Shown here: positions 1 to 64,000 of the stretch, one piece after another
How positions within the stretch are numbered: position 1 is the stretch's first letter
Layout: each line of letters begins with the position of its first letter
DNA from: Pseudomonas putida
GTDB taxonomy: Bacteria > Pseudomonadota > Gammaproteobacteria > Pseudomonadales > Pseudomonadaceae
Assembly: GCF_005080685.1 (NCBI RefSeq)
Contig: NZ_CP039371.1
Location: 1,426,001-1,490,000 of the forward strand
DNA length: 64,000 nucleotides
Reading direction: 5' to 3'
Position numbers and translations under genes: made by a program
Notes under the pieces: generated by a model
What the model was told of the DNA's origin: nothing
What the model saw: only the letters and a program-made list of their open reading frames with translations
Databases searched by the model: none

Positions 1-1
1 C

Positions 2-1987
2 CTGGCCGATGATCCGCCCGGTTGGGCCGAGGGCCTGGGCCTGTACCAGGGCGACATGCTCGAAAGCGAATCGCAGAGCCTCTACCGCAAGCTGCTGATC
101 GCCATCTTCGCCCCGCGCCTGGTCACCCGCATCGAGGAGCAGTTGTACGCCGGCGGCCCGTCCGACTACCTCTACGAAGGCCTCAAGGCCTACCTGATGC
201 TGGCCGACGGCGAGCATTACGACCCCGAGTTCCTCAAGGCCTGGATCACCCTCGACTGGGAGCGGCAACTGCCTCGCGATCTTGCGCCCGACCTGCGCCA
301 GGCCCTGGAGCAGCACCTGGCGGCGCTGTTCGACAAGCGCCCGCCGAATGCCCGCCTGGACCAGCGCCTGATCGACGATACCCGTCGCCAGTTGCAGCAA
401 CTGCCGGTGGCCCAGCGCGTGTACGACCGGGTCAAACGCCAGAAGCTGCCCGCTGGCGTCAGTGACTTGCGCGTCAGCGAGGCAGCCGGTCGCGATGCCG
501 CGCTGGTGTTCCGCTTCAAGAACGGCAAGCCCCTGAGCGAGCCATTGCCAGGGCTGTTCACCGTGGAGGGCTACCGCAAGGCATTTCTCGCCGCGAGCCT
601 GGCGCAGAGCACCACGCTTGCCGAAGAGCGCTGGGTGCTGGGCCGTGCGCCGGGCGAGGCGGGCGATGCCAAGCGCCTGGCAGACGACGTGCAGCAGCTT
701 TACTACCAGGATTACATTCGCCACTGGGATGCCTTGCTCGACGACCTGGATTTCGTGCCGATCACCAGTGTCGGGCAGGCTGCCGACGTACTGCGGGTGC
801 TGTCCGGCCCTACCTCGCCTATGAAGCAACTGTTGCAGGCGGTGGCCCACGAGACCAACCTGGGGCAGCCGACCACCCTCGACAAGGTCAAGGACAAGGC
901 CGAGCAGGCCGGCGTCGACCAGTTGCGTCAACGCCTCGGCGGGCTACTGGGCGACGCGCCAATGCCGAGTGACACCGACGCAGCGCGCGCGGTCGACCCC
1001 GTGACCGCGCACTTCGCCGACCTGGCCACGCTGGTCGACACCGGCGAAGGTCAGCCAGCGGCCATCGACGGCCTGCTCACCGACCTCAACGCGCTCTACG
1101 TGCAGGTCAGCGCGATGGTCGGCGCCAGTGGCGACGCCTTGCTCGGCGAGGCCAAGAATCAGGCGCAGGCCGCGGCCCAGCGCGTCGCCCTGGGTGCGGC
1201 GCGCCAGCCCAAGGTAGTGCAGAACCTGGTCAGTTCGGTGCTCGGCTCCACCCACAACATCGTCATGGGCGGGGTACGCAATCAGCTCAACGCCGCCTGG
1301 TCGAGCGAGGTGGTCAACGTCTACCGCCAGTCGCTGAGCGGCCGCTACCCGATGGTCGCCGGCAGCTCGCGGGATGCCACCCTGGAGGACTTCGGCCAGT
1401 TCTTCGGGGTTGGCGGGGTGATGGACAACTACTTCCGCAAGTACCTGCAGCCCTACGTCAACACCTCCAGCACGCCGTGGAGCTGGCAGCCCGGTGCTGC
1501 GCAGAAGCTCGGCATCAACAGCGGCGTGCTGTACACCTTCCAGCGCGCCGCGACCATCCGCGATGCCTTCTTCCGCAGCGGCAGCGGCCTGCAGCCGGGC
1601 GTGCGCTTCGAACTCAAGCCGGTGGCGATGGACGCGACCATCACCCAGTTCCTGCTCGACCTCGACGGCCAGCAGGTCAGCTACGACCACGGGCCAAGCC
1701 GCCCGGTGGCGCTGCAATGGCCCAACCCCAACAGCATCGGTGTGGTCCGCCTGTCGATCACGCCGCCTTCGGCCAGTGGCCGTTCGGGGCTGACCGTCGA
1801 AGGCCCATGGGCGTGGTTCCGCCTGCTCGACCAGTCCGACCTGGTGGCCGGCAGCTCGCCGGAGCGCTTCAATCTGCGCTTGCGCGTCGATGGCGCCAGC
1901 GTCTCGTACGAGCTGCGTGCCAGCAGCGCCTTCAACCCGTTCCGCAGCCGAGTGGTCAGCGGTTTCAGCTTGCCGGAGCATCTGTGA
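2..1987 (+). CDS. tssM: Type VI secretion membrane-complex protein TssM (IcmF), C-terminal part
   Basis: The reading frame is open from base 2, so the N-terminus (transmembrane and nucleotide-binding part) lies upstream of the window; 661 C-terminal residues are present. TssM is the inner-membrane IcmF protein that spans the periplasm and, with TssJ and TssL, forms the T6SS membrane complex. The visible part is the periplasmic and C-terminal IcmF region, including the segment around YRQSLSGRYPM and the following DFGQFFG motif at about 1318–1410, then a beta-rich C-terminus. It ends in a 4-base overlap (GTGA) with tagF, so the two are translationally coupled. Identity is strongly supported by the tagF-pppA-ppkA genes behind it. 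Confidence 0.93.
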   Translation: MADDPPGWAEGLGLYQGDMLESESQSLYRKLLIAIFAPRLVTRIEEQLYAGGPSDYLYEGLKAYLMLADGEHYDPEFLKAWITLDWERQLPRDLAPDLRQALEQHLAALFDKRPPNARLDQRLIDDTRRQLQQLPVAQRVYDRVKRQKLPAGVSDLRVSEAAGRDAALVFRFKNGKPLSEPLPGLFTVEGYRKAFLAASLAQSTTLAEERWVLGRAPGEAGDAKRLADDVQQLYYQDYIRHWDALLDDLDFVPITSVGQAADVLRVLSGPTSPMKQLLQAVAHETNLGQPTTLDKVKDKAEQAGVDQLRQRLGGLLGDAPMPSDTDAARAVDPVTAHFADLATLVDTGEGQPAAIDGLLTDLNALYVQVSAMVGASGDALLGEAKNQAQAAAQRVALGAARQPKVVQNLVSSVLGSTHNIVMGGVRNQLNAAWSSEVVNVYRQSLSGRYPMVAGSSRDATLEDFGQFFGVGGVMDNYFRKYLQPYVNTSSTPWSWQPGAAQKLGINSGVLYTFQRAATIRDAFFRSGSGLQPGVRFELKPVAMDATITQFLLDLDGQQVSYDHGPSRPVALQWPNPNSIGVVRLSITPPSASGRSGLTVEGPWAWFRLLDQSDLVAGSSPERFNLRLRVDGASVSYELRASSAFNPFRSRVVSGFSLPEHL

Positions 1988-2640
1988 ACGACGTGGGTTT
2001 CTACGGAAAACTGGCCTGCCGTGGCGACTTCGTCAGCCGCGGCCTGCCGCAGACTTTCATCCAGCCCTGGGACCAGTGGCTGGCCGCCGGTATTCAGGCC
2101 AGCCAGCAGGCATTGGGCGAGCAGTGGCTGCAGGCCTATCTGATCAGCCCGCTGTGGCGCTTTGCGCTGGCGCCGGGTGTGTGCGGGGCGGATGCGGTGG
2201 TGGGTGTGCTGATGCCGAGCATCGACCGGGTCGGGCGGTACTTTCCGCTGACCGTGGCCCAGGTGCTGGAGCCTGGGGGGGCTGTGGCTGGTGTGGTCGG
2301 CGGGGCTGACGACTGGTTCGAAGGTGTCGAACGGGCATTGTTGGGAACGCTTGAGCCTGATGCGGCGTTCGAGGACTTCGAGGCTGCCTTGCAGCCTTTT
2401 CGCGACGCAAGGCCGCTCCCACAGGGTTCGCGTATGACCGTGGGCGGGTTGCAGCGGCTGGATGCGGTGACGCCACAGGACAGGACTTCGGCCTTGGCCG
2501 AATGCGCCTGTGAGGGCGTGAGCCTGTGGTGGGGGCAGGGCAGCGAGCGCATTGCCCCGGGCCTGAAGCGTAGCCAGGGCCTGCCGCGTAGCGACCAGTT
2601 CGCCGCCTTTTTGTTGGGCTGCGAGGGCGGCCCGGCATGA
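1984..2640 (+). CDS. tagF: Type VI secretion-associated protein TagF
   Basis: A 218-residue protein starting at a GTG that overlaps the tssM stop. The N-terminus (GFYGKLACRGDF, residues 5–16) is the TagF/DUF2094 signature. In Pseudomonas aeruginosa TagF is a post-translational repressor of the H1 system that acts independently of PpkA phosphorylation. It sits between tssM and pppA exactly as in that cluster and overlaps pppA by 4 bases. Odd feature: bases 2399–2425, coding FRDARPLPQ, match one arm of the REP repeats found between other genes of this window (see findings), so part of the middle of this protein appears to be REP-derived. Confidence 0.9.
   Translation: MNDVGFYGKLACRGDFVSRGLPQTFIQPWDQWLAAGIQASQQALGEQWLQAYLISPLWRFALAPGVCGADAVVGVLMPSIDRVGRYFPLTVAQVLEPGGAVAGVVGGADDWFEGVERALLGTLEPDAAFEDFEAALQPFRDARPLPQGSRMTVGGLQRLDAVTPQDRTSALAECACEGVSLWWGQGSERIAPGLKRSQGLPRSDQFAAFLLGCEGGPA
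2399..2425 (+). repeat. REP-arm sequence embedded in tagF
   Basis: The core AAGGCCGCTCCCACA preceded by TCGCGACGC matches, with one mismatch over 24 bases, the arms at 22318–22341 and 35195–35217, which are intergenic REP-type inverted repeats. Here only one arm is present and it is read in frame within tagF. Confidence 0.7.
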
Positions 2641-3356
2641 GCGGCATGCACTACAGCGCGGCGAGCTACAGCCATGTCGGCATGGTTCGCAAGGTCAACG
2701 AAGATGCCTGCCTGGAACTGACCTGGGATGGCCTGTGGGCCGTCGCCGATGGCATGGGCGGGCACGCTGCCGGAGACTACGTGAGCAGCCTGGCGGTGGA
2801 CAGCCTGCGCCAGCTGCCGATCGTCGATGGCCTGGAGGATCTCACCCAGGCCGTGCGTGACACCTTGGGCCGGGTCAACCACGCCGTGCGCGAGGAGACC
2901 GTGCGCCGTGGCGTGACGATGATGGGCAGCACCGTGGTGGTGCTGGCCGCACGTGGCGACCAGGCCGTGGGCCTGTGGGCCGGCGACAGCCGCCTGTACC
3001 GCCTGCGCGGTGGCCGCATCGAGCGCCTGTCGCACGACCACAGCTACGTCCAGGAGCTGCAGGACAGCGGCCTGCTCAACGAGGCCGAGGCCCGTGTACA
3101 CCCACGCGGCAACATCGTCACCCGCGCCATCGGCGTGCAGGACAGGCTCGAACTGCAGGCCGTCAGCGTGCAGGTACAGCCCGGCGACACCTACCTGCTG
3201 TGCAGCGATGGCCTGAACAAGACCGCCGAGGACCACGAGATCGCCGACGTGCTCGGCCACGCCGACGCCTACCAGGTGGTGCGCAGCCTGGTGCACCTGG
3301 GGCTGACCCGTGGCGCTCCCGACAACATCACCGCCGTGGTCGTGAAGGCGAACTGA
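2637..3356 (+). CDS. pppA: PP2C-family serine/threonine phosphatase PppA (T6SS control)
   Basis: A 239-residue PP2C phosphatase. It has RKVNEDA (residues 18–24), ADGMGGHAAGD (37–47) carrying metal-binding aspartates, the GDSR block near 120, and the LCSDGL and DNITAVVV blocks near the C-terminus. In the T6SS threonine-phosphorylation pathway PppA removes the phosphate that PpkA places on the Fha scaffold protein, turning secretion off. It overlaps tagF by 4 bases and is followed after 8 bases by ppkA. It is cytosolic, with no signal peptide or membrane segment. Confidence 0.94.
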   Translation: MSGMHYSAASYSHVGMVRKVNEDACLELTWDGLWAVADGMGGHAAGDYVSSLAVDSLRQLPIVDGLEDLTQAVRDTLGRVNHAVREETVRRGVTMMGSTVVVLAARGDQAVGLWAGDSRLYRLRGGRIERLSHDHSYVQELQDSGLLNEAEARVHPRGNIVTRAIGVQDRLELQAVSVQVQPGDTYLLCSDGLNKTAEDHEIADVLGHADAYQVVRSLVHLGLTRGAPDNITAVVVKAN

Positions 3357-3364
3357 AGAGCACC

Positions 3365-6300
3365 ATGAACATGCAGATTCCCGGATACGACATCGACAGC
3401 GAGATTGGCCAGGGCGCCATGGCCAGCGTCTACCTGGCTACCCAGCGCTCGCTGCAGCGCAAGGTGGCGCTGAAGGTGATGGCCGCCAGCCTTGCCGCCG
3501 ACCCCACCTTCTGCGAGCGCTTCTTGCGCGAAGGGCGCACCCTGGCGCGGCTGTCGCACCCGCACATCGCCACCATCCACGACATCGGCAATGTCGGCGA
3601 GCTGTACTACATGGCCATGGAGTACTTGCCCAACGGCACGCTCAAGGAGCGCATCGGCGCAGGCCTCTCGCCCGAACAGGGGCTGCTGTACGTGCGCCAG
3701 ATCGCCCAGGCGCTGGGCTATGCCCACGCCCAGGACCTGGTGCACCGCGACGTCAAACCCGCCAACATCCTGTTCCGCGCCGACGGCACCGCCGTGCTCT
3801 CGGACTTCGGCATCGCCAAGTCGCTGGATGACCGCACCCAGTTCACCCAGGCCGGCTTCGCCGTCGGTACGCCCAGCTACATGAGCCCGGAGCAGGCGCG
3901 GGGCATGGACATCGACGGGCGTGCCGACCTCTATGCGCTGGGTGTGGTGCTGTACGAGATCCTCGTTGGCGAGCTGCCCTACCGTGGCACCGATGCGCTG
4001 TCGACGGCGCTGGCGCACTTGACCGAGCCGCTGCCGGAGTTACCCATCGAACATGGCCGCTACCAGGAGATCCTGCGCGGGCTGCTGGCCAAGGACCCTG
4101 CCGAGCGTTTTGCCGATGCCGCCGCACTGCTGGCCGCACTCGACCGCCTGCCGGCTGAGGACAACGACAGCACGGTAATCCGGCCGTTGCCCCTGGCCGA
4201 GCCTGTGAAGGCCGACCTTGGCGGACTGACGCCGGTTTCAATCGATATCCCGCAAGCCGCAGCGGCGCCTGTGCCGCCGTCCCCCGCCAAGCCCGAGCCA
4301 GGCATGGAGCAGCTTCGGCCCAAGCCAGCGGCAGCGCTCGAATCCGGCTCGGGCAAACCGGCCAAGGCTGTGCTGGCGCTGGCCATTGCCGCCGCACTGG
4401 GCCTGGGCGTGACGTTCTTCTGGTTGCTCGGTGGCAACGATGATGCGGCTTCGCAGGTGCCCGCGGTGCAGGCTGGGAGCGAGCCGGTCACCCCGAACAC
4501 ACCGCCTCCAGCCGTGAGCGAAGATGGCCGGCCATTGTTGATGCCAGGCAAGAAGACCCTGTTCCAGCGTGTGCTGAGCAAGCCCGAGGCGCAGTTGCTG
4601 GCCAAGCCCGGCGATGCATCGGGCGAGCCGCTGCCGGCGTTCTCGGTGCTGTACGTGTACCAGCGCAAGGACATCGACGGCCAGCAGTGGCTGGAGGTCG
4701 GTGCCTCCAGCGATGGCCAGCGCGAAGGTTGGTTGCTGGCGGCGCAGACCAGCGACTGGAAGCAGAGCCTGGTACTGAAGTTCACCGAGCGTTCGGGCCG
4801 TTCGCCGGTGATGTTCATGCGCCAGGCCGACGATGTGCAGCAGCTGCTCGACGATACCGGCAAGGCCCGCGCCGATTTGCTCAAGGCCCAGAACGAGCCC
4901 GATGAGGTGCCCCAGGTGCTGGCCCTGGAGCCGGCGGCCAGCGCAGTGCCGCAGAACCAGTTCTACCTGATGCCGATCTTCGACTACCGCGAGAGCTTCG
5001 ACGCCGACGGCCAGCCGGTGCAACTGCTCAACGTCGCCTCCATCGACCCCGGCGCCAGCGCCCGCGACAGCGCGCCCAGGGCGGCCGGCGCGGCAGTGGC
5101 GGCGGACAACAGCTTCCGTACCGGCATCGTCCTGGTAGTCGATACCTCGGTCTCGATGCAGCCCTACATCGACCGCGTGCGCCAGGTGGTCAGCGAACTG
5201 CAGCAGCAGCTGGCGGCGCGTGGCGAGCTGGACAGCGTCAGTTTCGGCCTGGTCGGCTTTCGCAACAGCGTCAAGCGCACCCCGGGCCTGGACTACCTGA
5301 GCAAGACCCTGGTCAGCCTGGAGGAGGGGCGCGACCCGGCGCGCTTCCTCAAGGCCGCCGCGCAGGTCAAGGCCACCAGCGTGTCCAGCCATTCGTTCAA
5401 CGAAGATGCCTTCGCCGGGGTGATGCAGGCGGTGGAGGGCATGGACTGGTCCGGCTATGGCGGGCGCATCGTCCTGTTGGTCAGCGATGCCGGCGCCCTG
5501 CGCAAGAACGACCCCTACAGCAGCACCCAGATGAACGAAGCCGAGGTGCGCCAGGCCGCGTTGAGCAAGCAGATCAAGATCTACGCCCTGCACCTGCGCA
5601 CGCCAGCCGGTGTCAAGAACCATGCCTCGGCCGAGAGCCAGTACCGGGTACTCACCGCCGACAGCAACCCGCAGATCGGCGACCTGTACGTGGGCGTACC
5701 GGGCGGCGATGTCGGCGCCTTTGGCGAGCGTGTGCGCGAGATCGGCTCGACCTTCGCCGAGCTGGTGCACCAGGTGCGCGAGCAGCAGCCCCAGGCCGTG
5801 CCGCAACTGAGCGCAGGCGCGAGTCTGGCGGCCAAGTCCCAGGCCATCGGCTACGCCATGCACATGGACTTCCTCGGCCGTCACAGCGCCAGCCAGGCGC
5901 CGCAGCTGGTCGGTGCCTGGGCCGCCGACCGCGACCTGACCAACCCGGCGCTGCCGAGCCTGCAGGTGTGCGTGATGCTGACCAAGCTGCAGCTCAACGA
6001 CCTGCAGCAGTCGCTCAAGCTGATCGTCGACGCCGCGCGCAAGACCCGCAGTTCGCCGGGCGACTTCTTCAACGAGATCGCCAGCGCCAGTGCCTACATG
6101 AGCCGCGACCCGGGCGCCCTGCGCAAGGGCGCCAACCTGGCCCAGGGCGGCGTCTTGGGCGAATACCTCGAAGGGCTGCCGTACCGCAGCAAGTCGCTGA
6201 GCATGACCCAGGACCTGTGGCTGTCGCTGTCGGTGGCCGAGCAGGAGGACTTCATCGACGAGCTCGACTCGAAGATCCGCCTGTACGAGACCTTCCACAA

Positions 6301-6382
6301 CGACATGGCCAACTGGGTGCGCTTCGGCAAGGCCGAACCGGGTGATGCCTTGTACCGTGTTCCTTTGTCGACGCTGCCGTGA
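3365..6382 (+). CDS. ppkA: T6SS serine/threonine kinase PpkA with vWA domain
   Basis: A 1005-residue membrane kinase. I chose the ATG at 3365 because MNMQIPGYDI immediately precedes the kinase glycine loop; an upstream in-frame extension only shadows pppA. The Hanks kinase domain covers about residues 8–270, with Lys37 in VALKV, the catalytic HRDVKPAN (127–134) and SDFG (146–149). A proline/alanine-rich linker leads to one transmembrane helix at about 336–358. The periplasmic part contains an SH3-like segment and a von Willebrand A domain starting near 590, with the MIDAS motif DTSVS. PpkA phosphorylates Fha to switch on H1-type T6SS and receives its signal through TagQRST, encoded just downstream. 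Its stop overlaps the start of tagT. Confidence 0.94.
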   Translation: MNMQIPGYDIDSEIGQGAMASVYLATQRSLQRKVALKVMAASLAADPTFCERFLREGRTLARLSHPHIATIHDIGNVGELYYMAMEYLPNGTLKERIGAGLSPEQGLLYVRQIAQALGYAHAQDLVHRDVKPANILFRADGTAVLSDFGIAKSLDDRTQFTQAGFAVGTPSYMSPEQARGMDIDGRADLYALGVVLYEILVGELPYRGTDALSTALAHLTEPLPELPIEHGRYQEILRGLLAKDPAERFADAAALLAALDRLPAEDNDSTVIRPLPLAEPVKADLGGLTPVSIDIPQAAAAPVPPSPAKPEPGMEQLRPKPAAALESGSGKPAKAVLALAIAAALGLGVTFFWLLGGNDDAASQVPAVQAGSEPVTPNTPPPAVSEDGRPLLMPGKKTLFQRVLSKPEAQLLAKPGDASGEPLPAFSVLYVYQRKDIDGQQWLEVGASSDGQREGWLLAAQTSDWKQSLVLKFTERSGRSPVMFMRQADDVQQLLDDTGKARADLLKAQNEPDEVPQVLALEPAASAVPQNQFYLMPIFDYRESFDADGQPVQLLNVASIDPGASARDSAPRAAGAAVAADNSFRTGIVLVVDTSVSMQPYIDRVRQVVSELQQQLAARGELDSVSFGLVGFRNSVKRTPGLDYLSKTLVSLEEGRDPARFLKAAAQVKATSVSSHSFNEDAFAGVMQAVEGMDWSGYGGRIVLLVSDAGALRKNDPYSSTQMNEAEVRQAALSKQIKIYALHLRTPAGVKNHASAESQYRVLTADSNPQIGDLYVGVPGGDVGAFGERVREIGSTFAELVHQVREQQPQAVPQLSAGASLAAKSQAIGYAMHMDFLGRHSASQAPQLVGAWAADRDLTNPALPSLQVCVMLTKLQLNDLQQSLKLIVDAARKTRSSPGDFFNEIASASAYMSRDPGALRKGANLAQGGVLGEYLEGLPYRSKSLSMTQDLWLSLSVAEQEDFIDELDSKIRLYETFHNDMANWVRFGKAEPGDALYRVPLSTLP

Positions 6383-7086
6383 TGATCGATCTGCACGGGG
6401 TGCGCAAGACGCGCGGGCAGGGGGCCCAGCGCTACAGCCTGCAGGTCGACCGCCTGCACTTGGCGGCGGGGGCGCGAGTGGCCCTGGTTGGCCCCAGCGG
6501 CTGCGGCAAGAGCACCTTGCTCGACCTGTTGGCGCTGGTGCTGGCGCCGGACGTCGCCGAGGGCTTCGTCCTTGCTCAAACCGACGTTGCCGGGTTGTGG
6601 CGCCAGCGCCGCCTCGACCAGCTTGCCGCGCTGCGTAGCCGGCAACTGGGCTACGTGCTGCAGGCGGGCGGGTTGCTGGGGTTTCTCGATGTACGTGGCA
6701 ATATCCGGCTGCCGCGGCAATTGCTGGGGCTGGGCGAGGACGGCAGCGTCGAGCGCCTGGCCGAAGCGCTGGACGTGCACGATCAACTGGCCAAGAAGCC
6801 GGCTGCGCTGTCCCTTGGCCAACGCCAGCGGGTCAGCTGCGCCCGGGCCCTGGCCCATGCGCCGGCGTTGTTGCTGGCCGACGAACCCACTGCGGCGCTC
6901 GACCCGGTGAACGCCGAGCGGGTCATGCAGTTGCTGCTGCGCGAGGCGCAGGCGCGCCAGGTAACCTGCGTGGTCGCCACCCACGACGAAGCACTGGCGC
7001 GCCGCGCCGGGCTGAGCGTGCTGCGCATGGCCTGCCGACGCGATGCCGACGGCGGTGTGACGGCCACAGTGGAGCAAGCCGCCTGA
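6382..7086 (+). CDS. tagT: ABC transporter ATPase TagT (T6SS signalling)
   Basis: A 234-residue ABC ATPase. It has Walker A GPSGCGKST (residues 37–45), signature LSLGQRQR, and Walker B LLLADEP followed by the H-loop THDE. The ATG at 6382 overlaps the ppkA stop (TGATG); a GTG one codon earlier is the alternative. In Pseudomonas aeruginosa TagT and TagS form an inner-membrane LolCDE/MacB-like complex that acts upstream of PpkA in T6SS activation after membrane perturbation. The sequence alone fits any lipoprotein-exporter-like ATPase; position between ppkA and tagS gives the name. Confidence 0.9.
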   Translation: MIDLHGVRKTRGQGAQRYSLQVDRLHLAAGARVALVGPSGCGKSTLLDLLALVLAPDVAEGFVLAQTDVAGLWRQRRLDQLAALRSRQLGYVLQAGGLLGFLDVRGNIRLPRQLLGLGEDGSVERLAEALDVHDQLAKKPAALSLGQRQRVSCARALAHAPALLLADEPTAALDPVNAERVMQLLLREAQARQVTCVVATHDEALARRAGLSVLRMACRRDADGGVTATVEQAA

Positions 7087-8288
7087 TGCGCCCCGGGTTG
7101 ATCGCCGGCCTGGCCTGGCAGGACTACCGCAACGATGCGCGGTTGTCGGCGTGCAGCGTGCTGGCGCTGGTCGCGGTGATCGCTCCGCTGCTGGTGCTGT
7201 TCGGGCTCAAGTTCGGCCTGGTCGGTAGCCTGACCGAGCGGCTGCAACGCGACCCTGCCGTGCGCGAGATCATTCCCCTGGGTGGCGGCCGTTTCCGCGC
7301 CGATCTGATCCATGAACTGGCGCAGCGTCCCGACGTGGCCTTTGCCATTCCCCGCACCCGGCAGATCGCCGCCACTGCCGAACTGTTGATGCCGGCCAAG
7401 GGGCGCGGGGTGACCGTCGAGATGGTCCCCACTGCCGCCGGTGACCCGCTGCTGCAGCAGGTTGCGCCACCGGTTGGCGTGCAACAGGTAGTGCTGAGCT
7501 TCACCGCTGCCGAGAAGCTTGGCGCCCACGCCGGCGATGAGCTGCAGGCCAGCTTCAGCCGCCAGCAGGCCGGCCAGGTGCAATGGCGCCAGGTAGCCGT
7601 GCAGGTGGCGGCCGTGCTGCCGCTGGTAGCATTCGAGCGCGATGGCCTGTTCGCCTCGACGTCCCTGCTCGAGGCTGTCGAGGACTACCGCGATGGGCTC
7701 GCCGTGCCTGCGCTGGGCTGGCCAGGCGAGGCCCCGGGCAGCGACGCCCAGCGGGTGTATCCGGCGTTTCGCCTGTACGCCCGCGGGCTTGCCGACGTCG
7801 AGCCGCTGCGTGAGTACTTCGCCGCGCGCAAGTGGCTGGTGTCGACCCAGGCGGCGCAGATCGCCCAGGTGCAGACTCTCAGCCGCAACCTCGACCTGGT
7901 GTTCTGGATCATCACCAGCCTGGCCGTGGCGGGTGCCGTGGCGGCCATCGCCGCAGGTGCCGTGGCGGCGGTGCAGCGCAAGCAGCGCGAGCTGGCGGTG
8001 CTGCGCCTGCTGGGCTTTGGCACAGCGGCGCTGTTGCTGTTCGTGGTGCTGCAGGCGCTGTACAGCGGCGTGCTGGCGGCGGCGGCTGCCGGGGCGCTGT
8101 ACCTGTTGGCCGAGCACGGCCTCAACCGAATGTTCATGCAGGTGCCGGGCGAATACGCCTGCCACCTGTTGCCCATGCACTACCTCGTTGCGCTAAGCGC
8201 CGTGCTGCTGGCCAGTATGGCCGCCGCTGCTCTGGGCGGCTGGCGGGTGGCGCGCATCGATGCCAGCCAAGGAATCCGTGATGTCTGA
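7086..8288 (+). CDS. tagS: FtsX-like permease TagS (T6SS signalling)
   Basis: A 400-residue inner-membrane protein with the FtsX/MacB layout: one N-terminal helix (about residues 18–40), a periplasmic domain of roughly 230 residues, then three C-terminal helices (about 275–300, 315–345 and 360–385). It is the partner of TagT. Its ATG overlaps the tagT stop by one base and its end overlaps tagR by 8 bases, so the genes are coupled. In the H1 model it relays the signal from TagQ/TagR to PpkA. Confidence 0.9.
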   Translation: MRPGLIAGLAWQDYRNDARLSACSVLALVAVIAPLLVLFGLKFGLVGSLTERLQRDPAVREIIPLGGGRFRADLIHELAQRPDVAFAIPRTRQIAATAELLMPAKGRGVTVEMVPTAAGDPLLQQVAPPVGVQQVVLSFTAAEKLGAHAGDELQASFSRQQAGQVQWRQVAVQVAAVLPLVAFERDGLFASTSLLEAVEDYRDGLAVPALGWPGEAPGSDAQRVYPAFRLYARGLADVEPLREYFAARKWLVSTQAAQIAQVQTLSRNLDLVFWIITSLAVAGAVAAIAAGAVAAVQRKQRELAVLRLLGFGTAALLLFVVLQALYSGVLAAAAAGALYLLAEHGLNRMFMQVPGEYACHLLPMHYLVALSAVLLASMAAAALGGWRVARIDASQGIRDV

Positions 8289-10059
8289 CCTTCGCCTCGG
8301 GGCCGCGGCCCTGATCCTGTCGACCCTGAGCCTGGCGGCCTGTTCGCCTGGCGACGAGCAGCCGGCCAAGCCCGGCGCCCCGGCTCGCACTTCGGCGCAG
8401 CCGGTCGACAGCGCCAAGCTCGACAACCCCAAGCCGTTGCCGGGCGATGTCAGCCTCCCGCTGCCATGCGGCGGCGAGCTGGTGTTGCGCAGCGTCTACG
8501 TACTGGCCCAGGGCAGTCTGGACGACCGCGAGGTCAACCTCGGCTACCCGTTCAGCGAAGGAGAGGCCGGCTACAAGCAGTCGTTCATCTCCGGCTACCG
8601 ACGCGATTTCATCAATGGCCAGTTTGGCCTGCAGGACCTGTCTCCCGCGTGGCAGAAGGCTGTCGCGCCAAGCCTGCCGAAACTCGACCAGGGCGGCCCG
8701 CTCAAGCCGATGATGTACTTCATCGGCAAGTACGAGGTCACCGCGCGCCAATACGCCCAGGTGATGGCCCAGGCCCAGTCGCTGGCCAGTGGCGAGGCAG
8801 CCCCGGCCTGCCAGCCCGAGACCACGGCGGCGGGGCGCCTGCCCAAGGTCAAGCTGTCGCGTTTCGAGGCCGAGCGCTTTGCCGCGGTGTACAGCGCCTG
8901 GCTGCTCAAGAATCACCGCGACCTGCTGCCGGTCAGTGGCCGTGGCAGCAAGGCCGAGGAGGGCGGGGTCGGCTTCGTGCGCCTGCCGACCGAGGTGGAG
9001 TGGGAGTTCGCTGCCCGTGGCGGCTCGGCGGTGAGCCGCCAGGAATTGGAAGGGCGGTTGTTCCCACGTAAGGTCCAGGGCAGTGACAGCGACGGGCCGC
9101 TGGGCGACTGGGCGGTGTTCAACCAGGTGGCCGGCGGCACTGGCCAGGCTGCGCGGCTGATGCCGATCGGCACCAAGCTGCCCAACCCGCTGGGGCTGTT
9201 CGATGTGATCGGCAATGCCGCCGAGATGGTCCAGGAATCGTTCCAACTGGTGCATGCCGGCAGGCTGCAAGGCGCCTATGGCGGCTTCGTGGTCAAGGGC
9301 GGCAACTACCTCGAAGGCGAGGGCACGCTGTTCACTGGCATGCGCCGCGAATACCCCCTGTTCGGCGCCGATGGTACCGAGCAGCGCAACGAGACCACCG
9401 GTTTCCGGGTCGCCATCGGTGCCCTGTCGGCGCCCCGTTCGCGCTATCAGGAATTGTTCGAGCAATGGCAGAAAGAGGGCCGCCTGGCCAGCCTGACCGA
9501 CGACATCGACGCCGCCCAGGACCCGACCAAGCGCCTGGACAGCATCATCGCCGCCACCGTCGACCCACGCCAGCAGGCCGAACTGGGCCTGGTCAACGAA
9601 GAACTCAAGCGCAGCGTCTCGCTGATCGGCCGCCAGCGCGAAGAAGCCGCCGGCAACCTGATCCAGTCGGCCGCGCTGGTGGCCGAGACCATCAACAACT
9701 ACAACATCCGCCTGACCAACCTGCGCAACACTCAGGCCGAGGCCAAGGCACGCGGCGACCAGACCACCGTGCGCATGTACGCCGCAGCCATCGCCAACGG
9801 GCGCTCCGCCCTCGACGGCGCGGTGGCGATCTACATCGACAACCTGGCCAGTGGCACGCGCTACACCGATGCGGTGATCCAGGCGCAGTTCCAGCGGGTC
9901 AAGGAAGAGCTCAATCGCAAGCCGGTCCTGGGCAACAGCCTGGTCAGCCGCGCCACCCTGTTCGTCCGCCACGTTGGGGAGTACCGCCAGAACCGGCGGG
10001 CCGACCCGGCGACGATCCTCAAGGAGCTCCTGGCATCGGCCGCCGCGCGGCCTTCGTAG
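8281..10059 (+). CDS. tagR: TagR, formylglycine-generating-enzyme-like protein of the T6SS threonine-phosphorylation pathway
   Basis: A 592-residue exported protein. I chose the ATG at 8281 because AAGGA lies about 8 bases upstream and the protein then begins with a compact signal ending LSLAAC, a lipobox-like cleavage site. An in-frame ATG at 8260 would add seven residues. The central part has sulfatase-modifying-factor blocks: PMMYFIGKYEVTARQYAQV, RLPTEVEWEFAARGG, and NAAEMVQE with FVVKGGNY. TagR works in the periplasm, is held near the outer membrane by TagQ, and is needed for PpkA activation. The C-terminal 200 residues are largely helical. Confidence 0.9.
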   Translation: MSDLRLGAAALILSTLSLAACSPGDEQPAKPGAPARTSAQPVDSAKLDNPKPLPGDVSLPLPCGGELVLRSVYVLAQGSLDDREVNLGYPFSEGEAGYKQSFISGYRRDFINGQFGLQDLSPAWQKAVAPSLPKLDQGGPLKPMMYFIGKYEVTARQYAQVMAQAQSLASGEAAPACQPETTAAGRLPKVKLSRFEAERFAAVYSAWLLKNHRDLLPVSGRGSKAEEGGVGFVRLPTEVEWEFAARGGSAVSRQELEGRLFPRKVQGSDSDGPLGDWAVFNQVAGGTGQAARLMPIGTKLPNPLGLFDVIGNAAEMVQESFQLVHAGRLQGAYGGFVVKGGNYLEGEGTLFTGMRREYPLFGADGTEQRNETTGFRVAIGALSAPRSRYQELFEQWQKEGRLASLTDDIDAAQDPTKRLDSIIAATVDPRQQAELGLVNEELKRSVSLIGRQREEAAGNLIQSAALVAETINNYNIRLTNLRNTQAEAKARGDQTTVRMYAAAIANGRSALDGAVAIYIDNLASGTRYTDAVIQAQFQRVKEELNRKPVLGNSLVSRATLFVRHVGEYRQNRRADPATILKELLASAAARPS

Positions 10060-10130
10060 TGGCTTCTGCCTGACGTAACCCCGGGGTGGCATGAGCCCCC
10101 CGTTTCGACCCACCCACGTGAGAAAGCGAC

Positions 10131-11030
10131 ATGTTCAAGACCTTCATCACGGCCTCCCAGGCCCGTTCCACCCTGCTGCTGGCAGCAGGCTTCAGCACCG
10201 TTCTGCTGGCCGGCTGCTCCAGCTCGCCGATCTCCAAGGTCGGTGCCACGACCAAGGTCGAGTACTACCCGAGCTGCTACGAGCCGGTGCAACACCTGCG
10301 CTCCACCGACGGCGACATGACCAAGTCGGTTGCCAGCGGTGCGGTCATCGGTGCGCTCGGCGGTGCCCTGACCGGTGCCCTGGTCGACAAGGAAAACCGT
10401 GGCCGCAACGCCGCCATCGGTGCAGCGGGCGGTGCCCTGGTGGGCGGCGCAGCCGGTTACTACACCGAGCGCCAGAAGCAGATCAGCGACGACAAGCAAC
10501 GCATCGCCTCGTACGCCACCGACATCGACAAGAGCGCTGCCGACCTGGACCGCACCACTGCCTATGCCAAGGCTTCGCAGAGCTGCTACCAGCGTGAATT
10601 CAGCAGCCTGATCGAAGGCCGCAAGGCCAACCGCATCAACGACACCGAAGGGCGCAAGCGCCTGGCCGAGATCGTCTCCGGCCTGCAGGAGTCGAACAAG
10701 CTGCTGGCCACCGTCAATGGCCGTGTCGCGGAAAACCTCGACAGCTACACCCAGGCCTATGAGCAAGACCTCAAGCAAGTAGGTGTGGCGCGTACCGAAG
10801 TCGCTACCGTGGCCGCACCGGCCAAGACCACTGGCAAGAAGACCCAGGCCAAGAAAACCAACACGGCGGTGCCGCAAGAGGCCGTTGCCACCGAGAAGAC
10901 CCTGCAGAACGCCACCGCCAAGAAGGCCGAGGCCCAGCAGGTGGCCAATGCCGGCGTGGACCAGGTCAACAAAATGTGCCGCAGCCCCGACATGGGTGAC
11001 TGGGCGCCGGTGCCTTGCCCGAACGTGTAA
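10131..11030 (+). CDS. tagQ: TagQ outer-membrane lipoprotein (T6SS signalling)
   Basis: A 299-residue lipoprotein with a signal peptide ending VLLAGC, so the mature cysteine is near residue 29. Residues about 64–105 form a glycine-zipper pair (GAVIGALGGALTGALV, then AAIGAAGGALVGGAAGYY), followed by a helical region and a lysine/alanine-rich stretch. TagQ anchors TagR at the outer membrane in the H1 pathway. It follows tagR after 71 bases rather than overlapping it, and is the last gene of the recognised Tag set. Confidence 0.87.
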   Translation: MFKTFITASQARSTLLLAAGFSTVLLAGCSSSPISKVGATTKVEYYPSCYEPVQHLRSTDGDMTKSVASGAVIGALGGALTGALVDKENRGRNAAIGAAGGALVGGAAGYYTERQKQISDDKQRIASYATDIDKSAADLDRTTAYAKASQSCYQREFSSLIEGRKANRINDTEGRKRLAEIVSGLQESNKLLATVNGRVAENLDSYTQAYEQDLKQVGVARTEVATVAAPAKTTGKKTQAKKTNTAVPQEAVATEKTLQNATAKKAEAQQVANAGVDQVNKMCRSPDMGDWAPVPCPNV

Positions 11031-11073
11031 CCCACGCTTCGTTGCGCTCGCGCCAGCGCACGTGCAGCCCCGA

Positions 11074-11091
11074 GCAGGTCTTCTGACCTGC
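11074..11091 (+). other. Perfect 7-bp hairpin downstream of tagQ
   Basis: GCAGGTC and GACCTGC pair around TTCT between tagQ and the next gene. There is no following T-run, so it may be an mRNA-stabilising or weak attenuating hairpin rather than a terminator. Confidence 0.35.
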
Positions 11092-11143
11092 CGGGCAAGT
11101 GCGTGGGCCGGCGCAGCGGCTTGTCGACCGAAGGAGAGTTGTC

Positions 11144-12049
11144 GTGAATGATCTATTGCCCGATGTGCTGGGCAGCAACCGCCAGCAGATGGCGCGTCAG
11201 CGTCTGTTGTTGAGTCTCGATCAGCAGAAGCTGTTCAGGGCCATCGATGCCGACCCTGGCATCGTCGGCGCAGGCGTCGTCTATATCGATGCCCAGTACA
11301 ACGTCATCGTGCTACGTGAATTTCAGCCGATCTGCAGCATCGCGCCCAAGCGCATCATCCTGCAGGAGGCGCCGCCCTATACCTCGCCCGAACAGTTCAT
11401 GACCCAGTTGCAGACCGGCGCTCGGGAGCGCAAGGTCGTCAGCGAGGCCGTGAATGCGACCGCCACCTGCCTGTCGGCAGCCCTGGGTTGGATCGTCATG
11501 TTCAGTGGCACCGTCGCCGTACCGTTCACCGCCGGCGCCAGCTTGACCCTCACTGCAGTGGGTTACGCGGCTGCCGCTGCGGGTACCGGGCAGTGCATGA
11601 TGGGCGCTTATCGCGTTTACAACGAAATGAACGACCCGGAGCAGAACGACTGGCTCGATAACAACGACACCGTGCAGACTGTGATGGGTATCCTCGATGG
11701 TGTCTCGCTGCTGGGCGTCGGCGCCTCGGGCGCGACCACGGTGCGTTTCCTGCAAGTGCGTAAGGCCGCGACCGGTAAAGGCTGGACAGAGCTGTTCCAT
11801 AACCTCAGCCGCCAGCAACGCAAGGCACTGGCCAAGGAATTATTGCTGATCAAGCACCCGTCGCTCACGGCCAAGCAGCTCAAGCTGCAGCAAGCTGCGG
11901 GCACGGCGATCAAGCGTTTTACCCCCACAGAGATCCAGCACGCCACCAAGACCCTTATCCAGGATTCGATCGGCGCGTTGTCTGGCTTTGGCAGCAGTAG
12001 CTTCGTGCAATCGGTTGCAGTGGGGCTTTACGAGGAGATCAGCGAGTGA
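11144..12049 (+). CDS. Unassigned protein with hydrophobic hairpins, candidate T6SS-associated effector
   Basis: A 301-residue protein of unknown family. The GTG at 11144 is chosen because AAGGAG (11131–11136) sits at good spacing. Residues 1–100 are mixed and soluble (PGIVGAGVVYIDAQ at 38–51). Residues about 107–155 form a long hydrophobic, Gly/Ala-rich hairpin, and a second hydrophobic stretch covers about 178–200. The C-terminus is basic and helical. There is no signal peptide. It overlaps the next gene, a small membrane protein, by 4 bases and follows the T6SS control genes. A membrane-inserting effector with the next gene as immunity protein is an inference from layout and hydrophobicity, not from homology. 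Confidence 0.55.
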   Translation: MNDLLPDVLGSNRQQMARQRLLLSLDQQKLFRAIDADPGIVGAGVVYIDAQYNVIVLREFQPICSIAPKRIILQEAPPYTSPEQFMTQLQTGARERKVVSEAVNATATCLSAALGWIVMFSGTVAVPFTAGASLTLTAVGYAAAAAGTGQCMMGAYRVYNEMNDPEQNDWLDNNDTVQTVMGILDGVSLLGVGASGATTVRFLQVRKAATGKGWTELFHNLSRQQRKALAKELLLIKHPSLTAKQLKLQQAAGTAIKRFTPTEIQHATKTLIQDSIGALSGFGSSSFVQSVAVGLYEEISE

Positions 12050-12477
12050 CACGTGGCCAGGAACTACAGCGATTTCTTTCCCGTTATTTCGGCGTGTTCA
12101 TCGCCGAGTTTTTCCTGTCCTGCCTGACATTGGGCGGCACCGTCTCGTTGGTATTCTCCACCTATCTGCGTAGCCCCGACCGCGCGCAGCCCGTCATGGC
12201 GCTGGCCCTGGTAGCGGTGGTGAGTGCGGCTTCGCATATCGCCATGGTGCGCGGCTATGCCTGGGGCGTGCGTGGGGTGATTGGGCTGGTCGTGATTGCG
12301 CTTCTCGCCGTGCTGCCGAGCTATGGCTACCGACCGCACATGGGCGGTTACGTCTCGATATTGCTGTTCGGCTTGACGGCGTTGTTGATCGTCAACAGTC
12401 AGCGCTACCGAGAGATGCGCGTTCAACTGGTAGAGTACCGGCAGATTCGCAGGGCCAACCGTCAGGCGCTGAAGTGA
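12046..12477 (+). CDS. Small four-helix membrane protein, candidate immunity protein
   Basis: A 143-residue protein starting at a GTG that overlaps the preceding stop. It has four predicted transmembrane segments at about residues 14–34, 46–64, 73–90 and 98–116, with a basic C-terminal tail ending in RRANRQALK. No family is recognised. Coupling to a gene with hydrophobic hairpins next to a T6SS cluster is the usual layout of pore-forming effector/immunity pairs, but this is inference. Confidence 0.55.
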   Translation: MTRGQELQRFLSRYFGVFIAEFFLSCLTLGGTVSLVFSTYLRSPDRAQPVMALALVAVVSAASHIAMVRGYAWGVRGVIGLVVIALLAVLPSYGYRPHMGGYVSILLFGLTALLIVNSQRYREMRVQLVEYRQIRRANRQALK

Positions 12478-12509
12478 CCACTCTCACTGATACAACGAGG
12501 CAATTTTCG

Positions 12510-12965
12510 ATGATATTGCGCCGCCTGCGTACCGGGCTCGGATACCTGTTTTTGCCACTGCTCGCCGCCTGCAACGGGCACAAGGTCGAACGGGTCGTGG
12601 TGTATGAGAACAACGTCCATCACTGGCGCATCGAGCACGTGATGGCGCACAACTGGCCAGCGGGCACGCGCCAGTACTACGAAGTGTTCCTGAAGGACCG
12701 TTTGCTGATCCTGCCTGCCAAGGTCTTCGACGACGAGCGCGACATCCGCGAATTCATCGCTGCGGGTGGTTTCGATATCAGCAACTGGCGCAACGAAACG
12801 ATCATCGTGGCGTTCGAGAACATCAAAAAGGGCACCAGCCAGCACCTGATTCGTTCGCTGATGCTGACCCCGGAGTATGCCGAAGGGCAGGTGATCGTGA
12901 CGGACATGACCAGCCGTATGCAGGTGGTGGTAGAGCGGGTGGAGCCCCCGACCGAGGCCGAATAG
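12510..12965 (+). CDS. Hypothetical lipoprotein
   Basis: A 151-residue protein. The ATG at 12510 is preferred because GAGG (12497–12500) is well spaced and the product then begins with a lipoprotein signal ending FLPLLAAC (Cys at about 20). An in-frame GTG at 12474 overlaps the previous stop and would put 12 polar residues before the signal. The mature part is mixed alpha/beta with no recognised motif. It belongs to the same transcription unit as the two genes before it. Function unknown; periplasmic immunity or accessory roles are possible. Confidence 0.55.
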   Translation: MILRRLRTGLGYLFLPLLAACNGHKVERVVVYENNVHHWRIEHVMAHNWPAGTRQYYEVFLKDRLLILPAKVFDDERDIREFIAAGGFDISNWRNETIIVAFENIKKGTSQHLIRSLMLTPEYAEGQVIVTDMTSRMQVVVERVEPPTEAE

Positions 12966-12979
12966 CCGCATGACCGGCC

Positions 12980-13273
12980 TTAGTCCGGTGCGCGGCGCTC
13001 GGCACTCCGATGGACCCGACCTAGATACCCACCGCCCCCTCGGTGAACGGTGCTGGCCCTGTAGGAGCGGGTGTCTTGGTACAGGCCATGACGGTGTAGG
13101 CGCACGCTGCGGTGCTGGTCGGGGTCGAGTCGGCGGACGCCGTGATGGTCGTAATGCCGGCCAGCCATCCGACCAAGCTCCTGGGCGCAGAACCAGACTT
13201 GGGATTCGAGCCAGAGGGCGTGGAGCGGGCGGTTGTGGCGGGTGAAGAGGGTGGGGGGGAATTGATCGATCAT
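12980..13273 (-). pseudogene. Truncated BRO-type (phage antirepressor-like) remnant
   Basis: Reading from an ATG at 13273, the first 65 or so codons resemble a Pseudomonas BRO-N/antirepressor domain: PTLFTRHNRPLHALW, VWFCAQELGRM, then LDPDQHRSVRL. After GLYQDT the frame runs into CCCGCTCCTACAGG (13058–13071), which is a REP-arm sequence, and the rest (Gly/Arg-rich, 30 residues) no longer resembles the family. Intact members are much longer. I read this as a fragment cut at a REP sequence. The remaining bases of the nrdB–lipoprotein gap (12966–13456) hold nothing else I can support. Confidence 0.55.
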
Positions 13274-13456
13274 GGTGGGCCTTCCGGAAATAGAAGAGCC
13301 GTTGCTAACGGGAACGGGATTGCGCTGCGAAGCGTTCTTAGCGCTTGTACAAGCTAACGTCCGTGGGATGTGTTCACAGTATCGTTGGCTGTAGGAAGGG
13401 TCTGTAAATGCGTGGCGGCGCTCGATATCCGCGACGCTGCAACTACCAAGACGCCC

Positions 13457-13486
13457 AATAAAAAAGGCCACCTCTCGGCAGCCTTT
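13457..13486 (-). terminator. Rho-independent terminator of nrdB
   Basis: On the minus strand AAAGGCTGCC and GGTGGCCTTT pair (10 positions with two G-U pairs) around GAGA, followed by TTTATT. It lies about 30 bases after the nrdB stop. Confidence 0.8.
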
Positions 13487-13513
13487 CTTCAATGCTGATT
13501 CAACCTAGGAACA

Positions 13514-14764
13514 TCAATCCCAGCTCAAAGCCCCACCGGTCTGATACTCGATAACCCGAGTCTCGAAGAAGTTCTTCTCCTTCTTCAAGTCCATGATCTC
13601 GCTCATCCATGGGAACGGGTTGTTGGTCCCCGGGTACTCTTCCTTCAGGCCAATCTGGGTCAGACGACGGTTGGCGATGAACTTGAGGTAGTCCTCCATC
13701 ATCGCTGCGTTCATGCCCAGCACGCCGCGCGGCATGGTGTCACGGGCGTATTCGATCTCCAGCTGGGTCCCTTGCAGGATCATCTGGGTCGCTTCTTCCT
13801 TCATCGCTGCGTCCCACAGGTGCGGGTTCTCGATCTTGATCTGGTTGATCACGTCGATACCGAAGTTCAGGTGCATCGACTCGTCACGCAGGATGTACTG
13901 GAACTGCTCGGCAACGCCGGTCATCTTGTTGCGGCGACCCATCGACAGGATCTGGGTGAAGCCGCAGTAGAAGAAGATGCCTTCCAGTACGCAGTAGTAG
14001 GCGATCAGGTTGCGCAGCAGCTCCTTGTCGGTCTCGACGGTGCCGGTGTTGAATTCCGGATCGGAGATGGCGCGGGTGTACTTCAGGCCCCAGGCGGCTT
14101 TCTTCGCGACCGATGGGATCTCGTGGTACATGTTGAAGATCTCGCCTTCATCCATGCCCAGCGACTCGATGCAGTACTGGTAGGCGTGGGTGTGGATCGC
14201 CTCTTCGAAGGCCTGGCGCAGGATGTACTGGCGGCACTCCGGGTTGGTGATCAGGCGGTACACGGCCAGGGCCAGGTTGTTGGCGACCAGCGAGTCGGCG
14301 GTGGAGAAGAAGCCGAGGTTGCGCATGACGATGCGGCGCTCGTCCTCGGTCAGGCCGTCCTGGCTCTTCCACAGGGCGATGTCGGCGGTCATGTTGACCT
14401 CTTGCGGCATCCAGTGGTTGGCACAGCCATCGAGGTACTTCTGCCAGGCCCAGTCGTACTTGAACGGTACCAGCTGGTTGAGGTCGGCGCGGCAGTTGAT
14501 CATGCGCTTTTCGTCAACGGCGACGCGGGCCGAGGAACCTTCCAGCTCGGCCAGGCCTTCGGCGATGTCGAGGGCGTCGAGGGCGGCCTTGGCGCGCTTC
14601 ACCGCCTCGGAGTCGGCGGCAGTGGCAGCACGGGCTTCCAGGGCGGCGGCACCGCCGGCGCTGTCGAGCTTGTCCAGAGTGGCTGCGGCGTTGCCCTGTG
14701 GGGCTGCGGCGCCTTTGGCGGCGGCTTCGCCGTCTTCCTTGTCGAATTCGTCCCAGCTCAGCAT
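13514..14764 (-). CDS. nrdB: Ribonucleoside-diphosphate reductase class Ia, beta subunit
   Basis: A 416-residue radical-generating small subunit that supplies the tyrosyl radical to NrdA for dNTP synthesis. Helices carrying the di-iron ligands are visible (EEAIHTH, DESMHL), and the C-terminal tail that docks into NrdA is present ([10 protein letters not shown]). The N-terminal 70 residues are an alanine-rich low-complexity extension before the conserved core. The start at 14764 (MLSWDEFD) has AGGAG 9 bases upstream; a second ATG two codons earlier is possible. It is not directly joined to nrdA: about 760 bases, a terminator and a separate promoter region lie between, so it is probably transcribed independently, though under similar NrdR-like control. 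Confidence 0.96.
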
Positions 14765-14955
14765 GGTCATTGGCTCCTGCTTGAGGGTCACCCTCGGGCA
14801 ACCGGTTGGATAGTAAAAGTGTGATGCCTGTACGCAAGGCCGTTACGGCGTTAGGACAGCTCGAGAGGCTGACTCTCGTTTACATCTGAATGTGTTCTGG
14901 CATGTGCCTGGCCAAGCCTCGGAAGGGGCCAGGGCACGTGAACAAAAGGGCGCGA

Positions 14956-14961
14956 AGTATA
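14956..14961 (-). promoter_or_regulatory. Possible -10 element (TATACT) upstream of nrdB
   Basis: On the minus strand TATACT is followed by TCGCGCC, a common Pseudomonas start-site context, about 190 bases before the nrdB ATG. No good -35 is visible. Apart from this and the NrdR-like boxes, the 14765–15153 gap holds nothing else I recognise. Confidence 0.35.
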
Positions 14962-15093
14962 ACGGAATTCGCTCGGAATCGGGACGCGCAACACGTGCGG
15001 ACGGGGTAATTTTTCGACCGGTTTTGCGCGCATCCGTTCACGTATCTCGTGTCGTTTTCCACGGGAGGAGAGTGTAGCGGCAAATGTCTGGAT

Positions 15094-15140
15094 CTACCAC
15101 ATGTTGCGGTGGAATATTTTTAGTGCACTAGATGTTGTGT
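15094..15140 (-). promoter_or_regulatory. Paired NrdR-like boxes and possible promoter of nrdB
   Basis: Two 16-base boxes, 15094–15109 and 15125–15140, read on the minus strand as CCGCAACATGTGGTAG and ACACAACATCTAGTGC. They are exactly 31 bases apart, the three-helical-turn spacing typical of NrdR operator pairs. They share the core CAACAT.T.GT. A TTGAAA and an A/T-rich TAAAAAT flank the upstream box as a possible promoter. NrdR is the ATP/dATP-sensing repressor of ribonucleotide reductase genes. Confidence 0.6.
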
Positions 15141-15153
15141 TTTTCAAGCGTAG

Positions 15154-15223
15154 TCGCCGGCAAGCCGGCTCCTACAGGTACCTCGGCGCACTGGGGTACC
15201 TGTAGGAGCCGGCTTGCCGGCGA
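15154..15223. repeat. REP-type inverted repeat pair
   Basis: TCGCCGGCAAGCCGGCTCCT and its reverse complement face each other around a 12-base loop, with arms of about 28 bases ending in ACAGGTACC. Each arm also forms its own small hairpin (GCCGGCAAGCCGGC). It lies between nrdB and the small ORF at 15231. Confidence 0.85.
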
Positions 15224-15230
15224 TGGGCGC

Positions 15231-15362
15231 CTAATTGCAGCGCTTGCGCAGTGTCTCGACCACATGGGTCCGAGGATGCTTGCGCGCCTCTTCGACCGTG
15301 GTGAAACGGCCGGTTTCGGCGTTGCGGCCAATCTTGCGTGTCGCGGGTTTTTTCCGAGCCAT
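15231..15362 (-). CDS. Small basic hypothetical protein (43 aa)
   Basis: A 43-residue lysine/arginine-rich protein beginning MARKKPATRK and containing GRFTTVEEARKHP. The ATG at 15362 has GAGGG 8 bases upstream. It lies between nrdA and nrdB, after the nrdA terminator. The GRFTTVEEA segment resembles short Pseudomonas proteins that I remember only as hypothetical. Function unknown; the good ribosome site and compact composition argue that it is real. Confidence 0.6.
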   Translation of the reverse strand: MARKKPATRKIGRNAETGRFTTVEEARKHPRTHVVETLRKRCN

Positions 15363-15476
15363 GTGAACGCCCTCAGGGTAATGATCAGGCCGGTGCCAGG
15401 ACGGCGCCGGTCGTGCTCTTTTACCCAATACCCAGGGTGCAACGCAGGGGGTAAGGCCTCTCGGTGACACGGATAC

Positions 15477-15518
15477 AAAAATGCCGCGCGGGGCGCCCGT
15501 GGGCACCCCGCGCGGCAT
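15477..15518 (-). terminator. Rho-independent terminator of nrdA
   Basis: A perfect 13-base inverted repeat, ATGCCGCGCGGGG and its complement (15481–15493 and 15506–15518), with inner GCCC/GGGC pairing. On the minus strand it is followed by TTTTTG. It starts 7 bases after the nrdA stop. Confidence 0.88.
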
Positions 15519-15524
15519 CAGGCC

Positions 15525-18404
15525 TTACTGGCAGGCTTCGCAGTCAGGCTCGTCGATCGCGCAGGCCTTCGGCACTGGCGCAGGGCCGGCTGCCTGGACC
15601 GGGGCGCTGTCGCCACCGCTGGAAACGGCGTTGAGCTTGCCGGTGTTGATGGTCGACTTCTCGGTGCTGGTCGCGGCCAGGGCACGGAGGTAGTAGGTGG
15701 TCTTCAGACCACGGTACCAGGCCATGCGGTAGGTCACGTCCAGCTTCTTGCCCGAGGCGCCGGCGATGTACAGGTTCAGCGACTGGGCCTGGTCGATCCA
15801 CTTCTGGCGACGCGAGGCGGCATCGACGATCCACTTGGTCTCGACTTCGAACGCGGTAGCGTACAGGTCCTTCAGCTCTTGCGGGATACGCTCGATCTGC
15901 TGAACCGAACCGTCGTAGTACTTCAGGTCGTTGATCATGACCGAGTCCCACAGGCCACGGGCCTTCAGGTCGCGGACCAGGTACGGGTTGATCACCGTGA
16001 ACTCGCCCGACAGGTTCGATTTCACGTACAGGTTCTGGTAGGTCGGCTCGATGGACTGCGACACGCCGGTGATGTTGGCGATGGTCGCGGTCGGCGCGAT
16101 GGCCATGATGTTCGAGTTACGAATACCTTTCTGCACGCGGGCACGTACCGGCGCCCAGTCCAGGGTCTCTTCCAGGTTGACGTCGATGTACTTCTGGCCA
16201 CGGGCCTCGATCAGGATCTGTTGCGAATCCAGCGGCAGGATGCCCTTGGACCACAGCGAACCCTGGAAGGTCTCGTACGCACCGCGCTCGTCGGCCAGGT
16301 CGCAGGAAGCCTGGATGGCGAAGTAGCTGACCGCTTCCATCGACTTGTCGGCGAACTCGACGGCAGCGTCTGAGCCGTACGGGATGTGCTGCAGGTACAG
16401 CGCATCCTGGAAGCCCATGATGCCGAGGCCGACCGGACGGTGCTTGAAGTTCGAGTTACGCGCTTGCGGCACCGAGTAGTAGTTGATGTCGATCACGTTG
16501 TCGAGCATGCGCACGGCGGTGTTCACGGTGCGTTGCAGCTTGGCGGTGTCCAGCTTGCCGTCGACAATGTGGTTCGGCAGGTTGATCGAGCCCAGGTTGC
16601 AGACCGCGATCTCGTCCTTGTTGGTGTTCAAGGTGATCTCGGTGCACAGGTTCGAGCTGTGGACCACGCCCACGTGCTGCTGCGGCGAACGCAGGTTGCA
16701 CGGGTCCTTGAAGGTCAGCCATGGGTGGCCGGTCTCGAACAGCATCGACAGCATCTTGCGCCACAGGTCTTTGGCCTGGATGGTCTTGAACACCTTGATC
16801 TTGTTGTACTCGGTCAGGGCTTCGTAGTACTCGTAGCGCTCTTCGAAGGCCTTGCCGGTCAGGTCGTGCAGGTCTGGCACTTCCGATGGCGAGAACAGGG
16901 TCCACTTGCCGTCGTCGAAGACGCGCTTCATGAACAGGTCAGGGATCCAGTTGGCGGTGTTCATGTCGTGGGTACGACGACGATCGTCACCGGTGTTCTT
17001 GCGCAGCTCGATGAACTCTTCGATGTCCAGGTGCCAGGTTTCCAGGTAGGCACAGACAGCGCCCTTGCGCTTGCCACCCTGGTTGACCGCGACGGCGGTG
17101 TCGTTGACCACTTTGAGGAACGGCACGACGCCCTGGGACTTGCCGTTGGTGCCCTTGATGTAGGAGCCCAGTGCACGTACAGGGGTCCAGTCGTTGCCCA
17201 GGCCACCGGCGAATTTCGACAGCATGGCGTTGTCGTGGATCGCGTGGTAGATGCCCGACAGGTCGTCCGGAACGGTGGTCAGGTAGCAGCTCGACAGCTG
17301 CGGGCGCAGGGTACCGGCGTTGAACAGGGTCGGGGTCGAGGCCATGTAGTCGAAGGACGACAACAGGTTGTAGAACTCGATCGCACGGGCTTCCTTGTCC
17401 TTTTCTTCCAGCGCCAGGCCCATGGCCACACGCATGAAGAACACCTGCGGCAGTTCGAAGCGCACGCCATCCTTGTGGATGAAGTAGCGGTCGTACAGGG
17501 TCTGCAGGCCCAGGTAGGTGAATTGCTGGTCACGCTCGTGGTCGATGGCCTTGCCCAGTTTTTCCAGGTCGAAGTTGGCCAGTTCCGGGTTCAGCAGTTC
17601 GAACTCGATACCCTTGGCGACGTAGGCCGGCAGGGCCTTGGCGTACAGGTCGGCCATCTCGTGGTGAGTGGCGCTGTCGGCCACGCCCAGGAAGCCCAGG
17701 CCTTCGGCGCGCAGGGTGTCCATCAGCAGGCGGGCGGTGACGAACGAGTAGTTCGGCTCGCGCTCTACCAGGGTACGGGCGGTCATCACCAGGGCGGTGT
17801 TGACGTCCTTCACGGCCACGCCGTCGTACAGGTTCTTCAGGGTTTCGCGCTGGATCAGGTCGCCATCGACTTCGGCCAGGCCTTCGCAGGCTTCGCTGAT
17901 GATGGTGTTCAGGCGCGCCATGTCGAGCGGCGCCAGGCTGCCGTCGGCCAGGGTAATGCGGATGCTTGGGTGCGGCTCGACAACGGCGTCGGTGTGAGCG
18001 CGGGTGGCGCGCTCTTTCGCACGCTGGTCGCGGTAGATCACGTAGTCGCGGGCGACCTTCTGCTCGCCGGCGCGCATCAGGGCCAGTTCGACCTGGTCCT
18101 GGATTTCTTCGATGTGGATGGTGCCACCCGATGGCATGCGGCGCTTGAACGTGGCAGTGACCTGCTCGGTCAGGCGCGCAACGGTATCGTGGATGCGCGA
18201 CGAGGCGGCGGCGGTGCCACCTTCAACTGCGAGGAACGCCTTGGTGATGGCCACGGTGATCTTGTCGTCGGTGTAGGGGACGACCGTGCCGTTGCGCTTG
18301 ATCACGCGCAGTTGGCCAGGGGCGGTGGCAGCCAGATCCTGGTTGGCATCGGCGGCCTGCGGCACCTTGGCCTGCGAGTTCTCGCGAGTTGTGTCGGTTT
18401 GCAT
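15525..18404 (-). CDS. nrdA: Ribonucleoside-diphosphate reductase class Ia, alpha subunit
   Basis: A 959-residue catalytic large subunit, longer than the Escherichia coli enzyme because of extra N-terminal sequence. It has an ATP-cone near residues 32–120 (VIKRNGTVVPYTDDKITVAI) and a second cone-like segment at about 150–235. Active-site blocks include SSCYLTTV, NLCTEI and PTATIANITG. The C-terminus DEPDCEACQ carries the cysteine pair that re-reduces the active site. It reduces ribonucleoside diphosphates with NrdB. Two ATP-cones suggest complex dATP feedback. The upstream region has a promoter, an NrdR-like box pair and a DnaA box. Confidence 0.97.
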   Translation of the reverse strand: MQTDTTRENSQAKVPQAADANQDLAATAPGQLRVIKRNGTVVPYTDDKITVAITKAFLAVEGGTAAASSRIHDTVARLTEQVTATFKRRMPSGGTIHIEEIQDQVELALMRAGEQKVARDYVIYRDQRAKERATRAHTDAVVEPHPSIRITLADGSLAPLDMARLNTIISEACEGLAEVDGDLIQRETLKNLYDGVAVKDVNTALVMTARTLVEREPNYSFVTARLLMDTLRAEGLGFLGVADSATHHEMADLYAKALPAYVAKGIEFELLNPELANFDLEKLGKAIDHERDQQFTYLGLQTLYDRYFIHKDGVRFELPQVFFMRVAMGLALEEKDKEARAIEFYNLLSSFDYMASTPTLFNAGTLRPQLSSCYLTTVPDDLSGIYHAIHDNAMLSKFAGGLGNDWTPVRALGSYIKGTNGKSQGVVPFLKVVNDTAVAVNQGGKRKGAVCAYLETWHLDIEEFIELRKNTGDDRRRTHDMNTANWIPDLFMKRVFDDGKWTLFSPSEVPDLHDLTGKAFEERYEYYEALTEYNKIKVFKTIQAKDLWRKMLSMLFETGHPWLTFKDPCNLRSPQQHVGVVHSSNLCTEITLNTNKDEIAVCNLGSINLPNHIVDGKLDTAKLQRTVNTAVRMLDNVIDINYYSVPQARNSNFKHRPVGLGIMGFQDALYLQHIPYGSDAAVEFADKSMEAVSYFAIQASCDLADERGAYETFQGSLWSKGILPLDSQQILIEARGQKYIDVNLEETLDWAPVRARVQKGIRNSNIMAIAPTATIANITGVSQSIEPTYQNLYVKSNLSGEFTVINPYLVRDLKARGLWDSVMINDLKYYDGSVQQIERIPQELKDLYATAFEVETKWIVDAASRRQKWIDQAQSLNLYIAGASGKKLDVTYRMAWYRGLKTTYYLRALAATSTEKSTINTGKLNAVSSGGDSAPVQAAGPAPVPKACAIDEPDCEACQ

Positions 18405-18725
18405 GGGTGGGTGTCTCCACAGTTTCTATATTGTTCAGGCGCGTTTTGCGCGCCCACCGTTCCGTCCACTTGCTCGATGGCCCGCTGGGGGATGCGACAT
18501 GCACGCGCATCCGCCCGCTCGGGCGTACCGACTTCGGGACAGATCAGGAATAAGGGGCAAAAAACCTGCCGCTCCCTGGCCGAAGTCAAATGCTGTTGGT
18601 CCACGACCAAAAGCTGTTGCTCTCAATGCTTCCGCTGGAGCGGTTTGGCTGATGGAACCACGTAAAACCTGCGAGAAATTTCGCTTGAATTTCTCCGCTG
18701 GCTGGTGTTGGCGATTGTGAGCCAA

Positions 18726-18789
18726 ACCCAATATCTAGTGGTTCGCTGCGATAGGGATACAAGATAATGCGGTCTCGGGGGCTTTGCAA
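18726..18789 (-). promoter_or_regulatory. nrdA promoter with paired NrdR-like boxes
   Basis: On the minus strand TTGCAA (18784–18789), a 17-base spacer and TATCTT (18761–18766) form a sigma-70-type promoter. One NrdR-like box (18757–18772) overlaps the -10, and a second (18726–18741, ACCCAATATCTAGTGG on the plus strand) lies exactly 31 bases away, downstream of the start site. This leaves a leader of about 340 bases before the nrdA ATG, in which I see no other feature. Confidence 0.62.
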
Positions 18790-18799
18790 GGCGATCGCC

Positions 18800-18808
18800 T
18801 GTGGATAA
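18800..18808 (-). promoter_or_regulatory. DnaA box upstream of the nrdA promoter
   Basis: TGTGGATAA is the exact complement of the DnaA consensus TTATCCACA and lies 10 bases upstream of the -35 element. DnaA control of nrdAB is established in Escherichia coli; here it is inferred. Bases 18809–19037 hold nothing else I can support. Confidence 0.55.
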
Positions 18809-19037
18809 CTTGTGCGTACTTTGTGAGTGAAGGGTGGGTATTCGCTGTAGGCCTTATACCAAGAGGTTTGCACTATTTTTCTCTGCGTCGCCGCCCCGAG
18901 GCAGTTTTTTTCGGGCGCGAACCCTATCACAAAAAACGGTTCAGTCGAGGGGACCGTCCGGCGGCTTGGCAGTGCCCTGGGCAGCCCTTAGTATCCTGGG
19001 CAGATATTGCTCTTTGGTTAACGATCATCGTTGCTTG

Positions 19038-19140
19038 TGCTGGCCCCTTCGCGGGTAAACCCGCTCCTACAGGTACTGCGCCGTTCCCAGCGGGCGGTGA
19101 TCATCCTGTAGGAGCGGGTTTACCCGCGAAGGGGCCAGCA
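19038..19140. repeat. REP-type inverted repeat pair
   Basis: Perfect arms of about 36 bases (TGCTGGCCCCTTCGCGGGTA onward to CTACAGG) face each other around a loop of about 31 bases. The element lies between the nrdA promoter region and the RstA-like gene. Confidence 0.88.
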
Positions 19141-19171
19141 CCGGCAGTAGAACAACAAAAGGCACGAAGCC

Positions 19172-19870
19172 ATGGCGCACCCCGCACCCCGCATCCTCAT
19201 CGTCGAAGACGACCCTCGCCTGGCCGAACTCACCGCCGAATACCTGCAGGCCAACGCCTTCGATGTGGCCATCGAGCACGATGGCGCCCGCGCCGTGCGC
19301 CGGATCCTCGACAGCCAGCCCGACCTGGTGGTGCTCGACCTGATGCTTCCCGGCGAAGACGGTCTGAGCATCTGCCGGCGGGTCCGCGGCCAATACCCAG
19401 GCCCCATCCTCATGCTCACCGCCCGCAGCGACGAACTCGATCAGGTTCAGGGACTGGACCTGGGCGCCGACGACTACGTCTGCAAGCCGGTGCGCCCACG
19501 CCTGTTGCTGGCGCGCATCCAGGCCCTGCTGCGGCGCAGCGAGCCCGCCCAAGGCAAAGGCCAGGCTCTGGCCTTCGGTGCGCTGCGCATCGACAACCGC
19601 CTACGCGAGGCCTGGCTGGGCGAGCAACCGATCGAGCTGACCGGGGCTGAATTCGACCTGCTCTGGCTGCTGGCCAGCAACGCCGGCAAGGTGCTTTCGC
19701 GCGAGCAGATCTTCACCTCGCTGCGCGGCGTCGGCTATGACGGCCAGGACCGCTCCATCGACGTGAGGATCTCGCGCATTCGCCCCCGCATCGGCGACGA
19801 TCCAGATCATCCGCGGCTGATCAAGACATTGCGCAGCAAAGGCTACCTGTTCGTCGGCGATGCCCCATGA
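19172..19870 (+). CDS. rstA: RstA-like response regulator (OmpR family)
   Basis: A 232-residue regulator: receiver domain with phospho-acceptor Asp56 in VVLDLMLPG and the Lys of CKPV, then an OmpR-type winged-helix DNA-binding domain ending in GYLFVG. It overlaps the kinase gene by 4 bases, so the pair is coupled. The segment GLDLGADDYVCKPVRPRLLL is typical of RstA rather than PhoP or OmpR, but target genes cannot be deduced here. The symbol rests on resemblance of both partners to RstAB. Confidence 0.72.
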   Translation: MAHPAPRILIVEDDPRLAELTAEYLQANAFDVAIEHDGARAVRRILDSQPDLVVLDLMLPGEDGLSICRRVRGQYPGPILMLTARSDELDQVQGLDLGADDYVCKPVRPRLLLARIQALLRRSEPAQGKGQALAFGALRIDNRLREAWLGEQPIELTGAEFDLLWLLASNAGKVLSREQIFTSLRGVGYDGQDRSIDVRISRIRPRIGDDPDHPRLIKTLRSKGYLFVGDAP

Positions 19871-21474
19871 ACAACTCGATCTTCCTGCGCATCTATGGCG
19901 GCATGCTCGCCGTGCTGGTGCTGGTGGCGCTGTTGGGCGTGCTCAGCCTGCACCTGGTCAACGAGGTACGCGCTGCCCAACACCGCGAGCGCCTGGCCCA
20001 GGGCACTTTCAGCCTGATGGCCGACAACCTGGCGCAGCAGGATGACACCGAGCGCAAGCGCTCGCTGCTGATCTGGGAGCGCCTGCTCGGCGTGCCCCTG
20101 GCGCTGCAGCCGATGTCGGCGCGTAGTCTCGATGGCGTCCAGCGTGCGCGGCTGTATCGTGGCCTGGTGGTGGTGGAGCAGACCGGGCCGCATGCCGCGC
20201 AGGTGCTGCGCAAGGTCGGCCAGCAGGATCTGTTGCTGGTGGCGCAGATCAAGCAGGTGAGCGAGCAGTTGGCGCGCGCCACCCTGTACTTGCTGACCGA
20301 CGAGCTGGTGCGTTACCCGGTGACCGAACAGCAGCAACGCCTGGCGGACATCCGCCAGAGCAAGGGTTTTGGTTTCGGCGTGGCCCTCCAGCGGTTGGAG
20401 CGGGTCGGTCTGGACGATGACCAGCGGCGCCGGGTGGAGGAGGGCGACACGGTCATGGCGTTGGGCCCGGACGGCGATGCCATTCGCGTGTTCGCGGGTG
20501 TTCCGGGCTCGCCCTGGGTGCTGGAGATCGGGCCGCTGCATCAACTCAATCCCTACCCACCGCAGTTGTTGATCCTCATCACCTTTCTCGGACTGTGTTT
20601 GATCGGCCTGGTGGTGTACTTGTTGGTACGCCAGTTGGAGCGGCGCGTGTCGGGCCTGGAAGTCGCCGCCACGCGGATTGCCCAAGGCAGCCTCGACACC
20701 CGCGTGCCGGCTGCCGATGCCGACTCGGTGGGGCGCCTGGCTGCGGCGTTCAACGGCATGGCCGAGCACCTGCAGCGCTCGTTGAACATGCAGCGCGAAC
20801 TGGTGCGGGCGGTTTCCCACGAGTTGCGCACACCGGTGGCGCGGTTGCGCTTTGGCCTGGAGATGATCGAAAGCGCGCCGACCGAGCAAGCGCGGGCCAA
20901 GCACCTGGCCGGCATGGATGGCGATATCCAGGATCTCGACCGGCTGGTCGACGAGATGCTCACCTATGCCCGCCTGGAGCAAGGCGCGCCGGCACTTGAG
21001 TTCGAACGGGTCGACCTCGATGTGTTGTTCGACCGGGTGATCGACGAGCTGGCACCGCTGAATGTCGAGGTCCGGCTGCTGCGCGGCAGTTGCCAGGCCC
21101 AGGGCAGCGAGCCAGCCTGGGTCGAGGCCGAACCACGCTACCTGCACCGGGCCTTGCAGAACCTGGTGAGCAACGCCCTGCGCCACGCCCGCAGCGAAGT
21201 GCGCCTGAGCTACCAATTAGGCCAGCAACGCTGCCGGATTGACGTGGAGGACGATGGCCCGGGCATTCCCGAAGGGGTCTGGGATCGGATTTTCACCCCC
21301 TTCACCCGCCTCGACGACAGCCGCACCCGCGCCTCCGGTGGGCACGGCCTGGGTCTGTCGATCGTGCGGCGGATCATCTATTGGCACGCTGGCCGCGCCT
21401 CGGTGGGACGCAGTCCCGAGCTCGGTGGCGCCTGTTTCAGCCTCGATTGGCCCCGCGAGCAGGCGCCGCAGTAG
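19867..21474 (+). CDS. rstB: RstB-like sensor histidine kinase
   Basis: A 535-residue inner-membrane kinase. It has an N-terminal helix (about 9–30), a periplasmic sensor region of about 200 residues, a second helix (about 235–258) with HAMP, an H-box SHELRTPVARLR with His at about 318, and N, G1 and G2 boxes (NLVSNALRHA, DDGPGIP, GHGLGLS). It is coupled to the RstA-like regulator. Family resemblance is to RstB; the signal sensed is unknown. Confidence 0.72.
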   Translation: MNNSIFLRIYGGMLAVLVLVALLGVLSLHLVNEVRAAQHRERLAQGTFSLMADNLAQQDDTERKRSLLIWERLLGVPLALQPMSARSLDGVQRARLYRGLVVVEQTGPHAAQVLRKVGQQDLLLVAQIKQVSEQLARATLYLLTDELVRYPVTEQQQRLADIRQSKGFGFGVALQRLERVGLDDDQRRRVEEGDTVMALGPDGDAIRVFAGVPGSPWVLEIGPLHQLNPYPPQLLILITFLGLCLIGLVVYLLVRQLERRVSGLEVAATRIAQGSLDTRVPAADADSVGRLAAAFNGMAEHLQRSLNMQRELVRAVSHELRTPVARLRFGLEMIESAPTEQARAKHLAGMDGDIQDLDRLVDEMLTYARLEQGAPALEFERVDLDVLFDRVIDELAPLNVEVRLLRGSCQAQGSEPAWVEAEPRYLHRALQNLVSNALRHARSEVRLSYQLGQQRCRIDVEDDGPGIPEGVWDRIFTPFTRLDDSRTRASGGHGLGLSIVRRIIYWHAGRASVGRSPELGGACFSLDWPREQAPQ

Positions 21475-21476
21475 GC

Positions 21477-22178
21477 CTAGACGCTGACCAGGCTGAGCAG
21501 ATGGCCGTCGTGCAGGCTGAACTGGGCCTGCAACTCGGCGCCGTGGCGCCATTCGGTCGATAGGTCGGTGAGCAGGCGCAGGTGCGCCTGGCCGTCTGCG
21601 GACCACGCCAGCACCTCGGCATGTTCGAAGTAGAAGCGTTGTCGGGTCAGCGGATACAGCGCCTTGAACAGGCTCTCCTTGAGCGAGAAGGTGAGGGTGA
21701 CGACCAGGCCCATCTGCTTGCGGTCCAGGCGCTCGACCTCCGCCGGGGTGAGGATTTCACCCAGCAGCCGCTCGGCACGATCGTCGTCCAGCAATGCCTC
21801 CTGGTCCAGGCCCAGGCCCCGGCAACTGCCGTCGGCGGCGACCACGGCGGCGGCCCAGCCCTTGCCATGGGTGATCGAGCCGTGGATACCCGTCGGCCAG
21901 ATCGGCGAGCGGTCCTCGTGGGTGCCCGGCACGTAGTCGCGGCCATCCAGGCGCTGCAGGGCGGCGCGGGCGCAGACGCGACCGGCCAGGTACTCGGCCT
22001 GGCGCTTGGCCACCGAGCGTTGCAGGCTGGCGCTGGGGGTGATGCCGGCGCGCTGGAAGTCGTCGGCGGCCAGGTTTGCCGGATCGAAGGCACAACTGAC
22101 CAGCACCGCGCCGGGCAGTGGCTGGGGCAATGGCCAATGATGCTGGAGCGGGGAACAGCAAGCGGGGAGTGTGTTCAT
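21477..22178 (-). CDS. pcpS: 4'-phosphopantetheinyl transferase (PcpS/EntD type)
   Basis: A 233-residue enzyme that transfers phosphopantetheine from CoA to carrier proteins, for both fatty-acid and siderophore synthesis in Pseudomonas. Family blocks: VAKRQAEYLAGR, GSITHGKGWAAA, GLGLDQE (magnesium-binding region) and FSLKESLFKALYP. The start at 22178 (MNTLPACCSPL) matches the length of PcpS; an upstream ATG adds seven residues. It converges on the RstB-like gene with only 2 bases between stops. Confidence 0.88.
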   Translation of the reverse strand: MNTLPACCSPLQHHWPLPQPLPGAVLVSCAFDPANLAADDFQRAGITPSASLQRSVAKRQAEYLAGRVCARAALQRLDGRDYVPGTHEDRSPIWPTGIHGSITHGKGWAAAVVAADGSCRGLGLDQEALLDDDRAERLLGEILTPAEVERLDRKQMGLVVTLTFSLKESLFKALYPLTRQRFYFEHAEVLAWSADGQAHLRLLTDLSTEWRHGAELQAQFSLHDGHLLSLVSV

Positions 22179-22228
22179 GGCGGGTATTGTGCCAGCCAAA
22201 CGGACAGCGTGGGAGTCACTGAAACCAG

Positions 22229-22341
22229 GTGGGAGCGGCCTTGTGTCGCGAGTGGGGCGCGCAGCGGCCCGGCACTGGCAGGGCGCTACTCATGTTCTGG
22301 GGCCGCTGCGCGCCCCAATCGCGACACAAGGCCGCTCCCAC
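22229..22341. repeat. REP-type inverted repeat pair
   Basis: GTGGGAGCGGCCTTGTGTCG and its complement form outer arms of about 25 bases. GGGGCGCGCAGCGGCCC and its complement pair further inside. It lies between pcpS and the dienelactone hydrolase gene. Confidence 0.85.
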
Positions 22342-22383
22342 AATACAAATCCGCTCGCACCGTTTTGGCGTGGCCTGTCGGGC

Positions 22384-23175
22384 TCAGTCGAACGCCTTCT
22401 TGAAGAATGCCTGCATGTCCGCCCAGGACTTCTCGTCCGCTTCCTTGTTGTAGCCGATGTCCGGTCCGCCGTGCTTGCCATGGCGCAAACGGTCGGAATC
22501 CGGGTTGGTGAAGCCGTGCTTGGCTCCAGGCAGGCTGACGAACTCATAGTCGGCCTTGGCTGCATCCATCTCTGCCTTGAACGCTGCGACCTGTTGTTCG
22601 GGCACCATGCTGTCGGCTGCGCCATGCTCCACCAGGATTTTTGCCCGCACTACGCCAGGCTTGGCCGGCGACTGAGTGGCCAGTGGCCCATGGAAACTCA
22701 CCACGCCGTCGAGCTTGTCCCCACGCCGCGCGGCATCGAGCACGACCTTGCCGCCAAAGCAGTAGCCCACCGCGCCCAGCTGATGCTTGTTGATGTTCGG
22801 TTGCAGCTTGAGCAGCTCCAGCCCTGCTTCGAAGCGCTTGGCCGCTGCCTGCGGATCCTTGGTCGCTTCCATCATGAACGCCTTGGCATCGGCAGGGTGC
22901 TCGGTGTTCTTGCCGTCACCGTACATGTCGATGGCCAGCGCGTTGTAGCCGAGCGCGGCGAGATCGCGGGCGCGGCGCTTGGCGTAGTCGTTCAGCCCCC
23001 ACCATTCATGCACCACGACGATGCCGGGGCGCTTGCCCTCCACGGCGTCGTCGTAGGCGTAGTAGCCGATCAGGGCATTGCCGTCGGCGTCCTGGTAGCG
23101 GATTTCGCGGGTCTGCACCGCCGCCTGGGCGAGCGTGGCGAGGCACATCAGGGTCAGGGCCAGCAGGGCACGCAT
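22384..23175 (-). CDS. Exported dienelactone hydrolase family protein
   Basis: A 263-residue alpha/beta hydrolase with a signal peptide (MRALLALTLMCLATLAQA). Family blocks are VVVHEWWGLND, the nucleophile elbow GYCFGG (Cys in place of Ser, as in dienelactone hydrolases) and PGAKHGF with the catalytic His; Asp is in the AADSMV region. The start at 23175 has GGAGCG 6 bases upstream. It is divergent from oprH, and the PhoP-type repeat array lies between. The substrate is unknown. Confidence 0.85.
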   Translation of the reverse strand: MRALLALTLMCLATLAQAAVQTREIRYQDADGNALIGYYAYDDAVEGKRPGIVVVHEWWGLNDYAKRRARDLAALGYNALAIDMYGDGKNTEHPADAKAFMMEATKDPQAAAKRFEAGLELLKLQPNINKHQLGAVGYCFGGKVVLDAARRGDKLDGVVSFHGPLATQSPAKPGVVRAKILVEHGAADSMVPEQQVAAFKAEMDAAKADYEFVSLPGAKHGFTNPDSDRLRHGKHGGPDIGYNKEADEKSWADMQAFFKKAFD

Positions 23176-23205
23176 GTTTACGCTCCATGTTCGGGAAAAG
23201 TCGGC

Positions 23206-23270
23206 GTTCAAGTCGTTCAGCCAAGGTTCAGCCAGGGTTCAGCCACGGTTCAGGGGGCCTTCCTTACTCT
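23206..23270 (+). promoter_or_regulatory. PhoP-type direct-repeat array and oprH promoter
   Basis: GTTCA half-sites start at 23206, 23215, 23226, 23237 and 23248; the last four are GTTCAG with exact 11-base periodicity. The last is 12 bases upstream of a TACTCT -10 element (23265–23270), the usual geometry of a PhoP-activated promoter. This implies autoregulation of oprH-phoP-phoQ in low magnesium. The array may also serve the divergent hydrolase gene. Confidence 0.75.
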
Positions 23271-23311
23271 AGCTTCACACACAGGCAACGCCCACTACGG
23301 AGTGTCAAACC

Positions 23312-23917
23312 ATGAAAACCCTTCCTTCCCTGATCGCCGCCCTGGCCGTTTGCGCCGCAGGTATCACCACTGTCCAGGCCGCCGACGAAAACTTCGCCAG
23401 CGTGACCTACGGCCAGACCAGCGACAAAGTGAAGAAATCCGGGCTGCTGCAGCGCAACACCGACCACCTCAATGCCGACGGTATCATCGGCAAGGACGAT
23501 ACCTGGGGCGTGCGGGTCGGTAAGATCAACGAAGAACGCCGCTACTACATGACCTACGACAACGTCTCCGGCGACCACAGCGGACTTAAGCTGCGCCAGG
23601 AAAACCTGCTCGGCAGCTACGATATGTTCTTGCCGGTTGGCGACACCACCAAACTGTTCGGCGGCGGTTCCGCCGGTCTCACCAAGATGACCCAGGACTC
23701 GCCCGGCATGAGCCGCGACAAGGACTACGGTTATGCGGTGGGCCTGCAGGCCGGCGTGATCCAGGAACTCACCGACAAAGCCTCGGTCGAGCTGGGCTAT
23801 CGTTACCTGCGCACCAACGCCGCCACCGAAGTGGGCGAGCATGGCGGGCCCAAGGCTGGCACCCTGCGCTTGCACAGCAGCGCGCAGACCTACCTGTCGG
23901 CCAACTACAAGTTCTGA
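23312..23917 (+). CDS. oprH: Outer-membrane protein OprH (H1)
   Basis: A 201-residue small beta-barrel with a signal peptide ending VQAA. In the mature part alternating strands end in the C-terminal Tyr-Lys-Phe of outer-membrane proteins. OprH binds lipopolysaccharide and stabilises the outer membrane when magnesium is low. It is the first gene of the oprH-phoP-phoQ unit, as in Pseudomonas aeruginosa, and is preceded by the PhoP-type array. A hairpin follows before phoP. Confidence 0.92.
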   Translation: MKTLPSLIAALAVCAAGITTVQAADENFASVTYGQTSDKVKKSGLLQRNTDHLNADGIIGKDDTWGVRVGKINEERRYYMTYDNVSGDHSGLKLRQENLLGSYDMFLPVGDTTKLFGGGSAGLTKMTQDSPGMSRDKDYGYAVGLQAGVIQELTDKASVELGYRYLRTNAATEVGEHGGPKAGTLRLHSSAQTYLSANYKF

Positions 23918-23942
23918 CTCGATTCACAGGGTAACCTGTACA

Positions 23943-23973
23943 GGCCCTATCGCCGGCTTGCCGGCAATAGGGC
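23943..23973 (+). terminator. Hairpin between oprH and phoP
   Basis: GGCCCTAT and ATAGGGCC enclose the smaller inverted repeat GCCGGCTTGCCGGC. There is no T-run after it, so it is more likely an attenuating or mRNA-protecting hairpin that lowers phoPQ relative to oprH. The inner part resembles REP arms. Confidence 0.5.
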
Positions 23974-24004
23974 CTCAGATCTGCTACCAAACAAGGAGCC
24001 GCAC

Positions 24005-24682
24005 ATGAAACTGCTGGTGGTCGAGGACGAAGCCCTGCTACGCCATCACCTCTACACCCGCCTGGGCGAAAGCGGCCACGTGGTCCAGGCCGTGGGTGAC
24101 GCCGAGGAAGCGTTGTACCAGGCCGAGCAGTACCATTTCGACCTGGCCGTGATCGACCTGGGCCTGCCCGGCATGAGTGGCCTGGAATTGATCGGCCGAC
24201 TGCGCAGCCAGGACAAGACCTTCCCCATCCTCATCCTCACTGCCCGCGGCAACTGGCAGGACAAGGTCGAAGGCCTGGCCGCCGGCGCCGACGACTACCT
24301 GGTCAAGCCCTTCCAGTTCGAAGAGCTGGAGGCGCGCCTGAACGCCCTGTTGCGCCGCTCCAGCGGCTTCACCCAATCGACCATCGCCGCCGGCCCCCTG
24401 GTACTGGACCTCAACCGCAAGCAGGCGACCCTGGAAGAGCAACCGCTGGCGCTGACCGCCTACGAATACCGCATCCTCGAATACCTCATGCGTCATCACC
24501 AGCAGGTGGTGGCCAAGGATCGCCTGATGGAGCAGCTCTACCCCGACGACGAGGAGCGTGATCCCAATGTCATAGAGGTGCTGGTCGGCCGCCTGCGGCG
24601 CAAGCTTGAGGGCGAGCATGGCTTCAAGCCGATCGACACCGTGCGTGGCCTGGGCTACCTGTTCACCGAGCGCTGCCGATGA
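24005..24682 (+). CDS. phoP: Response regulator PhoP
   Basis: A 225-residue OmpR-family regulator with phospho-acceptor Asp51 in VIDLGLPG, receiver Lys in VKPF, and a winged-helix C-terminus (NVIEVLVGRLRRKL, then GYLF). AAGGAG lies at good distance before the ATG. It overlaps phoQ by 4 bases. It controls low-magnesium and cationic-peptide responses and should bind the array before oprH. Confidence 0.93.
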   Translation: MKLLVVEDEALLRHHLYTRLGESGHVVQAVGDAEEALYQAEQYHFDLAVIDLGLPGMSGLELIGRLRSQDKTFPILILTARGNWQDKVEGLAAGADDYLVKPFQFEELEARLNALLRRSSGFTQSTIAAGPLVLDLNRKQATLEEQPLALTAYEYRILEYLMRHHQQVVAKDRLMEQLYPDDEERDPNVIEVLVGRLRRKLEGEHGFKPIDTVRGLGYLFTERCR

Positions 24683-26025
24683 TCCGCTCGCTGCGGGTAC
24701 GCCTGATGCTGGCCGGCACCGTGCTGGCCTTGCTGTTCATGCTGGCCATGCTGCCGGCCCTGCAGAAGGCCTTCAGCCTGGCCTTGCAGGAGTCGATCGA
24801 GCAGCGCCTGGCCTCGGACGTGACCACCTTGATCTCCGCGGCGCGCATCGAGCAGGCCCATCTGCAGATGCCCGACACACTGCCGGACGAGCGCTACAAC
24901 CTGCCGTACACCGGCCTGCTCGGCTACATCTTCGACCGTGACGGGCAACTGGTGTGGCGTTCCAAGGCCACCGTCGACAAGCACATCAACTACCGCCCCC
25001 GCTACGATGGGCGCGGCAACGAGTTCGCCCGTATTCACCAGGACGATGGCGAGGAATTCTTCGTCTATGACGTCGAGGTCAAGCTGCTCGGCGGGCAAAG
25101 CGCGGCCTACAGCATCGTCGCCCTGCAGCCGGTGCGGGAGTACGAACACACCCTCGATGGCCTGCGCGAAGACCTCTACCTGGGCTTTGGCGCGGCCTTG
25201 CTGACCTTGCTGGCGCTGCTCTGGGCCGGCCTGACCTGGGCGCTGCGTTCGTTGCGCCGGCTCAGCCTGGAACTGGACGAGGTCGAGACCGGGGCCCGCG
25301 ACGGGCTGAGCCGCGAGCACCCGCGTGAATTGCTACGTCTTACCGGTTCGCTGAACCGCCTGCTGCGCAGTGAGCGCGAACAGCGCCAGCGCTACCGGGA
25401 CTCGCTTGGCGACCTGGCGCACAGCCTGAAAACCCCCCTTGCAGTGTTGCAAGGGGTGGGTGAAAGCATGGTCCAGCGCAACGGCGAACGCGAGCAGGCA
25501 CGGGTACTGCAGACCCAGATCGAGCGCATGAGCCAACAGATCGATTACCAACTCCAGCGCGCCAGCTTGCGCAAAAGCGGGTTGGTGCGTCATTCGGTGC
25601 AATTGCGACCCGTGCTGGACAGCCTGTGCAGCACGCTGACCAAGGTCTACCGTGACAAGCAGGTGCGGGTGGATATCGAGGTGCCGCAGCAGGCCCAGGT
25701 GCCGATGGAGCAGGGCGCGTTGCTGGAATTGCTCGGTAACCTTCTGGAAAACGCCTATCGACTGTGCCTGGGGCAGGTCCGCGTGAGCCTGGAACAAGCG
25801 CCGGGCCGGATGGTGCTGGCGGTGGAGGATGACGGGCCAGGCGTGCCGGTCGACCAACGCGAGCGGATTCTCGAGCGCGGCGAGCGGCTGGACCGGCAGC
25901 ATCCGGGGCAGGGTATCGGCCTGGCGGTGGTCAAGGACATCGTCGAGAGCTACGACGCCCAGTTGAGCCTGGAGGATTCGCCGCTGGGTGGGGCGGCTTT
26001 CCGCATCACCTTTCATCTGGATTGA
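24679..26025 (+). CDS. phoQ: Sensor histidine kinase PhoQ
   Basis: A 448-residue inner-membrane kinase: N-terminal helix (about 9–30), periplasmic magnesium-sensing PAS-like domain with acidic residues (HQDDGEEFF), second helix (about 170–190), and HAMP. The H-box LAHSLKTPL has His at about 248, and the N and G boxes follow (GNLLENAYRL, EDDGPGVP). It is coupled to phoP by a 4-base overlap. Confidence 0.92.
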   Translation: MIRSLRVRLMLAGTVLALLFMLAMLPALQKAFSLALQESIEQRLASDVTTLISAARIEQAHLQMPDTLPDERYNLPYTGLLGYIFDRDGQLVWRSKATVDKHINYRPRYDGRGNEFARIHQDDGEEFFVYDVEVKLLGGQSAAYSIVALQPVREYEHTLDGLREDLYLGFGAALLTLLALLWAGLTWALRSLRRLSLELDEVETGARDGLSREHPRELLRLTGSLNRLLRSEREQRQRYRDSLGDLAHSLKTPLAVLQGVGESMVQRNGEREQARVLQTQIERMSQQIDYQLQRASLRKSGLVRHSVQLRPVLDSLCSTLTKVYRDKQVRVDIEVPQQAQVPMEQGALLELLGNLLENAYRLCLGQVRVSLEQAPGRMVLAVEDDGPGVPVDQRERILERGERLDRQHPGQGIGLAVVKDIVESYDAQLSLEDSPLGGAAFRITFHLD

Positions 26026-26030
26026 TGCGT

Positions 26031-26062
26031 AGCCTGTGCCGGCCCTTTCGCCGGTACAGGCT
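26031..26062 (+). terminator. Hairpin after phoQ
   Basis: AGCCTGT and ACAGGCT pair, with CCGGC/GCCGG inside, five bases after the phoQ stop. No T-run follows, so it is a weak terminator or a stabilising hairpin. Confidence 0.45.
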
Positions 26063-26074
26063 GAACACCTGCCA

Positions 26075-26129
26075 GGCGGATTCCCGCCAGCCCCCCTGTA
26101 CAAATCCCGCCATCGGGCGGAAATCCGCC
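26075..26129 (+). promoter_or_regulatory. Paired inverted repeats, possible activator sites for dctA
   Basis: GGCGGATTCCCGCC (26075–26088) and the perfect palindrome GGCGGAAATCCGCC (26116–26129) are centred 41 bases apart, about four helical turns. They lie 80–130 bases upstream of the sigma-54 promoter, where a DctD/MifR-type enhancer-binding protein would bind. The assignment is inference. Confidence 0.5.
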
Positions 26130-26207
26130 ATCATTCCTCAAGCAAATCGCCCCGTCCCAGGGCATTTTTCCCTTGTAAACACGGCCTCTGCACCCTCGCT
26201 GGGCATT

Positions 26208-26224
26208 TTGGCATCGCCCTTGCT
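26208..26224 (+). promoter_or_regulatory. Sigma-54 (RpoN) promoter of dctA
   Basis: TTGGCATCGCCCTTGCT fits the -24/-12 consensus, with exactly 10 bases between GG and GC. It leaves a leader of about 120 bases before the dctA ATG. Confidence 0.75.
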
Positions 26225-26296
26225 ATCAGTCTGGACAGAGGCCTGCGAAGGCAGCTCGAACACAACGACAAATCTCCCCAGGTGCAGGGGGGTTAG

Positions 26297-27679
<1,383 letters not shown>

Positions 27680-27698
27680 TCGTGATGCTGCAATGAAC

Positions 27699-27723
27699 AA
27701 GGCGACCCTCGGGTCGCCTTTTT
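27699..27723 (+). terminator. Rho-independent terminator of dctA
   Basis: AAGGCGACCC and GGGTCGCCTT pair around TC, followed by a T-run, 20 bases after the stop. Confidence 0.9.
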
Positions 27724-27751
27724 CATGCCTGTGAATCTTGCAGAGGCCCGA

Positions 27752-28246
27752 TCACTCGAAGCGGGTCTCACCGCTGTACACCAATATCTCCCGACACCGC
27801 CGGCACAGGTAGCGGCGCCCCTGGCGCACCAGCTTGTGGCGCTGCGCGGTGAACGGGAAATCGCTCTCCGGGCACGGGCAGCGATAGATGTAGCGGGTCA
27901 CCACGCGCCGCTGCACTTCATAGTTGTGGCAGCGGTTGGGCGGCAGTTCGTAGACGCCGCGCATGATCAGTTGCCATTCCTCGCCATGGGCCTGGATACG
28001 GTCGCCGAACAGTTGGTGGGCGACCAGGTGCGCCACTTCGTGGGCAACCGTCTGGCGCAGGAAGTCTTCCTGGTTTTCGCGGTACAGCTGCAGGTTGAAG
28101 CGCAGCAGGTTTTCGTGCAGGTGGGCGACGCCGGCCTTCTGGCCGCGCAGCTTGAAGCTGATTTCCGGGCGCGGGAAGGGGCGTTTGAAGAAGGTTTCGG
28201 CTTGTTGGTAACAGGTTTCGACGCGTTGCTTGAGCAGCTCGGGCAT
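27752..28246 (-). CDS. sprT: SprT-family zinc metalloprotease-like protein
   Basis: A 164-residue SprT-like protein with the zinc motif HEVAH (residues 69–73) and downstream HGEEW. A C-terminal zinc-ribbon follows (CPCPE, then CRRC). Family length is about 160–170 residues. The ATG at 28246 (MPELLKQRV) is the conserved start; a longer form from 28273 adds nine residues. Its biological role in bacteria is poorly known. It lies convergent to dctA. Confidence 0.87.
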   Translation of the reverse strand: MPELLKQRVETCYQQAETFFKRPFPRPEISFKLRGQKAGVAHLHENLLRFNLQLYRENQEDFLRQTVAHEVAHLVAHQLFGDRIQAHGEEWQLIMRGVYELPPNRCHNYEVQRRVVTRYIYRCPCPESDFPFTAQRHKLVRQGRRYLCRRCREILVYSGETRFE

Positions 28247-28326
28247 GGCAGGGTGGTTCTCCTCGAACGGCAATTATGCCGCAAGCCCCTTCAACCTGCC
28301 GAGCCGCTTGTCAGCGCACAGGCAAA

Positions 28327-28344
28327 GGCCGCTTTGCAGCGGCC
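28327..28344 (-). terminator. Terminator-like hairpin after the Yip1-family gene
   Basis: On the minus strand GGCCGC and GCGGCC pair around a short loop, followed by TTTGCC. It lies 46 bases after the stop of the gene at 28390. Confidence 0.55.
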
Positions 28345-28389
28345 CCTGGCTTGATGCTCCGGTGTCGGTCGATCTGTTCTGATGTGCAG

Positions 28390-28989
28390 CTAGTTGGTGT
28401 AGACGGGCCCCACGCCCAGTCCCCAGATGATCACGGTCGCGGCCATGATCGCCACCAGTACCACCAGCCCCACTGCCAGCACGGAGCTTGAGAACAGGAA
28501 GCCTTCATCCGATGGAATGTTCATGAAGGTCGGCAAGCCGACATACAACAGGTAGACGGTGTAGCAGATGGCCGCAGTACCGACCATCATGCCCAGCCAC
28601 AGGTGCGGGTACAGCGCCGCCAGGCCGCCGAGAAACAGCGGGGTGGCGGTGTAGGTGGCGAAGGCGACGCATTGGGCCATGGACGGGGTTGCGTCGTAGG
28701 TGCGCGCCATCCAGTGGATGAACGCCCCCATCACCGCTACCCCGGCGAGCATCGCCAGGTAGGACATGATGCTCATCCATAGCGCGCTTTCCATGGTCAG
28801 CATCACCGCTGGCCGACCGCCGATCACCCAGCCGACCTGGGTTGTGCCGATAAACGCCGAAACGGCAGGGATCGCCGCCAAAATCAAAGTATGGGTCAGG
28901 TACATGTGGCTGATGCTTTCTTCCTCGCCACGGATTTCCCGCCACTCCTGATCCGGATGGGTAAACAGCCCCACTACGTGATGAATCAT
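28390..28989 (-). CDS. Yip1-family integral membrane protein
   Basis: A 199-residue protein with five hydrophobic helices after a soluble N-terminus (MIHHVVGLFTHPDQEW), the usual opening of bacterial Yip1-domain proteins. GGAG precedes the ATG at 28989. No enzymatic motif is visible and its role is unknown. It is probably transcribed alone, divergent from ttcA. Confidence 0.78.
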   Translation of the reverse strand: MIHHVVGLFTHPDQEWREIRGEEESISHMYLTHTLILAAIPAVSAFIGTTQVGWVIGGRPAVMLTMESALWMSIMSYLAMLAGVAVMGAFIHWMARTYDATPSMAQCVAFATYTATPLFLGGLAALYPHLWLGMMVGTAAICYTVYLLYVGLPTFMNIPSDEGFLFSSSVLAVGLVVLVAIMAATVIIWGLGVGPVYTN

Positions 28990-29251
28990 GCCGGTCACTC
29001 CTCTCAGTGTTGCCAATCGCCCCCCACATGGAGCGCAAGCGGCCCGAGGCCAGGACACCGATGCAAGCGGTAATGTGGCCTTATGACGCAGTATAGGAAG
29101 CCGTACCCTGCACAAACCCGGCTTTTTAGAGCAAATTGCGCTGTCAATGCCCGGGCTGATTCCCTTGAAGTCTTTGACGGAATGCCTACAGCATCGCGCC
29201 GTTTGTGCGTAAAATACCCGCCTTTTGTCACACCTCGCGGATCCAAGCGCT

Positions 29252-30076
29252 ATGGGCACCCTCTCGGTCAACCAGAACAAACTGCAAAAACGCCTGCGTC
29301 GTCTCGCCGGCGAAGCCATCACCGACTACAACATGATCGAGGATGGCGACAAGGTCATGGTCTGCCTGTCCGGCGGCAAGGACAGCTACACCATGCTCGA
29401 CGTTCTGTTGCACCTGCAGAAGGTGGCGCCGATCACGTTCGACATCGTCGCGGTGAACATGGACCAGAAGCAGCCGGGCTTCCCCGAGCACGTGCTGCCG
29501 GCGTACCTGAAGGAACTGGGTGTCGAGTATCACATCGTCGAGAAGGACACCTACTCGGTAGTCAAGGAACTGGTGCCAGAGGGCAAGACCACCTGCTCGC
29601 TGTGCTCGCGCCTGCGTCGCGGCACCCTGTACACCTTCGCCGACGAGATCGGCGCGACCAAGATGGCGCTTGGGCACCACCGCGACGACATCGTCGAGAC
29701 CTTCTTCCTCAACATGTTCTTCAACGGTTCGCTCAAGGGCATGCCGCCGAAGCTGCGTGCCGACGATGGTCGCAACGTGGTGATCCGCCCGCTGGCGTAC
29801 TGCAGCGAGAAGGACATCCAGGCCTACTCGGACATGAAGGAATTCCCGATCATCCCGTGCAACCTCTGCGGCTCGCAGGAAAACCTGCAGCGCCAGGTGG
29901 TCAAGGACATGCTGGTGGAGTGGGAGCGCAAGCACCCGGGGCGTACCGAAAGCATCTTCCGCGCCCTGCAGAACGTGGCGCCGTCGCAGCTCGCCGACCG
30001 CAACCTGTTCGACTTCACCAGCCTGAAGATCGACGAGAGCGCCACCCCGCGCTTCCTCGACGTGCTGAACATCTGA
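29252..30076 (+). CDS. ttcA: tRNA 2-thiocytidine synthetase TtcA
   Basis: A 274-residue PP-loop enzyme that thiolates C32 of some tRNAs. The ATP loop SGGKDS is at residues 40–45. Cluster-binding cysteines are in CSLC (115 and 118) and CNLC (203 and 206). The ATG at 29252 gives the conserved [10 protein letters not shown]. The glycosylase gene begins 4 bases after its stop. Confidence 0.95.
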
Positions 30077-30080
30077 GCCC

Positions 30081-30752
30081 ATGCGCGATTACCAGTGGCT
30101 GCATGAATACTGCCTGAACCGCTTCGGCTCGGCCCAGGCCCTCGAGGCCTTCCTGCCGCAGCCGCACACTCCGGCGCAGTTGCGCGACATCAGCGATGAT
30201 CGCTACCTGTCGACCCTGGCCCGGCGCGTGTTCCGCGCCGGGCTCAAGCACAGCCTGGTGGATGCCAAGTGGCCGGCGTTCGAGCAGGTGTTCTTTGGCT
30301 TCGATCCGGAGAAAGTGGTGTTGATGGGCGCCGAGCACCTGGAGAGGTTGATGCAGGACGAGCGCATCATCCGCCACCTGGGCAAGCTCAAGAGCGTACC
30401 GCGCAATGCCCAGATGATCCTCGACGTGACCAGGCAGAAGGGCAGCTTCGGCGCGTTCATCGCCGACTGGCCGGTGACCGATATCGTCGGCCTGTGGAAG
30501 TACCTGGCCAAGCATGGCAACCAGCTGGGTGGATTGTCGGCGCCGCGTTTCCTGCGCATGGTCGGCAAGGATACGTTCATCCCTACCGAGGACATGGCGG
30601 CGGCGTTGATTGCACAGAAGGTGATCGACAAGCAGCCGACCAGTCAGCGCGACCTGGCCCTGGTGCAGCAAGCGTTCAACCAGTGGCACGAGCAAAGCGG
30701 ACGACCGCTGTGCCAGTTGTCGGTGATGCTGGCGCATACCGTCAACCATTGA
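30081..30752 (+). CDS. DNA-3-methyladenine glycosylase I family protein
   Basis: A 223-residue protein of the adenine-glycosylase (Tag-like) family: WPAFEQVFFGFDP and IIRHLGKLKSVPRNAQ, then WPVTDIVGLW. Unlike classical Tag it lacks an obvious N-terminal Cys zinc ligand and the opening MxRCxW, so it belongs to a divergent branch. It is probably co-transcribed with ttcA. A role in removing alkylated bases is inferred from family. Confidence 0.78.
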   Translation: MRDYQWLHEYCLNRFGSAQALEAFLPQPHTPAQLRDISDDRYLSTLARRVFRAGLKHSLVDAKWPAFEQVFFGFDPEKVVLMGAEHLERLMQDERIIRHLGKLKSVPRNAQMILDVTRQKGSFGAFIADWPVTDIVGLWKYLAKHGNQLGGLSAPRFLRMVGKDTFIPTEDMAAALIAQKVIDKQPTSQRDLALVQQAFNQWHEQSGRPLCQLSVMLAHTVNH

Positions 30753-30765
30753 GTCCTGTGGCGTC

Positions 30766-30883
30766 CTCTTCGCGGGCAAGTCGCGGCGCCGAACCGCCGC
30801 TCCCACTGTGACTCCACAAGGTTCAATGGCGGTGCAAATCCTGTGGGAGCGGCGGCTCGGCGCCCCGACTCGCCCGCGAAGAA
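30766..30883. repeat. REP-type inverted repeat pair
   Basis: CTTCGCGGGCAAGTCGCGGC and GCCCGCGAAG pair at the ends, and GCCGCTCCCAC with GTGGGAGCGGC inside. It lies between the glycosylase gene and the DUF2069 gene. Confidence 0.75.
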
Positions 30884-30884
30884 A

Positions 30885-32246
<1,362 letters not shown>

Positions 32247-32331
32247 GTCGGTTCGCATCCAGCGGGGTGTGGCGGCTATTCTAACCATTGCGACTGACCC
32301 TTTCGCTTGAAACTTCGAGAAGGATTGACCC

Positions 32332-32796
32332 ATGGCAAGGCGTTTGGCAGCAGTATTGGCCATCACCGCGAGCCTGTTGCTCGGTGGTTGCGGTGCCGAC
32401 TACGGCGTGGACCAGCACGGCAACACGGTAAAGGCCGAACAGATCGACGGGCACTGGCTGGTGCTCAACTACTGGGCGGAATGGTGCGGCCCGTGCCGGA
32501 CCGAAATTCCCGAACTGAACACCGCAGCCAAGCAGTGGGAGGGGCAGGGCATCAAGGTGGTGGGGGTGAACTTCGATGGCTTGCAGGGCCAGGACCTGAA
32601 ACAGGCTGCCGACACCCTGGGCATCGGCTTCACCGTGCTCGCCCAGGACCCGGCCGAGCGCTACGACCTGCCGCGCAGCGAGGCGCTGCCGGTGACCTAC
32701 ATCATCGATGACAAGGGCAAGGTGCGTGAGCAACTGATGGGCGAGCAGACCCTGGAAGGGCTGCAGGCGAAGATCAAGGCACTCAAAGGCGCCTGA
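32332..32796 (+). CDS. TlpA-like thioredoxin-fold lipoprotein
   Basis: A 154-residue protein with a lipoprotein signal ending SLLLGGC (Cys20). A thioredoxin-like domain follows with the redox motif WCGPC (residues 51–55) and the cis-proline loop LPVTYIID. It acts outside the inner membrane as a disulfide reductase; the partner is unknown. Its stop is 23 bases from the stop of the convergent ubiquitin gene. Confidence 0.88.
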   Translation: MARRLAAVLAITASLLLGGCGADYGVDQHGNTVKAEQIDGHWLVLNYWAEWCGPCRTEIPELNTAAKQWEGQGIKVVGVNFDGLQGQDLKQAADTLGIGFTVLAQDPAERYDLPRSEALPVTYIIDDKGKVREQLMGEQTLEGLQAKIKALKGA

Positions 32797-32819
32797 TCTC
32801 GTGGGCCTGAGGGATTGGA

Positions 32820-33050
32820 CTAACCTCCGCGCAGCCTCAGTACCAACTCAAGAGTCGACTCTCTCTGAATGTTGTAATCAAAGAGAGTCCTTCCATCTTC
32901 AAGCTGCTTATCAGCATAAATGAGCCGCTGCTGATCTGGCGGAATGCCTTCTTGGTCCTCGATTTTCGCCTTGACGTCCTCAACCTTGTCACCAGGCTCG
33001 ACTTCAACTGTGAAGGTCTTACCGGTGAGTGTCGACACGAAGATCTTCAT
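32820..33050 (-). CDS. Ubiquitin (eukaryote-type, 76 residues, mature C-terminus)
   Basis: A complete ubiquitin, from [13 protein letters not shown] through [20 protein letters not shown] to LRLRGG followed directly by TAG. My residue-by-residue alignment to human ubiquitin gives 61 of 76 identities and no gaps. Kept: Leu8, Ile44 and Val70 of the binding patch, Lys11, 27, 29 and 48, Arg42, Arg72, and the C-terminal Gly-Gly, already exposed without processing. Changed: Lys6 to Ser, Lys33 to Gln, Lys63 to Arg, His68 to Glu; new Lys at 2 and 22. AGGTG lies 7 bases before the ATG. The gene has 115 G+C in 231 bases (49.8%) and uses AGG, AGA and GGA codons, unlike its neighbours. It lies 147 bases downstream of the META-domain gene on the same strand. 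No conjugation enzymes or peptidases are in the window. Horizontal gain from a eukaryote is the likely origin; function is unknown. Confidence 0.95.
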
Positions 33051-33197
33051 GTCAGTGCACCTATCGATGAATGAGCAACAACTATCAACCTGCTGTTGCT
33101 CTCCAGCAACTGGCAAAACTGTCAGGTATTCCTTGGCTTGATCGCGGTGTCAGCCCATTGCCGAGCTTGCATGATCGGCCACGTTCAAGCGAGCGGC

Positions 33198-33602
33198 TCA
33201 GCCTTCCTCAGGCCAGAACCGCAACGGCTTGCCCTCGGCCGGCCAGAAACGCAGCTGCTCGACTGGCGACACATCCCAGCGCTGCACCGTCTCCAACGCC
33301 TGGAGGAAGCGCGCTTCCTGTTCCATCAACGCTGGGGCGCAGAGCTTGCGGGTCTTGCCGACCTTGCCGAAGCTCAGGTGCTCGCCGTCCAGGGTGTAGG
33401 GCGCGAACCAGTGGTTGCAGCCGGCATTGCCGTACGCCCGGCCATCGCTGGCCAAGGTCAGGGTCAGGTGGCTGTAGTCGATCAACGGCCGTTCGCCGAT
33501 CCACTCCAGCACATAGCTGCGCTCCTGCTGCAGCTTGGAGGGTTCAGCCGCGCAGCCTAGCAGGCCGGTGGCGATCAGCACGCCGGTCAGCACATTCTTC
33601 AC
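33198..33602 (-). CDS. META-domain lipoprotein
   Basis: A 134-residue protein starting at a GTG with AGGAG 8 bases upstream. The signal ends TGLLGC (Cys17). The mature part has the META/HslJ-like pattern: WIGERPLIDYSHLTLTL and AYGNAGCNHWFAPYT, then a late MEQEARFLQAL helix. Such proteins are envelope-stress or heat-related lipoproteins. It overlaps the upstream gene by 4 bases. The 147 bases between it and the ubiquitin gene contain no other feature I recognise. Confidence 0.82.
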   Translation of the reverse strand: MKNVLTGVLIATGLLGCAAEPSKLQQERSYVLEWIGERPLIDYSHLTLTLASDGRAYGNAGCNHWFAPYTLDGEHLSFGKVGKTRKLCAPALMEQEARFLQALETVQRWDVSPVEQLRFWPAEGKPLRFWPEEG

Positions 33603-34036
33603 TCGGCGCTCTCCTGGCAACGCGGGCATAGGTGCTTCTCGCCCTGGCTGGCCCAGCCCAGTTCGGCGATGCGTGCGGTCGCGGCCGGCTGGCGGGCTTT
33701 TTTCCCGAGCTTGGCGTCGACGGCGAACTCGAAGTCCAGCAGCGCCTCGCAGCGGTCACAGGCGACCTGCCAGTTGAGGATCTCCAGTTCGTTGAACACA
33801 GGGCCCGTGGCCACGGCGACCCACTGACCGCGTGGGTTGATCAGGTGGCGCACGCTTTCCACGGTCAGGCGCATGGCCAGGTCCTTGCTGCCCTTGAGGG
33901 TGACCAGCAGGACGTCGCCCTTGTGCATCGAGCCGCCATTGCCGGTGACCTGGTAGCGGCCCGGCACCAGTGCACGGCACTCGATCAGGGTGTGTTGCGG
34001 GTTGAAGAGGGTGTAACGGAAATCGTGCTCGACCAT
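33599..34036 (-). CDS. Conserved hypothetical protein with paired CxxC motifs
   Basis: A 145-residue soluble protein. Residues 1–90 are beta-rich (SMHKGDVLLVTLKG). The C-terminal part has CDRC and, near the end, CPRC, a plausible zinc ribbon. No family name is recognised. It is coupled to the META gene by a 4-base overlap and follows ldhA on the same strand after 31 bases. Confidence 0.65.
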   Translation of the reverse strand: MVEHDFRYTLFNPQHTLIECRALVPGRYQVTGNGGSMHKGDVLLVTLKGSKDLAMRLTVESVRHLINPRGQWVAVATGPVFNELEILNWQVACDRCEALLDFEFAVDAKLGKKARQPAATARIAELGWASQGEKHLCPRCQESAE

Positions 34037-34067
34037 GGGTCCTCCAGAAATGCCGCGTATCCTAGCA

Positions 34068-35057
34068 TCAACCCGTGACCAGATTCTGCGGATTACCCGC
34101 CGCCCAGCGGATGATGTTGTCGAGCGTGGTGGCGGCGATCGCGTCCAGCGCTTCGCGGGTGAGAAACGCCTGGTGCGCGGTGACGATCACATTGGGGAAG
34201 GTCAGCAGCCGGGCCAGGACATCGTCCTGCAGGGGCAGGTCCGAGCGGTCCTCGAAAAACAACTGCGCTTCCTCTTCATAGACATCCAGGCCGAGGTAGC
34301 CAAGCTGACCGCTTTTCAGCGCGTCGATCAGTGCCGGCGTGTCGACCAGCGCGCCACGCCCGGTGTTGATCAACATCGCGCCAGGCTGCAGCTCGGCCAG
34401 GCTGCGGGCGTTGATCAGGTGCTTGGTCTGCTCGGTCAGCGGGCAGTGCAGGCTGATGATCCTGGACTGGCGCAGCAGCTCGGGCAGTTCCAGGTAACGC
34501 GCGCCGAGGGCCAGCAGCTCGGGATTGGGGTAGGGGTCGTAGGCCTGCAACTGGCAGCCGAAGCCGGCCATGATGCGGGCGAAGGCCACGCCGATCTGGC
34601 CGGTGCCGACCACGCCCACGGTCTTGCCATGCAGGTCGAAGCCGGTCAGCCCGTGCAGGGTGAAGTCGCCTTCGCGGGTGCGGTTGTAGGCGCGGTGCAG
34701 GCGCCGGTTCAGGGCCAGGATCAGCGCCACGGCGTGTTCGGCCACGGCGTGTGGCGAGTAGGCTGGCACCCGCACCACGGCCAGGCCCAGGCGCTGCGCG
34801 GCCACCAGGTCGACATGGTTGTAGCCGGCCGAGCGCAGGGCGATCAGCTGGGTGCCACCGGCGGCCAGGCGTTCCAGTACCGGCGCGTCCAGTTCGTCGT
34901 TGATGAAGGCGCACACCACCTCGTAGCCTTGGGCCAGGGCGGCGGTGTCGAGGGTCAGGCGGGCCGATTGGAAGTGCAGGTCCAGGGCGCGGTCGCTGGC
35001 GGCCTGGGTGAAGGTTTCCTGGTCGTAGTGCTGGCTGCTGAACAACAGGGCGCGCAT
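34068..35057 (-). CDS. ldhA: D-lactate dehydrogenase / 2-hydroxyacid dehydrogenase LdhA
   Basis: A 329-residue fermentative D-lactate dehydrogenase type. It has NAD-binding GTGQIG in VGVVGTGQIGVAF, catalytic Arg in ALRSAGYNHVD, and the Glu/His pair region toward VIVTAHQAF. The protein opens with MRALLFSSQHYDQETF. It interconverts pyruvate and D-lactate with NADH in the cytosol. The next gene on this strand, upstream, is gacS, separated by a REP pair. Confidence 0.92.
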   Translation of the reverse strand: MRALLFSSQHYDQETFTQAASDRALDLHFQSARLTLDTAALAQGYEVVCAFINDELDAPVLERLAAGGTQLIALRSAGYNHVDLVAAQRLGLAVVRVPAYSPHAVAEHAVALILALNRRLHRAYNRTREGDFTLHGLTGFDLHGKTVGVVGTGQIGVAFARIMAGFGCQLQAYDPYPNPELLALGARYLELPELLRQSRIISLHCPLTEQTKHLINARSLAELQPGAMLINTGRGALVDTPALIDALKSGQLGYLGLDVYEEEAQLFFEDRSDLPLQDDVLARLLTFPNVIVTAHQAFLTREALDAIAATTLDNIIRWAAGNPQNLVTG

Positions 35058-35102
35058 GGTGAAACTCCTCGAGCATGAGATTCAGGAACGCCGCGACCAG
35101 GT

Positions 35103-35217
35103 GTGGGAGCGGCCTTGTGTCGCGAAGGGGCCGCAGCGCGGCCCCACGATATCAGTTGCGCTATAGCTATTGCCGGGCCGCGTCGCGGCCCTTTCGCGAC
35201 ACGAGGCCGCTCCCACA
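35103..35217. repeat. REP-type inverted repeat pair
   Basis: GTGGGAGCGGCCTTGTGTCG and the facing CGACACGAGGCCGCTCCCAC differ by one base. The inner GGGGCCGC.GCGCGGCCC arms pair too. This is the same family as 22229–22341 and the single arm within tagF. Confidence 0.85.
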
Positions 35218-35238
35218 GAGGCTTCGCAGCCCGCCACT

Positions 35239-37995
<2,757 letters not shown>

Positions 37996-38186
37996 ACCTG
38001 TCTCCTGTCATGTGCCTGCACACCGCCTGCGTGGCGGATCAAAGCGGAAAGTTACTCCGCTCGCCGATGTAATGCACTCATTTGTATTTCATATCGTTTC
38101 TCGTGGCGGGCGTTGGTCGATGGGCTGTTGCCTGGATGTCTTGCATGCACAATAATTGCGCAATTGAGAATGCATGGCAGTTGCCA

Positions 38187-38903
38187 ATGAATCCCGTAGC
38201 TATTCACACCTCTAGTATCCTCGCCATCGAGGACGATCCGGTGCTCGGTGCCTACCTGCACGAAGAGCTGCAGCGCGGTGGTTTTCAGGTCACCTGGTGT
38301 CGCAATGGCCTGGAGGGTCTGGAAGCCGCTGGCCGGCAGGCGTTCGACGTGGTCCTGATGGATATATTGCTGCCTGGGCTCAATGGCCTCGACGCGCTGG
38401 CCCAGTTGCGCCGGCACAGCGCCACCCCGGTGATCCTGATGTCGGCGCTGGGCGCCGAGGCCGATCGCATCAGCGGTTTTCAGCGTGGGGCCGACGACTA
38501 CCTGCCCAAGCCGTTCAGCATGGCCGAGTTGCAGGTGCGCATCGAGGCGATTCTGCGTCGGGTGGCGCTGGAGCGCCGCCATATGCCGGCGCCCGAGCCT
38601 GCCAATGGCGAACTGGGTTTCGACGATGGCGCCTGCGACGTCAGCCTCAATGGTCAGCGCGCCGGGCTCACGCCTAGCGAGTATCGCCTGCTGGAGGTAC
38701 TCAACCGCAATCTGGACGAAGTCTTGAGCAAGCCCTTCCTTTATCAGCAGGTGCTGCAGCGGGGCTATTCGCGGCATGATCGCAGCCTGGACATGCACGT
38801 CAGCCAGATCCGCCGCAAGCTCAAGGGTATCGGTTATCACGAGCGGCAGATCCGCACCGTGTGGGGCAAGGGTTACGTGCTCAGTGCCGGCGAGGTGGGT
38901 TGA
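38187..38903 (+). CDS. OmpR-family response regulator (PirR-like position)
   Basis: A 238-residue regulator with Asp59 in VVLMDILLPG, receiver Lys in LPKPFS, and a winged helix ending VWGKGYVL. It is divergent from gacS and 3 bases from the kinase gene. In Pseudomonas aeruginosa the corresponding place between gacS and cysM holds pirR-pirS-pirA (iron/enterobactin uptake), but no receptor gene is here, so the target is uncertain. The start has only a weak ribosome site; ATG 38187 is chosen from where the domain begins. Confidence 0.75.
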   Translation: MNPVAIHTSSILAIEDDPVLGAYLHEELQRGGFQVTWCRNGLEGLEAAGRQAFDVVLMDILLPGLNGLDALAQLRRHSATPVILMSALGAEADRISGFQRGADDYLPKPFSMAELQVRIEAILRRVALERRHMPAPEPANGELGFDDGACDVSLNGQRAGLTPSEYRLLEVLNRNLDEVLSKPFLYQQVLQRGYSRHDRSLDMHVSQIRRKLKGIGYHERQIRTVWGKGYVLSAGEVG

Positions 38904-38906
38904 AGC

Positions 38907-40307
38907 ATGCTCGACCGTCACTCGCTGTTCTGGAAGCTGGCCATCCTGCTCGTGGGGTTCTGCCTGCTGATGATTGGCCTGAGCTACACCTGGGGCCGCC
39001 ACATGGAAACCCGCAACGCGTTTCTCAGCGAGCCGGCCCGGCAGGTGCTGCGTGGCTACGCCGCCGAGGCCGAGCAGGCCTGGCGTAGCGGCGGGCGAGT
39101 GGGGCTGGACGCTTGGGTGGCGCAGATGCGCCAGCGCGAGCGGGGCTGGATCGGGGTGCTGGACATGCACCTGCAGCCGCTCGACAGCGCCGTCCTTGGC
39201 TCTCAGATCATGCAGCGCCTGACCCGCCTGCGCGGAGCCGACTGGCCCATGAGCCGGCGCAGCGTCGATCAGCCCTGGTTGCGCCTGCCGTTTCCCGCAG
39301 CCCCGGAGCAGGGCATGTTGGTGATGGAGTTGCCACAGCGCTTCAACCCAGGCCAGTTGCGCATGTTCTGGCAGATCGTCACCAACGGCGTCATTCCGGG
39401 GCTGTTCACCCTGCTGTTGTGCGTGGGCCTGTACCGTATGCTGATCGTTCCGCTCAACCAGTTGCGCGAGCAGGCCAACGCCTGGCGCGCCGACCAGCTT
39501 TCGGCGCGCCTGGATGCGCGAACCACTGCCCGCCATGACGAGCTGGGCGAGCTGGCGCGGGCCTTCGACCAGATGGCCGAGCGCCTGCAGGGCACGGTGG
39601 CGATGCAGCAGCAATTGCTACGTGACCTCTCTCATGAAATGCGCACCCCGTTGAGCCGCCTGCGCGTGGCCTGCGACGGTGAAACCGACCTGCAGCGCCT
39701 GCGCGAACGCCTGGGGCGCGAGGTCGACTGCATGCAGCAGTTGGTCGAGGGCACCTTGCAACTGGCTTGGCAGGACGCCGAGCGCGCACCGATGAACCTC
39801 GAACCGATCCAGGTCCAGGCCCTCTGGGACCTGCTCGCCGAGGATGCCTGCTACGAGAGCGGTTGGGCGCCTGCGCGGCTGCGCTGTGAGCTGCCGGCCG
39901 ACTGCTGGGTCCAGGGCAACCTCAACCACCTGGCCCAGGCCATGGAAAACGTGCTGCGCAATGCCATTCGTCATTCGCCGGCGAACGGCCTGGTGCGCCT
40001 GGGTGGGTTGCGCGAGGGCAACTACTGGCGGTTGTGGCTGGAAGACGAAGGCGGCGGGGTGGCAGAGCAAGACCTTGAGCGAATCTTCGCGCCGTTCTCC
40101 CGACTCGATGGTTCACGCCCTGGGGACGGCGGTTTCGGCCTGGGGTTGAGCATCGCCCGCAGCGCCATCCAGCGCCAGGGCGGGACCTTGTGGGCGGAGA
40201 ACGGCAAGCATGGGCTGCGCTTGTGCATGCGCCTGCCGGCTCATGCACAGGCGGTAGCGGCCGTATCGCCGGCAAGTCGGCTCCTGCAAGCGCAGCCAAG
40301 TTCCTGA
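38907..40307 (+). CDS. Sensor histidine kinase (PirS-like position)
   Basis: A 466-residue kinase with an N-terminal helix (about 8–28), a periplasmic sensor of about 120 residues, a second helix (about 160–180), and HAMP. The H-box LSHEMRTPLSRLR has His at about 243; N and G boxes are NVLRNAIRHS, DEGGGV and GFGLGLSIA. The last 15 or so residues (VSPASRLLQAQPSS) are encoded by a REP-arm-like sequence (40266–40290), so the tail appears to be a late addition. Coupled to the preceding regulator. Confidence 0.75.
   Translation: MLDRHSLFWKLAILLVGFCLLMIGLSYTWGRHMETRNAFLSEPARQVLRGYAAEAEQAWRSGGRVGLDAWVAQMRQRERGWIGVLDMHLQPLDSAVLGSQIMQRLTRLRGADWPMSRRSVDQPWLRLPFPAAPEQGMLVMELPQRFNPGQLRMFWQIVTNGVIPGLFTLLLCVGLYRMLIVPLNQLREQANAWRADQLSARLDARTTARHDELGELARAFDQMAERLQGTVAMQQQLLRDLSHEMRTPLSRLRVACDGETDLQRLRERLGREVDCMQQLVEGTLQLAWQDAERAPMNLEPIQVQALWDLLAEDACYESGWAPARLRCELPADCWVQGNLNHLAQAMENVLRNAIRHSPANGLVRLGGLREGNYWRLWLEDEGGGVAEQDLERIFAPFSRLDGSRPGDGGFGLGLSIARSAIQRQGGTLWAENGKHGLRLCMRLPAHAQAVAAVSPASRLLQAQPSS
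40266..40290 (+). repeat. REP-arm-like sequence at the 3' end of the kinase gene
   Basis: TCGCCGGCAAGTCGGCTCCT followed by GCAAG matches the 15154 REP arm apart from T for C and G for A substitutions. It is coding for the kinase C-terminus. Confidence 0.6.
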
Positions 40308-40340
40308 AAACACGGGAGCCGGCCCGCCGCAAAGCGTCCT

Positions 40341-40357
40341 TATAGCTTGTAGCTATA
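40341..40357. promoter_or_regulatory. Perfect inverted repeat upstream of cysM
   Basis: TATAGCT and AGCTATA pair around TGT, about 85 bases before the cysM ATG. It could be an operator or a weak hairpin. No known regulator site is assigned. Confidence 0.3.
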
Positions 40358-40439
40358 CCGACCACAGATTGCGTGATATGGCCGCGAAGGGTTTGCCGGT
40401 ATGATAGGCGCCCCTGCCGTCCGGATTGTGAAGCACGCC

Positions 40440-41339
40440 ATGACCTTGCAGTACCCAACCATCGCCGATTGCGTCGGCAATACGCCTCTGGTTCGCCTGC
40501 AGCGCATTGCTGGCGAAACCAGCAATACCCTCCTGCTCAAGCTCGAAGGCAACAATCCCGCCGGCTCGGTGAAGGACCGCCCGGCGCTGTCGATGATCAC
40601 CCGCGCCGAACTGCGCGGCCAGATCAAGCCCGGCGACACCCTGATCGAAGCCACCTCCGGCAACACCGGCATCGCCCTGGCGATGGCGGCGGCGATCAAG
40701 GGCTACAAGATGATCCTGATCATGCCCGACAACTCCACGGCAGAGCGCAAGGCCGCGATGACCGCCTATGGCGCCGAGCTGATCCTGGTGACCAAGGAGG
40801 AGGGCATGGAAGGCGCTCGCGACCTCGCCGAGAAGTTGCAGGCCGAAGGCCGTGGCATGGTGCTCGATCAGTTCGCCAACGGCGACAACCCGATCGCCCA
40901 CTACACCAGCACCGGCCCGGAGATCTGGCAGCAGACCCAGGGCACCATCACCCATTTCGTCAGTTCCATGGGGACCACCGGTACCATCATGGGTTGCTCG
41001 CAGTATCTCAAGGAGCAGAACCCCAACGTGCAGATCGTCGGCCTGCAGCCGATGGAAGGCTCGGCCATCCCAGGCATCCGCCGTTGGCCCGAGGCCTACC
41101 TGCCGAAGATCTTCGACGCCACCCGCGTCGACCGCGTGCTGGACATGTCCCAACAGGAGGCCGAGGACACCACTCGCCGCCTGGCGCGCGAAGAAGGCAT
41201 CTTCTGCGGCGTATCGTCCGGCGGCGCGGTCGCTGGCATGTTGCGCCTGTCCCGCGAAGTGGAAAACGCCGTGATGGTCGCGATCATCTGCGACCGTGGC
41301 GACCGTTACCTGTCCTCCGGCCTGTTCGACCCGAGCTAA
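40440..41339 (+). CDS. cysM: Cysteine synthase B (O-acetylserine sulfhydrylase)
   Basis: A 299-residue PLP enzyme that makes cysteine from O-acetylserine and sulfide or thiosulfate. The PLP lysine is Lys45 in NNPAGSVKDRPA. The substrate loop EATSGNTGIAL and phosphate loop MGTTGTIMG are visible. The ATG at 40440 gives MTLQYPTIADCVG; an upstream ATG would add 13 residues. rlmD starts immediately after its stop. Confidence 0.95.
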   Translation: MTLQYPTIADCVGNTPLVRLQRIAGETSNTLLLKLEGNNPAGSVKDRPALSMITRAELRGQIKPGDTLIEATSGNTGIALAMAAAIKGYKMILIMPDNSTAERKAAMTAYGAELILVTKEEGMEGARDLAEKLQAEGRGMVLDQFANGDNPIAHYTSTGPEIWQQTQGTITHFVSSMGTTGTIMGCSQYLKEQNPNVQIVGLQPMEGSAIPGIRRWPEAYLPKIFDATRVDRVLDMSQQEAEDTTRRLAREEGIFCGVSSGGAVAGMLRLSREVENAVMVAIICDRGDRYLSSGLFDPS

Positions 41340-42698
41340 ATGTCCAGAAAGAAACCCAGTACCGGGCTGCGCTTCCAGCCGGCCGGTGGCAATCGCACGC
41401 CCCAGGTCCCCGTGGGCAAGAAGCAGCGCCTGGACATCGAGCGCCTGGCCGGTGACGGCCGTGGCATCGCCTTCGTCGAGGGGCGTACCTGGTTCGTCAG
41501 TGGTGCCTTGGCCGGTGAAGCGGTCGAGGCCCGCGTGCTCAACGCCCGGGGCAAAGTGGTCGAGGCGCGCCTGGAGCGGGTGCTGCAAGCCAGCCCCGAG
41601 CGGCGCGAGGCGCCGTGCCGGTTCTACCAGCAATGTGGTGGCTGCAACCTGCAGCACCTGCCGCACGAGGCCCAGTTGGCGCTCAAGCAGCGCACCCTGG
41701 CCGAGCAACTGCAGCGGGTCGCCGGCGTGCAGCCCGACGAGTGGGCCGCGCCCCTGAGCGGGCCGGAGTTCGGCTACCGGCGCCGGGCGCGGGTTGCGGT
41801 GCGTTGGGACGTCAAGGCGCGTCGACTGGACGTGGGTTTCCGTGCCGAAGCCAGCCAGGAAATTGTCGCCATTGATGACTGCGCCGTGCTGGTACAGCCT
41901 TTGCAAACTATTCTTCGTCATCTGCCGACCGTGTTGCGCTCGCTGACCAAGCCTCAGTCCATCGGTCATGTGGAGTTGTTCAGTGGTACCGCCGAGGCGG
42001 TGCTGGTGCGCCACGTTTCGGCGTTGCCGGACGACGACCTGGCACGCTTGCGTGCCTTCTGCGATGAAGCGGGTGCGCAGCTTTGGCTGCAGGGTGAAGG
42101 CGAGCCCGAACCTGTGGATCCTGGCGCCAAGCTGGGCTTTGCCCTGGCGCCGTGGCAACTGGAGCTGGCGTGGCGTCCGGGCGATTTCGTCCAGGTCAAC
42201 GCCCAGGTCAACACGGCGATGATCGAGCAGGCCCTGGCCTGGCTCGCGCCGCAGGGCGACGAGCGAATCCTCGACCTGTTCTGCGGATTGGGCAATTTTG
42301 CCCTGCCGCTGGCCAGGCAGGCACGCGAGGTGGTGGCAGTGGAAGGTGTACAGGCCATGGTCGACAGGGCCGCGGCCAATGCCCGGAACAACGCTGTGCA
42401 TAACGCGGCGTTTTTTCAGGCCGATTTATCGCAGCCTTTGGCTGGCGCCGGATGGGCCGCCGAAGGCTTTTCTGCGGTACTCTTGGATCCACCGCGCGAC
42501 GGGGCTTTCGAGGTGGTGCAAGGCATCGCACGCCTCAAGGCCAAGCGCCTGGTCTACGTCTCGTGCAATCCGGCCACGCTGGCACGCGACACCCAGGTAC
42601 TGGTCGCCCAAGGGTATCGGTTAAAAAGGGCCGGGATTCTCGACATGTTTCCTCAGACGGCGCATGTCGAGGCCATGGCGTTATTCGAAGTGGGCTAG
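41340..42698 (+). CDS. rlmD: 23S rRNA (uracil(1939)-C5)-methyltransferase RlmD
   Basis: A 452-residue SAM-dependent methyltransferase. It has an N-terminal TRAM domain (about 24–82), iron-sulfur cysteines Cys93, Cys99 and Cys102 in [10 protein letters not shown] with a fourth near 180 (DDCAV), SAM motif [14 protein letters not shown], and catalytic [11 protein letters not shown] near 412. It abuts cysM with no gap and is followed after about 95 bases by relA. Confidence 0.94.
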
Positions 42699-42794
42699 CA
42701 GTCTGGCCCCTTGGTGCGGCTTCCAGGGATTGGAAGCCACACGGTGATCGCCAGTGCACCCGAGTGGTGCGCTGCATGGAAAGGTAAAACAAAG

Positions 42795-45035
42795 ATGGTA
42801 CAGGTGAGAGTGCACCAGCCGGTCAACACCGACGGCAGTATCAATCTCGAAGCATGGTTGGATCATGTGGTGAGCGTCGACTCGGCATTGGACCGACTGG
42901 CGTTGAAGGAGGCCTGCGAGTTCGCTCTGGAGGTCGAGAAGAAGGGCAACCCGGCCAAGCATTCCTGGGCCGACGGTACGTCCAGCTTCCAGGCTGGCCT
43001 GGAAATCGCCGAAATCCTCGCCGACCTCAAACTCGACCAGGACTCGCTGGTCGCGGCGGTTATCTACCGCTCGGTGCGTGAGGGCAAGGTGACCCTGGCC
43101 GAAGTCGGCCAGCGATTCGGTCCGGTGGTGTCCAAGCTGATCGACGGCGTGCTGCGCATGGCCGCCATCAGTGCCAGCCTAAGCCCGCGCCAGTCGCTGG
43201 TATTGGGCTCCCAGGCGCAGGTCGAGAACCTGCGCAAGATGCTGGTGGCGATGGTCGACGACGTCCGCGTGGCGTTGATCAAGCTGGCCGAGCGCACCTG
43301 CGCGATCCGCGCGGTCAAGGCTGCCGATGACGAAAAACGCCTGCGCGTTGCGCGCGAGGTGTTCGACATCTATGCGCCTCTGGCCCACCGCCTGGGTATC
43401 GGCCATATCAAGTGGGAGCTGGAAGACCTCTCCTTCCGCTACCTCGAACCCGATCAGTACAAGCAGATCGCCAAGCTGCTGCACGAGCGCCGGCTGGACC
43501 GCGAGCGGTTCATCACCGACGTGATGAACCAACTGCAGAACGAGCTACTGGCCACCGGCGTGAAGGCCGACATCAGTGGCCGGGCGAAACACATCTATTC
43601 GATCTGGCGCAAGATGCAGCGCAAGGGCCTGGAATTCAGCCAGATCTACGACGTGCGTGCGGTGCGCGTGCTGGTGCCGGAGGTGCGTGACTGCTACACA
43701 GCGTTGGGCATCGTGCATACGCTGTGGCGGCACATTCCCAAGGAATTCGACGACTACATCGCCAACCCCAAGGAGAACGGCTACCGCTCGCTGCATACCG
43801 CGGTGATCGGCCCCGAGGGCAAGGTGCTGGAAGTGCAGATCCGTACCCACGGCATGCACGAGGAAGCCGAGCTTGGCGTCTGCGCCCACTGGCGCTACAA
43901 GGGCACCGACGTCAAGTCCAGCTCCAACCACTACGAAGAGAAGATCTCCTGGCTGCGCCAGGTGCTCGAATGGCATGAAGAACTGGGCGACATCGGCGGC
44001 CTGGCCGAGCAGCTTCGCGTCGACATCGAGCCCGATCGTGTCTACGTGTTCACCCCTGACGGTCACGCCATCGACCTGCCCAAGGGGGCGACGCCGCTGG
44101 ACTTCGCCTACCGCGTGCACACCGAGATCGGCCACAACTGCCGTGGCGCCAAGATCAACGGGCGTATCGTGCCGCTCAACTACAGCCTGCAGACCGGCGA
44201 GCAGGTGGAGATCATCACCAGCAAGCACGGCAACCCGAGCCGCGACTGGCTGAACTCCAACCTGGGTTACGTGACCACCTCGCGCGCCCGGGCAAAGATC
44301 GTCCACTGGTTCAAGCTGCAGGCCCGCGACCAGAACGTCGCCGCCGGCAAGACCCTGCTCGAGCGTGAGCTCAGCCGCCTGGGCTTGCCACAGGTCGACT
44401 TCGAGCGCCTGGCGGAGAAGACCAACGTCAAGACCGCCGAGGACATGTTCGCAGCCCTCGGTGCTGGCGACCTGCGCCTGGCGCCCCTGGTCAACGCTGC
44501 CCAGCAATTGCTGGAGCCCGAGCGCATCGAGCAGATCGAACTGCCGCTGCGCAAGCCCACCGGCATCCGCAGTGGCAAGCGTGGCGACATTCAGATCCAG
44601 GGCGTCGGCAACCTGCTCACGCAGATGGCCGGCTGCTGCCAGCCACTGCCTGGGGACGCCATCGTCGGCTACATCACCCAGGGCCGTGGGGTCAGTATCC
44701 ACCGCCAGGACTGCGCCTCGGTGCTGCAGTTGGCGGGGCGCGAGCCGGAGCGGATCATCCAGGTGAGCTGGGGGCCGATCCCGGTGCAGACCTACCCGGT
44801 CGATATCGTCATCCGTGCCTACGACCGGCCGGGGCTGCTGCGCGACGTGTCGCAGGTGCTGCTGAACGAGAAGATCAACGTGCTGGCGGTCAACACCCGC
44901 TCGAACAAGGAAGACAACACCGCGCTGATGTCGCTGACCATCGAGATTCCGGGCCTGGATGCCCTCGGGCGGTTGCTGGGGAGGATCTCGCAGCTGCCGA
45001 ACATCATCGAGACGCGGCGTAATCGAACCCCTTGA
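42795..45035 (+). CDS. relA: (p)ppGpp synthetase RelA
   Basis: A 746-residue stringent-response enzyme. It has a degenerate N-terminal HD region, a synthetase domain around residues 220–370 (YDVRAVRVLV, NPKENGYRSLHT), TGS at about 400–465 (VYVFTPDGHAIDLPKG), a zinc-finger region with MAGCCQPLPGD, and a C-terminal ACT domain from about 665. It makes pppGpp on starved ribosomes. Start at 42795 gives the family length. Confidence 0.96.
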   Translation: MVQVRVHQPVNTDGSINLEAWLDHVVSVDSALDRLALKEACEFALEVEKKGNPAKHSWADGTSSFQAGLEIAEILADLKLDQDSLVAAVIYRSVREGKVTLAEVGQRFGPVVSKLIDGVLRMAAISASLSPRQSLVLGSQAQVENLRKMLVAMVDDVRVALIKLAERTCAIRAVKAADDEKRLRVAREVFDIYAPLAHRLGIGHIKWELEDLSFRYLEPDQYKQIAKLLHERRLDRERFITDVMNQLQNELLATGVKADISGRAKHIYSIWRKMQRKGLEFSQIYDVRAVRVLVPEVRDCYTALGIVHTLWRHIPKEFDDYIANPKENGYRSLHTAVIGPEGKVLEVQIRTHGMHEEAELGVCAHWRYKGTDVKSSSNHYEEKISWLRQVLEWHEELGDIGGLAEQLRVDIEPDRVYVFTPDGHAIDLPKGATPLDFAYRVHTEIGHNCRGAKINGRIVPLNYSLQTGEQVEIITSKHGNPSRDWLNSNLGYVTTSRARAKIVHWFKLQARDQNVAAGKTLLERELSRLGLPQVDFERLAEKTNVKTAEDMFAALGAGDLRLAPLVNAAQQLLEPERIEQIELPLRKPTGIRSGKRGDIQIQGVGNLLTQMAGCCQPLPGDAIVGYITQGRGVSIHRQDCASVLQLAGREPERIIQVSWGPIPVQTYPVDIVIRAYDRPGLLRDVSQVLLNEKINVLAVNTRSNKEDNTALMSLTIEIPGLDALGRLLGRISQLPNIIETRRNRTP

Positions 45036-45048
45036 CGCCACGGCGCGC

Positions 45049-45123
45049 CCTTCGCGGGGCGAGCCCGCTCCCACATCCTGGTTCAAGCAGGGTAACGGTG
45101 GGAGCGGGCTTGTCCCGCGAAGA
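45049..45123. repeat. REP-type inverted repeat pair
   Basis: CTTCGCGGGGCGAGCCCGCT and the facing AGCGGGCTTGTCCCGCGAAG pair around a loop of about 25 bases, in the relA–mazG gap. Confidence 0.8.
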
Positions 45124-45148
45124 AGTTGTCACTGAAGGACCTGCTTAC

Positions 45149-45982
45149 ATGACCTACACCCTCGAAGACCTGCTCCACCTCATGGCCCGCCTGCGCGACC
45201 CGCAGTACGGCTGCCCGTGGGACTTGAAGCAGAACTACGCGAGCATCGTCCCGCACACCCTCGAAGAGGCCTACGAGGTTGCCGATACCATCGAACGCGG
45301 TGATTTCGAGCACCTGCAGGGCGAGCTTGGCGACTTATTGTTCCAGGTGGTCTATTACAGCCAGCTGGCTCGGGAGGAGGGGCGCTTCGCGTTCGATGGC
45401 GTGGTCGACAGCATCACCCGCAAGCTAATCCGCCGCCATCCCCATGTATTCCCCACCGGCGAACTCTACGCGCCGCTGGATACACCCAGCCTGAGCGAGG
45501 CCCAGGTCAAGTCGCGCTGGGAAGAGATCAAGGCCGAGGAACGCGCCGAGAAAACCACGCCCGAACAGTTGTCGCTGCTCGACGACGTACCGGCGGCATT
45601 GCCCGCGCTGTCGCGCGCGGCCAAGTTGCAGAAGCGCGCGGCCACCGTCGGCTTCGACTGGCCTGAGGCCTTGCCGGTGCTGGACAAGGTCCGCGAGGAA
45701 CTCGATGAAGTCCTGCAAGCCATGGCCGATGGCGACAGCGACGCCCTCGAAGACGAACTCGGCGACCTGCTGTTCGCCACGGTCAACCTGGCCCGCCACC
45801 TCAAGCACGACCCGGAAAATGCCCTGCGTCGGGCCAATCGCAAGTTCGAGCGGCGCTTTCGCTTCATCGAACAGGCATTGCGCGACAGCGGTCGGCCGAT
45901 CGAAGATTGTAACCTTGACGAACTGGATGCCCTTTGGGGGGAAGCCAAGCGTCAGGAAAAGAACCTGCCCAGCTGCGGCTGA
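45149..45982 (+). CDS. mazG: Nucleoside triphosphate pyrophosphohydrolase MazG
   Basis: A 277-residue protein with two MazG domains: the first with LEEAYEVADTIE and GELGDLLFQVV, the second with EELDEVLQAM and DELGDLLFATVN. It cleaves NTPs and dNTPs to NMPs and pyrophosphate. AAGGA lies 9 bases before the ATG. The order relA-mazG is common in gammaproteobacteria, linked to ppGpp levels. Confidence 0.95.
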   Translation: MTYTLEDLLHLMARLRDPQYGCPWDLKQNYASIVPHTLEEAYEVADTIERGDFEHLQGELGDLLFQVVYYSQLAREEGRFAFDGVVDSITRKLIRRHPHVFPTGELYAPLDTPSLSEAQVKSRWEEIKAEERAEKTTPEQLSLLDDVPAALPALSRAAKLQKRAATVGFDWPEALPVLDKVREELDEVLQAMADGDSDALEDELGDLLFATVNLARHLKHDPENALRRANRKFERRFRFIEQALRDSGRPIEDCNLDELDALWGEAKRQEKNLPSCG

Positions 45983-46006
45983 GCTGATGCATAAGTGAGT
46001 GAAAAC

Positions 46007-46546
46007 ATGAGCCTTTCCCTTCGCGACCAATTGCTCAAAGCCGGTCTGGTCAACCAGAAACAGGTTTCCCAGGCCAACAAGGCCGAGAAGAAACAGAAAC
46101 GCCTGGAGCATAAAGGCCAGGTCGAGGTAGACGACACCCAGCAGCGGCTGGCCAAGGAAGCCATGGCCGATAAGGCCAAGCGCGACCAGGAGCTGAATCG
46201 CCAACAGCAGGAAAAGGCCGAGCAGAAGGCCCGCGCCGCGCAGATCAAGCAGTTGATCGAAGCGACCCGCCTGCCCAAGCTCACCACCGAGGACTACTAC
46301 AACTTCGTCGATGACAAGAAGGTCAAGCGTATCGCCGTCAACGCGCTGATGCGCAGCAAGTTGAGCAACGGCGCGCTGGCCATCGTCTCGCATGGCGGCG
46401 GCTACGAAGTGATCCCGCGCGAAGCGGCGGTGAAGATCCAGGAGCGCGATGCCAATCGCATCCTGTTGCTCAACACCCATGTCGAGGAAGCCGACGAGGA
46501 TGATCCGTATGCGGCCTACAAGATTCCAGACGACTTGATGTGGTAA
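46007..46546 (+). CDS. DUF2058 family nucleoid/ribosome-associated-like protein
   Basis: A 179-residue protein of the DUF2058 (YaiL-like) family. It opens with MSLSLRDQLLKAGLV, followed by a long charged coiled coil (about 20–90, rich in Lys, Gln and Glu). A compact C-terminal domain holds PKLTTEDYYNFVDDKKV and IPREAAVKIQERD. Function unknown. It follows mazG by 24 bases and is closed by a strong terminator. An alternative GTG lies four codons upstream. Confidence 0.85.
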   Translation: MSLSLRDQLLKAGLVNQKQVSQANKAEKKQKRLEHKGQVEVDDTQQRLAKEAMADKAKRDQELNRQQQEKAEQKARAAQIKQLIEATRLPKLTTEDYYNFVDDKKVKRIAVNALMRSKLSNGALAIVSHGGGYEVIPREAAVKIQERDANRILLLNTHVEEADEDDPYAAYKIPDDLMW

Positions 46547-46551
46547 GCACG

Positions 46552-46580
46552 AAAAACCCCGCCTAGGCGGGGTTTTTTTT
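46552..46580 (+). terminator. Rho-independent terminator after the DUF2058 gene
   Basis: AACCCCGCC and GGCGGGGTT pair around TA, followed by eight T. Confidence 0.93.
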
Positions 46581-46592
46581 GGAAAGTCTGTG

Positions 46593-46775
46593 TCATTGCG
46601 TACCGCGCTGGCTTTCCAGCTCTTCGAGTTCTACCCGGTACAGGTGAGCCTCGTGCTCACTGTGGAACATTCCCACCAGTTCGCCCTGTTGGTGCACATC
46701 CCAGATCCGCACGCCAGCGGCCAGGCCTTCGTGGGACATTTTCGATTCGTCGCGTTCGGTTACATGGACAGTCAT
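46593..46775 (-). CDS. Small conserved hypothetical protein (60 aa)
   Basis: A 60-residue soluble protein with MTVHVTERDESKM, then VRIWDVHQQGELVGMF and an acidic helical end. The ATG at 46775 has GGAG 8 bases upstream. No domain is recognised. It stands alone between two terminators. Confidence 0.65.
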   Translation of the reverse strand: MTVHVTERDESKMSHEGLAAGVRIWDVHQQGELVGMFHSEHEAHLYRVELEELESQRGTQ

Positions 46776-46903
46776 CGTTAAACTCCACTTCTTGAGGTTG
46801 GCTGCGACACTGTGTCGCACAACCCCTTTATAGAGTTTGTTAGCAGCCTAAGTAAATAAAACGGCCATGAAACAAGTTTCATGAAAACGGCGCAGCAGAT
46901 AGG

Positions 46904-46928
46904 AAAAAGCCCCGCACAAGGCGGGGCT
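46904..46928 (-). terminator. Rho-independent terminator of the DUF3108 gene
   Basis: On the minus strand AGCCCCGCCT and GCGGGGCT pair around a short loop, followed by a T-run, 24 bases after the stop. Confidence 0.88.
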
Positions 46929-46951
46929 CCTGGGTTGCCGGCAATGCTGGA

Positions 46952-47662
46952 TCAGTTGCCTTTCACCGACTTGCCATCGACCGTGCCGTCCTGCAGCACG
47001 ATCACGTACTCCTTGCCATCGGTCTCGACCTGGCGCAGTTGCACCAGCAGGTAGTCCCAGTCCTTGGCGAACCACAGCTCGGTGATACGCTTGCTCTGGC
47101 TCGGGTCGCGCACGCGCTCGACCTTGACTGCATCGACCTGGCCGGTCTTGGTGCTGACCTTCTCGGTGCCCAGCACGCGGAAGTCGTAGGTATCGATCTC
47201 ATCACCGTCGACCACCTGGTAGGTCATGCTCTTCTTGCCGGCGGCCACGTCATGTTGCAGGGCCAGCTGGTAGGACGACTTGTCGAGCACGCCGCGGTTG
47301 AGCGGCAGGTTGATGGCATCGCCCCGGTCCTTGCCGGTGACCTTCTTGCTCGACCAGTCGAAGTCCAGGTCGACCTTCTTGGCCTTGCCCAGGCCGCCAC
47401 GTTCGAAGTGGTACTTCTGCGGCAGCAGGGTGTCGTTTTCCATGCGCAGGGTACTTTGCTCGGTCAGGCTGGCGATCATCATGGAAGCCTTGAAGTTAAG
47501 GTCCCAGGTACCGTTGGCATTCTTGACCAGGCTGCGCTCGGCGGTACCGCTCATGGGCAGCTGCTTCCAGTCGGCGGTGTAGCTGGCCGAGAAGGGCTTG
47601 AGTTCAGCTGCCTGGAGGGGCAGGGCGAGCACGGCGAGAGCCAAGAGCAGGGCGCGACGCAT
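46952..47662 (-). CDS. Exported DUF3108 domain protein
   Basis: A 236-residue periplasmic protein with signal peptide MRRALLLALAVLALPLQAA and a beta-rich DUF3108 body (FSASYTADWKQLPMSG, TELWFAKDWDYLLVQL). The family is often beside purN in Pseudomonas. Function unknown. It lies 8 bases after purN on the same strand, so it is probably the last gene of a purM-purN unit. Confidence 0.85.
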   Translation of the reverse strand: MRRALLLALAVLALPLQAAELKPFSASYTADWKQLPMSGTAERSLVKNANGTWDLNFKASMMIASLTEQSTLRMENDTLLPQKYHFERGGLGKAKKVDLDFDWSSKKVTGKDRGDAINLPLNRGVLDKSSYQLALQHDVAAGKKSMTYQVVDGDEIDTYDFRVLGTEKVSTKTGQVDAVKVERVRDPSQSKRITELWFAKDWDYLLVQLRQVETDGKEYVIVLQDGTVDGKSVKGN

Positions 47663-47670
47663 AAATTCTC

Positions 47671-48324
47671 CTAGGGTCGGATCAAGTGACCACTGGCCGG
47701 CAGCGGTTGGTCATCCAGTAACGCACCCTGTTCGCCCAGGCGCAAGCGCCCTTGGGCAAACCAGTGCACCGCCAGCGGGTAGATCTGGTGTTCCTGATGA
47801 TGGACGCGCTGGGCCAGGCTTTCGGCCGTGTCGTCAGGCGCCACCGCTACCACAGCCTGTACGACCAGAGGCCCGCCATCGAGTTCCTCGGTAACGAAGT
47901 GTACGCTGCAGCCATGCTCGGCGTCGCCTGCTTCCAATGCCCGCTGGTGGGTATGCAGGCCCTTGTACTTGGGCAGCAGCGACGGGTGGATGTTGAGCAG
48001 GCGGCCCTGGTAGTGGCGCACGAAATCGCCACTGAGGATGCGCATGAAACCGGCGAGCACCACCAAGTCCGGGGCGAAGCCGTCGATGCGCGCCATCAGC
48101 GCGGCATCGAAGGCTTCACGGCCGTCGAACCCGGTGTGCTCGAGCACCACCGTGTCGATGCCCGCGGCTGCGGCCCGTTGCAGGCCATAGGCATCAGCGC
48201 GGTTGGACACCACCGCGCGGATACGGACCGGGCTGTTTTCGGCGCTGCTGCTGTCGATCAGGGCTTGCAGGTTGCTGCCGGAGCCCGACAGCAGTACCAC
48301 TACGTTGCAAGGCGTGCTCGGCAT
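47671..48324 (-). CDS. purN: Phosphoribosylglycinamide formyltransferase PurN
   Basis: A 217-residue enzyme that formylates GAR using 10-formyltetrahydrofolate in purine synthesis. It has VVLLSGSGSNLQAL (residues 9–22), the folate-site block GFMRILSGDFV, and catalytic Asn-His in LLNIHPSLLPKYKGLHTH. It overlaps the purM stop by one base. Confidence 0.96.
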   Translation of the reverse strand: MPSTPCNVVVLLSGSGSNLQALIDSSSAENSPVRIRAVVSNRADAYGLQRAAAAGIDTVVLEHTGFDGREAFDAALMARIDGFAPDLVVLAGFMRILSGDFVRHYQGRLLNIHPSLLPKYKGLHTHQRALEAGDAEHGCSVHFVTEELDGGPLVVQAVVAVAPDDTAESLAQRVHHQEHQIYPLAVHWFAQGRLRLGEQGALLDDQPLPASGHLIRP

Positions 48325-49382
48325 CAGTGTGCCTTGAGGTTGTTCAGCACGACCTGGGCGGCACCTTCGGCTGCCTCGGCGATGTGGCCGATGACCCATG
48401 GCTGCTCACCCGCGGCGCGCAGTTCGTTCAGGGCGACTTCGACCTGGTCCTGGGCGACGCAGATGACCATGCCGACACCGCAGTTCAGCACGCGGTGCAT
48501 TTCGTGTTCGTCGACGTTGCCTTTTTCCTGCAGGAAGTCGAACACCGCCGGGCGCTGCCAGCTGGCCACGTCGACCACTGCCTGGGCGTTTTTCGGCAGT
48601 ACGCGCGGGATGTTGTCCAGCAGGCCACCACCGGTGATGTGGGCCATGGCCTTGACCGCGCCGGTTTTCTTGATCAGCTGCAGCAGCGGCTTGACGTAGA
48701 TGCGGGTCGGGGCCATCAGCAGGTCGGTCAGCGGCTTGCCGTCGAGCTGGGTGTTCTCGATGTCGGTGGCCGACACTTCGAGGATCTTGCGGATCAGCGA
48801 GTAGCCGTTGGAGTGCGGGCCCGAGGATGGCAGGGCGATCAGCGCGTCGCCAGTGGCGACCTTGGAGCCGTCGATGATCTCGGCCTTTTCCACCACGCCA
48901 ACGCAGAAGCCAGCCAGGTCGTAGTCCTCGCCTTCGTACATGCCAGGCATTTCGGCGGTTTCACCACCGACCAGCGAGCAGCCGGCCAGTTCGCAACCGG
49001 CGCCGATGCCGGTGACCACGGTGGCAGCCACGTCGACGTTGAGCTTGCCGGTGGCGTAGTAGTCGAGGAAGAACAGCGGCTCGGCGCCACACACCACCAG
49101 GTCGTTGACACACATGGCGACCAGGTCCTGGCCGATGCTGTCGTGCTTGTTCAGGTTCAGTGCCAGGCGCAGCTTGGTGCCGACGCCGTCGGTGCCGGAG
49201 ACCAGCACCGGCTGCTTGTAGCCGGCCGGGATCTCGCAGAGGGCGCCGAAGCCACCCAGGCCACCCATGACTTCAGGGCGTGCGGTGCGCTTGGCGACGC
49301 CCTTGATGCGTTCGACCAGTGCTTCGCCGGCGTCGATGTCTACACCGGCGTCCTTGTAGCTCAGGGAGGGTTGCTTGCTCAT
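48324..49382 (-). CDS. purM: Phosphoribosylformylglycinamidine cyclo-ligase PurM
   Basis: A 352-residue AIR synthetase, opening [18 protein letters not shown]. Hallmarks are [32 protein letters not shown] and [13 protein letters not shown]. It converts FGAM to AIR with ATP. It is the first gene of a purM-purN-DUF3108 unit. GGAGG precedes the ATG. Confidence 0.96.
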
Positions 49383-49488
49383 TGATCCAGGCCTTTAGGA
49401 GGGAGGGATTCTAAAAACGACCGCGACGGCCAAGGCCGGCATTGAAGCGGCGGCTGCCTGAAACGTCAGAGGTCTGTGAAGGCGCGCG

Positions 49489-49494
49489 ATTTTA
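49489..49494 (-). promoter_or_regulatory. Possible -10 element of purM
   Basis: TAAAAT on the minus strand, followed by CGCGCGCC, about 107 bases before the purM ATG. No convincing -35 is seen. The rest of the 49383–49878 gap between the divergent purM and DUF2066 genes contains no gene I can support. Confidence 0.35.
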
Positions 49495-49878
49495 TCAGGG
49501 TTGCCGTGCAGCGGCCATCCTCAGGCCGACGGGCAGGCGATCAAAACATGAAATAAGGTGCTTCACGGGTTGGGTTTTTGGGTTTTGGGCTGGGGCTTTG
49601 GGATTGGGTGGCGGGTCCGAGGGATGTAGCGGCGCTACACAAAATGGACCGTCCCCAATCTCAATGGCAACAAGCCAAGCCAATTCCCCGACAATCCCTG
49701 AAGAACCAAAAAAAAGCGCCATTGCGTGGCTGCGACTGGTTGCCGCCCGGGTGGCTGTATAAGGTATAGGAAAGGCTACGGCACGAAATGCCCGCCCGTG
49801 GGGAGCGTTTCGCCTCGTCGGCGGTCACAGCCAGCACGACAGGCCCCGCGCCATTTGTCATCCGGACAGGAATCCTCC

Positions 49879-50940
49879 ATGCGTTTTCTCAACTTATCGG
49901 TAGCTGTATGCCTGGCCCTGGCCAGCGTCGCCACGCAAGCCGCAACCGTTTCCGGTCTTTACCAGGTGCGCGAACCGCTCGATGGCCAAGGCGCCGAGGC
50001 GCGCACCCAGGCCACTGGCAAGGCCCTGGAAACCCTGGTACTGCGCCTGACCGGCGACCCCAAGGCAGTGCAGAGCCCGGCGCTGGCCGACCTGCGCAAG
50101 GACCCGCAACAGATCATCAACCAGGTCGGCACCGAGGCAGGCCCGCCGGAGTCGGTGGTGGTGGAGTTCGACCCTGGTAGCACCGAGCGCGCCTTGCGCC
50201 GAGCCGGCCTGGCCATGTGGGGCAGCAACCGTCCCTCGATCATCGGCTGGTGGCTCAACGACAATGTCGATGGCAGCAGCCTGGTCGGCGACGGCCAGGC
50301 CAGTGCCGAGCCGCTGCGACGTGCCGCCCAGCACCGCGGCCTGCCGCTGCGCCTGCCTCTGGCCGATCTGCAGGAGCAGTTGGTGGCCAATGCCGAAACG
50401 CTCGAAGGCAGTGATGCTGCGCCACTACGCAGCGCCTCCGAGCGCTACGCCGCCGATGCCCTGCTAGCCGTGCATGCCCATGAAACCGACGGCAAGTGGC
50501 AAGGCAAGTGGCAGCTGTGGCTGGGCGATCAGCGTGAGCAGGGCAGCGCCGAAGGTGCCGACCAGGCCGCCCTGGCCGATGCGGTGATGTTGGCGGTGAG
50601 CAGCCGTCTGGCGCCACGCTACGTGACCAAGCCCGGTGCCAGCGACGCCCTGCAGGTGCAGTTCAAGGGCGCCAACCTGCAACGCTATGCCGAGCTCGGG
50701 CGTGTGCTCGAACCCTATGGCCCGCGTCTGCAGATGGCTGAAGGCGATACGCTGACCTACGCCGTGACCGCCAATCGCGAGCAGCTGCGTGCGCAGTTGA
50801 GCCTGGCCAAGCTTCAGGAGGTCGCGGCCGAGCCGGTACCTGCGGCGCCCGCCAGCCCACCGGCCGCCACGCCAGAGCCTGGCGGCACCCCGCAGCCAGC
50901 TGCGCCCAAGCCGTTCGACGGCCTGCGTTTTCGCTGGTAA
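49879..50940 (+). CDS. Exported DUF2066 domain protein
   Basis: A 353-residue protein with signal peptide ending ATQAAT and a DUF2066 body (GLYQVREPLDGQG, ALETLVLRLTGD). A proline/alanine-rich stretch (about 315–340) precedes the end FDGLRFRW. Function unknown. The ATG at 49879 is selected for the signal peptide; the upstream in-frame stretch is implausible. It is followed by the PerM-type gene after 12 bases. Confidence 0.85.
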   Translation: MRFLNLSVAVCLALASVATQAATVSGLYQVREPLDGQGAEARTQATGKALETLVLRLTGDPKAVQSPALADLRKDPQQIINQVGTEAGPPESVVVEFDPGSTERALRRAGLAMWGSNRPSIIGWWLNDNVDGSSLVGDGQASAEPLRRAAQHRGLPLRLPLADLQEQLVANAETLEGSDAAPLRSASERYAADALLAVHAHETDGKWQGKWQLWLGDQREQGSAEGADQAALADAVMLAVSSRLAPRYVTKPGASDALQVQFKGANLQRYAELGRVLEPYGPRLQMAEGDTLTYAVTANREQLRAQLSLAKLQEVAAEPVPAAPASPPAATPEPGGTPQPAAPKPFDGLRFRW

Positions 50941-50952
50941 GGGGCCTTGCAC

Positions 50953-52026
50953 ATGATGGACACACGCCGCTGGATCTGGCTGGGCATCGCACTGCTGGTC
51001 GCTGTGCTGCTGTATAGCCTGCACAACATTCTTTCACCGTTCTTGGTCGGCATACTGCTGGCCTACCTCGCCGATCCGCTGGTCGACCGCCTGGAGCGCC
51101 TGGGGCTGTCGCGCACCTGGGGCGTGGTGGTGGTCTTCGGGCTGTTCACCTTGGTGCTGCTGGCCTTGCTGCTGGTGCTGGTGCCGATGCTGGCCAAGCA
51201 GTTGGTGCGCCTGTACGAACTGGCGCCGCAAATGCTCGACTGGCTGCAGCACCAGGCATTGCCGTGGGTGCAGACCCGCCTGGGCCTGGCCGATGGCTTC
51301 TGGAAGTTCGACAAGATCAAGGCGGCCATTGGCGCGCACATGGGCCAGACCACCGACATCGTCGGCATGCTGTTGTCCCACGCTACCGCCTCGAGCCTGG
51401 CGTTGCTGGCTTGGCTTGCGAACATGGTGCTGATTCCGGTGGTGGGCTTCTACCTGCTGCGCGACTGGGACCTGATGATGGCCAAGCTGCGCAGCCTGCT
51501 GCCGCGCCAGCGCGAATCGCAGGTGGTGGGGCTGGCCGGGGAGTGCCATGAGGTGCTCGGTGCCTTCGTCCGTGGGCAACTGCTGGTGATGGTCGCCTTG
51601 GGCTTCATCTATTCCGCCGGGCTGATGCTGGTGGGCCTGGAGCTGGGCCTGTTGATCGGCATGCTCGCGGGCCTTGCCGCGATCGTGCCGTACATGGGCT
51701 TCATCATCGGCATCGGCGCCGCATTGCTGGCAGGTCTGTTCCAGTTCGGTGGCGACCTGTACCCGCTGCTGGGCATCGTGGCCGTCTTCATGGTCGGCCA
51801 GGCCCTCGAAGGCATGGTGCTGACGCCGCTGCTGGTGGGCGATCGCATCGGGCTGCACCCGGTGGCGGTGATCTTCGCGATCCTTGCCGGTGGCGAGTTG
51901 TTCGGCTTCACCGGGGTGCTGCTGGCATTGCCGGTGGCGGCGGTGATCATGGTACTGCTGCGCCATGTGCACGACCTGTACAAGGAGTCGGACATGTACG
52001 GCGGTGATGTCGACCCCGAGCTCTGA
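50953..52026 (+). CDS. AI-2E family transporter (PerM type)
   Basis: A 357-residue membrane protein with about eight hydrophobic helices in the AI-2E/PerM pattern: PFLVGILLAYLADPLVDRLE near the start, PYMGFIIGIGAALLAG, then EGMVLTPLLVGDRIGLHP. Members transport small molecules or act as sodium/proton antiporters; the substrate here is unknown. Start at 50953 follows AAGGGG; a TTG two codons earlier is less likely. Confidence 0.88.
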   Translation: MMDTRRWIWLGIALLVAVLLYSLHNILSPFLVGILLAYLADPLVDRLERLGLSRTWGVVVVFGLFTLVLLALLLVLVPMLAKQLVRLYELAPQMLDWLQHQALPWVQTRLGLADGFWKFDKIKAAIGAHMGQTTDIVGMLLSHATASSLALLAWLANMVLIPVVGFYLLRDWDLMMAKLRSLLPRQRESQVVGLAGECHEVLGAFVRGQLLVMVALGFIYSAGLMLVGLELGLLIGMLAGLAAIVPYMGFIIGIGAALLAGLFQFGGDLYPLLGIVAVFMVGQALEGMVLTPLLVGDRIGLHPVAVIFAILAGGELFGFTGVLLALPVAAVIMVLLRHVHDLYKESDMYGGDVDPEL

Positions 52027-52183
52027 GCGCCGATGGTGTGCCGGCGATCATTGCAGGTGTCGCCGGCAGTGGCGCAACTCGTTGATTTTACTTGGGGTCT
52101 GCGCCTGCGCGATTGTGCCGCCCGCGTTGCAGGTATAGACTTTGCACACTGTTCAGAAAGGGTCCCCTCGACCGCCCGTCAGC

Positions 52184-52888
52184 ATGAAACCGATCCAGTT
52201 GCCCCTGGGTGTGCGTCTACGCGATGACGCTACCTTCATCAACTACTACCCGGGCGCCAATGCCGCGGCGTTGGGCTATGTCGAGCGGTTATGCGAGGCC
52301 GACGCCGGCTGGACCGAAAGCCTCATCTACCTGTGGGGCAAGCAGGGCGTGGGGCGTACCCACCTGTTGCAGGCCGCTACCCACCGCTTCCAGCAACTGG
52401 GCGAGCCCGCCGTCTATCTGCCCCTGGCACAGTTGCTCGATCGCGGCGTCGAACTGCTCGATCACCTCGAGCAATACGAGCTGGTGTGTATCGACGACCT
52501 GCACGTCATCGCCGGCAAGGCCGATTGGGAAGAGGCCATGTTCCATCTGTTCAATCGCCTGCGCGACAGTGGCCGGCGCTTGCTGCTGGCTGCTTCCAGT
52601 TCGCCCCGTGAACTGCCGATCAAGCTCGCCGACCTCAAGTCGCGGCTGACCCTGGCGCTGATCTTCCAGATGCGCGGGATGTCCGACGAAGACAAGCTCC
52701 GTGCCCTGCAACTGCGTGCCTCACGCCGCGGCCTGCACCTGACCGACGAGGTCGGGCATTTCATCCTCACCCGCGGCACGCGCAGCATGAGCGCGCTGTT
52801 CGACCTGCTCGAGCGCCTCGACCAGGCTTCGTTGCAGGCGCAACGCAAGCTGACCATCCCCTTCCTCAAGGAAACACTGGGCTGGTAG
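52184..52888 (+). CDS. hda: DnaA regulatory inactivator Hda
   Basis: A 234-residue AAA+ protein homologous to the DnaA ATPase domain. With the loaded clamp it stimulates hydrolysis of DnaA-bound ATP. The N-terminal MKPIQLPLG carries the clamp-binding motif. P-loop-like GKQGVGRTHLL, Walker B LVCIDDLHVI and LKSRLTLAL follow. The ATG at 52184 preserves the clamp motif at the N-terminus. Confidence 0.94.
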   Translation: MKPIQLPLGVRLRDDATFINYYPGANAAALGYVERLCEADAGWTESLIYLWGKQGVGRTHLLQAATHRFQQLGEPAVYLPLAQLLDRGVELLDHLEQYELVCIDDLHVIAGKADWEEAMFHLFNRLRDSGRRLLLAASSSPRELPIKLADLKSRLTLALIFQMRGMSDEDKLRALQLRASRRGLHLTDEVGHFILTRGTRSMSALFDLLERLDQASLQAQRKLTIPFLKETLGW

Positions 52889-53014
52889 GCCCCGTAAAAC
52901 CTGGCCTGCAGCCGCAATCAGGAAAAGTCACATCTTTTTCGATAAAATTTGCAAATGATCCTGATAGAAGGCATAGTCGCACCCTTCTAAAGGATTAAAG
53001 ACACGGTCGTGCCC

Positions 53015-53650
53015 ATGCTCAAGCGCTTCGCACCCCTCGTGCCACTCGCACTCGTGACCCTGCTGTTCGGCTGCGCCTCCCATGGCCCGGTCTCGCAGAC
53101 GGAGGATCACCCTTCGGTCGCCGCTCATTCGGCCGCCAAGGCAACCACGCCTGCTTCGTCCGTGTTCGGCGAAGAGGAAGTGGCCACTGAAGATGACCTT
53201 CAGGCATTTTCCAGCAGCAAGCCCTACCAGTTGCCGGCCCTGGCCGACAGCATTCTCGAGCGCGGCATGTCGTTGATCGGCACCCGCTACCGCTTTGGCG
53301 GTACCTCGGAGAAGTCCGGCTTCGACTGCAGCGGTTTCATCGGCTACCTGTTCCGTGAAGAGGCCGGCATGACCCTGCCGCGCTCGACCCGCGAAATGAT
53401 CAACGTCGATGCCCCGAAAGTGGCCCGCAACAAACTCAAGCCAGGCGACTTGCTGTTCTTCAGCACCAATGGCCGTGGCCGCGTCAGCCATGCCGGCATC
53501 TACCTGGGTGACAACCAGTTCATCCACTCCAGCAGCCGCCGCAGCGGTGGCGTACGCATCGACAACCTCGGTGATCGCTACTGGAGCAAGACCTTCATCG
53601 AAGCCAAGCGTGCCTTGGCCATGGCGCCGACCAATATCGCGCGCAACTGA
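53015..53650 (+). CDS. C40 (NlpC/P60) peptidase lipoprotein, first copy
   Basis: A 211-residue lipoprotein with signal ending TLLFGC, a Ser/Ala-rich linker, and an NlpC/P60 domain from about residue 75. Catalytic Cys is in GFDCSGFIGY and His in RVSHAGIYLG. It cleaves peptidoglycan peptides in the envelope. An in-frame GTG two codons upstream is the alternative start. A related gene follows, so this is a tandem paralogue pair. Confidence 0.9.
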   Translation: MLKRFAPLVPLALVTLLFGCASHGPVSQTEDHPSVAAHSAAKATTPASSVFGEEEVATEDDLQAFSSSKPYQLPALADSILERGMSLIGTRYRFGGTSEKSGFDCSGFIGYLFREEAGMTLPRSTREMINVDAPKVARNKLKPGDLLFFSTNGRGRVSHAGIYLGDNQFIHSSSRRSGGVRIDNLGDRYWSKTFIEAKRALAMAPTNIARN

Positions 53651-53791
53651 TATCAAATTGATATATCCTCTTTCGCGGCGGCGATGCTTTGAAAAAAGCT
53701 CGCCGCCGTGCGCATTTACAGAAAGCGTCTAATCTAAATTCTCAACTCTTTTCGACTGCGGCCGTGCGGTCTCAGACAGGATGTTCTGGCC

Positions 53792-54325
53792 ATGGCGATG
53801 ATGGCGCGTTTTGCATTTCTTTCCCTGGTGGCATTGCTTGCCGCCTGTTCCAGCCGTGCCCCGGCACCGCCGCCGGTGGTACAGCCGCAGGTCACCTACA
53901 GCCAGGCCGAGGTCTCGCCAGTGGCGGACGACGTGCTGATCCGCGCCATCGGTCTGGTCGGCACACCGTATCGATGGGGTGGCAACACACCGGATTCCGG
54001 CTTCGATTGCAGCGGCCTGATCGGCTACGTGTATCGCGATGCCGCCGGCATCAGCCTGCCGCGCACCACCCGCGACATGATCGTCATGCGCGCGCCGACG
54101 GTGGCGATCAATTCGCTGCAGTCGGGTGACCTGGTGTTCTTCGCCACCAACGGTGGGTCGCAGGTGAGCCATGCCGGTATCTACGTGGGCGAGGGGCGCT
54201 TCGTCCACGCGCCCTCTTCAGGCGGCACGGTGCGGCTGGACTACCTGTCCAACAGCTACTGGTCCAAGGCCTACCTGCAGGCCAAGCGAGTGATTCCATC
54301 GGGGCACCTGGCACAGAATCCCTGA
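53792..54325 (+). CDS. C40 (NlpC/P60) peptidase lipoprotein, second copy
   Basis: A 177-residue lipoprotein with signal ending ALLAAC and a short Pro-rich linker. The NlpC/P60 domain has GFDCSGLIGYVY (Cys near 73) and QVSHAGIYVG. Closely similar to the preceding gene over the catalytic domain, but with a shorter linker. It is separated by about 140 bases, so it may have its own promoter. Confidence 0.9.
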   Translation: MAMMARFAFLSLVALLAACSSRAPAPPPVVQPQVTYSQAEVSPVADDVLIRAIGLVGTPYRWGGNTPDSGFDCSGLIGYVYRDAAGISLPRTTRDMIVMRAPTVAINSLQSGDLVFFATNGGSQVSHAGIYVGEGRFVHAPSSGGTVRLDYLSNSYWSKAYLQAKRVIPSGHLAQNP

Positions 54326-54436
54326 CCGCGATGGGGGCCGGCCCGGTCCCTGGTAGCAAGCCATAACACTGTACCGCCAAGTGGCCGCGCGAGTTGCGAG
54401 CATCACTGCTCGATAACTACCACGGCGGAGCGGGAA

Positions 54437-56980
54437 ATGAGTGACCTAACGGTACGGGCGCAGCTGGAATTCGAGGCTCTGCAGACCGGCCAGGCGTGGG
54501 TACGTCTGATCGACCAGATCATCGGTGATTATCCCGATCCCTTCGTGCTGGCGATCGAGCACGCACGACGCATCCTGCGCAAGCATACCGGCAAGAACAT
54601 CGACCCCCGGTTCGTCTGGTGGCATCAGTTCGACAGCGCCAGTACCAGCAGTCGCACCTTCACCGGCTGACAGCACGGCGGTACCCCAGTTCGTTCGCTG
54701 AGCCTGGTCGAGCTGGTGATCCAGCGTTTCGACTTGCACTTTCAACATGCCCCGGATGAGCTGGACCTCTATGGCGGGTTTTACCGGCAAGGCCGCCATG
54801 CCATCCGTTTCGAGGAGCGCAACGAAGTACCCATGCTCGGCAGTGCGGTGCAGGCCGACCTCTGGGCGTTGGATTTCGCCGTGCTGTACCGTGCGCAGGT
54901 GGAGCGTTTCTGGGCTACCTATGGCGACGACTTTCGCGTATTGGCCAAAGTCACCCTGCTCGGCGAAACCGAGCAGGCGCGCCGGGCAGGGCTCATTGAT
55001 GCCACCGACATGGTGCGTCTGCGCAGCCTGGTGATCGCCGGGCTGGCACCGCACCAGATGCCGTCCCTGGAGCAATTGCGCCAGCACAGTGCATCGACGG
55101 TGCTGGAGGTCAAGGCCTACCAGTTGGCGCGAGACAGCCGGGACACCTTCTACACCTTGCACGCCAGCGACGGTCGCACGTTGCTCTGGGTGCCCTGGCA
55201 GGCTCAGGGCATGCGCGGTTTTACCGATGAGCTGGCGGTCGCGCAATGGTTACGACTGACGCTGGGCAACCTCGCCACCTTGACGGACTATGCCGAGGCG
55301 ACCGTGGATGACCAGGGCGACCAGACGCGCCTGAACGAAGCGAAAGCGACCTTGCGCAGCATTGCCGACAGCGCCACGGTCGAGGATGCGCTGGCCATCT
55401 TGCACACCAGACAGCGTACGTTCCAGGGCAGTGTTTTCGCCCGAATGGCGGAAAAAGCCGGGCTGGAAATGGCGCGCAGTGCCCAGACCATGCTGGATAA
55501 CGCCGAGCTGCGCAAGGCCATGCTGCGCGGGTACCTGGCGGCCTTTCTCAATGTGTTTGGTGGGTTGGCACCGCTGGGTTGGCCCGTGGCCCTGACCATT
55601 CTGGGCGCCACGTTCACCAAGGTAGCGCTCGATGTCGATGCTGCTGCCCGAGCCCGCGATGCCCAGATGCGCAAGGACGCCTTGCGCCAGGCCATGCTCG
55701 AAAGCCTGTTTGGCGCGTTGTACCTGACCGACATCGGTTTTCAGACCAGTTTCGCCATGTTGGCCTACCAGGCGCCGATGCACGAGGTGCACGCCACGCT
55801 CGAGCACTGGCAGGCGGCCGAGGCTCCGGGCATGTTGCTGGCAGAGTTGGACGTCAATGACCTGGTGCTGGCCGAGTTGGTGAATGAGGGGCCGCTGCGG
55901 GGTATCCAGATCCGGCCCGATGGCAGCTACTGGATCGAGATGCAGGGCTTGACCTACCGGGTACGCTTTAGTCACGAGTTGTCCGCGTGGTTGATCGTGC
56001 CGCCGGACAATCCCTTCGCTTTTGGCCCATTGCGCCCGGTGCGTCTCGATGCCAGCGGTGAATGGCAGTTGTTGGCACCGCCGAACCTGATAGGTGGCAG
56101 TCCACCGTCCTTGCCCGCAATGGCCAGTGAGCCGTCAGCGTTGTGGGACGAGTATGTGCGCTATGACGTCAGTCGTACGCAGATCGCGTCTGCCCGCGCC
56201 ATATCCCGACAGAAACGTCTGCTCAAGAACGCCCAGATACCGACCTTGGCACCTGGGCAGGTGCCGGACGTCGACGTGCATGGCCTGGATTGCGTGCTCG
56301 GTGAAGGTGCTCGCCAGTACAGCTACCGGGACGCCGATGGACGCTACTACAATGCATTGATCGAGTACTACACCGACAGCGATGCGAAGATCAACGATGT
56401 CTTTCGCACGGGTAGCTACCGCTACGGTGACGAAACCGACTACATCAAGGACCTGGCCGACTCCCTGGAGCAACTGCCGAAAAGCAACGAAGTCACGCTA
56501 TTTCGCGGTGGCTCCGATAGCCGCGGCACGGGAGGGCGACATTTTCGCACTGGCCAGATCGTCGTCGGTGACGTGCTGGTCAATACCGACTTCACCTCGT
56601 TCACCGAAAACCCCTACATGGCCCCCCAGTTTCGCCGCCGAGCTGATCACTGAAGGCGAGCGGCATTGGTTGTTCGACGACAGCTCGGTGATCTTCGAAT
56701 TGCCGACGGGGCATTACCAGGGGGTACGCCAATCAGTGCCTTCTCGATGTATTGGGATGAGGCGGAGACAGTGTTTCTCCCTGGCAACCATTTTCGCGTC
56801 GACTCGCTCAAGCAGGTGTATGGCGAAGGCTACCGCTTCATCCTGGTGTCGTTGAGCAAAGTGGCCAAGCCAGCTTCCGGGCCGATGTACGACCTGCGTA
56901 CCGGCGCCTTGTTCGATAAGGCACTGTACCGCTTGCGACTGCGCGAGCAGGCGTTGGTCGACCGGTTCTTCGGCGATTGA
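54437..56980 (+). pseudogene. Disrupted DUF6543-type toxin with ADP-ribosyltransferase-like C-terminus
   Basis: A gene of about 845 codons, GGAG then ATG at 54437, broken three times. First, TGA at 54668–54670 falls after SRTFTG, where I remember relatives continuing with Trp, so TGG to TGA is likely. The same frame then runs to TGA at 56651. Second, within 56618–56631 (C6 then TTT) the frame moves by one so that FAAELITEGERHW continues. Third, in the G5 run near 56718 it returns to the original frame and ends RFFGD at 56980. The long N-terminal part matches the DUF6543/dermonecrotic-type region of Pseudomonas toxins (VERFWATYGDDF). The C-terminal part has VTLFRGG, TDFTSFTENPYMA and DEAETVFLPG, a plausible R-S-E ADP-ribosyltransferase triad with E-x-E. 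Homopolymer sequencing error could explain two of the lesions but not the nonsense codon. Confidence 0.75.
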
Positions 56981-57009
56981 CCGGGCGTGCGCCAATTGCC
57001 CCCGTTCGA

Positions 57010-57038
57010 TTGACGCTCAGGGTGCAACCCTCTAACCT
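57010..57038 (+). promoter_or_regulatory. Promoter of the cob operon
   Basis: TTGACG, a 17-base spacer and TAACCT, with the riboswitch beginning a few bases downstream, where transcription would start. Confidence 0.55.
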
Positions 57039-57039
57039 T

Positions 57040-57262
57040 CGCGCGTGTTTCAGGTGCCCTGCCAGCCTCGACTGAGCAGGGTGAAACTGGGAAGCCGGTG
57101 GGCGCCAGCAAGGCGCGATTCCGGCGCTGCCCCCGCAACGGTAGGTGAGATGAAGGCCGCGCATGGCCACTGGGTAGCGGTACCCGGGAAGGCGCGCAGG
57201 CCCGGGCCCAGTCCCACTCACAAGCCCGGAGACCGGCCTGTTACTGCCAACGGCATCACGGA
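57040..57262 (+). ncRNA. Cobalamin (adenosylcobalamin) riboswitch
   Basis: The conserved B12 box AGCCCGGAGACCGGCC lies at 57223–57238. Upstream are CAGGTGCCC, GGTGAAACTGGGAAGCCGGT and CCCCCGCAACGGTA, the ordered conserved blocks of cobalamin riboswitches. A hairpin GCATCAC.GGTGATGC (57253–57271) follows. It should lower expression of the downstream cob operon when adenosylcobalamin is abundant. The mechanism (transcription or translation) is not decided by the sequence. Confidence 0.93.
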
Positions 57263-57377
57263 GGGTGATGCGCGGTGCACCGTGGCCTGTGGCCGCGGCT
57301 CCTGCGCGCTCTCCGTTTGCCTGCCTATCGATCTGTCGCCGCTTTTTTCGCGTGGCGTCAGCCAGCGGAGAACCCAG

Positions 57378-57989
57378 ATGAGCGAAACCACCGAACGCGA
57401 CGAACGCCACTTGGCGCGCATGCAGCGCAAGAAGGCGGTCATCGACGAGCGTATCGCCAATTCCCCCAACGAGTGCGGCTTGCTGCTGGTCCTGACCGGC
57501 AACGGCAAGGGCAAGAGCAGCTCGGCCTTCGGCATGCTCGCCCGGGCCTTGGGCCATGGCATGCAGTGCGGCGTGGTGCAGTTCATCAAGGGCCGCAACA
57601 GCACTGGCGAGGAGTTGTTCTTCCGGCGCTTCCCCGAGCAGGTGCGCTATCACGTGATGGGCGAGGGGTTCACCTGGGAAACCCAGGACCGCCAGCGCGA
57701 TATCGCCGCTGCCGAAGCGGCCTGGGCGGTTTCGCGGCAGTTGCTGCAGGACCCGTCTGTACAGTTCGTGGTGCTCGACGAACTGAACATCGCCCTCAAG
57801 CACGGCTACCTCGACCTCGACCAGGTGTTGGCCGACCTCCAGGCCCGCCCGCCGATGCAGCATGTGATCGTCACCGGTCGTGCGGCCAAGCCGGAAATGA
57901 TCGACATGGCCGATACCGTGACCGAGATGGGCATGCTCAAGCACGCCTTCCAGGCCGGCATCCGCGCGCAGAAGGGCGTCGAACTGTGA
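57378..57989 (+). CDS. cobO: Cob(I)yrinic acid a,c-diamide adenosyltransferase CobO
   Basis: A 203-residue ATP:corrinoid adenosyltransferase (CobA/CobO family). P-loop GNGKGKSSS (41–49) and VVLDELNIALKHGYLD are diagnostic. GGAG precedes the ATG. First gene after the riboswitch; its end overlaps cobB by 4 bases. Cytosolic. Confidence 0.95.
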   Translation: MSETTERDERHLARMQRKKAVIDERIANSPNECGLLLVLTGNGKGKSSSAFGMLARALGHGMQCGVVQFIKGRNSTGEELFFRRFPEQVRYHVMGEGFTWETQDRQRDIAAAEAAWAVSRQLLQDPSVQFVVLDELNIALKHGYLDLDQVLADLQARPPMQHVIVTGRAAKPEMIDMADTVTEMGMLKHAFQAGIRAQKGVEL

Positions 57990-59281
57990 GCCGATCGCGT
58001 CACTGCCCGGCGGTGTTGATCGCGGCGCCGGCATCCGGCCAGGGCAAGACCACCGTCACCGCGGCCTTGGCTCGTTTGCACCGCAACCTCGGACGCAAGG
58101 TCCGGGTGTTCAAGTGCGGGCCCGATTTCCTCGACCCGATGATTCTCGAACGCGCCAGCGGCGCGCCGGTGTACCAGCTCGACCTGTGGATGATCGGCGC
58201 CGAGGAAAGCCGCCGGATGTTGTGGGAAGCGGCTGACGAGGCCGACCTGATCCTCATCGAAGGGGTCATGGGCCTGTTCGATGGGACCCCGTCCAGTGCC
58301 GATCTGGCGCGGCATTTCGGCGTGCCGGTGCTGGCGGTGATCGATGGCACGGCCATGGCCCAGACCTTCGGCGCCCTGGCCCTTGGCCTGGCCCGTTACC
58401 AGGCCGACCTGCCGTTCGCGGGCGTGCTGGCCAACCGTGTCGGCAGCCTGCGCCATGCGCAACTGCTCGAAGGCAGCCTGACCGAAGGCCTGCGCTGGTA
58501 TGGTGGCTTGTCACGCGAGCGTGGCATCGAGTTGCCCAGCCGTCATCTGGGGCTGGTCCAGGCCAGCGAATTGAACGACCTGGATGCCCGCCTGGATGCC
58601 GCCGCCCAAGCGCTAGGCGCCAGTTGCGATGCCACGCTGCCGCCTCCGGTGGCCTTCGCCGAACCCGAGCCAAAGGCGCTCGCCACTTCACTGGGCGGCG
58701 TGCGCATCGGCGTGGCGCGGGACGAAGCGTTTGCCTTCACCTATGGCGCCAACCTCGACCTGCTGCGTCAGCTGGGCGCGCATCTGGCGTTCTTCTCGCC
58801 GCTGCACGATCGCCAACTACCGGAAGTGGACAGCCTGTACCTGCCGGGCGGCTATCCCGAACTGCACCACCACGCGCTGGCCGCCAACATGCCGATGAGT
58901 GAGGCGATCCGTGCCCATTATGCTGCCGGCAAGCCTTTGCTGGCGGAGTGCGGCGGTATGCTCTATCTGCTCGAAGCCCTGACCGACGTGGCCGGCGAGC
59001 GCACCGAGCTGCTCGGCCTGTTGCCCGGAGAGGCAACGATGCAAAAGCGTCTGGCGGCCTTGGCCCTGCAAGCGGTGGAGTTGCCCGAAGGCACGCTGCG
59101 TGGCCACACCTATCACCATTCGCTGACCAGCACCGAACTGCAGCCGATCGCCCGCGGCCAGAGCCCCAATGGCGGGCGCGGCAACGAAGCGGTGTATCGC
59201 CTGGGGCGCCTGACCGCCTCGTACGTGCACTTCTATTTCCCCTCCAACCCAGAAGCGACGGCGGCGTTGCTGCGACCATGA
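57986..59281 (+). CDS. cobB: Cobyrinic acid a,c-diamide synthase CobB
   Basis: A 431-residue glutamine-dependent amidotransferase starting at a GTG overlapping the cobO stop. The N-terminal ATP domain has APASGQGKTTVT, and FKCGPDFLDP. The C-terminal glutamine amidotransferase domain has the catalytic Cys in LAECGGMLYL and a late His in VHFYF. It amidates the a and c carboxylates of the corrin ring. It overlaps bluB by 4 bases. Confidence 0.94.
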   Translation: MSRSRHCPAVLIAAPASGQGKTTVTAALARLHRNLGRKVRVFKCGPDFLDPMILERASGAPVYQLDLWMIGAEESRRMLWEAADEADLILIEGVMGLFDGTPSSADLARHFGVPVLAVIDGTAMAQTFGALALGLARYQADLPFAGVLANRVGSLRHAQLLEGSLTEGLRWYGGLSRERGIELPSRHLGLVQASELNDLDARLDAAAQALGASCDATLPPPVAFAEPEPKALATSLGGVRIGVARDEAFAFTYGANLDLLRQLGAHLAFFSPLHDRQLPEVDSLYLPGGYPELHHHALAANMPMSEAIRAHYAAGKPLLAECGGMLYLLEALTDVAGERTELLGLLPGEATMQKRLAALALQAVELPEGTLRGHTYHHSLTSTELQPIARGQSPNGGRGNEAVYRLGRLTASYVHFYFPSNPEATAALLRP

Positions 59282-59928
59282 ACGAGCATGCCTACAGCGC
59301 TGCCGAGCGCGCGGCCATTTACCGGGCCATCGGCGAACGCCGCGACATGCGCCATTTCGCCGGTGGCACGGTGGCCCCCGAGGTGCTAGGGCGTCTGCTG
59401 GCTGCCGCGCACCAGGCGCCGAGTGTCGGCCTGATGCAGCCGTGGCGGTTCATCCGCATCAGCCAGCGCGATCTGCGCGGGCGTATCCAGGCTCTGGTGG
59501 AAGAGGAGCGGGTACGCACGGCCGAGGCCCTGGGCGAGCGCTCCGACGCGTTCATGAAGCTCAAGGTCGAAGGCATCGACGATTGCGCCGAGGTGCTGGT
59601 GGCGGCATTGATGGACAAGCGCGAGGCGCACATCTTTGGCCGCCGCACCCTGCCGGAAATGGACCTGGCGTCGCTCGCCTGCGCCATCCAGAACCTGTGG
59701 CTGACGGCCCGTGCCGAGGGCCTGGGCATGGGCTGGGTGTCGTTGTTCGACCCGCTGGCCCTGGCCCAGCTGCTGGGCATGCCGGCCGGCGCCAAGCCGG
59801 TGGCGGTGCTGTGCCTGGGGCCAGTCCACGAATTCTATGCCGCGCCCATGCTGGTGCAGGAACACTGGGCCGAGGAACGGCCCTTGAGCGACATGCTGTT
59901 TGAAAACCGCTGGGGAGAGCAACCATGA
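59278..59928 (+). CDS. bluB: 5,6-dimethylbenzimidazole synthase BluB
   Basis: A 216-residue nitroreductase-fold protein that destroys FMN to form the lower ligand of vitamin B12. [26 protein letters not shown] and [18 protein letters not shown] are typical BluB blocks. Its presence shows aerobic lower-ligand synthesis. It overlaps both neighbours by 4 bases. Confidence 0.94.
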
Positions 59929-60833
59929 GCGTGGCCTTGCTGACCATGGCCGGGGTGGCCCTGGATGCCTTGTTGGGCGAGCCGAGCCGGCGCCATCCGC
60001 TGGTGGGCTTTGGCAACCTGGCTTCGGGCCTGGAGCGGCGCCTGAATGCCGGTGGGCGTGGCTGGCGCAGCCATGGCGTGAGCGCCTGGTTCCTGGCCGT
60101 GGTGCCGTTGACCCTGGTGGCGTTGATCCTTTCCTGGCTGCCCTATATCGGCTGGCTGGTGGAAGTGTTGGCGCTGTACTGCGCCCTGGGCCTGCGCAGC
60201 CTGGGCGAGCATGTGTTGCCGGTGGCCAATGCACTGCGCGTGGGCGACCTGGAAGAGGCGAGGCGACGGGTCGGCTACCTGGTGAGCCGCGAAACCCGCG
60301 AGCTGGACGAGCCCGCCGTGGCGCGGGCGGCCACCGAGTCGGTGCTGGAGAACGGCAGCGATGCGGTGTTCGCCGCGCTGTTCTGGTTCGTGGTGGCAGG
60401 CGCGCCGGGGGTTGTGTTGTATCGTCTGAGCAATACCCTGGATGCGATGTGGGGCTACCGCAACGAACGCTTCGAGCGCTTCGGCTGGTGTGCGGCGCGT
60501 ATCGATGACGTCCTCAATTACATCCCGGCACGGCTGGTGGCGCTGACCTATGCGCTGCTTGGCAAGACCCGCCTGGCGCTGACCTGTTGGCGCAAACAAG
60601 CGCCCCTGTGGGACAGCCCCAACGCCGGGCCGGTGATGGCTGCCGGTGCCGGTGCCCTGGCGGTCGAGCTGGGAGGCCCGGCTGTGTACCACGGAGAGTT
60701 GCACGACCGCCCGCGCCTGGGCGAGGGGCCGATGGCCGACGCCGACGCCATCGAGCGCGGCTGGAACCTGGTGCAGCGCGGCGTGTGGCTATGGCTGCTG
60801 CTGATCGCCCTTGGAGGCTACTTCTATGCTTGA
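59925..60833 (+). CDS. cobD: Adenosylcobinamide-phosphate synthase CobD (CbiB)
   Basis: A 302-residue inner-membrane protein with several hydrophobic helices and family blocks [39 protein letters not shown] and [12 protein letters not shown]. It attaches the aminopropanol phosphate arm to adenosylcobyric acid. It overlaps cobC by 8 bases. Confidence 0.94.
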
Positions 60834-61818
60834 GCACGGTGGCCGCCTGTTGAGGGCGGTGCGGCACTACGGCATCCCTCGCGAAGACTGGCTCGACCTG
60901 TCCAGTGGCATTGCCCCATGGCCTTACCCGATCCCGCCGATTCCCACGCAAGCCTGGGCCAGGCTTCCCGAGACCGAGGACGGCCTGGAAGAGGCGGCGC
61001 GTCGCTACTACGGCGCACGCCAATTGTTGCCGGTGGCAGGTTCCCAGGCCGCGATCCAGGCCCTGCCGACACTGCGCCAGATTGGTCGGGTCGGCGTGCT
61101 GTCGCCTTGCTACGCCGAGCATCCGCTGGCCTGGCAGCGCGCCGGTCATGAGCTGGTCGAGCTCGCTGATGACGGGGTCGATGCAGTACTCGACAGCCTC
61201 GACGTGCTGGTGCTGGTCAACCCCAACAACCCCACCGGCCGCTGCGTGCCACGCGAGCGCCTGTTGGAGTGGCATGCGCGGCTGGCTGCGCGGGGCGGCT
61301 GGCTGGTGGTCGACGAAGCGTTCATGGACAACACGCCCGCGCACAGCGTGGTCGATTGTGCCGAGCGCCGCGGCCTGATCGTGCTGCGCTCGTTCGGCAA
61401 GTTCTTCGGTCTGGCTGGTGTACGGCTGGGCTGTGTGGTCGCCGAACTGCCGCTGCTGCAGCGCCTGGCCGAATCGCTTGGGCCGTGGACCGTCAGCGGT
61501 CCGACCCGGGTGCTTGCCCAGGCGTGCTTCGCCGACCAGGCCGCGCATGCGCAGCAAATGGCGCGCAGCAATATGGCCAGCCAGCGTCTCGCCGCGTTGC
61601 TGCGTGAGCACGCGCTGGCGCCCGACGGCGGCTGTGACCTGTTCCAGTACGTGCGCCGCGAAGACGCCGCGCAACTGCATGAATTTCTCGCCCGCCGCGG
61701 CATCCTCGTGCGCCTGTTCGTGCAGCCTGCGGCGGTACGCCTGGGCCTGCCCGCCAACGGCGCGGACGAACGCCGCTTGGCCCAGGCCCTGGCCGCCTAT
61801 CAGAAGGAAACGGCATGA
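60826..61818 (+). CDS. cobC: Threonine-phosphate decarboxylase-like CobC
   Basis: A 330-residue PLP aminotransferase-fold protein with [19 protein letters not shown] and the PLP lysine in [15 protein letters not shown]. It supplies aminopropanol phosphate for the nucleotide loop. GGAGG lies 8 bases before the ATG at 60826. It overlaps cobQ by 4 bases. Confidence 0.93.
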
Positions 61819-63269
61819 CCACCCTCATGGTGCAAGGCACCACCTCCGATGCTGGCAAGAGCACGCTGGTCACTGCCCTGTGCCGCTGGCTGCTGCGCCA
61901 GGGCGTCGACGTGGTGCCGTTCAAACCGCAGAACATGGCGCTCAACAGCGCCGTGACCGCCGACGGTGGCGAGATCGGCCGCGCCCAGGCTGTCCAGGCG
62001 CAGGCTTGCCGGCTGGCGCCACACACCGACATGAACCCGGTGCTGCTCAAGCCCAACAGCGATACCGGTGCCCAGGTGATCATCCATGGTCGCGCGGTCA
62101 CCAGCATGAACGCGGTGGCCTACCACGACTACAAGGCCATCGCCATGCAGGCGGTCCTGGCTTCGCACCAGCGCCTGGACGCCGCCTACCCGGTGGTGCT
62201 GGTCGAGGGAGCGGGCTCGCCGGCCGAGATCAACCTGCGCGCTGGCGACATCGCCAACATGGGCTTCGCCGAGGCGGTCGACTGCCCGGTGATCCTGGTC
62301 GCCGACATCAACCGTGGGGGAGTCTTCGCCCACCTGGTCGGCACCCTCGAGCTGCTCTCGCCAAGCGAGCAGGCGCGGGTCAGGGGCTTCGTCATCAACC
62401 GTTTTCGTGGCGACATCGCCTTGCTCCAGCCGGGCCTGGACTGGCTCGAGCAGCGCACCGGCAAACCGGTTCTGGGCGTGCTGCCCTACGTCACCGACCT
62501 GCACCTGGAAGCCGAGGATGGCATCGACGTGCGCCAGGCGCACAAGGCCGAACGCGTGCTCAAGGTGATCGTGCCGGTGCTGCCGCGCATCAGCAACCAT
62601 ACCGATTTCGACCCATTGCGCCTGCACCCGCAGGTGGACTTGCAGTTCATCGGCCCGGGGCAGCCGATCCCCGCGGCCGACTTGATCATCCTGCCTGGCT
62701 CCAAGAGCGTGCGTGGTGACCTTGCCCAGTTGCGTGAGCGCGGTTGGGACAGTGCCATAGACCGCCACCTGCGCTATGGCGGCAAGCTCATCGGCATCTG
62801 TGGTGGGCTGCAGATGCTTGGCCGAGAGGTGCACGATCCGCTCGGTCTGGAAGGAGCGGCCGGCTCCAGTCCTGGGCTTGGCCTGCTCGATTACGCCACG
62901 GTGCTGGAAGCCGACAAGCAACTGCGTAACGTCACCGGGACCTTGAGCCTGGCAGCATCGAAGGTGGCCGGTTATGAGATTCATGCCGGCGTCACCCGTG
63001 GCCCGGCCCTGGAGCAGCCTGCCGTGCAACTGGCCGATGGCCGCTGCGACGGCGCGATCAGCGCCGATGGGCAGATTCTCGCCACCTACCTGCACGGCCT
63101 GTTCGAAGGCCCCGAGTCGTGCGCTGCGCTGCTGCGCTGGGCGGGCCTGGAGGACGTGCAACAGGTCGACTACGAGGCCCTGCGCGAACGCGACATCGAG
63201 CGCCTGGCCGACCTGGTGGAAAACCACCTGGACACCACGCTGCTGCGCCAACTCTGTGGAGTCGCCTGA
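61815..63269 (+). CDS. cobQ: Cobyric acid synthase CobQ
   Basis: A 484-residue glutamine-dependent amidotransferase that amidates four side chains of the corrin ring. The N-terminal ATP domain has [21 protein letters not shown] and [12 protein letters not shown]. The amidotransferase domain has [11 protein letters not shown] with the catalytic Cys and ATYLHGLFE with His. cobU begins directly after its stop. Confidence 0.96.
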
Positions 63270-63270
63270 C

Positions 63271-63792
63271 ATGCGCAACCTGATTCTCGGCGGTGCCCGC
63301 TCGGGCAAGAGCCGCTTGGCCGAGCAATTGGCCAGTGACAGCGGCCTGCCGGTCACCTACATCGCCACCAGCGAGCCGCTGGATGGTGAAATGAACCAAC
63401 GCGTGCGCCTGCACCGCGAGCGCCGGCCTGCCGCATGGGGGCTTATCGAGGAGCCCTTGGCACTGGCCCGCGTGCTGCGTGCCGAAGCCGCTGCCGGGCG
63501 CTGCCTGCTGGTCGATTGCCTGACGCTGTGGTTGACCAACCTGCTGATGCTCGAAGACGACCAGCGCCTGGCCGCGGAGCGCGATGCATTGCTCGAGTGC
63601 CTGGAGCGACTGCCCGGCACGATCATCCTGGTCAGCAATGAAACCGGCCTGGGCGTGGTGCCCATGGGCGAGCTGACCCGCCGTTACGTCGACCAGGCCG
63701 GCTGGCTGCACCAGGCAGTGGCCGAGCGCTGCCAGCGCGTGGTGCTGACCGTGGCCGGCCTGCCTCTCATGCTCAAAGGACCCGCACTATGA
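63271..63792 (+). CDS. cobU: Adenosylcobinamide kinase / guanylyltransferase CobU
   Basis: A 173-residue bifunctional enzyme with P-loop [12 protein letters not shown] (8–19) and the conserved [11 protein letters not shown] and [13 protein letters not shown] blocks. [18 protein letters not shown] includes the late family motif. It phosphorylates and then guanylylates adenosylcobinamide. It overlaps cobT by 4 bases. Confidence 0.95.
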
Positions 63793-64000
63793 CCCAGACC
63801 TGGTGGCGCGACGCTTGCCAAGCGCTTGACCACACCGCCCTGCAGCAGGCCCGCGAGCGCCAGCGGCAACTGACCAAGCCCGCCGGCTCGCTGGGCCGTC
63901 TTGAAGGCCTGGCCGAGCGCCTGGCCGGCCTGCAAGGCTGCGAGCGGCCCAGCCTGGAGCGGGTCGCGATCGGCCTGTTCGCGGGTGACCACGGCGTGGT
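63789..64000 (+). CDS. cobT: Nicotinate-nucleotide:dimethylbenzimidazole phosphoribosyltransferase CobT (5' part)
   Basis: The first 70 codons of CobT, cut by the window end. The opening [11 protein letters not shown] and the block [16 protein letters not shown] are diagnostic, followed by FAGDHGVV with the conserved region. It activates dimethylbenzimidazole as its alpha-ribotide for attachment to the corrin. Confidence 0.93.

Follow-up and report, generated by a model that had tools for sequence, protein, structure and literature searches.

Ubiquitin is regarded as a eukaryotic hallmark. The one well-studied bacterial ubiquitin is BfUbb of Bacteroides fragilis, which is described as a secreted, growth-inhibiting protein without the terminal glycines (PMC5705921, PMC3352274), as an agent of antagonism within its own species (PMC5705921), and as having a peptidyl-prolyl isomerase as its target (PMC12396204). 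Bacterial conjugation loci (E1-E2-JAB, Bil, CBASS) form a second point of comparison, their modifiers having a Gly-Gly tail and their operons carrying E1, E2 or JAB genes beside the modifier. The type in row 6a of PMC1779556, which combines a triple-module gene with a metallo-beta-lactamase, is described without a ubiquitin-like gene.

Here we analyse a ubiquitin gene in a 64,000-nucleotide stretch of the Pseudomonas putida chromosome (the window). With BfUbb (PMC3352274, PMC5705921), the nearest case that has been studied, it shares its arrangement as a stand-alone gene within an insert of low G+C, a near-complete product of eukaryote type and horizontal acquisition (likely so for the P. putida gene). 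However, BfUbb is described there as having a signal sequence and as missing two terminal glycines, whereas the P. putida protein is leaderless and keeps both; identity to human ubiquitin is given as 63% for BfUbb, compared with 80% for the P. putida protein; and antagonism has been demonstrated for BfUbb only. As neither the signal sequence nor the glycine loss of BfUbb is present in the P. putida protein, we do not class the gene as a BfUbb-type toxin. Its Gly-Gly tail resembles those of the conjugation loci, and one E2-E1-JAB locus does occur in the genome, but the ubiquitin gene itself has no E1, E2 or JAB gene beside it as their operons do. A bacterial ubiquitin is a known kind of protein; what is new is the leaderless and tail-complete form, which contrasts with the exported and tail-less BfUbb. 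Because Pseudomonas can be grown and edited, this form permits a direct test of free ubiquitin in a cytosol without eukaryotic machinery.

The gene and its insertion site

The ubiquitin gene lies in the spacer of a tlpA-like/META gene pair, with the following features (positions in the window):

32332..32796, plus strand: TlpA/AhpC-TSA thioredoxin-like lipoprotein-type gene, left flank, convergent with the ubiquitin gene (PF00578, E 6.4e-24)
32792..33197, no strand: about 400 bp without match in related tlpA/META loci, containing the ubiquitin gene together with some 147 bp of upstream sequence (from alignments)
33198..33629, minus strand: META-domain gene, right flank, on the same strand as the ubiquitin gene and upstream of it (PF03724, E 2.8e-25)
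32820..33050, minus strand: ubiquitin gene of 76 codons, ending LRLRGG-stop (from the sequence)
33058..33062, minus strand: ribosome-binding site AGGTG, 7 nt 5' of the ATG (from the sequence)

The gene runs from an ATG at 33050-33048 to a TAG at 32822-32820, and its product is identical to human ubiquitin at 61 of 76 residues (80%) without gaps. The AGGTG motif can base-pair with the 16S rRNA 3' end. An intact 76-codon gene with its own ribosome site, a terminal LRLRGG and 61 of 76 identities had been reported by the sequence-only reading, and all of these points hold, the strand being minus. The product is a full-length member of the ubiquitin family PF00240, beyond chance (E 2e-29; 101.6 bits, the cut-off being 25.4; residues 3-74 on profile positions 1-72 of 72), it has the 76 residues and the free C-terminal LRLRGG of ubiquitin proper, and its predicted fold is a beta-grasp like that of 1ubq. 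A longer in-frame reading of 98 aa exists from a TTG only; the 22 residues that it adds N-terminally fail a crude hydrophobicity rule for signal peptides, and by that rule the protein has no leader. A consensus scan of 32700-33400 returned no sigma-70-type promoter. Misassembly or contamination is unlikely to lie behind the gene, given that it sits on a contig of 6,495,886 bases between Pseudomonas genes, that its identity to eukaryotic ubiquitin is 80% and not close to 100%, and that it is the sole match in its own genome.

The same locus in related species bears out the view of an insert: the tlpA-like and META genes adjoin each other in all six best-matching relatives (G025, G024, G007, G009, G015 and G003), and none of these six has a ubiquitin match. 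Alignments to them end at 32786-32798 and restart at 33190-33198, leaving an unmatched stretch between the two genes of 391-411 bp in P. putida, as against 33-157 bp in the relatives. The G+C content of the ubiquitin gene is 50% (58% at third positions), compared with 65% for the window and 84-87% at third positions in the genes on either side. The ubiquitin gene is thus a single-gene insertion of foreign composition, likely acquired from outside, since it interrupts an otherwise conserved gene pair and is low in G+C. A search for mobile-element repeats on either side of the insert gave nothing convincing. In the corresponding spacer of relatives (L118, L119, L121) there are palindromic repeat-like sequences that, on our own reading, are perhaps Pseudomonas repetitive extragenic elements, and such elements perhaps mark the tlpA-like/META spacer as an insertion site.

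Beside the ubiquitin gene there is no E1, E2 or protease gene, the flanks being the TlpA-like and META genes, and no secretion gene is present among the flanking genes. When the neighbours of eleven non-exported ubiquitin loci, that of P. putida included, were compared all against all, no partner gene common to the P. putida locus and other loci appeared among the matches listed, save common regulators.

Ubiquitins in Pseudomonas and other bacteria

The sequence-only reading had cited a single Bacteroides case as the known bacterial ubiquitin, which proved too narrow. Among 398 Pseudomonas genomes, 15 (P. putida included) have a ubiquitin-domain match at E <= 0.001, a limit at which distant relatives are missed. 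The corresponding counts, each again including the P. putida genome, are 9/194 for relatives of mixed kinship, 2/369 for the class and 1/398 for the phylum, and with that genome excluded the genus is enriched relative to both class (Fisher p 0.001) and phylum (p 0.0001). A wider scan of 84,980 species genomes gave at least 440 confirmed related loci in prokaryotic records, some of which are likely eukaryotic contamination in metagenome bins; 80 loci were kept.

Four of the 15 Pseudomonas proteins (G241, G262, G092 and G399) are exported forms with a signal peptide followed by ubiquitin, and both of those scanned for further domains (G092 and G241) proved to carry one of autotransporter type. 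By reading, seven copies are intact and stand-alone (P. putida, G201, G303, G444, G018, G458 and G413), a count that leaves aside the exported four, a weak match of 28% identity (G085), the clearly broken copies G033 and G016, and G105, which is embedded in a 152-aa frame. Stand-alone, leaderless copies of this class repeatedly stop at residue 73, without the RGG required for conjugation: this is the case in five of the seven, namely G201, G444, G018, G458 and G413 (L031, L033, L013, L034 and L035), although in G413 the ATG lies within a longer open frame and the ubiquitin could belong to a larger protein. Gly-Gly is kept in the two others, as LRLRGG in P. putida and as RLKGG-L in P. arsenicoxydans (G303); besides the latter, a 91% identical metagenome protein ends RLKGG. 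H68 is kept in two of the seven, as against 87 of the 94 other rows of the comparison set. One genomic site is common to G018, G444 and G458, and another to G303, G033 and G105. We also note a 152-aa Pseudomonas ORF (L016:11348-11806) with a diverged C-terminal ubiquitin domain and an N-terminal part without Pfam match.

Close counterparts are the leaderless proteins of the P. cichorii group and P. arsenicoxydans (G018, G444, G303; P0122, P0126, P0136, P0138, P0233), which are entered in databases as 'ubiquitin-like protein'. Like the P. putida gene, they are stand-alone, leaderless, low in G+C and single-gene insertions, and they belong to the same genus. Unlike it, they occupy other genomic sites and encode proteins 49-56% identical to that of P. 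putida; moreover, the P. cichorii-type proteins stop at residue 73, whereas the P. putida protein is full-length.

Across bacteria, ubiquitin domains recur mostly behind a signal peptide and are sometimes surface-anchored. By a crude rule, a signal-peptide-like stretch directly precedes the ubiquitin Met in 56 of the 80 kept loci (54 with an AxA-like end), and the rule is passed by 9 of the 10 kept loci not labelled as MAG or uncultured. Among the loci sampled, the exported form is thus the common bacterial form, the leaderless form being a Pseudomonas speciality; some non-leader loci, such as L046 with its tandem ubiquitins, are probably eukaryotic contamination. Ubiquitin domains directly after signal peptides were seen in many phyla (L036-L115, e.g. 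L012:8542-9855, L028:8370-9620, L083:5824-7431 and L101:5914-7461). Domain scans of nine proteins found autotransporter domains in L012, L028 and L083, S-layer domains in L101 and SdrD-type repeats in L052, which suggests that ubiquitin may be displayed on the bacterial surface, in some cases anchored through autotransporter or S-layer domains. In Dyella sp. OK004 (L039), a leader is followed by a complete 76-residue ubiquitin, with Gly-Gly and then a stop. The domains of the exported proteins (L012 and L028 of Pseudomonas, L039 of Dyella, L101 of Cohnella) are up to 80% identical to the P. putida protein, but they directly follow a signal peptide and are frequently joined to parts of autotransporter, S-layer or SdrD type, whereas the P. 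putida protein is leaderless. The literature searched held no description of this pattern of leadered ubiquitins and a leaderless Pseudomonas class ending at residue 73. Two further Dyella loci (L087, L097) are bacterial ubiquitins that also stop at residue 73, without the RGG.

Signs of selection and possible functions

The P. putida protein differs from human ubiquitin by Q2K, K6S, I13F, L15V, S20G, T22K, I23V, N25D, Q31E, K33Q, F45Y, G47D, S57F, K63R and H68E. At the core positions, changes are solely to other hydrophobic residues. In the usual ubiquitin binding patch (L8, I44, H68, V70), L8, I44 and V70 are kept, while position 68 is E and the neighbouring position 47 is D, and in both of these the P. 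putida protein stands alone in the comparison set. R42, R72 and LRLRGG are all retained. Fifteen random replacements were simulated 4000 times, and a mean BLOSUM62 score at or above the observed 0.67 was reached in 0.6% of the runs (simulated mean -0.42). An unchanged tail (29%), the absence of radical core change (27%) and the absence of a stop (45%) are each not significant alone, and the three occur jointly in 3.3% of simulations. Since the replacements are more conservative than random, the fold of the P. putida ubiquitin would appear to have been under selection at some time, possibly before transfer.

Constraint is also indicated in the P. cichorii-type members of the leaderless class, the following values being from these genes and not from that of P. 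putida. Between the leaderless orthologues of G018 and G444, dN/dS is 0.34, as against 0.02-0.06 for three neighbouring genes, with changes at 11 of 50 synonymous and 17 of 193 non-synonymous sites (Fisher p 0.02, on rounded counts); in the comparison with G458, synonymous sites are saturated. The P. cichorii sequences P0122, P0126, P0136 and P0138 all stop at the same residue. Judging by these sequences, the leaderless Pseudomonas class evolves fast and yet under constraint.

The explanation that we tentatively favour is an acquired, leaderless, full-length ubiquitin that acts non-covalently inside its cell. A foreign ubiquitin would have entered the tlpA-like/META spacer as a single-gene insertion, its product would be, as modelled, a folded cytosolic ubiquitin, and this would bind a bacterial protein non-covalently instead of being conjugated, a peptidyl-prolyl isomerase being a candidate target by analogy with BfUbb. 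The conservative replacements, together with the open P. cichorii-group orthologues and their dN/dS, argue for a fold kept by selection, and a non-covalent mode is suggested by the stand-alone copies that end at residue 73 without a conjugation tail, by the presence of G47D and H68E at the binding patch, and by BfUbb, which is described as acting without terminal glycines. However, the P. putida protein keeps its whole tail, though a binder needs none; BfUbb is exported whereas the P. putida protein is leaderless, so that the analogy would come without a route; and the two broken copies, G033 and G016, look like what would be expected under weak selection. The missing promoter match also counts against a non-covalent role, tail retention is not significant alone, and the constraint may date from before the transfer. 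Several of these points would suit a drifting passenger instead, a foreign gene that has landed in the spacer and is functionless but so far undecayed. Such a passenger would fit the patchy distribution of ubiquitin in the genus, at differing sites, the broken and embedded copies, the missing promoter match, and the fact that the tail, core and stop measures are each compatible with neutrality; we consider it somewhat less likely than a non-covalent role, given replacements more conservative than in all but 0.6% of simulations, a correctly spaced ribosome site and purifying selection on the P. cichorii-group copies.

A released or injected weapon, leaving the cell by lysis or type VI secretion and inhibiting rival bacteria or disturbing amoebae or other predators, is less probable still. 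The antagonism within species reported for BfUbb (PMC5705921) and the fast evolution of P. cichorii-group ubiquitin relative to its neighbours are in keeping with it, as is the type VI sheath gene VipB, found in 11 of 11 Pseudomonas genomes with non-exported ubiquitin and at its nearest about 41 kb from the P. putida gene, although this count tells little as it covers ubiquitin-carrying genomes alone. Against a weapon stand the lack of a signal peptide by the crude rule and of a flanking secretion gene. A type III effector is rejected for this genome, which has four secretin matches but none over the TIGR02516 cut-off (passed in only 6 of the 11 related genomes) and no hrp-box-like site, allowing up to two substitutions, within 600 bp upstream of the ubiquitin gene; the suggestion of the sequence-only reading that the protein acts on host pathways consequently finds no backing from a type III route. 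As for conjugation, a ThiF search of the P. putida genome gave four matches, three of them over the cut-off, and one of the matches belongs to the following locus:

L175:5854-10371 (own genome C1, about 5.08 Mb): triple-module gene of E2-E1-JAB type, with a metallo-beta-lactamase-like gene on either side

The 751-aa product of the triple-module gene has Prok-E2_A, ThiF and Prok-JAB domains. PADLOC names one of the two genes beside it PDC-M48B, and the island that carries them also includes genes for an integrase, RelE and an HTH protein. This is a locus of the row 6a type of PMC1779556, a type set out there without a ubiquitin-like gene; the scanned neighbours of the triple-module gene, too, hold no ubiquitin-fold match. 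A conjugated modifier, with this resident protein using the ubiquitin encoded 3.6 Mb away, would further agree with the retention of R42, R72 and LRLRGG. We nonetheless regard it as improbable: full-length triple-module relatives occur in 4 of the 398 Pseudomonas genomes, three of which are without ubiquitin, so that the overlap with the 15 ubiquitin genomes is P. putida alone and a link by co-occurrence is not significant (Fisher p 0.14), and the integrase and RelE genes suggest that the island travels on its own. A search for eukaryotic-type E2 gave no matches, but as its control likewise matched in 0/14 genomes, this does not show absence. That ubiquitination has been rebuilt in a bacterium, a captured Gly-Gly ubiquitin being activated and attached by the resident defence-type E2-E1-JAB enzyme, strikes us as highly improbable.

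Donor and origin

The nearest matches to the P. putida protein are eukaryotic ubiquitins and one exported bacterial ubiquitin, which tie at 61/76 each. In a tree of 64 of the rows at hand and 76 columns, few inner branches (4 of 61) are well supported, and the P. putida sequence, on a long branch (0.32) and in no supported set, is not tied to any donor. Horizontal acquisition, as the sequence-only reading had it, is in keeping with the foreign-looking insert, its low G+C and the empty sites in relatives; a eukaryotic donor, given the tie and the poorly supported tree, goes no further than plausible.

Phages and plasmids were considered as sources and rejected, since 50,697 phage records gave no match and the three matches in plasmid records (Ruminococcus albus at 69% and two from Pseudoalteromonas) include none near identical. 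Contigs of a viral collection gave 21 loci; several look eukaryotic or are exported, and none exceeds 76% identity. One such contig, viral by the label of the collection, encodes at L147:4001-4228 a signal peptide, after which comes a full 76-residue ubiquitin with Gly-Gly at its end.
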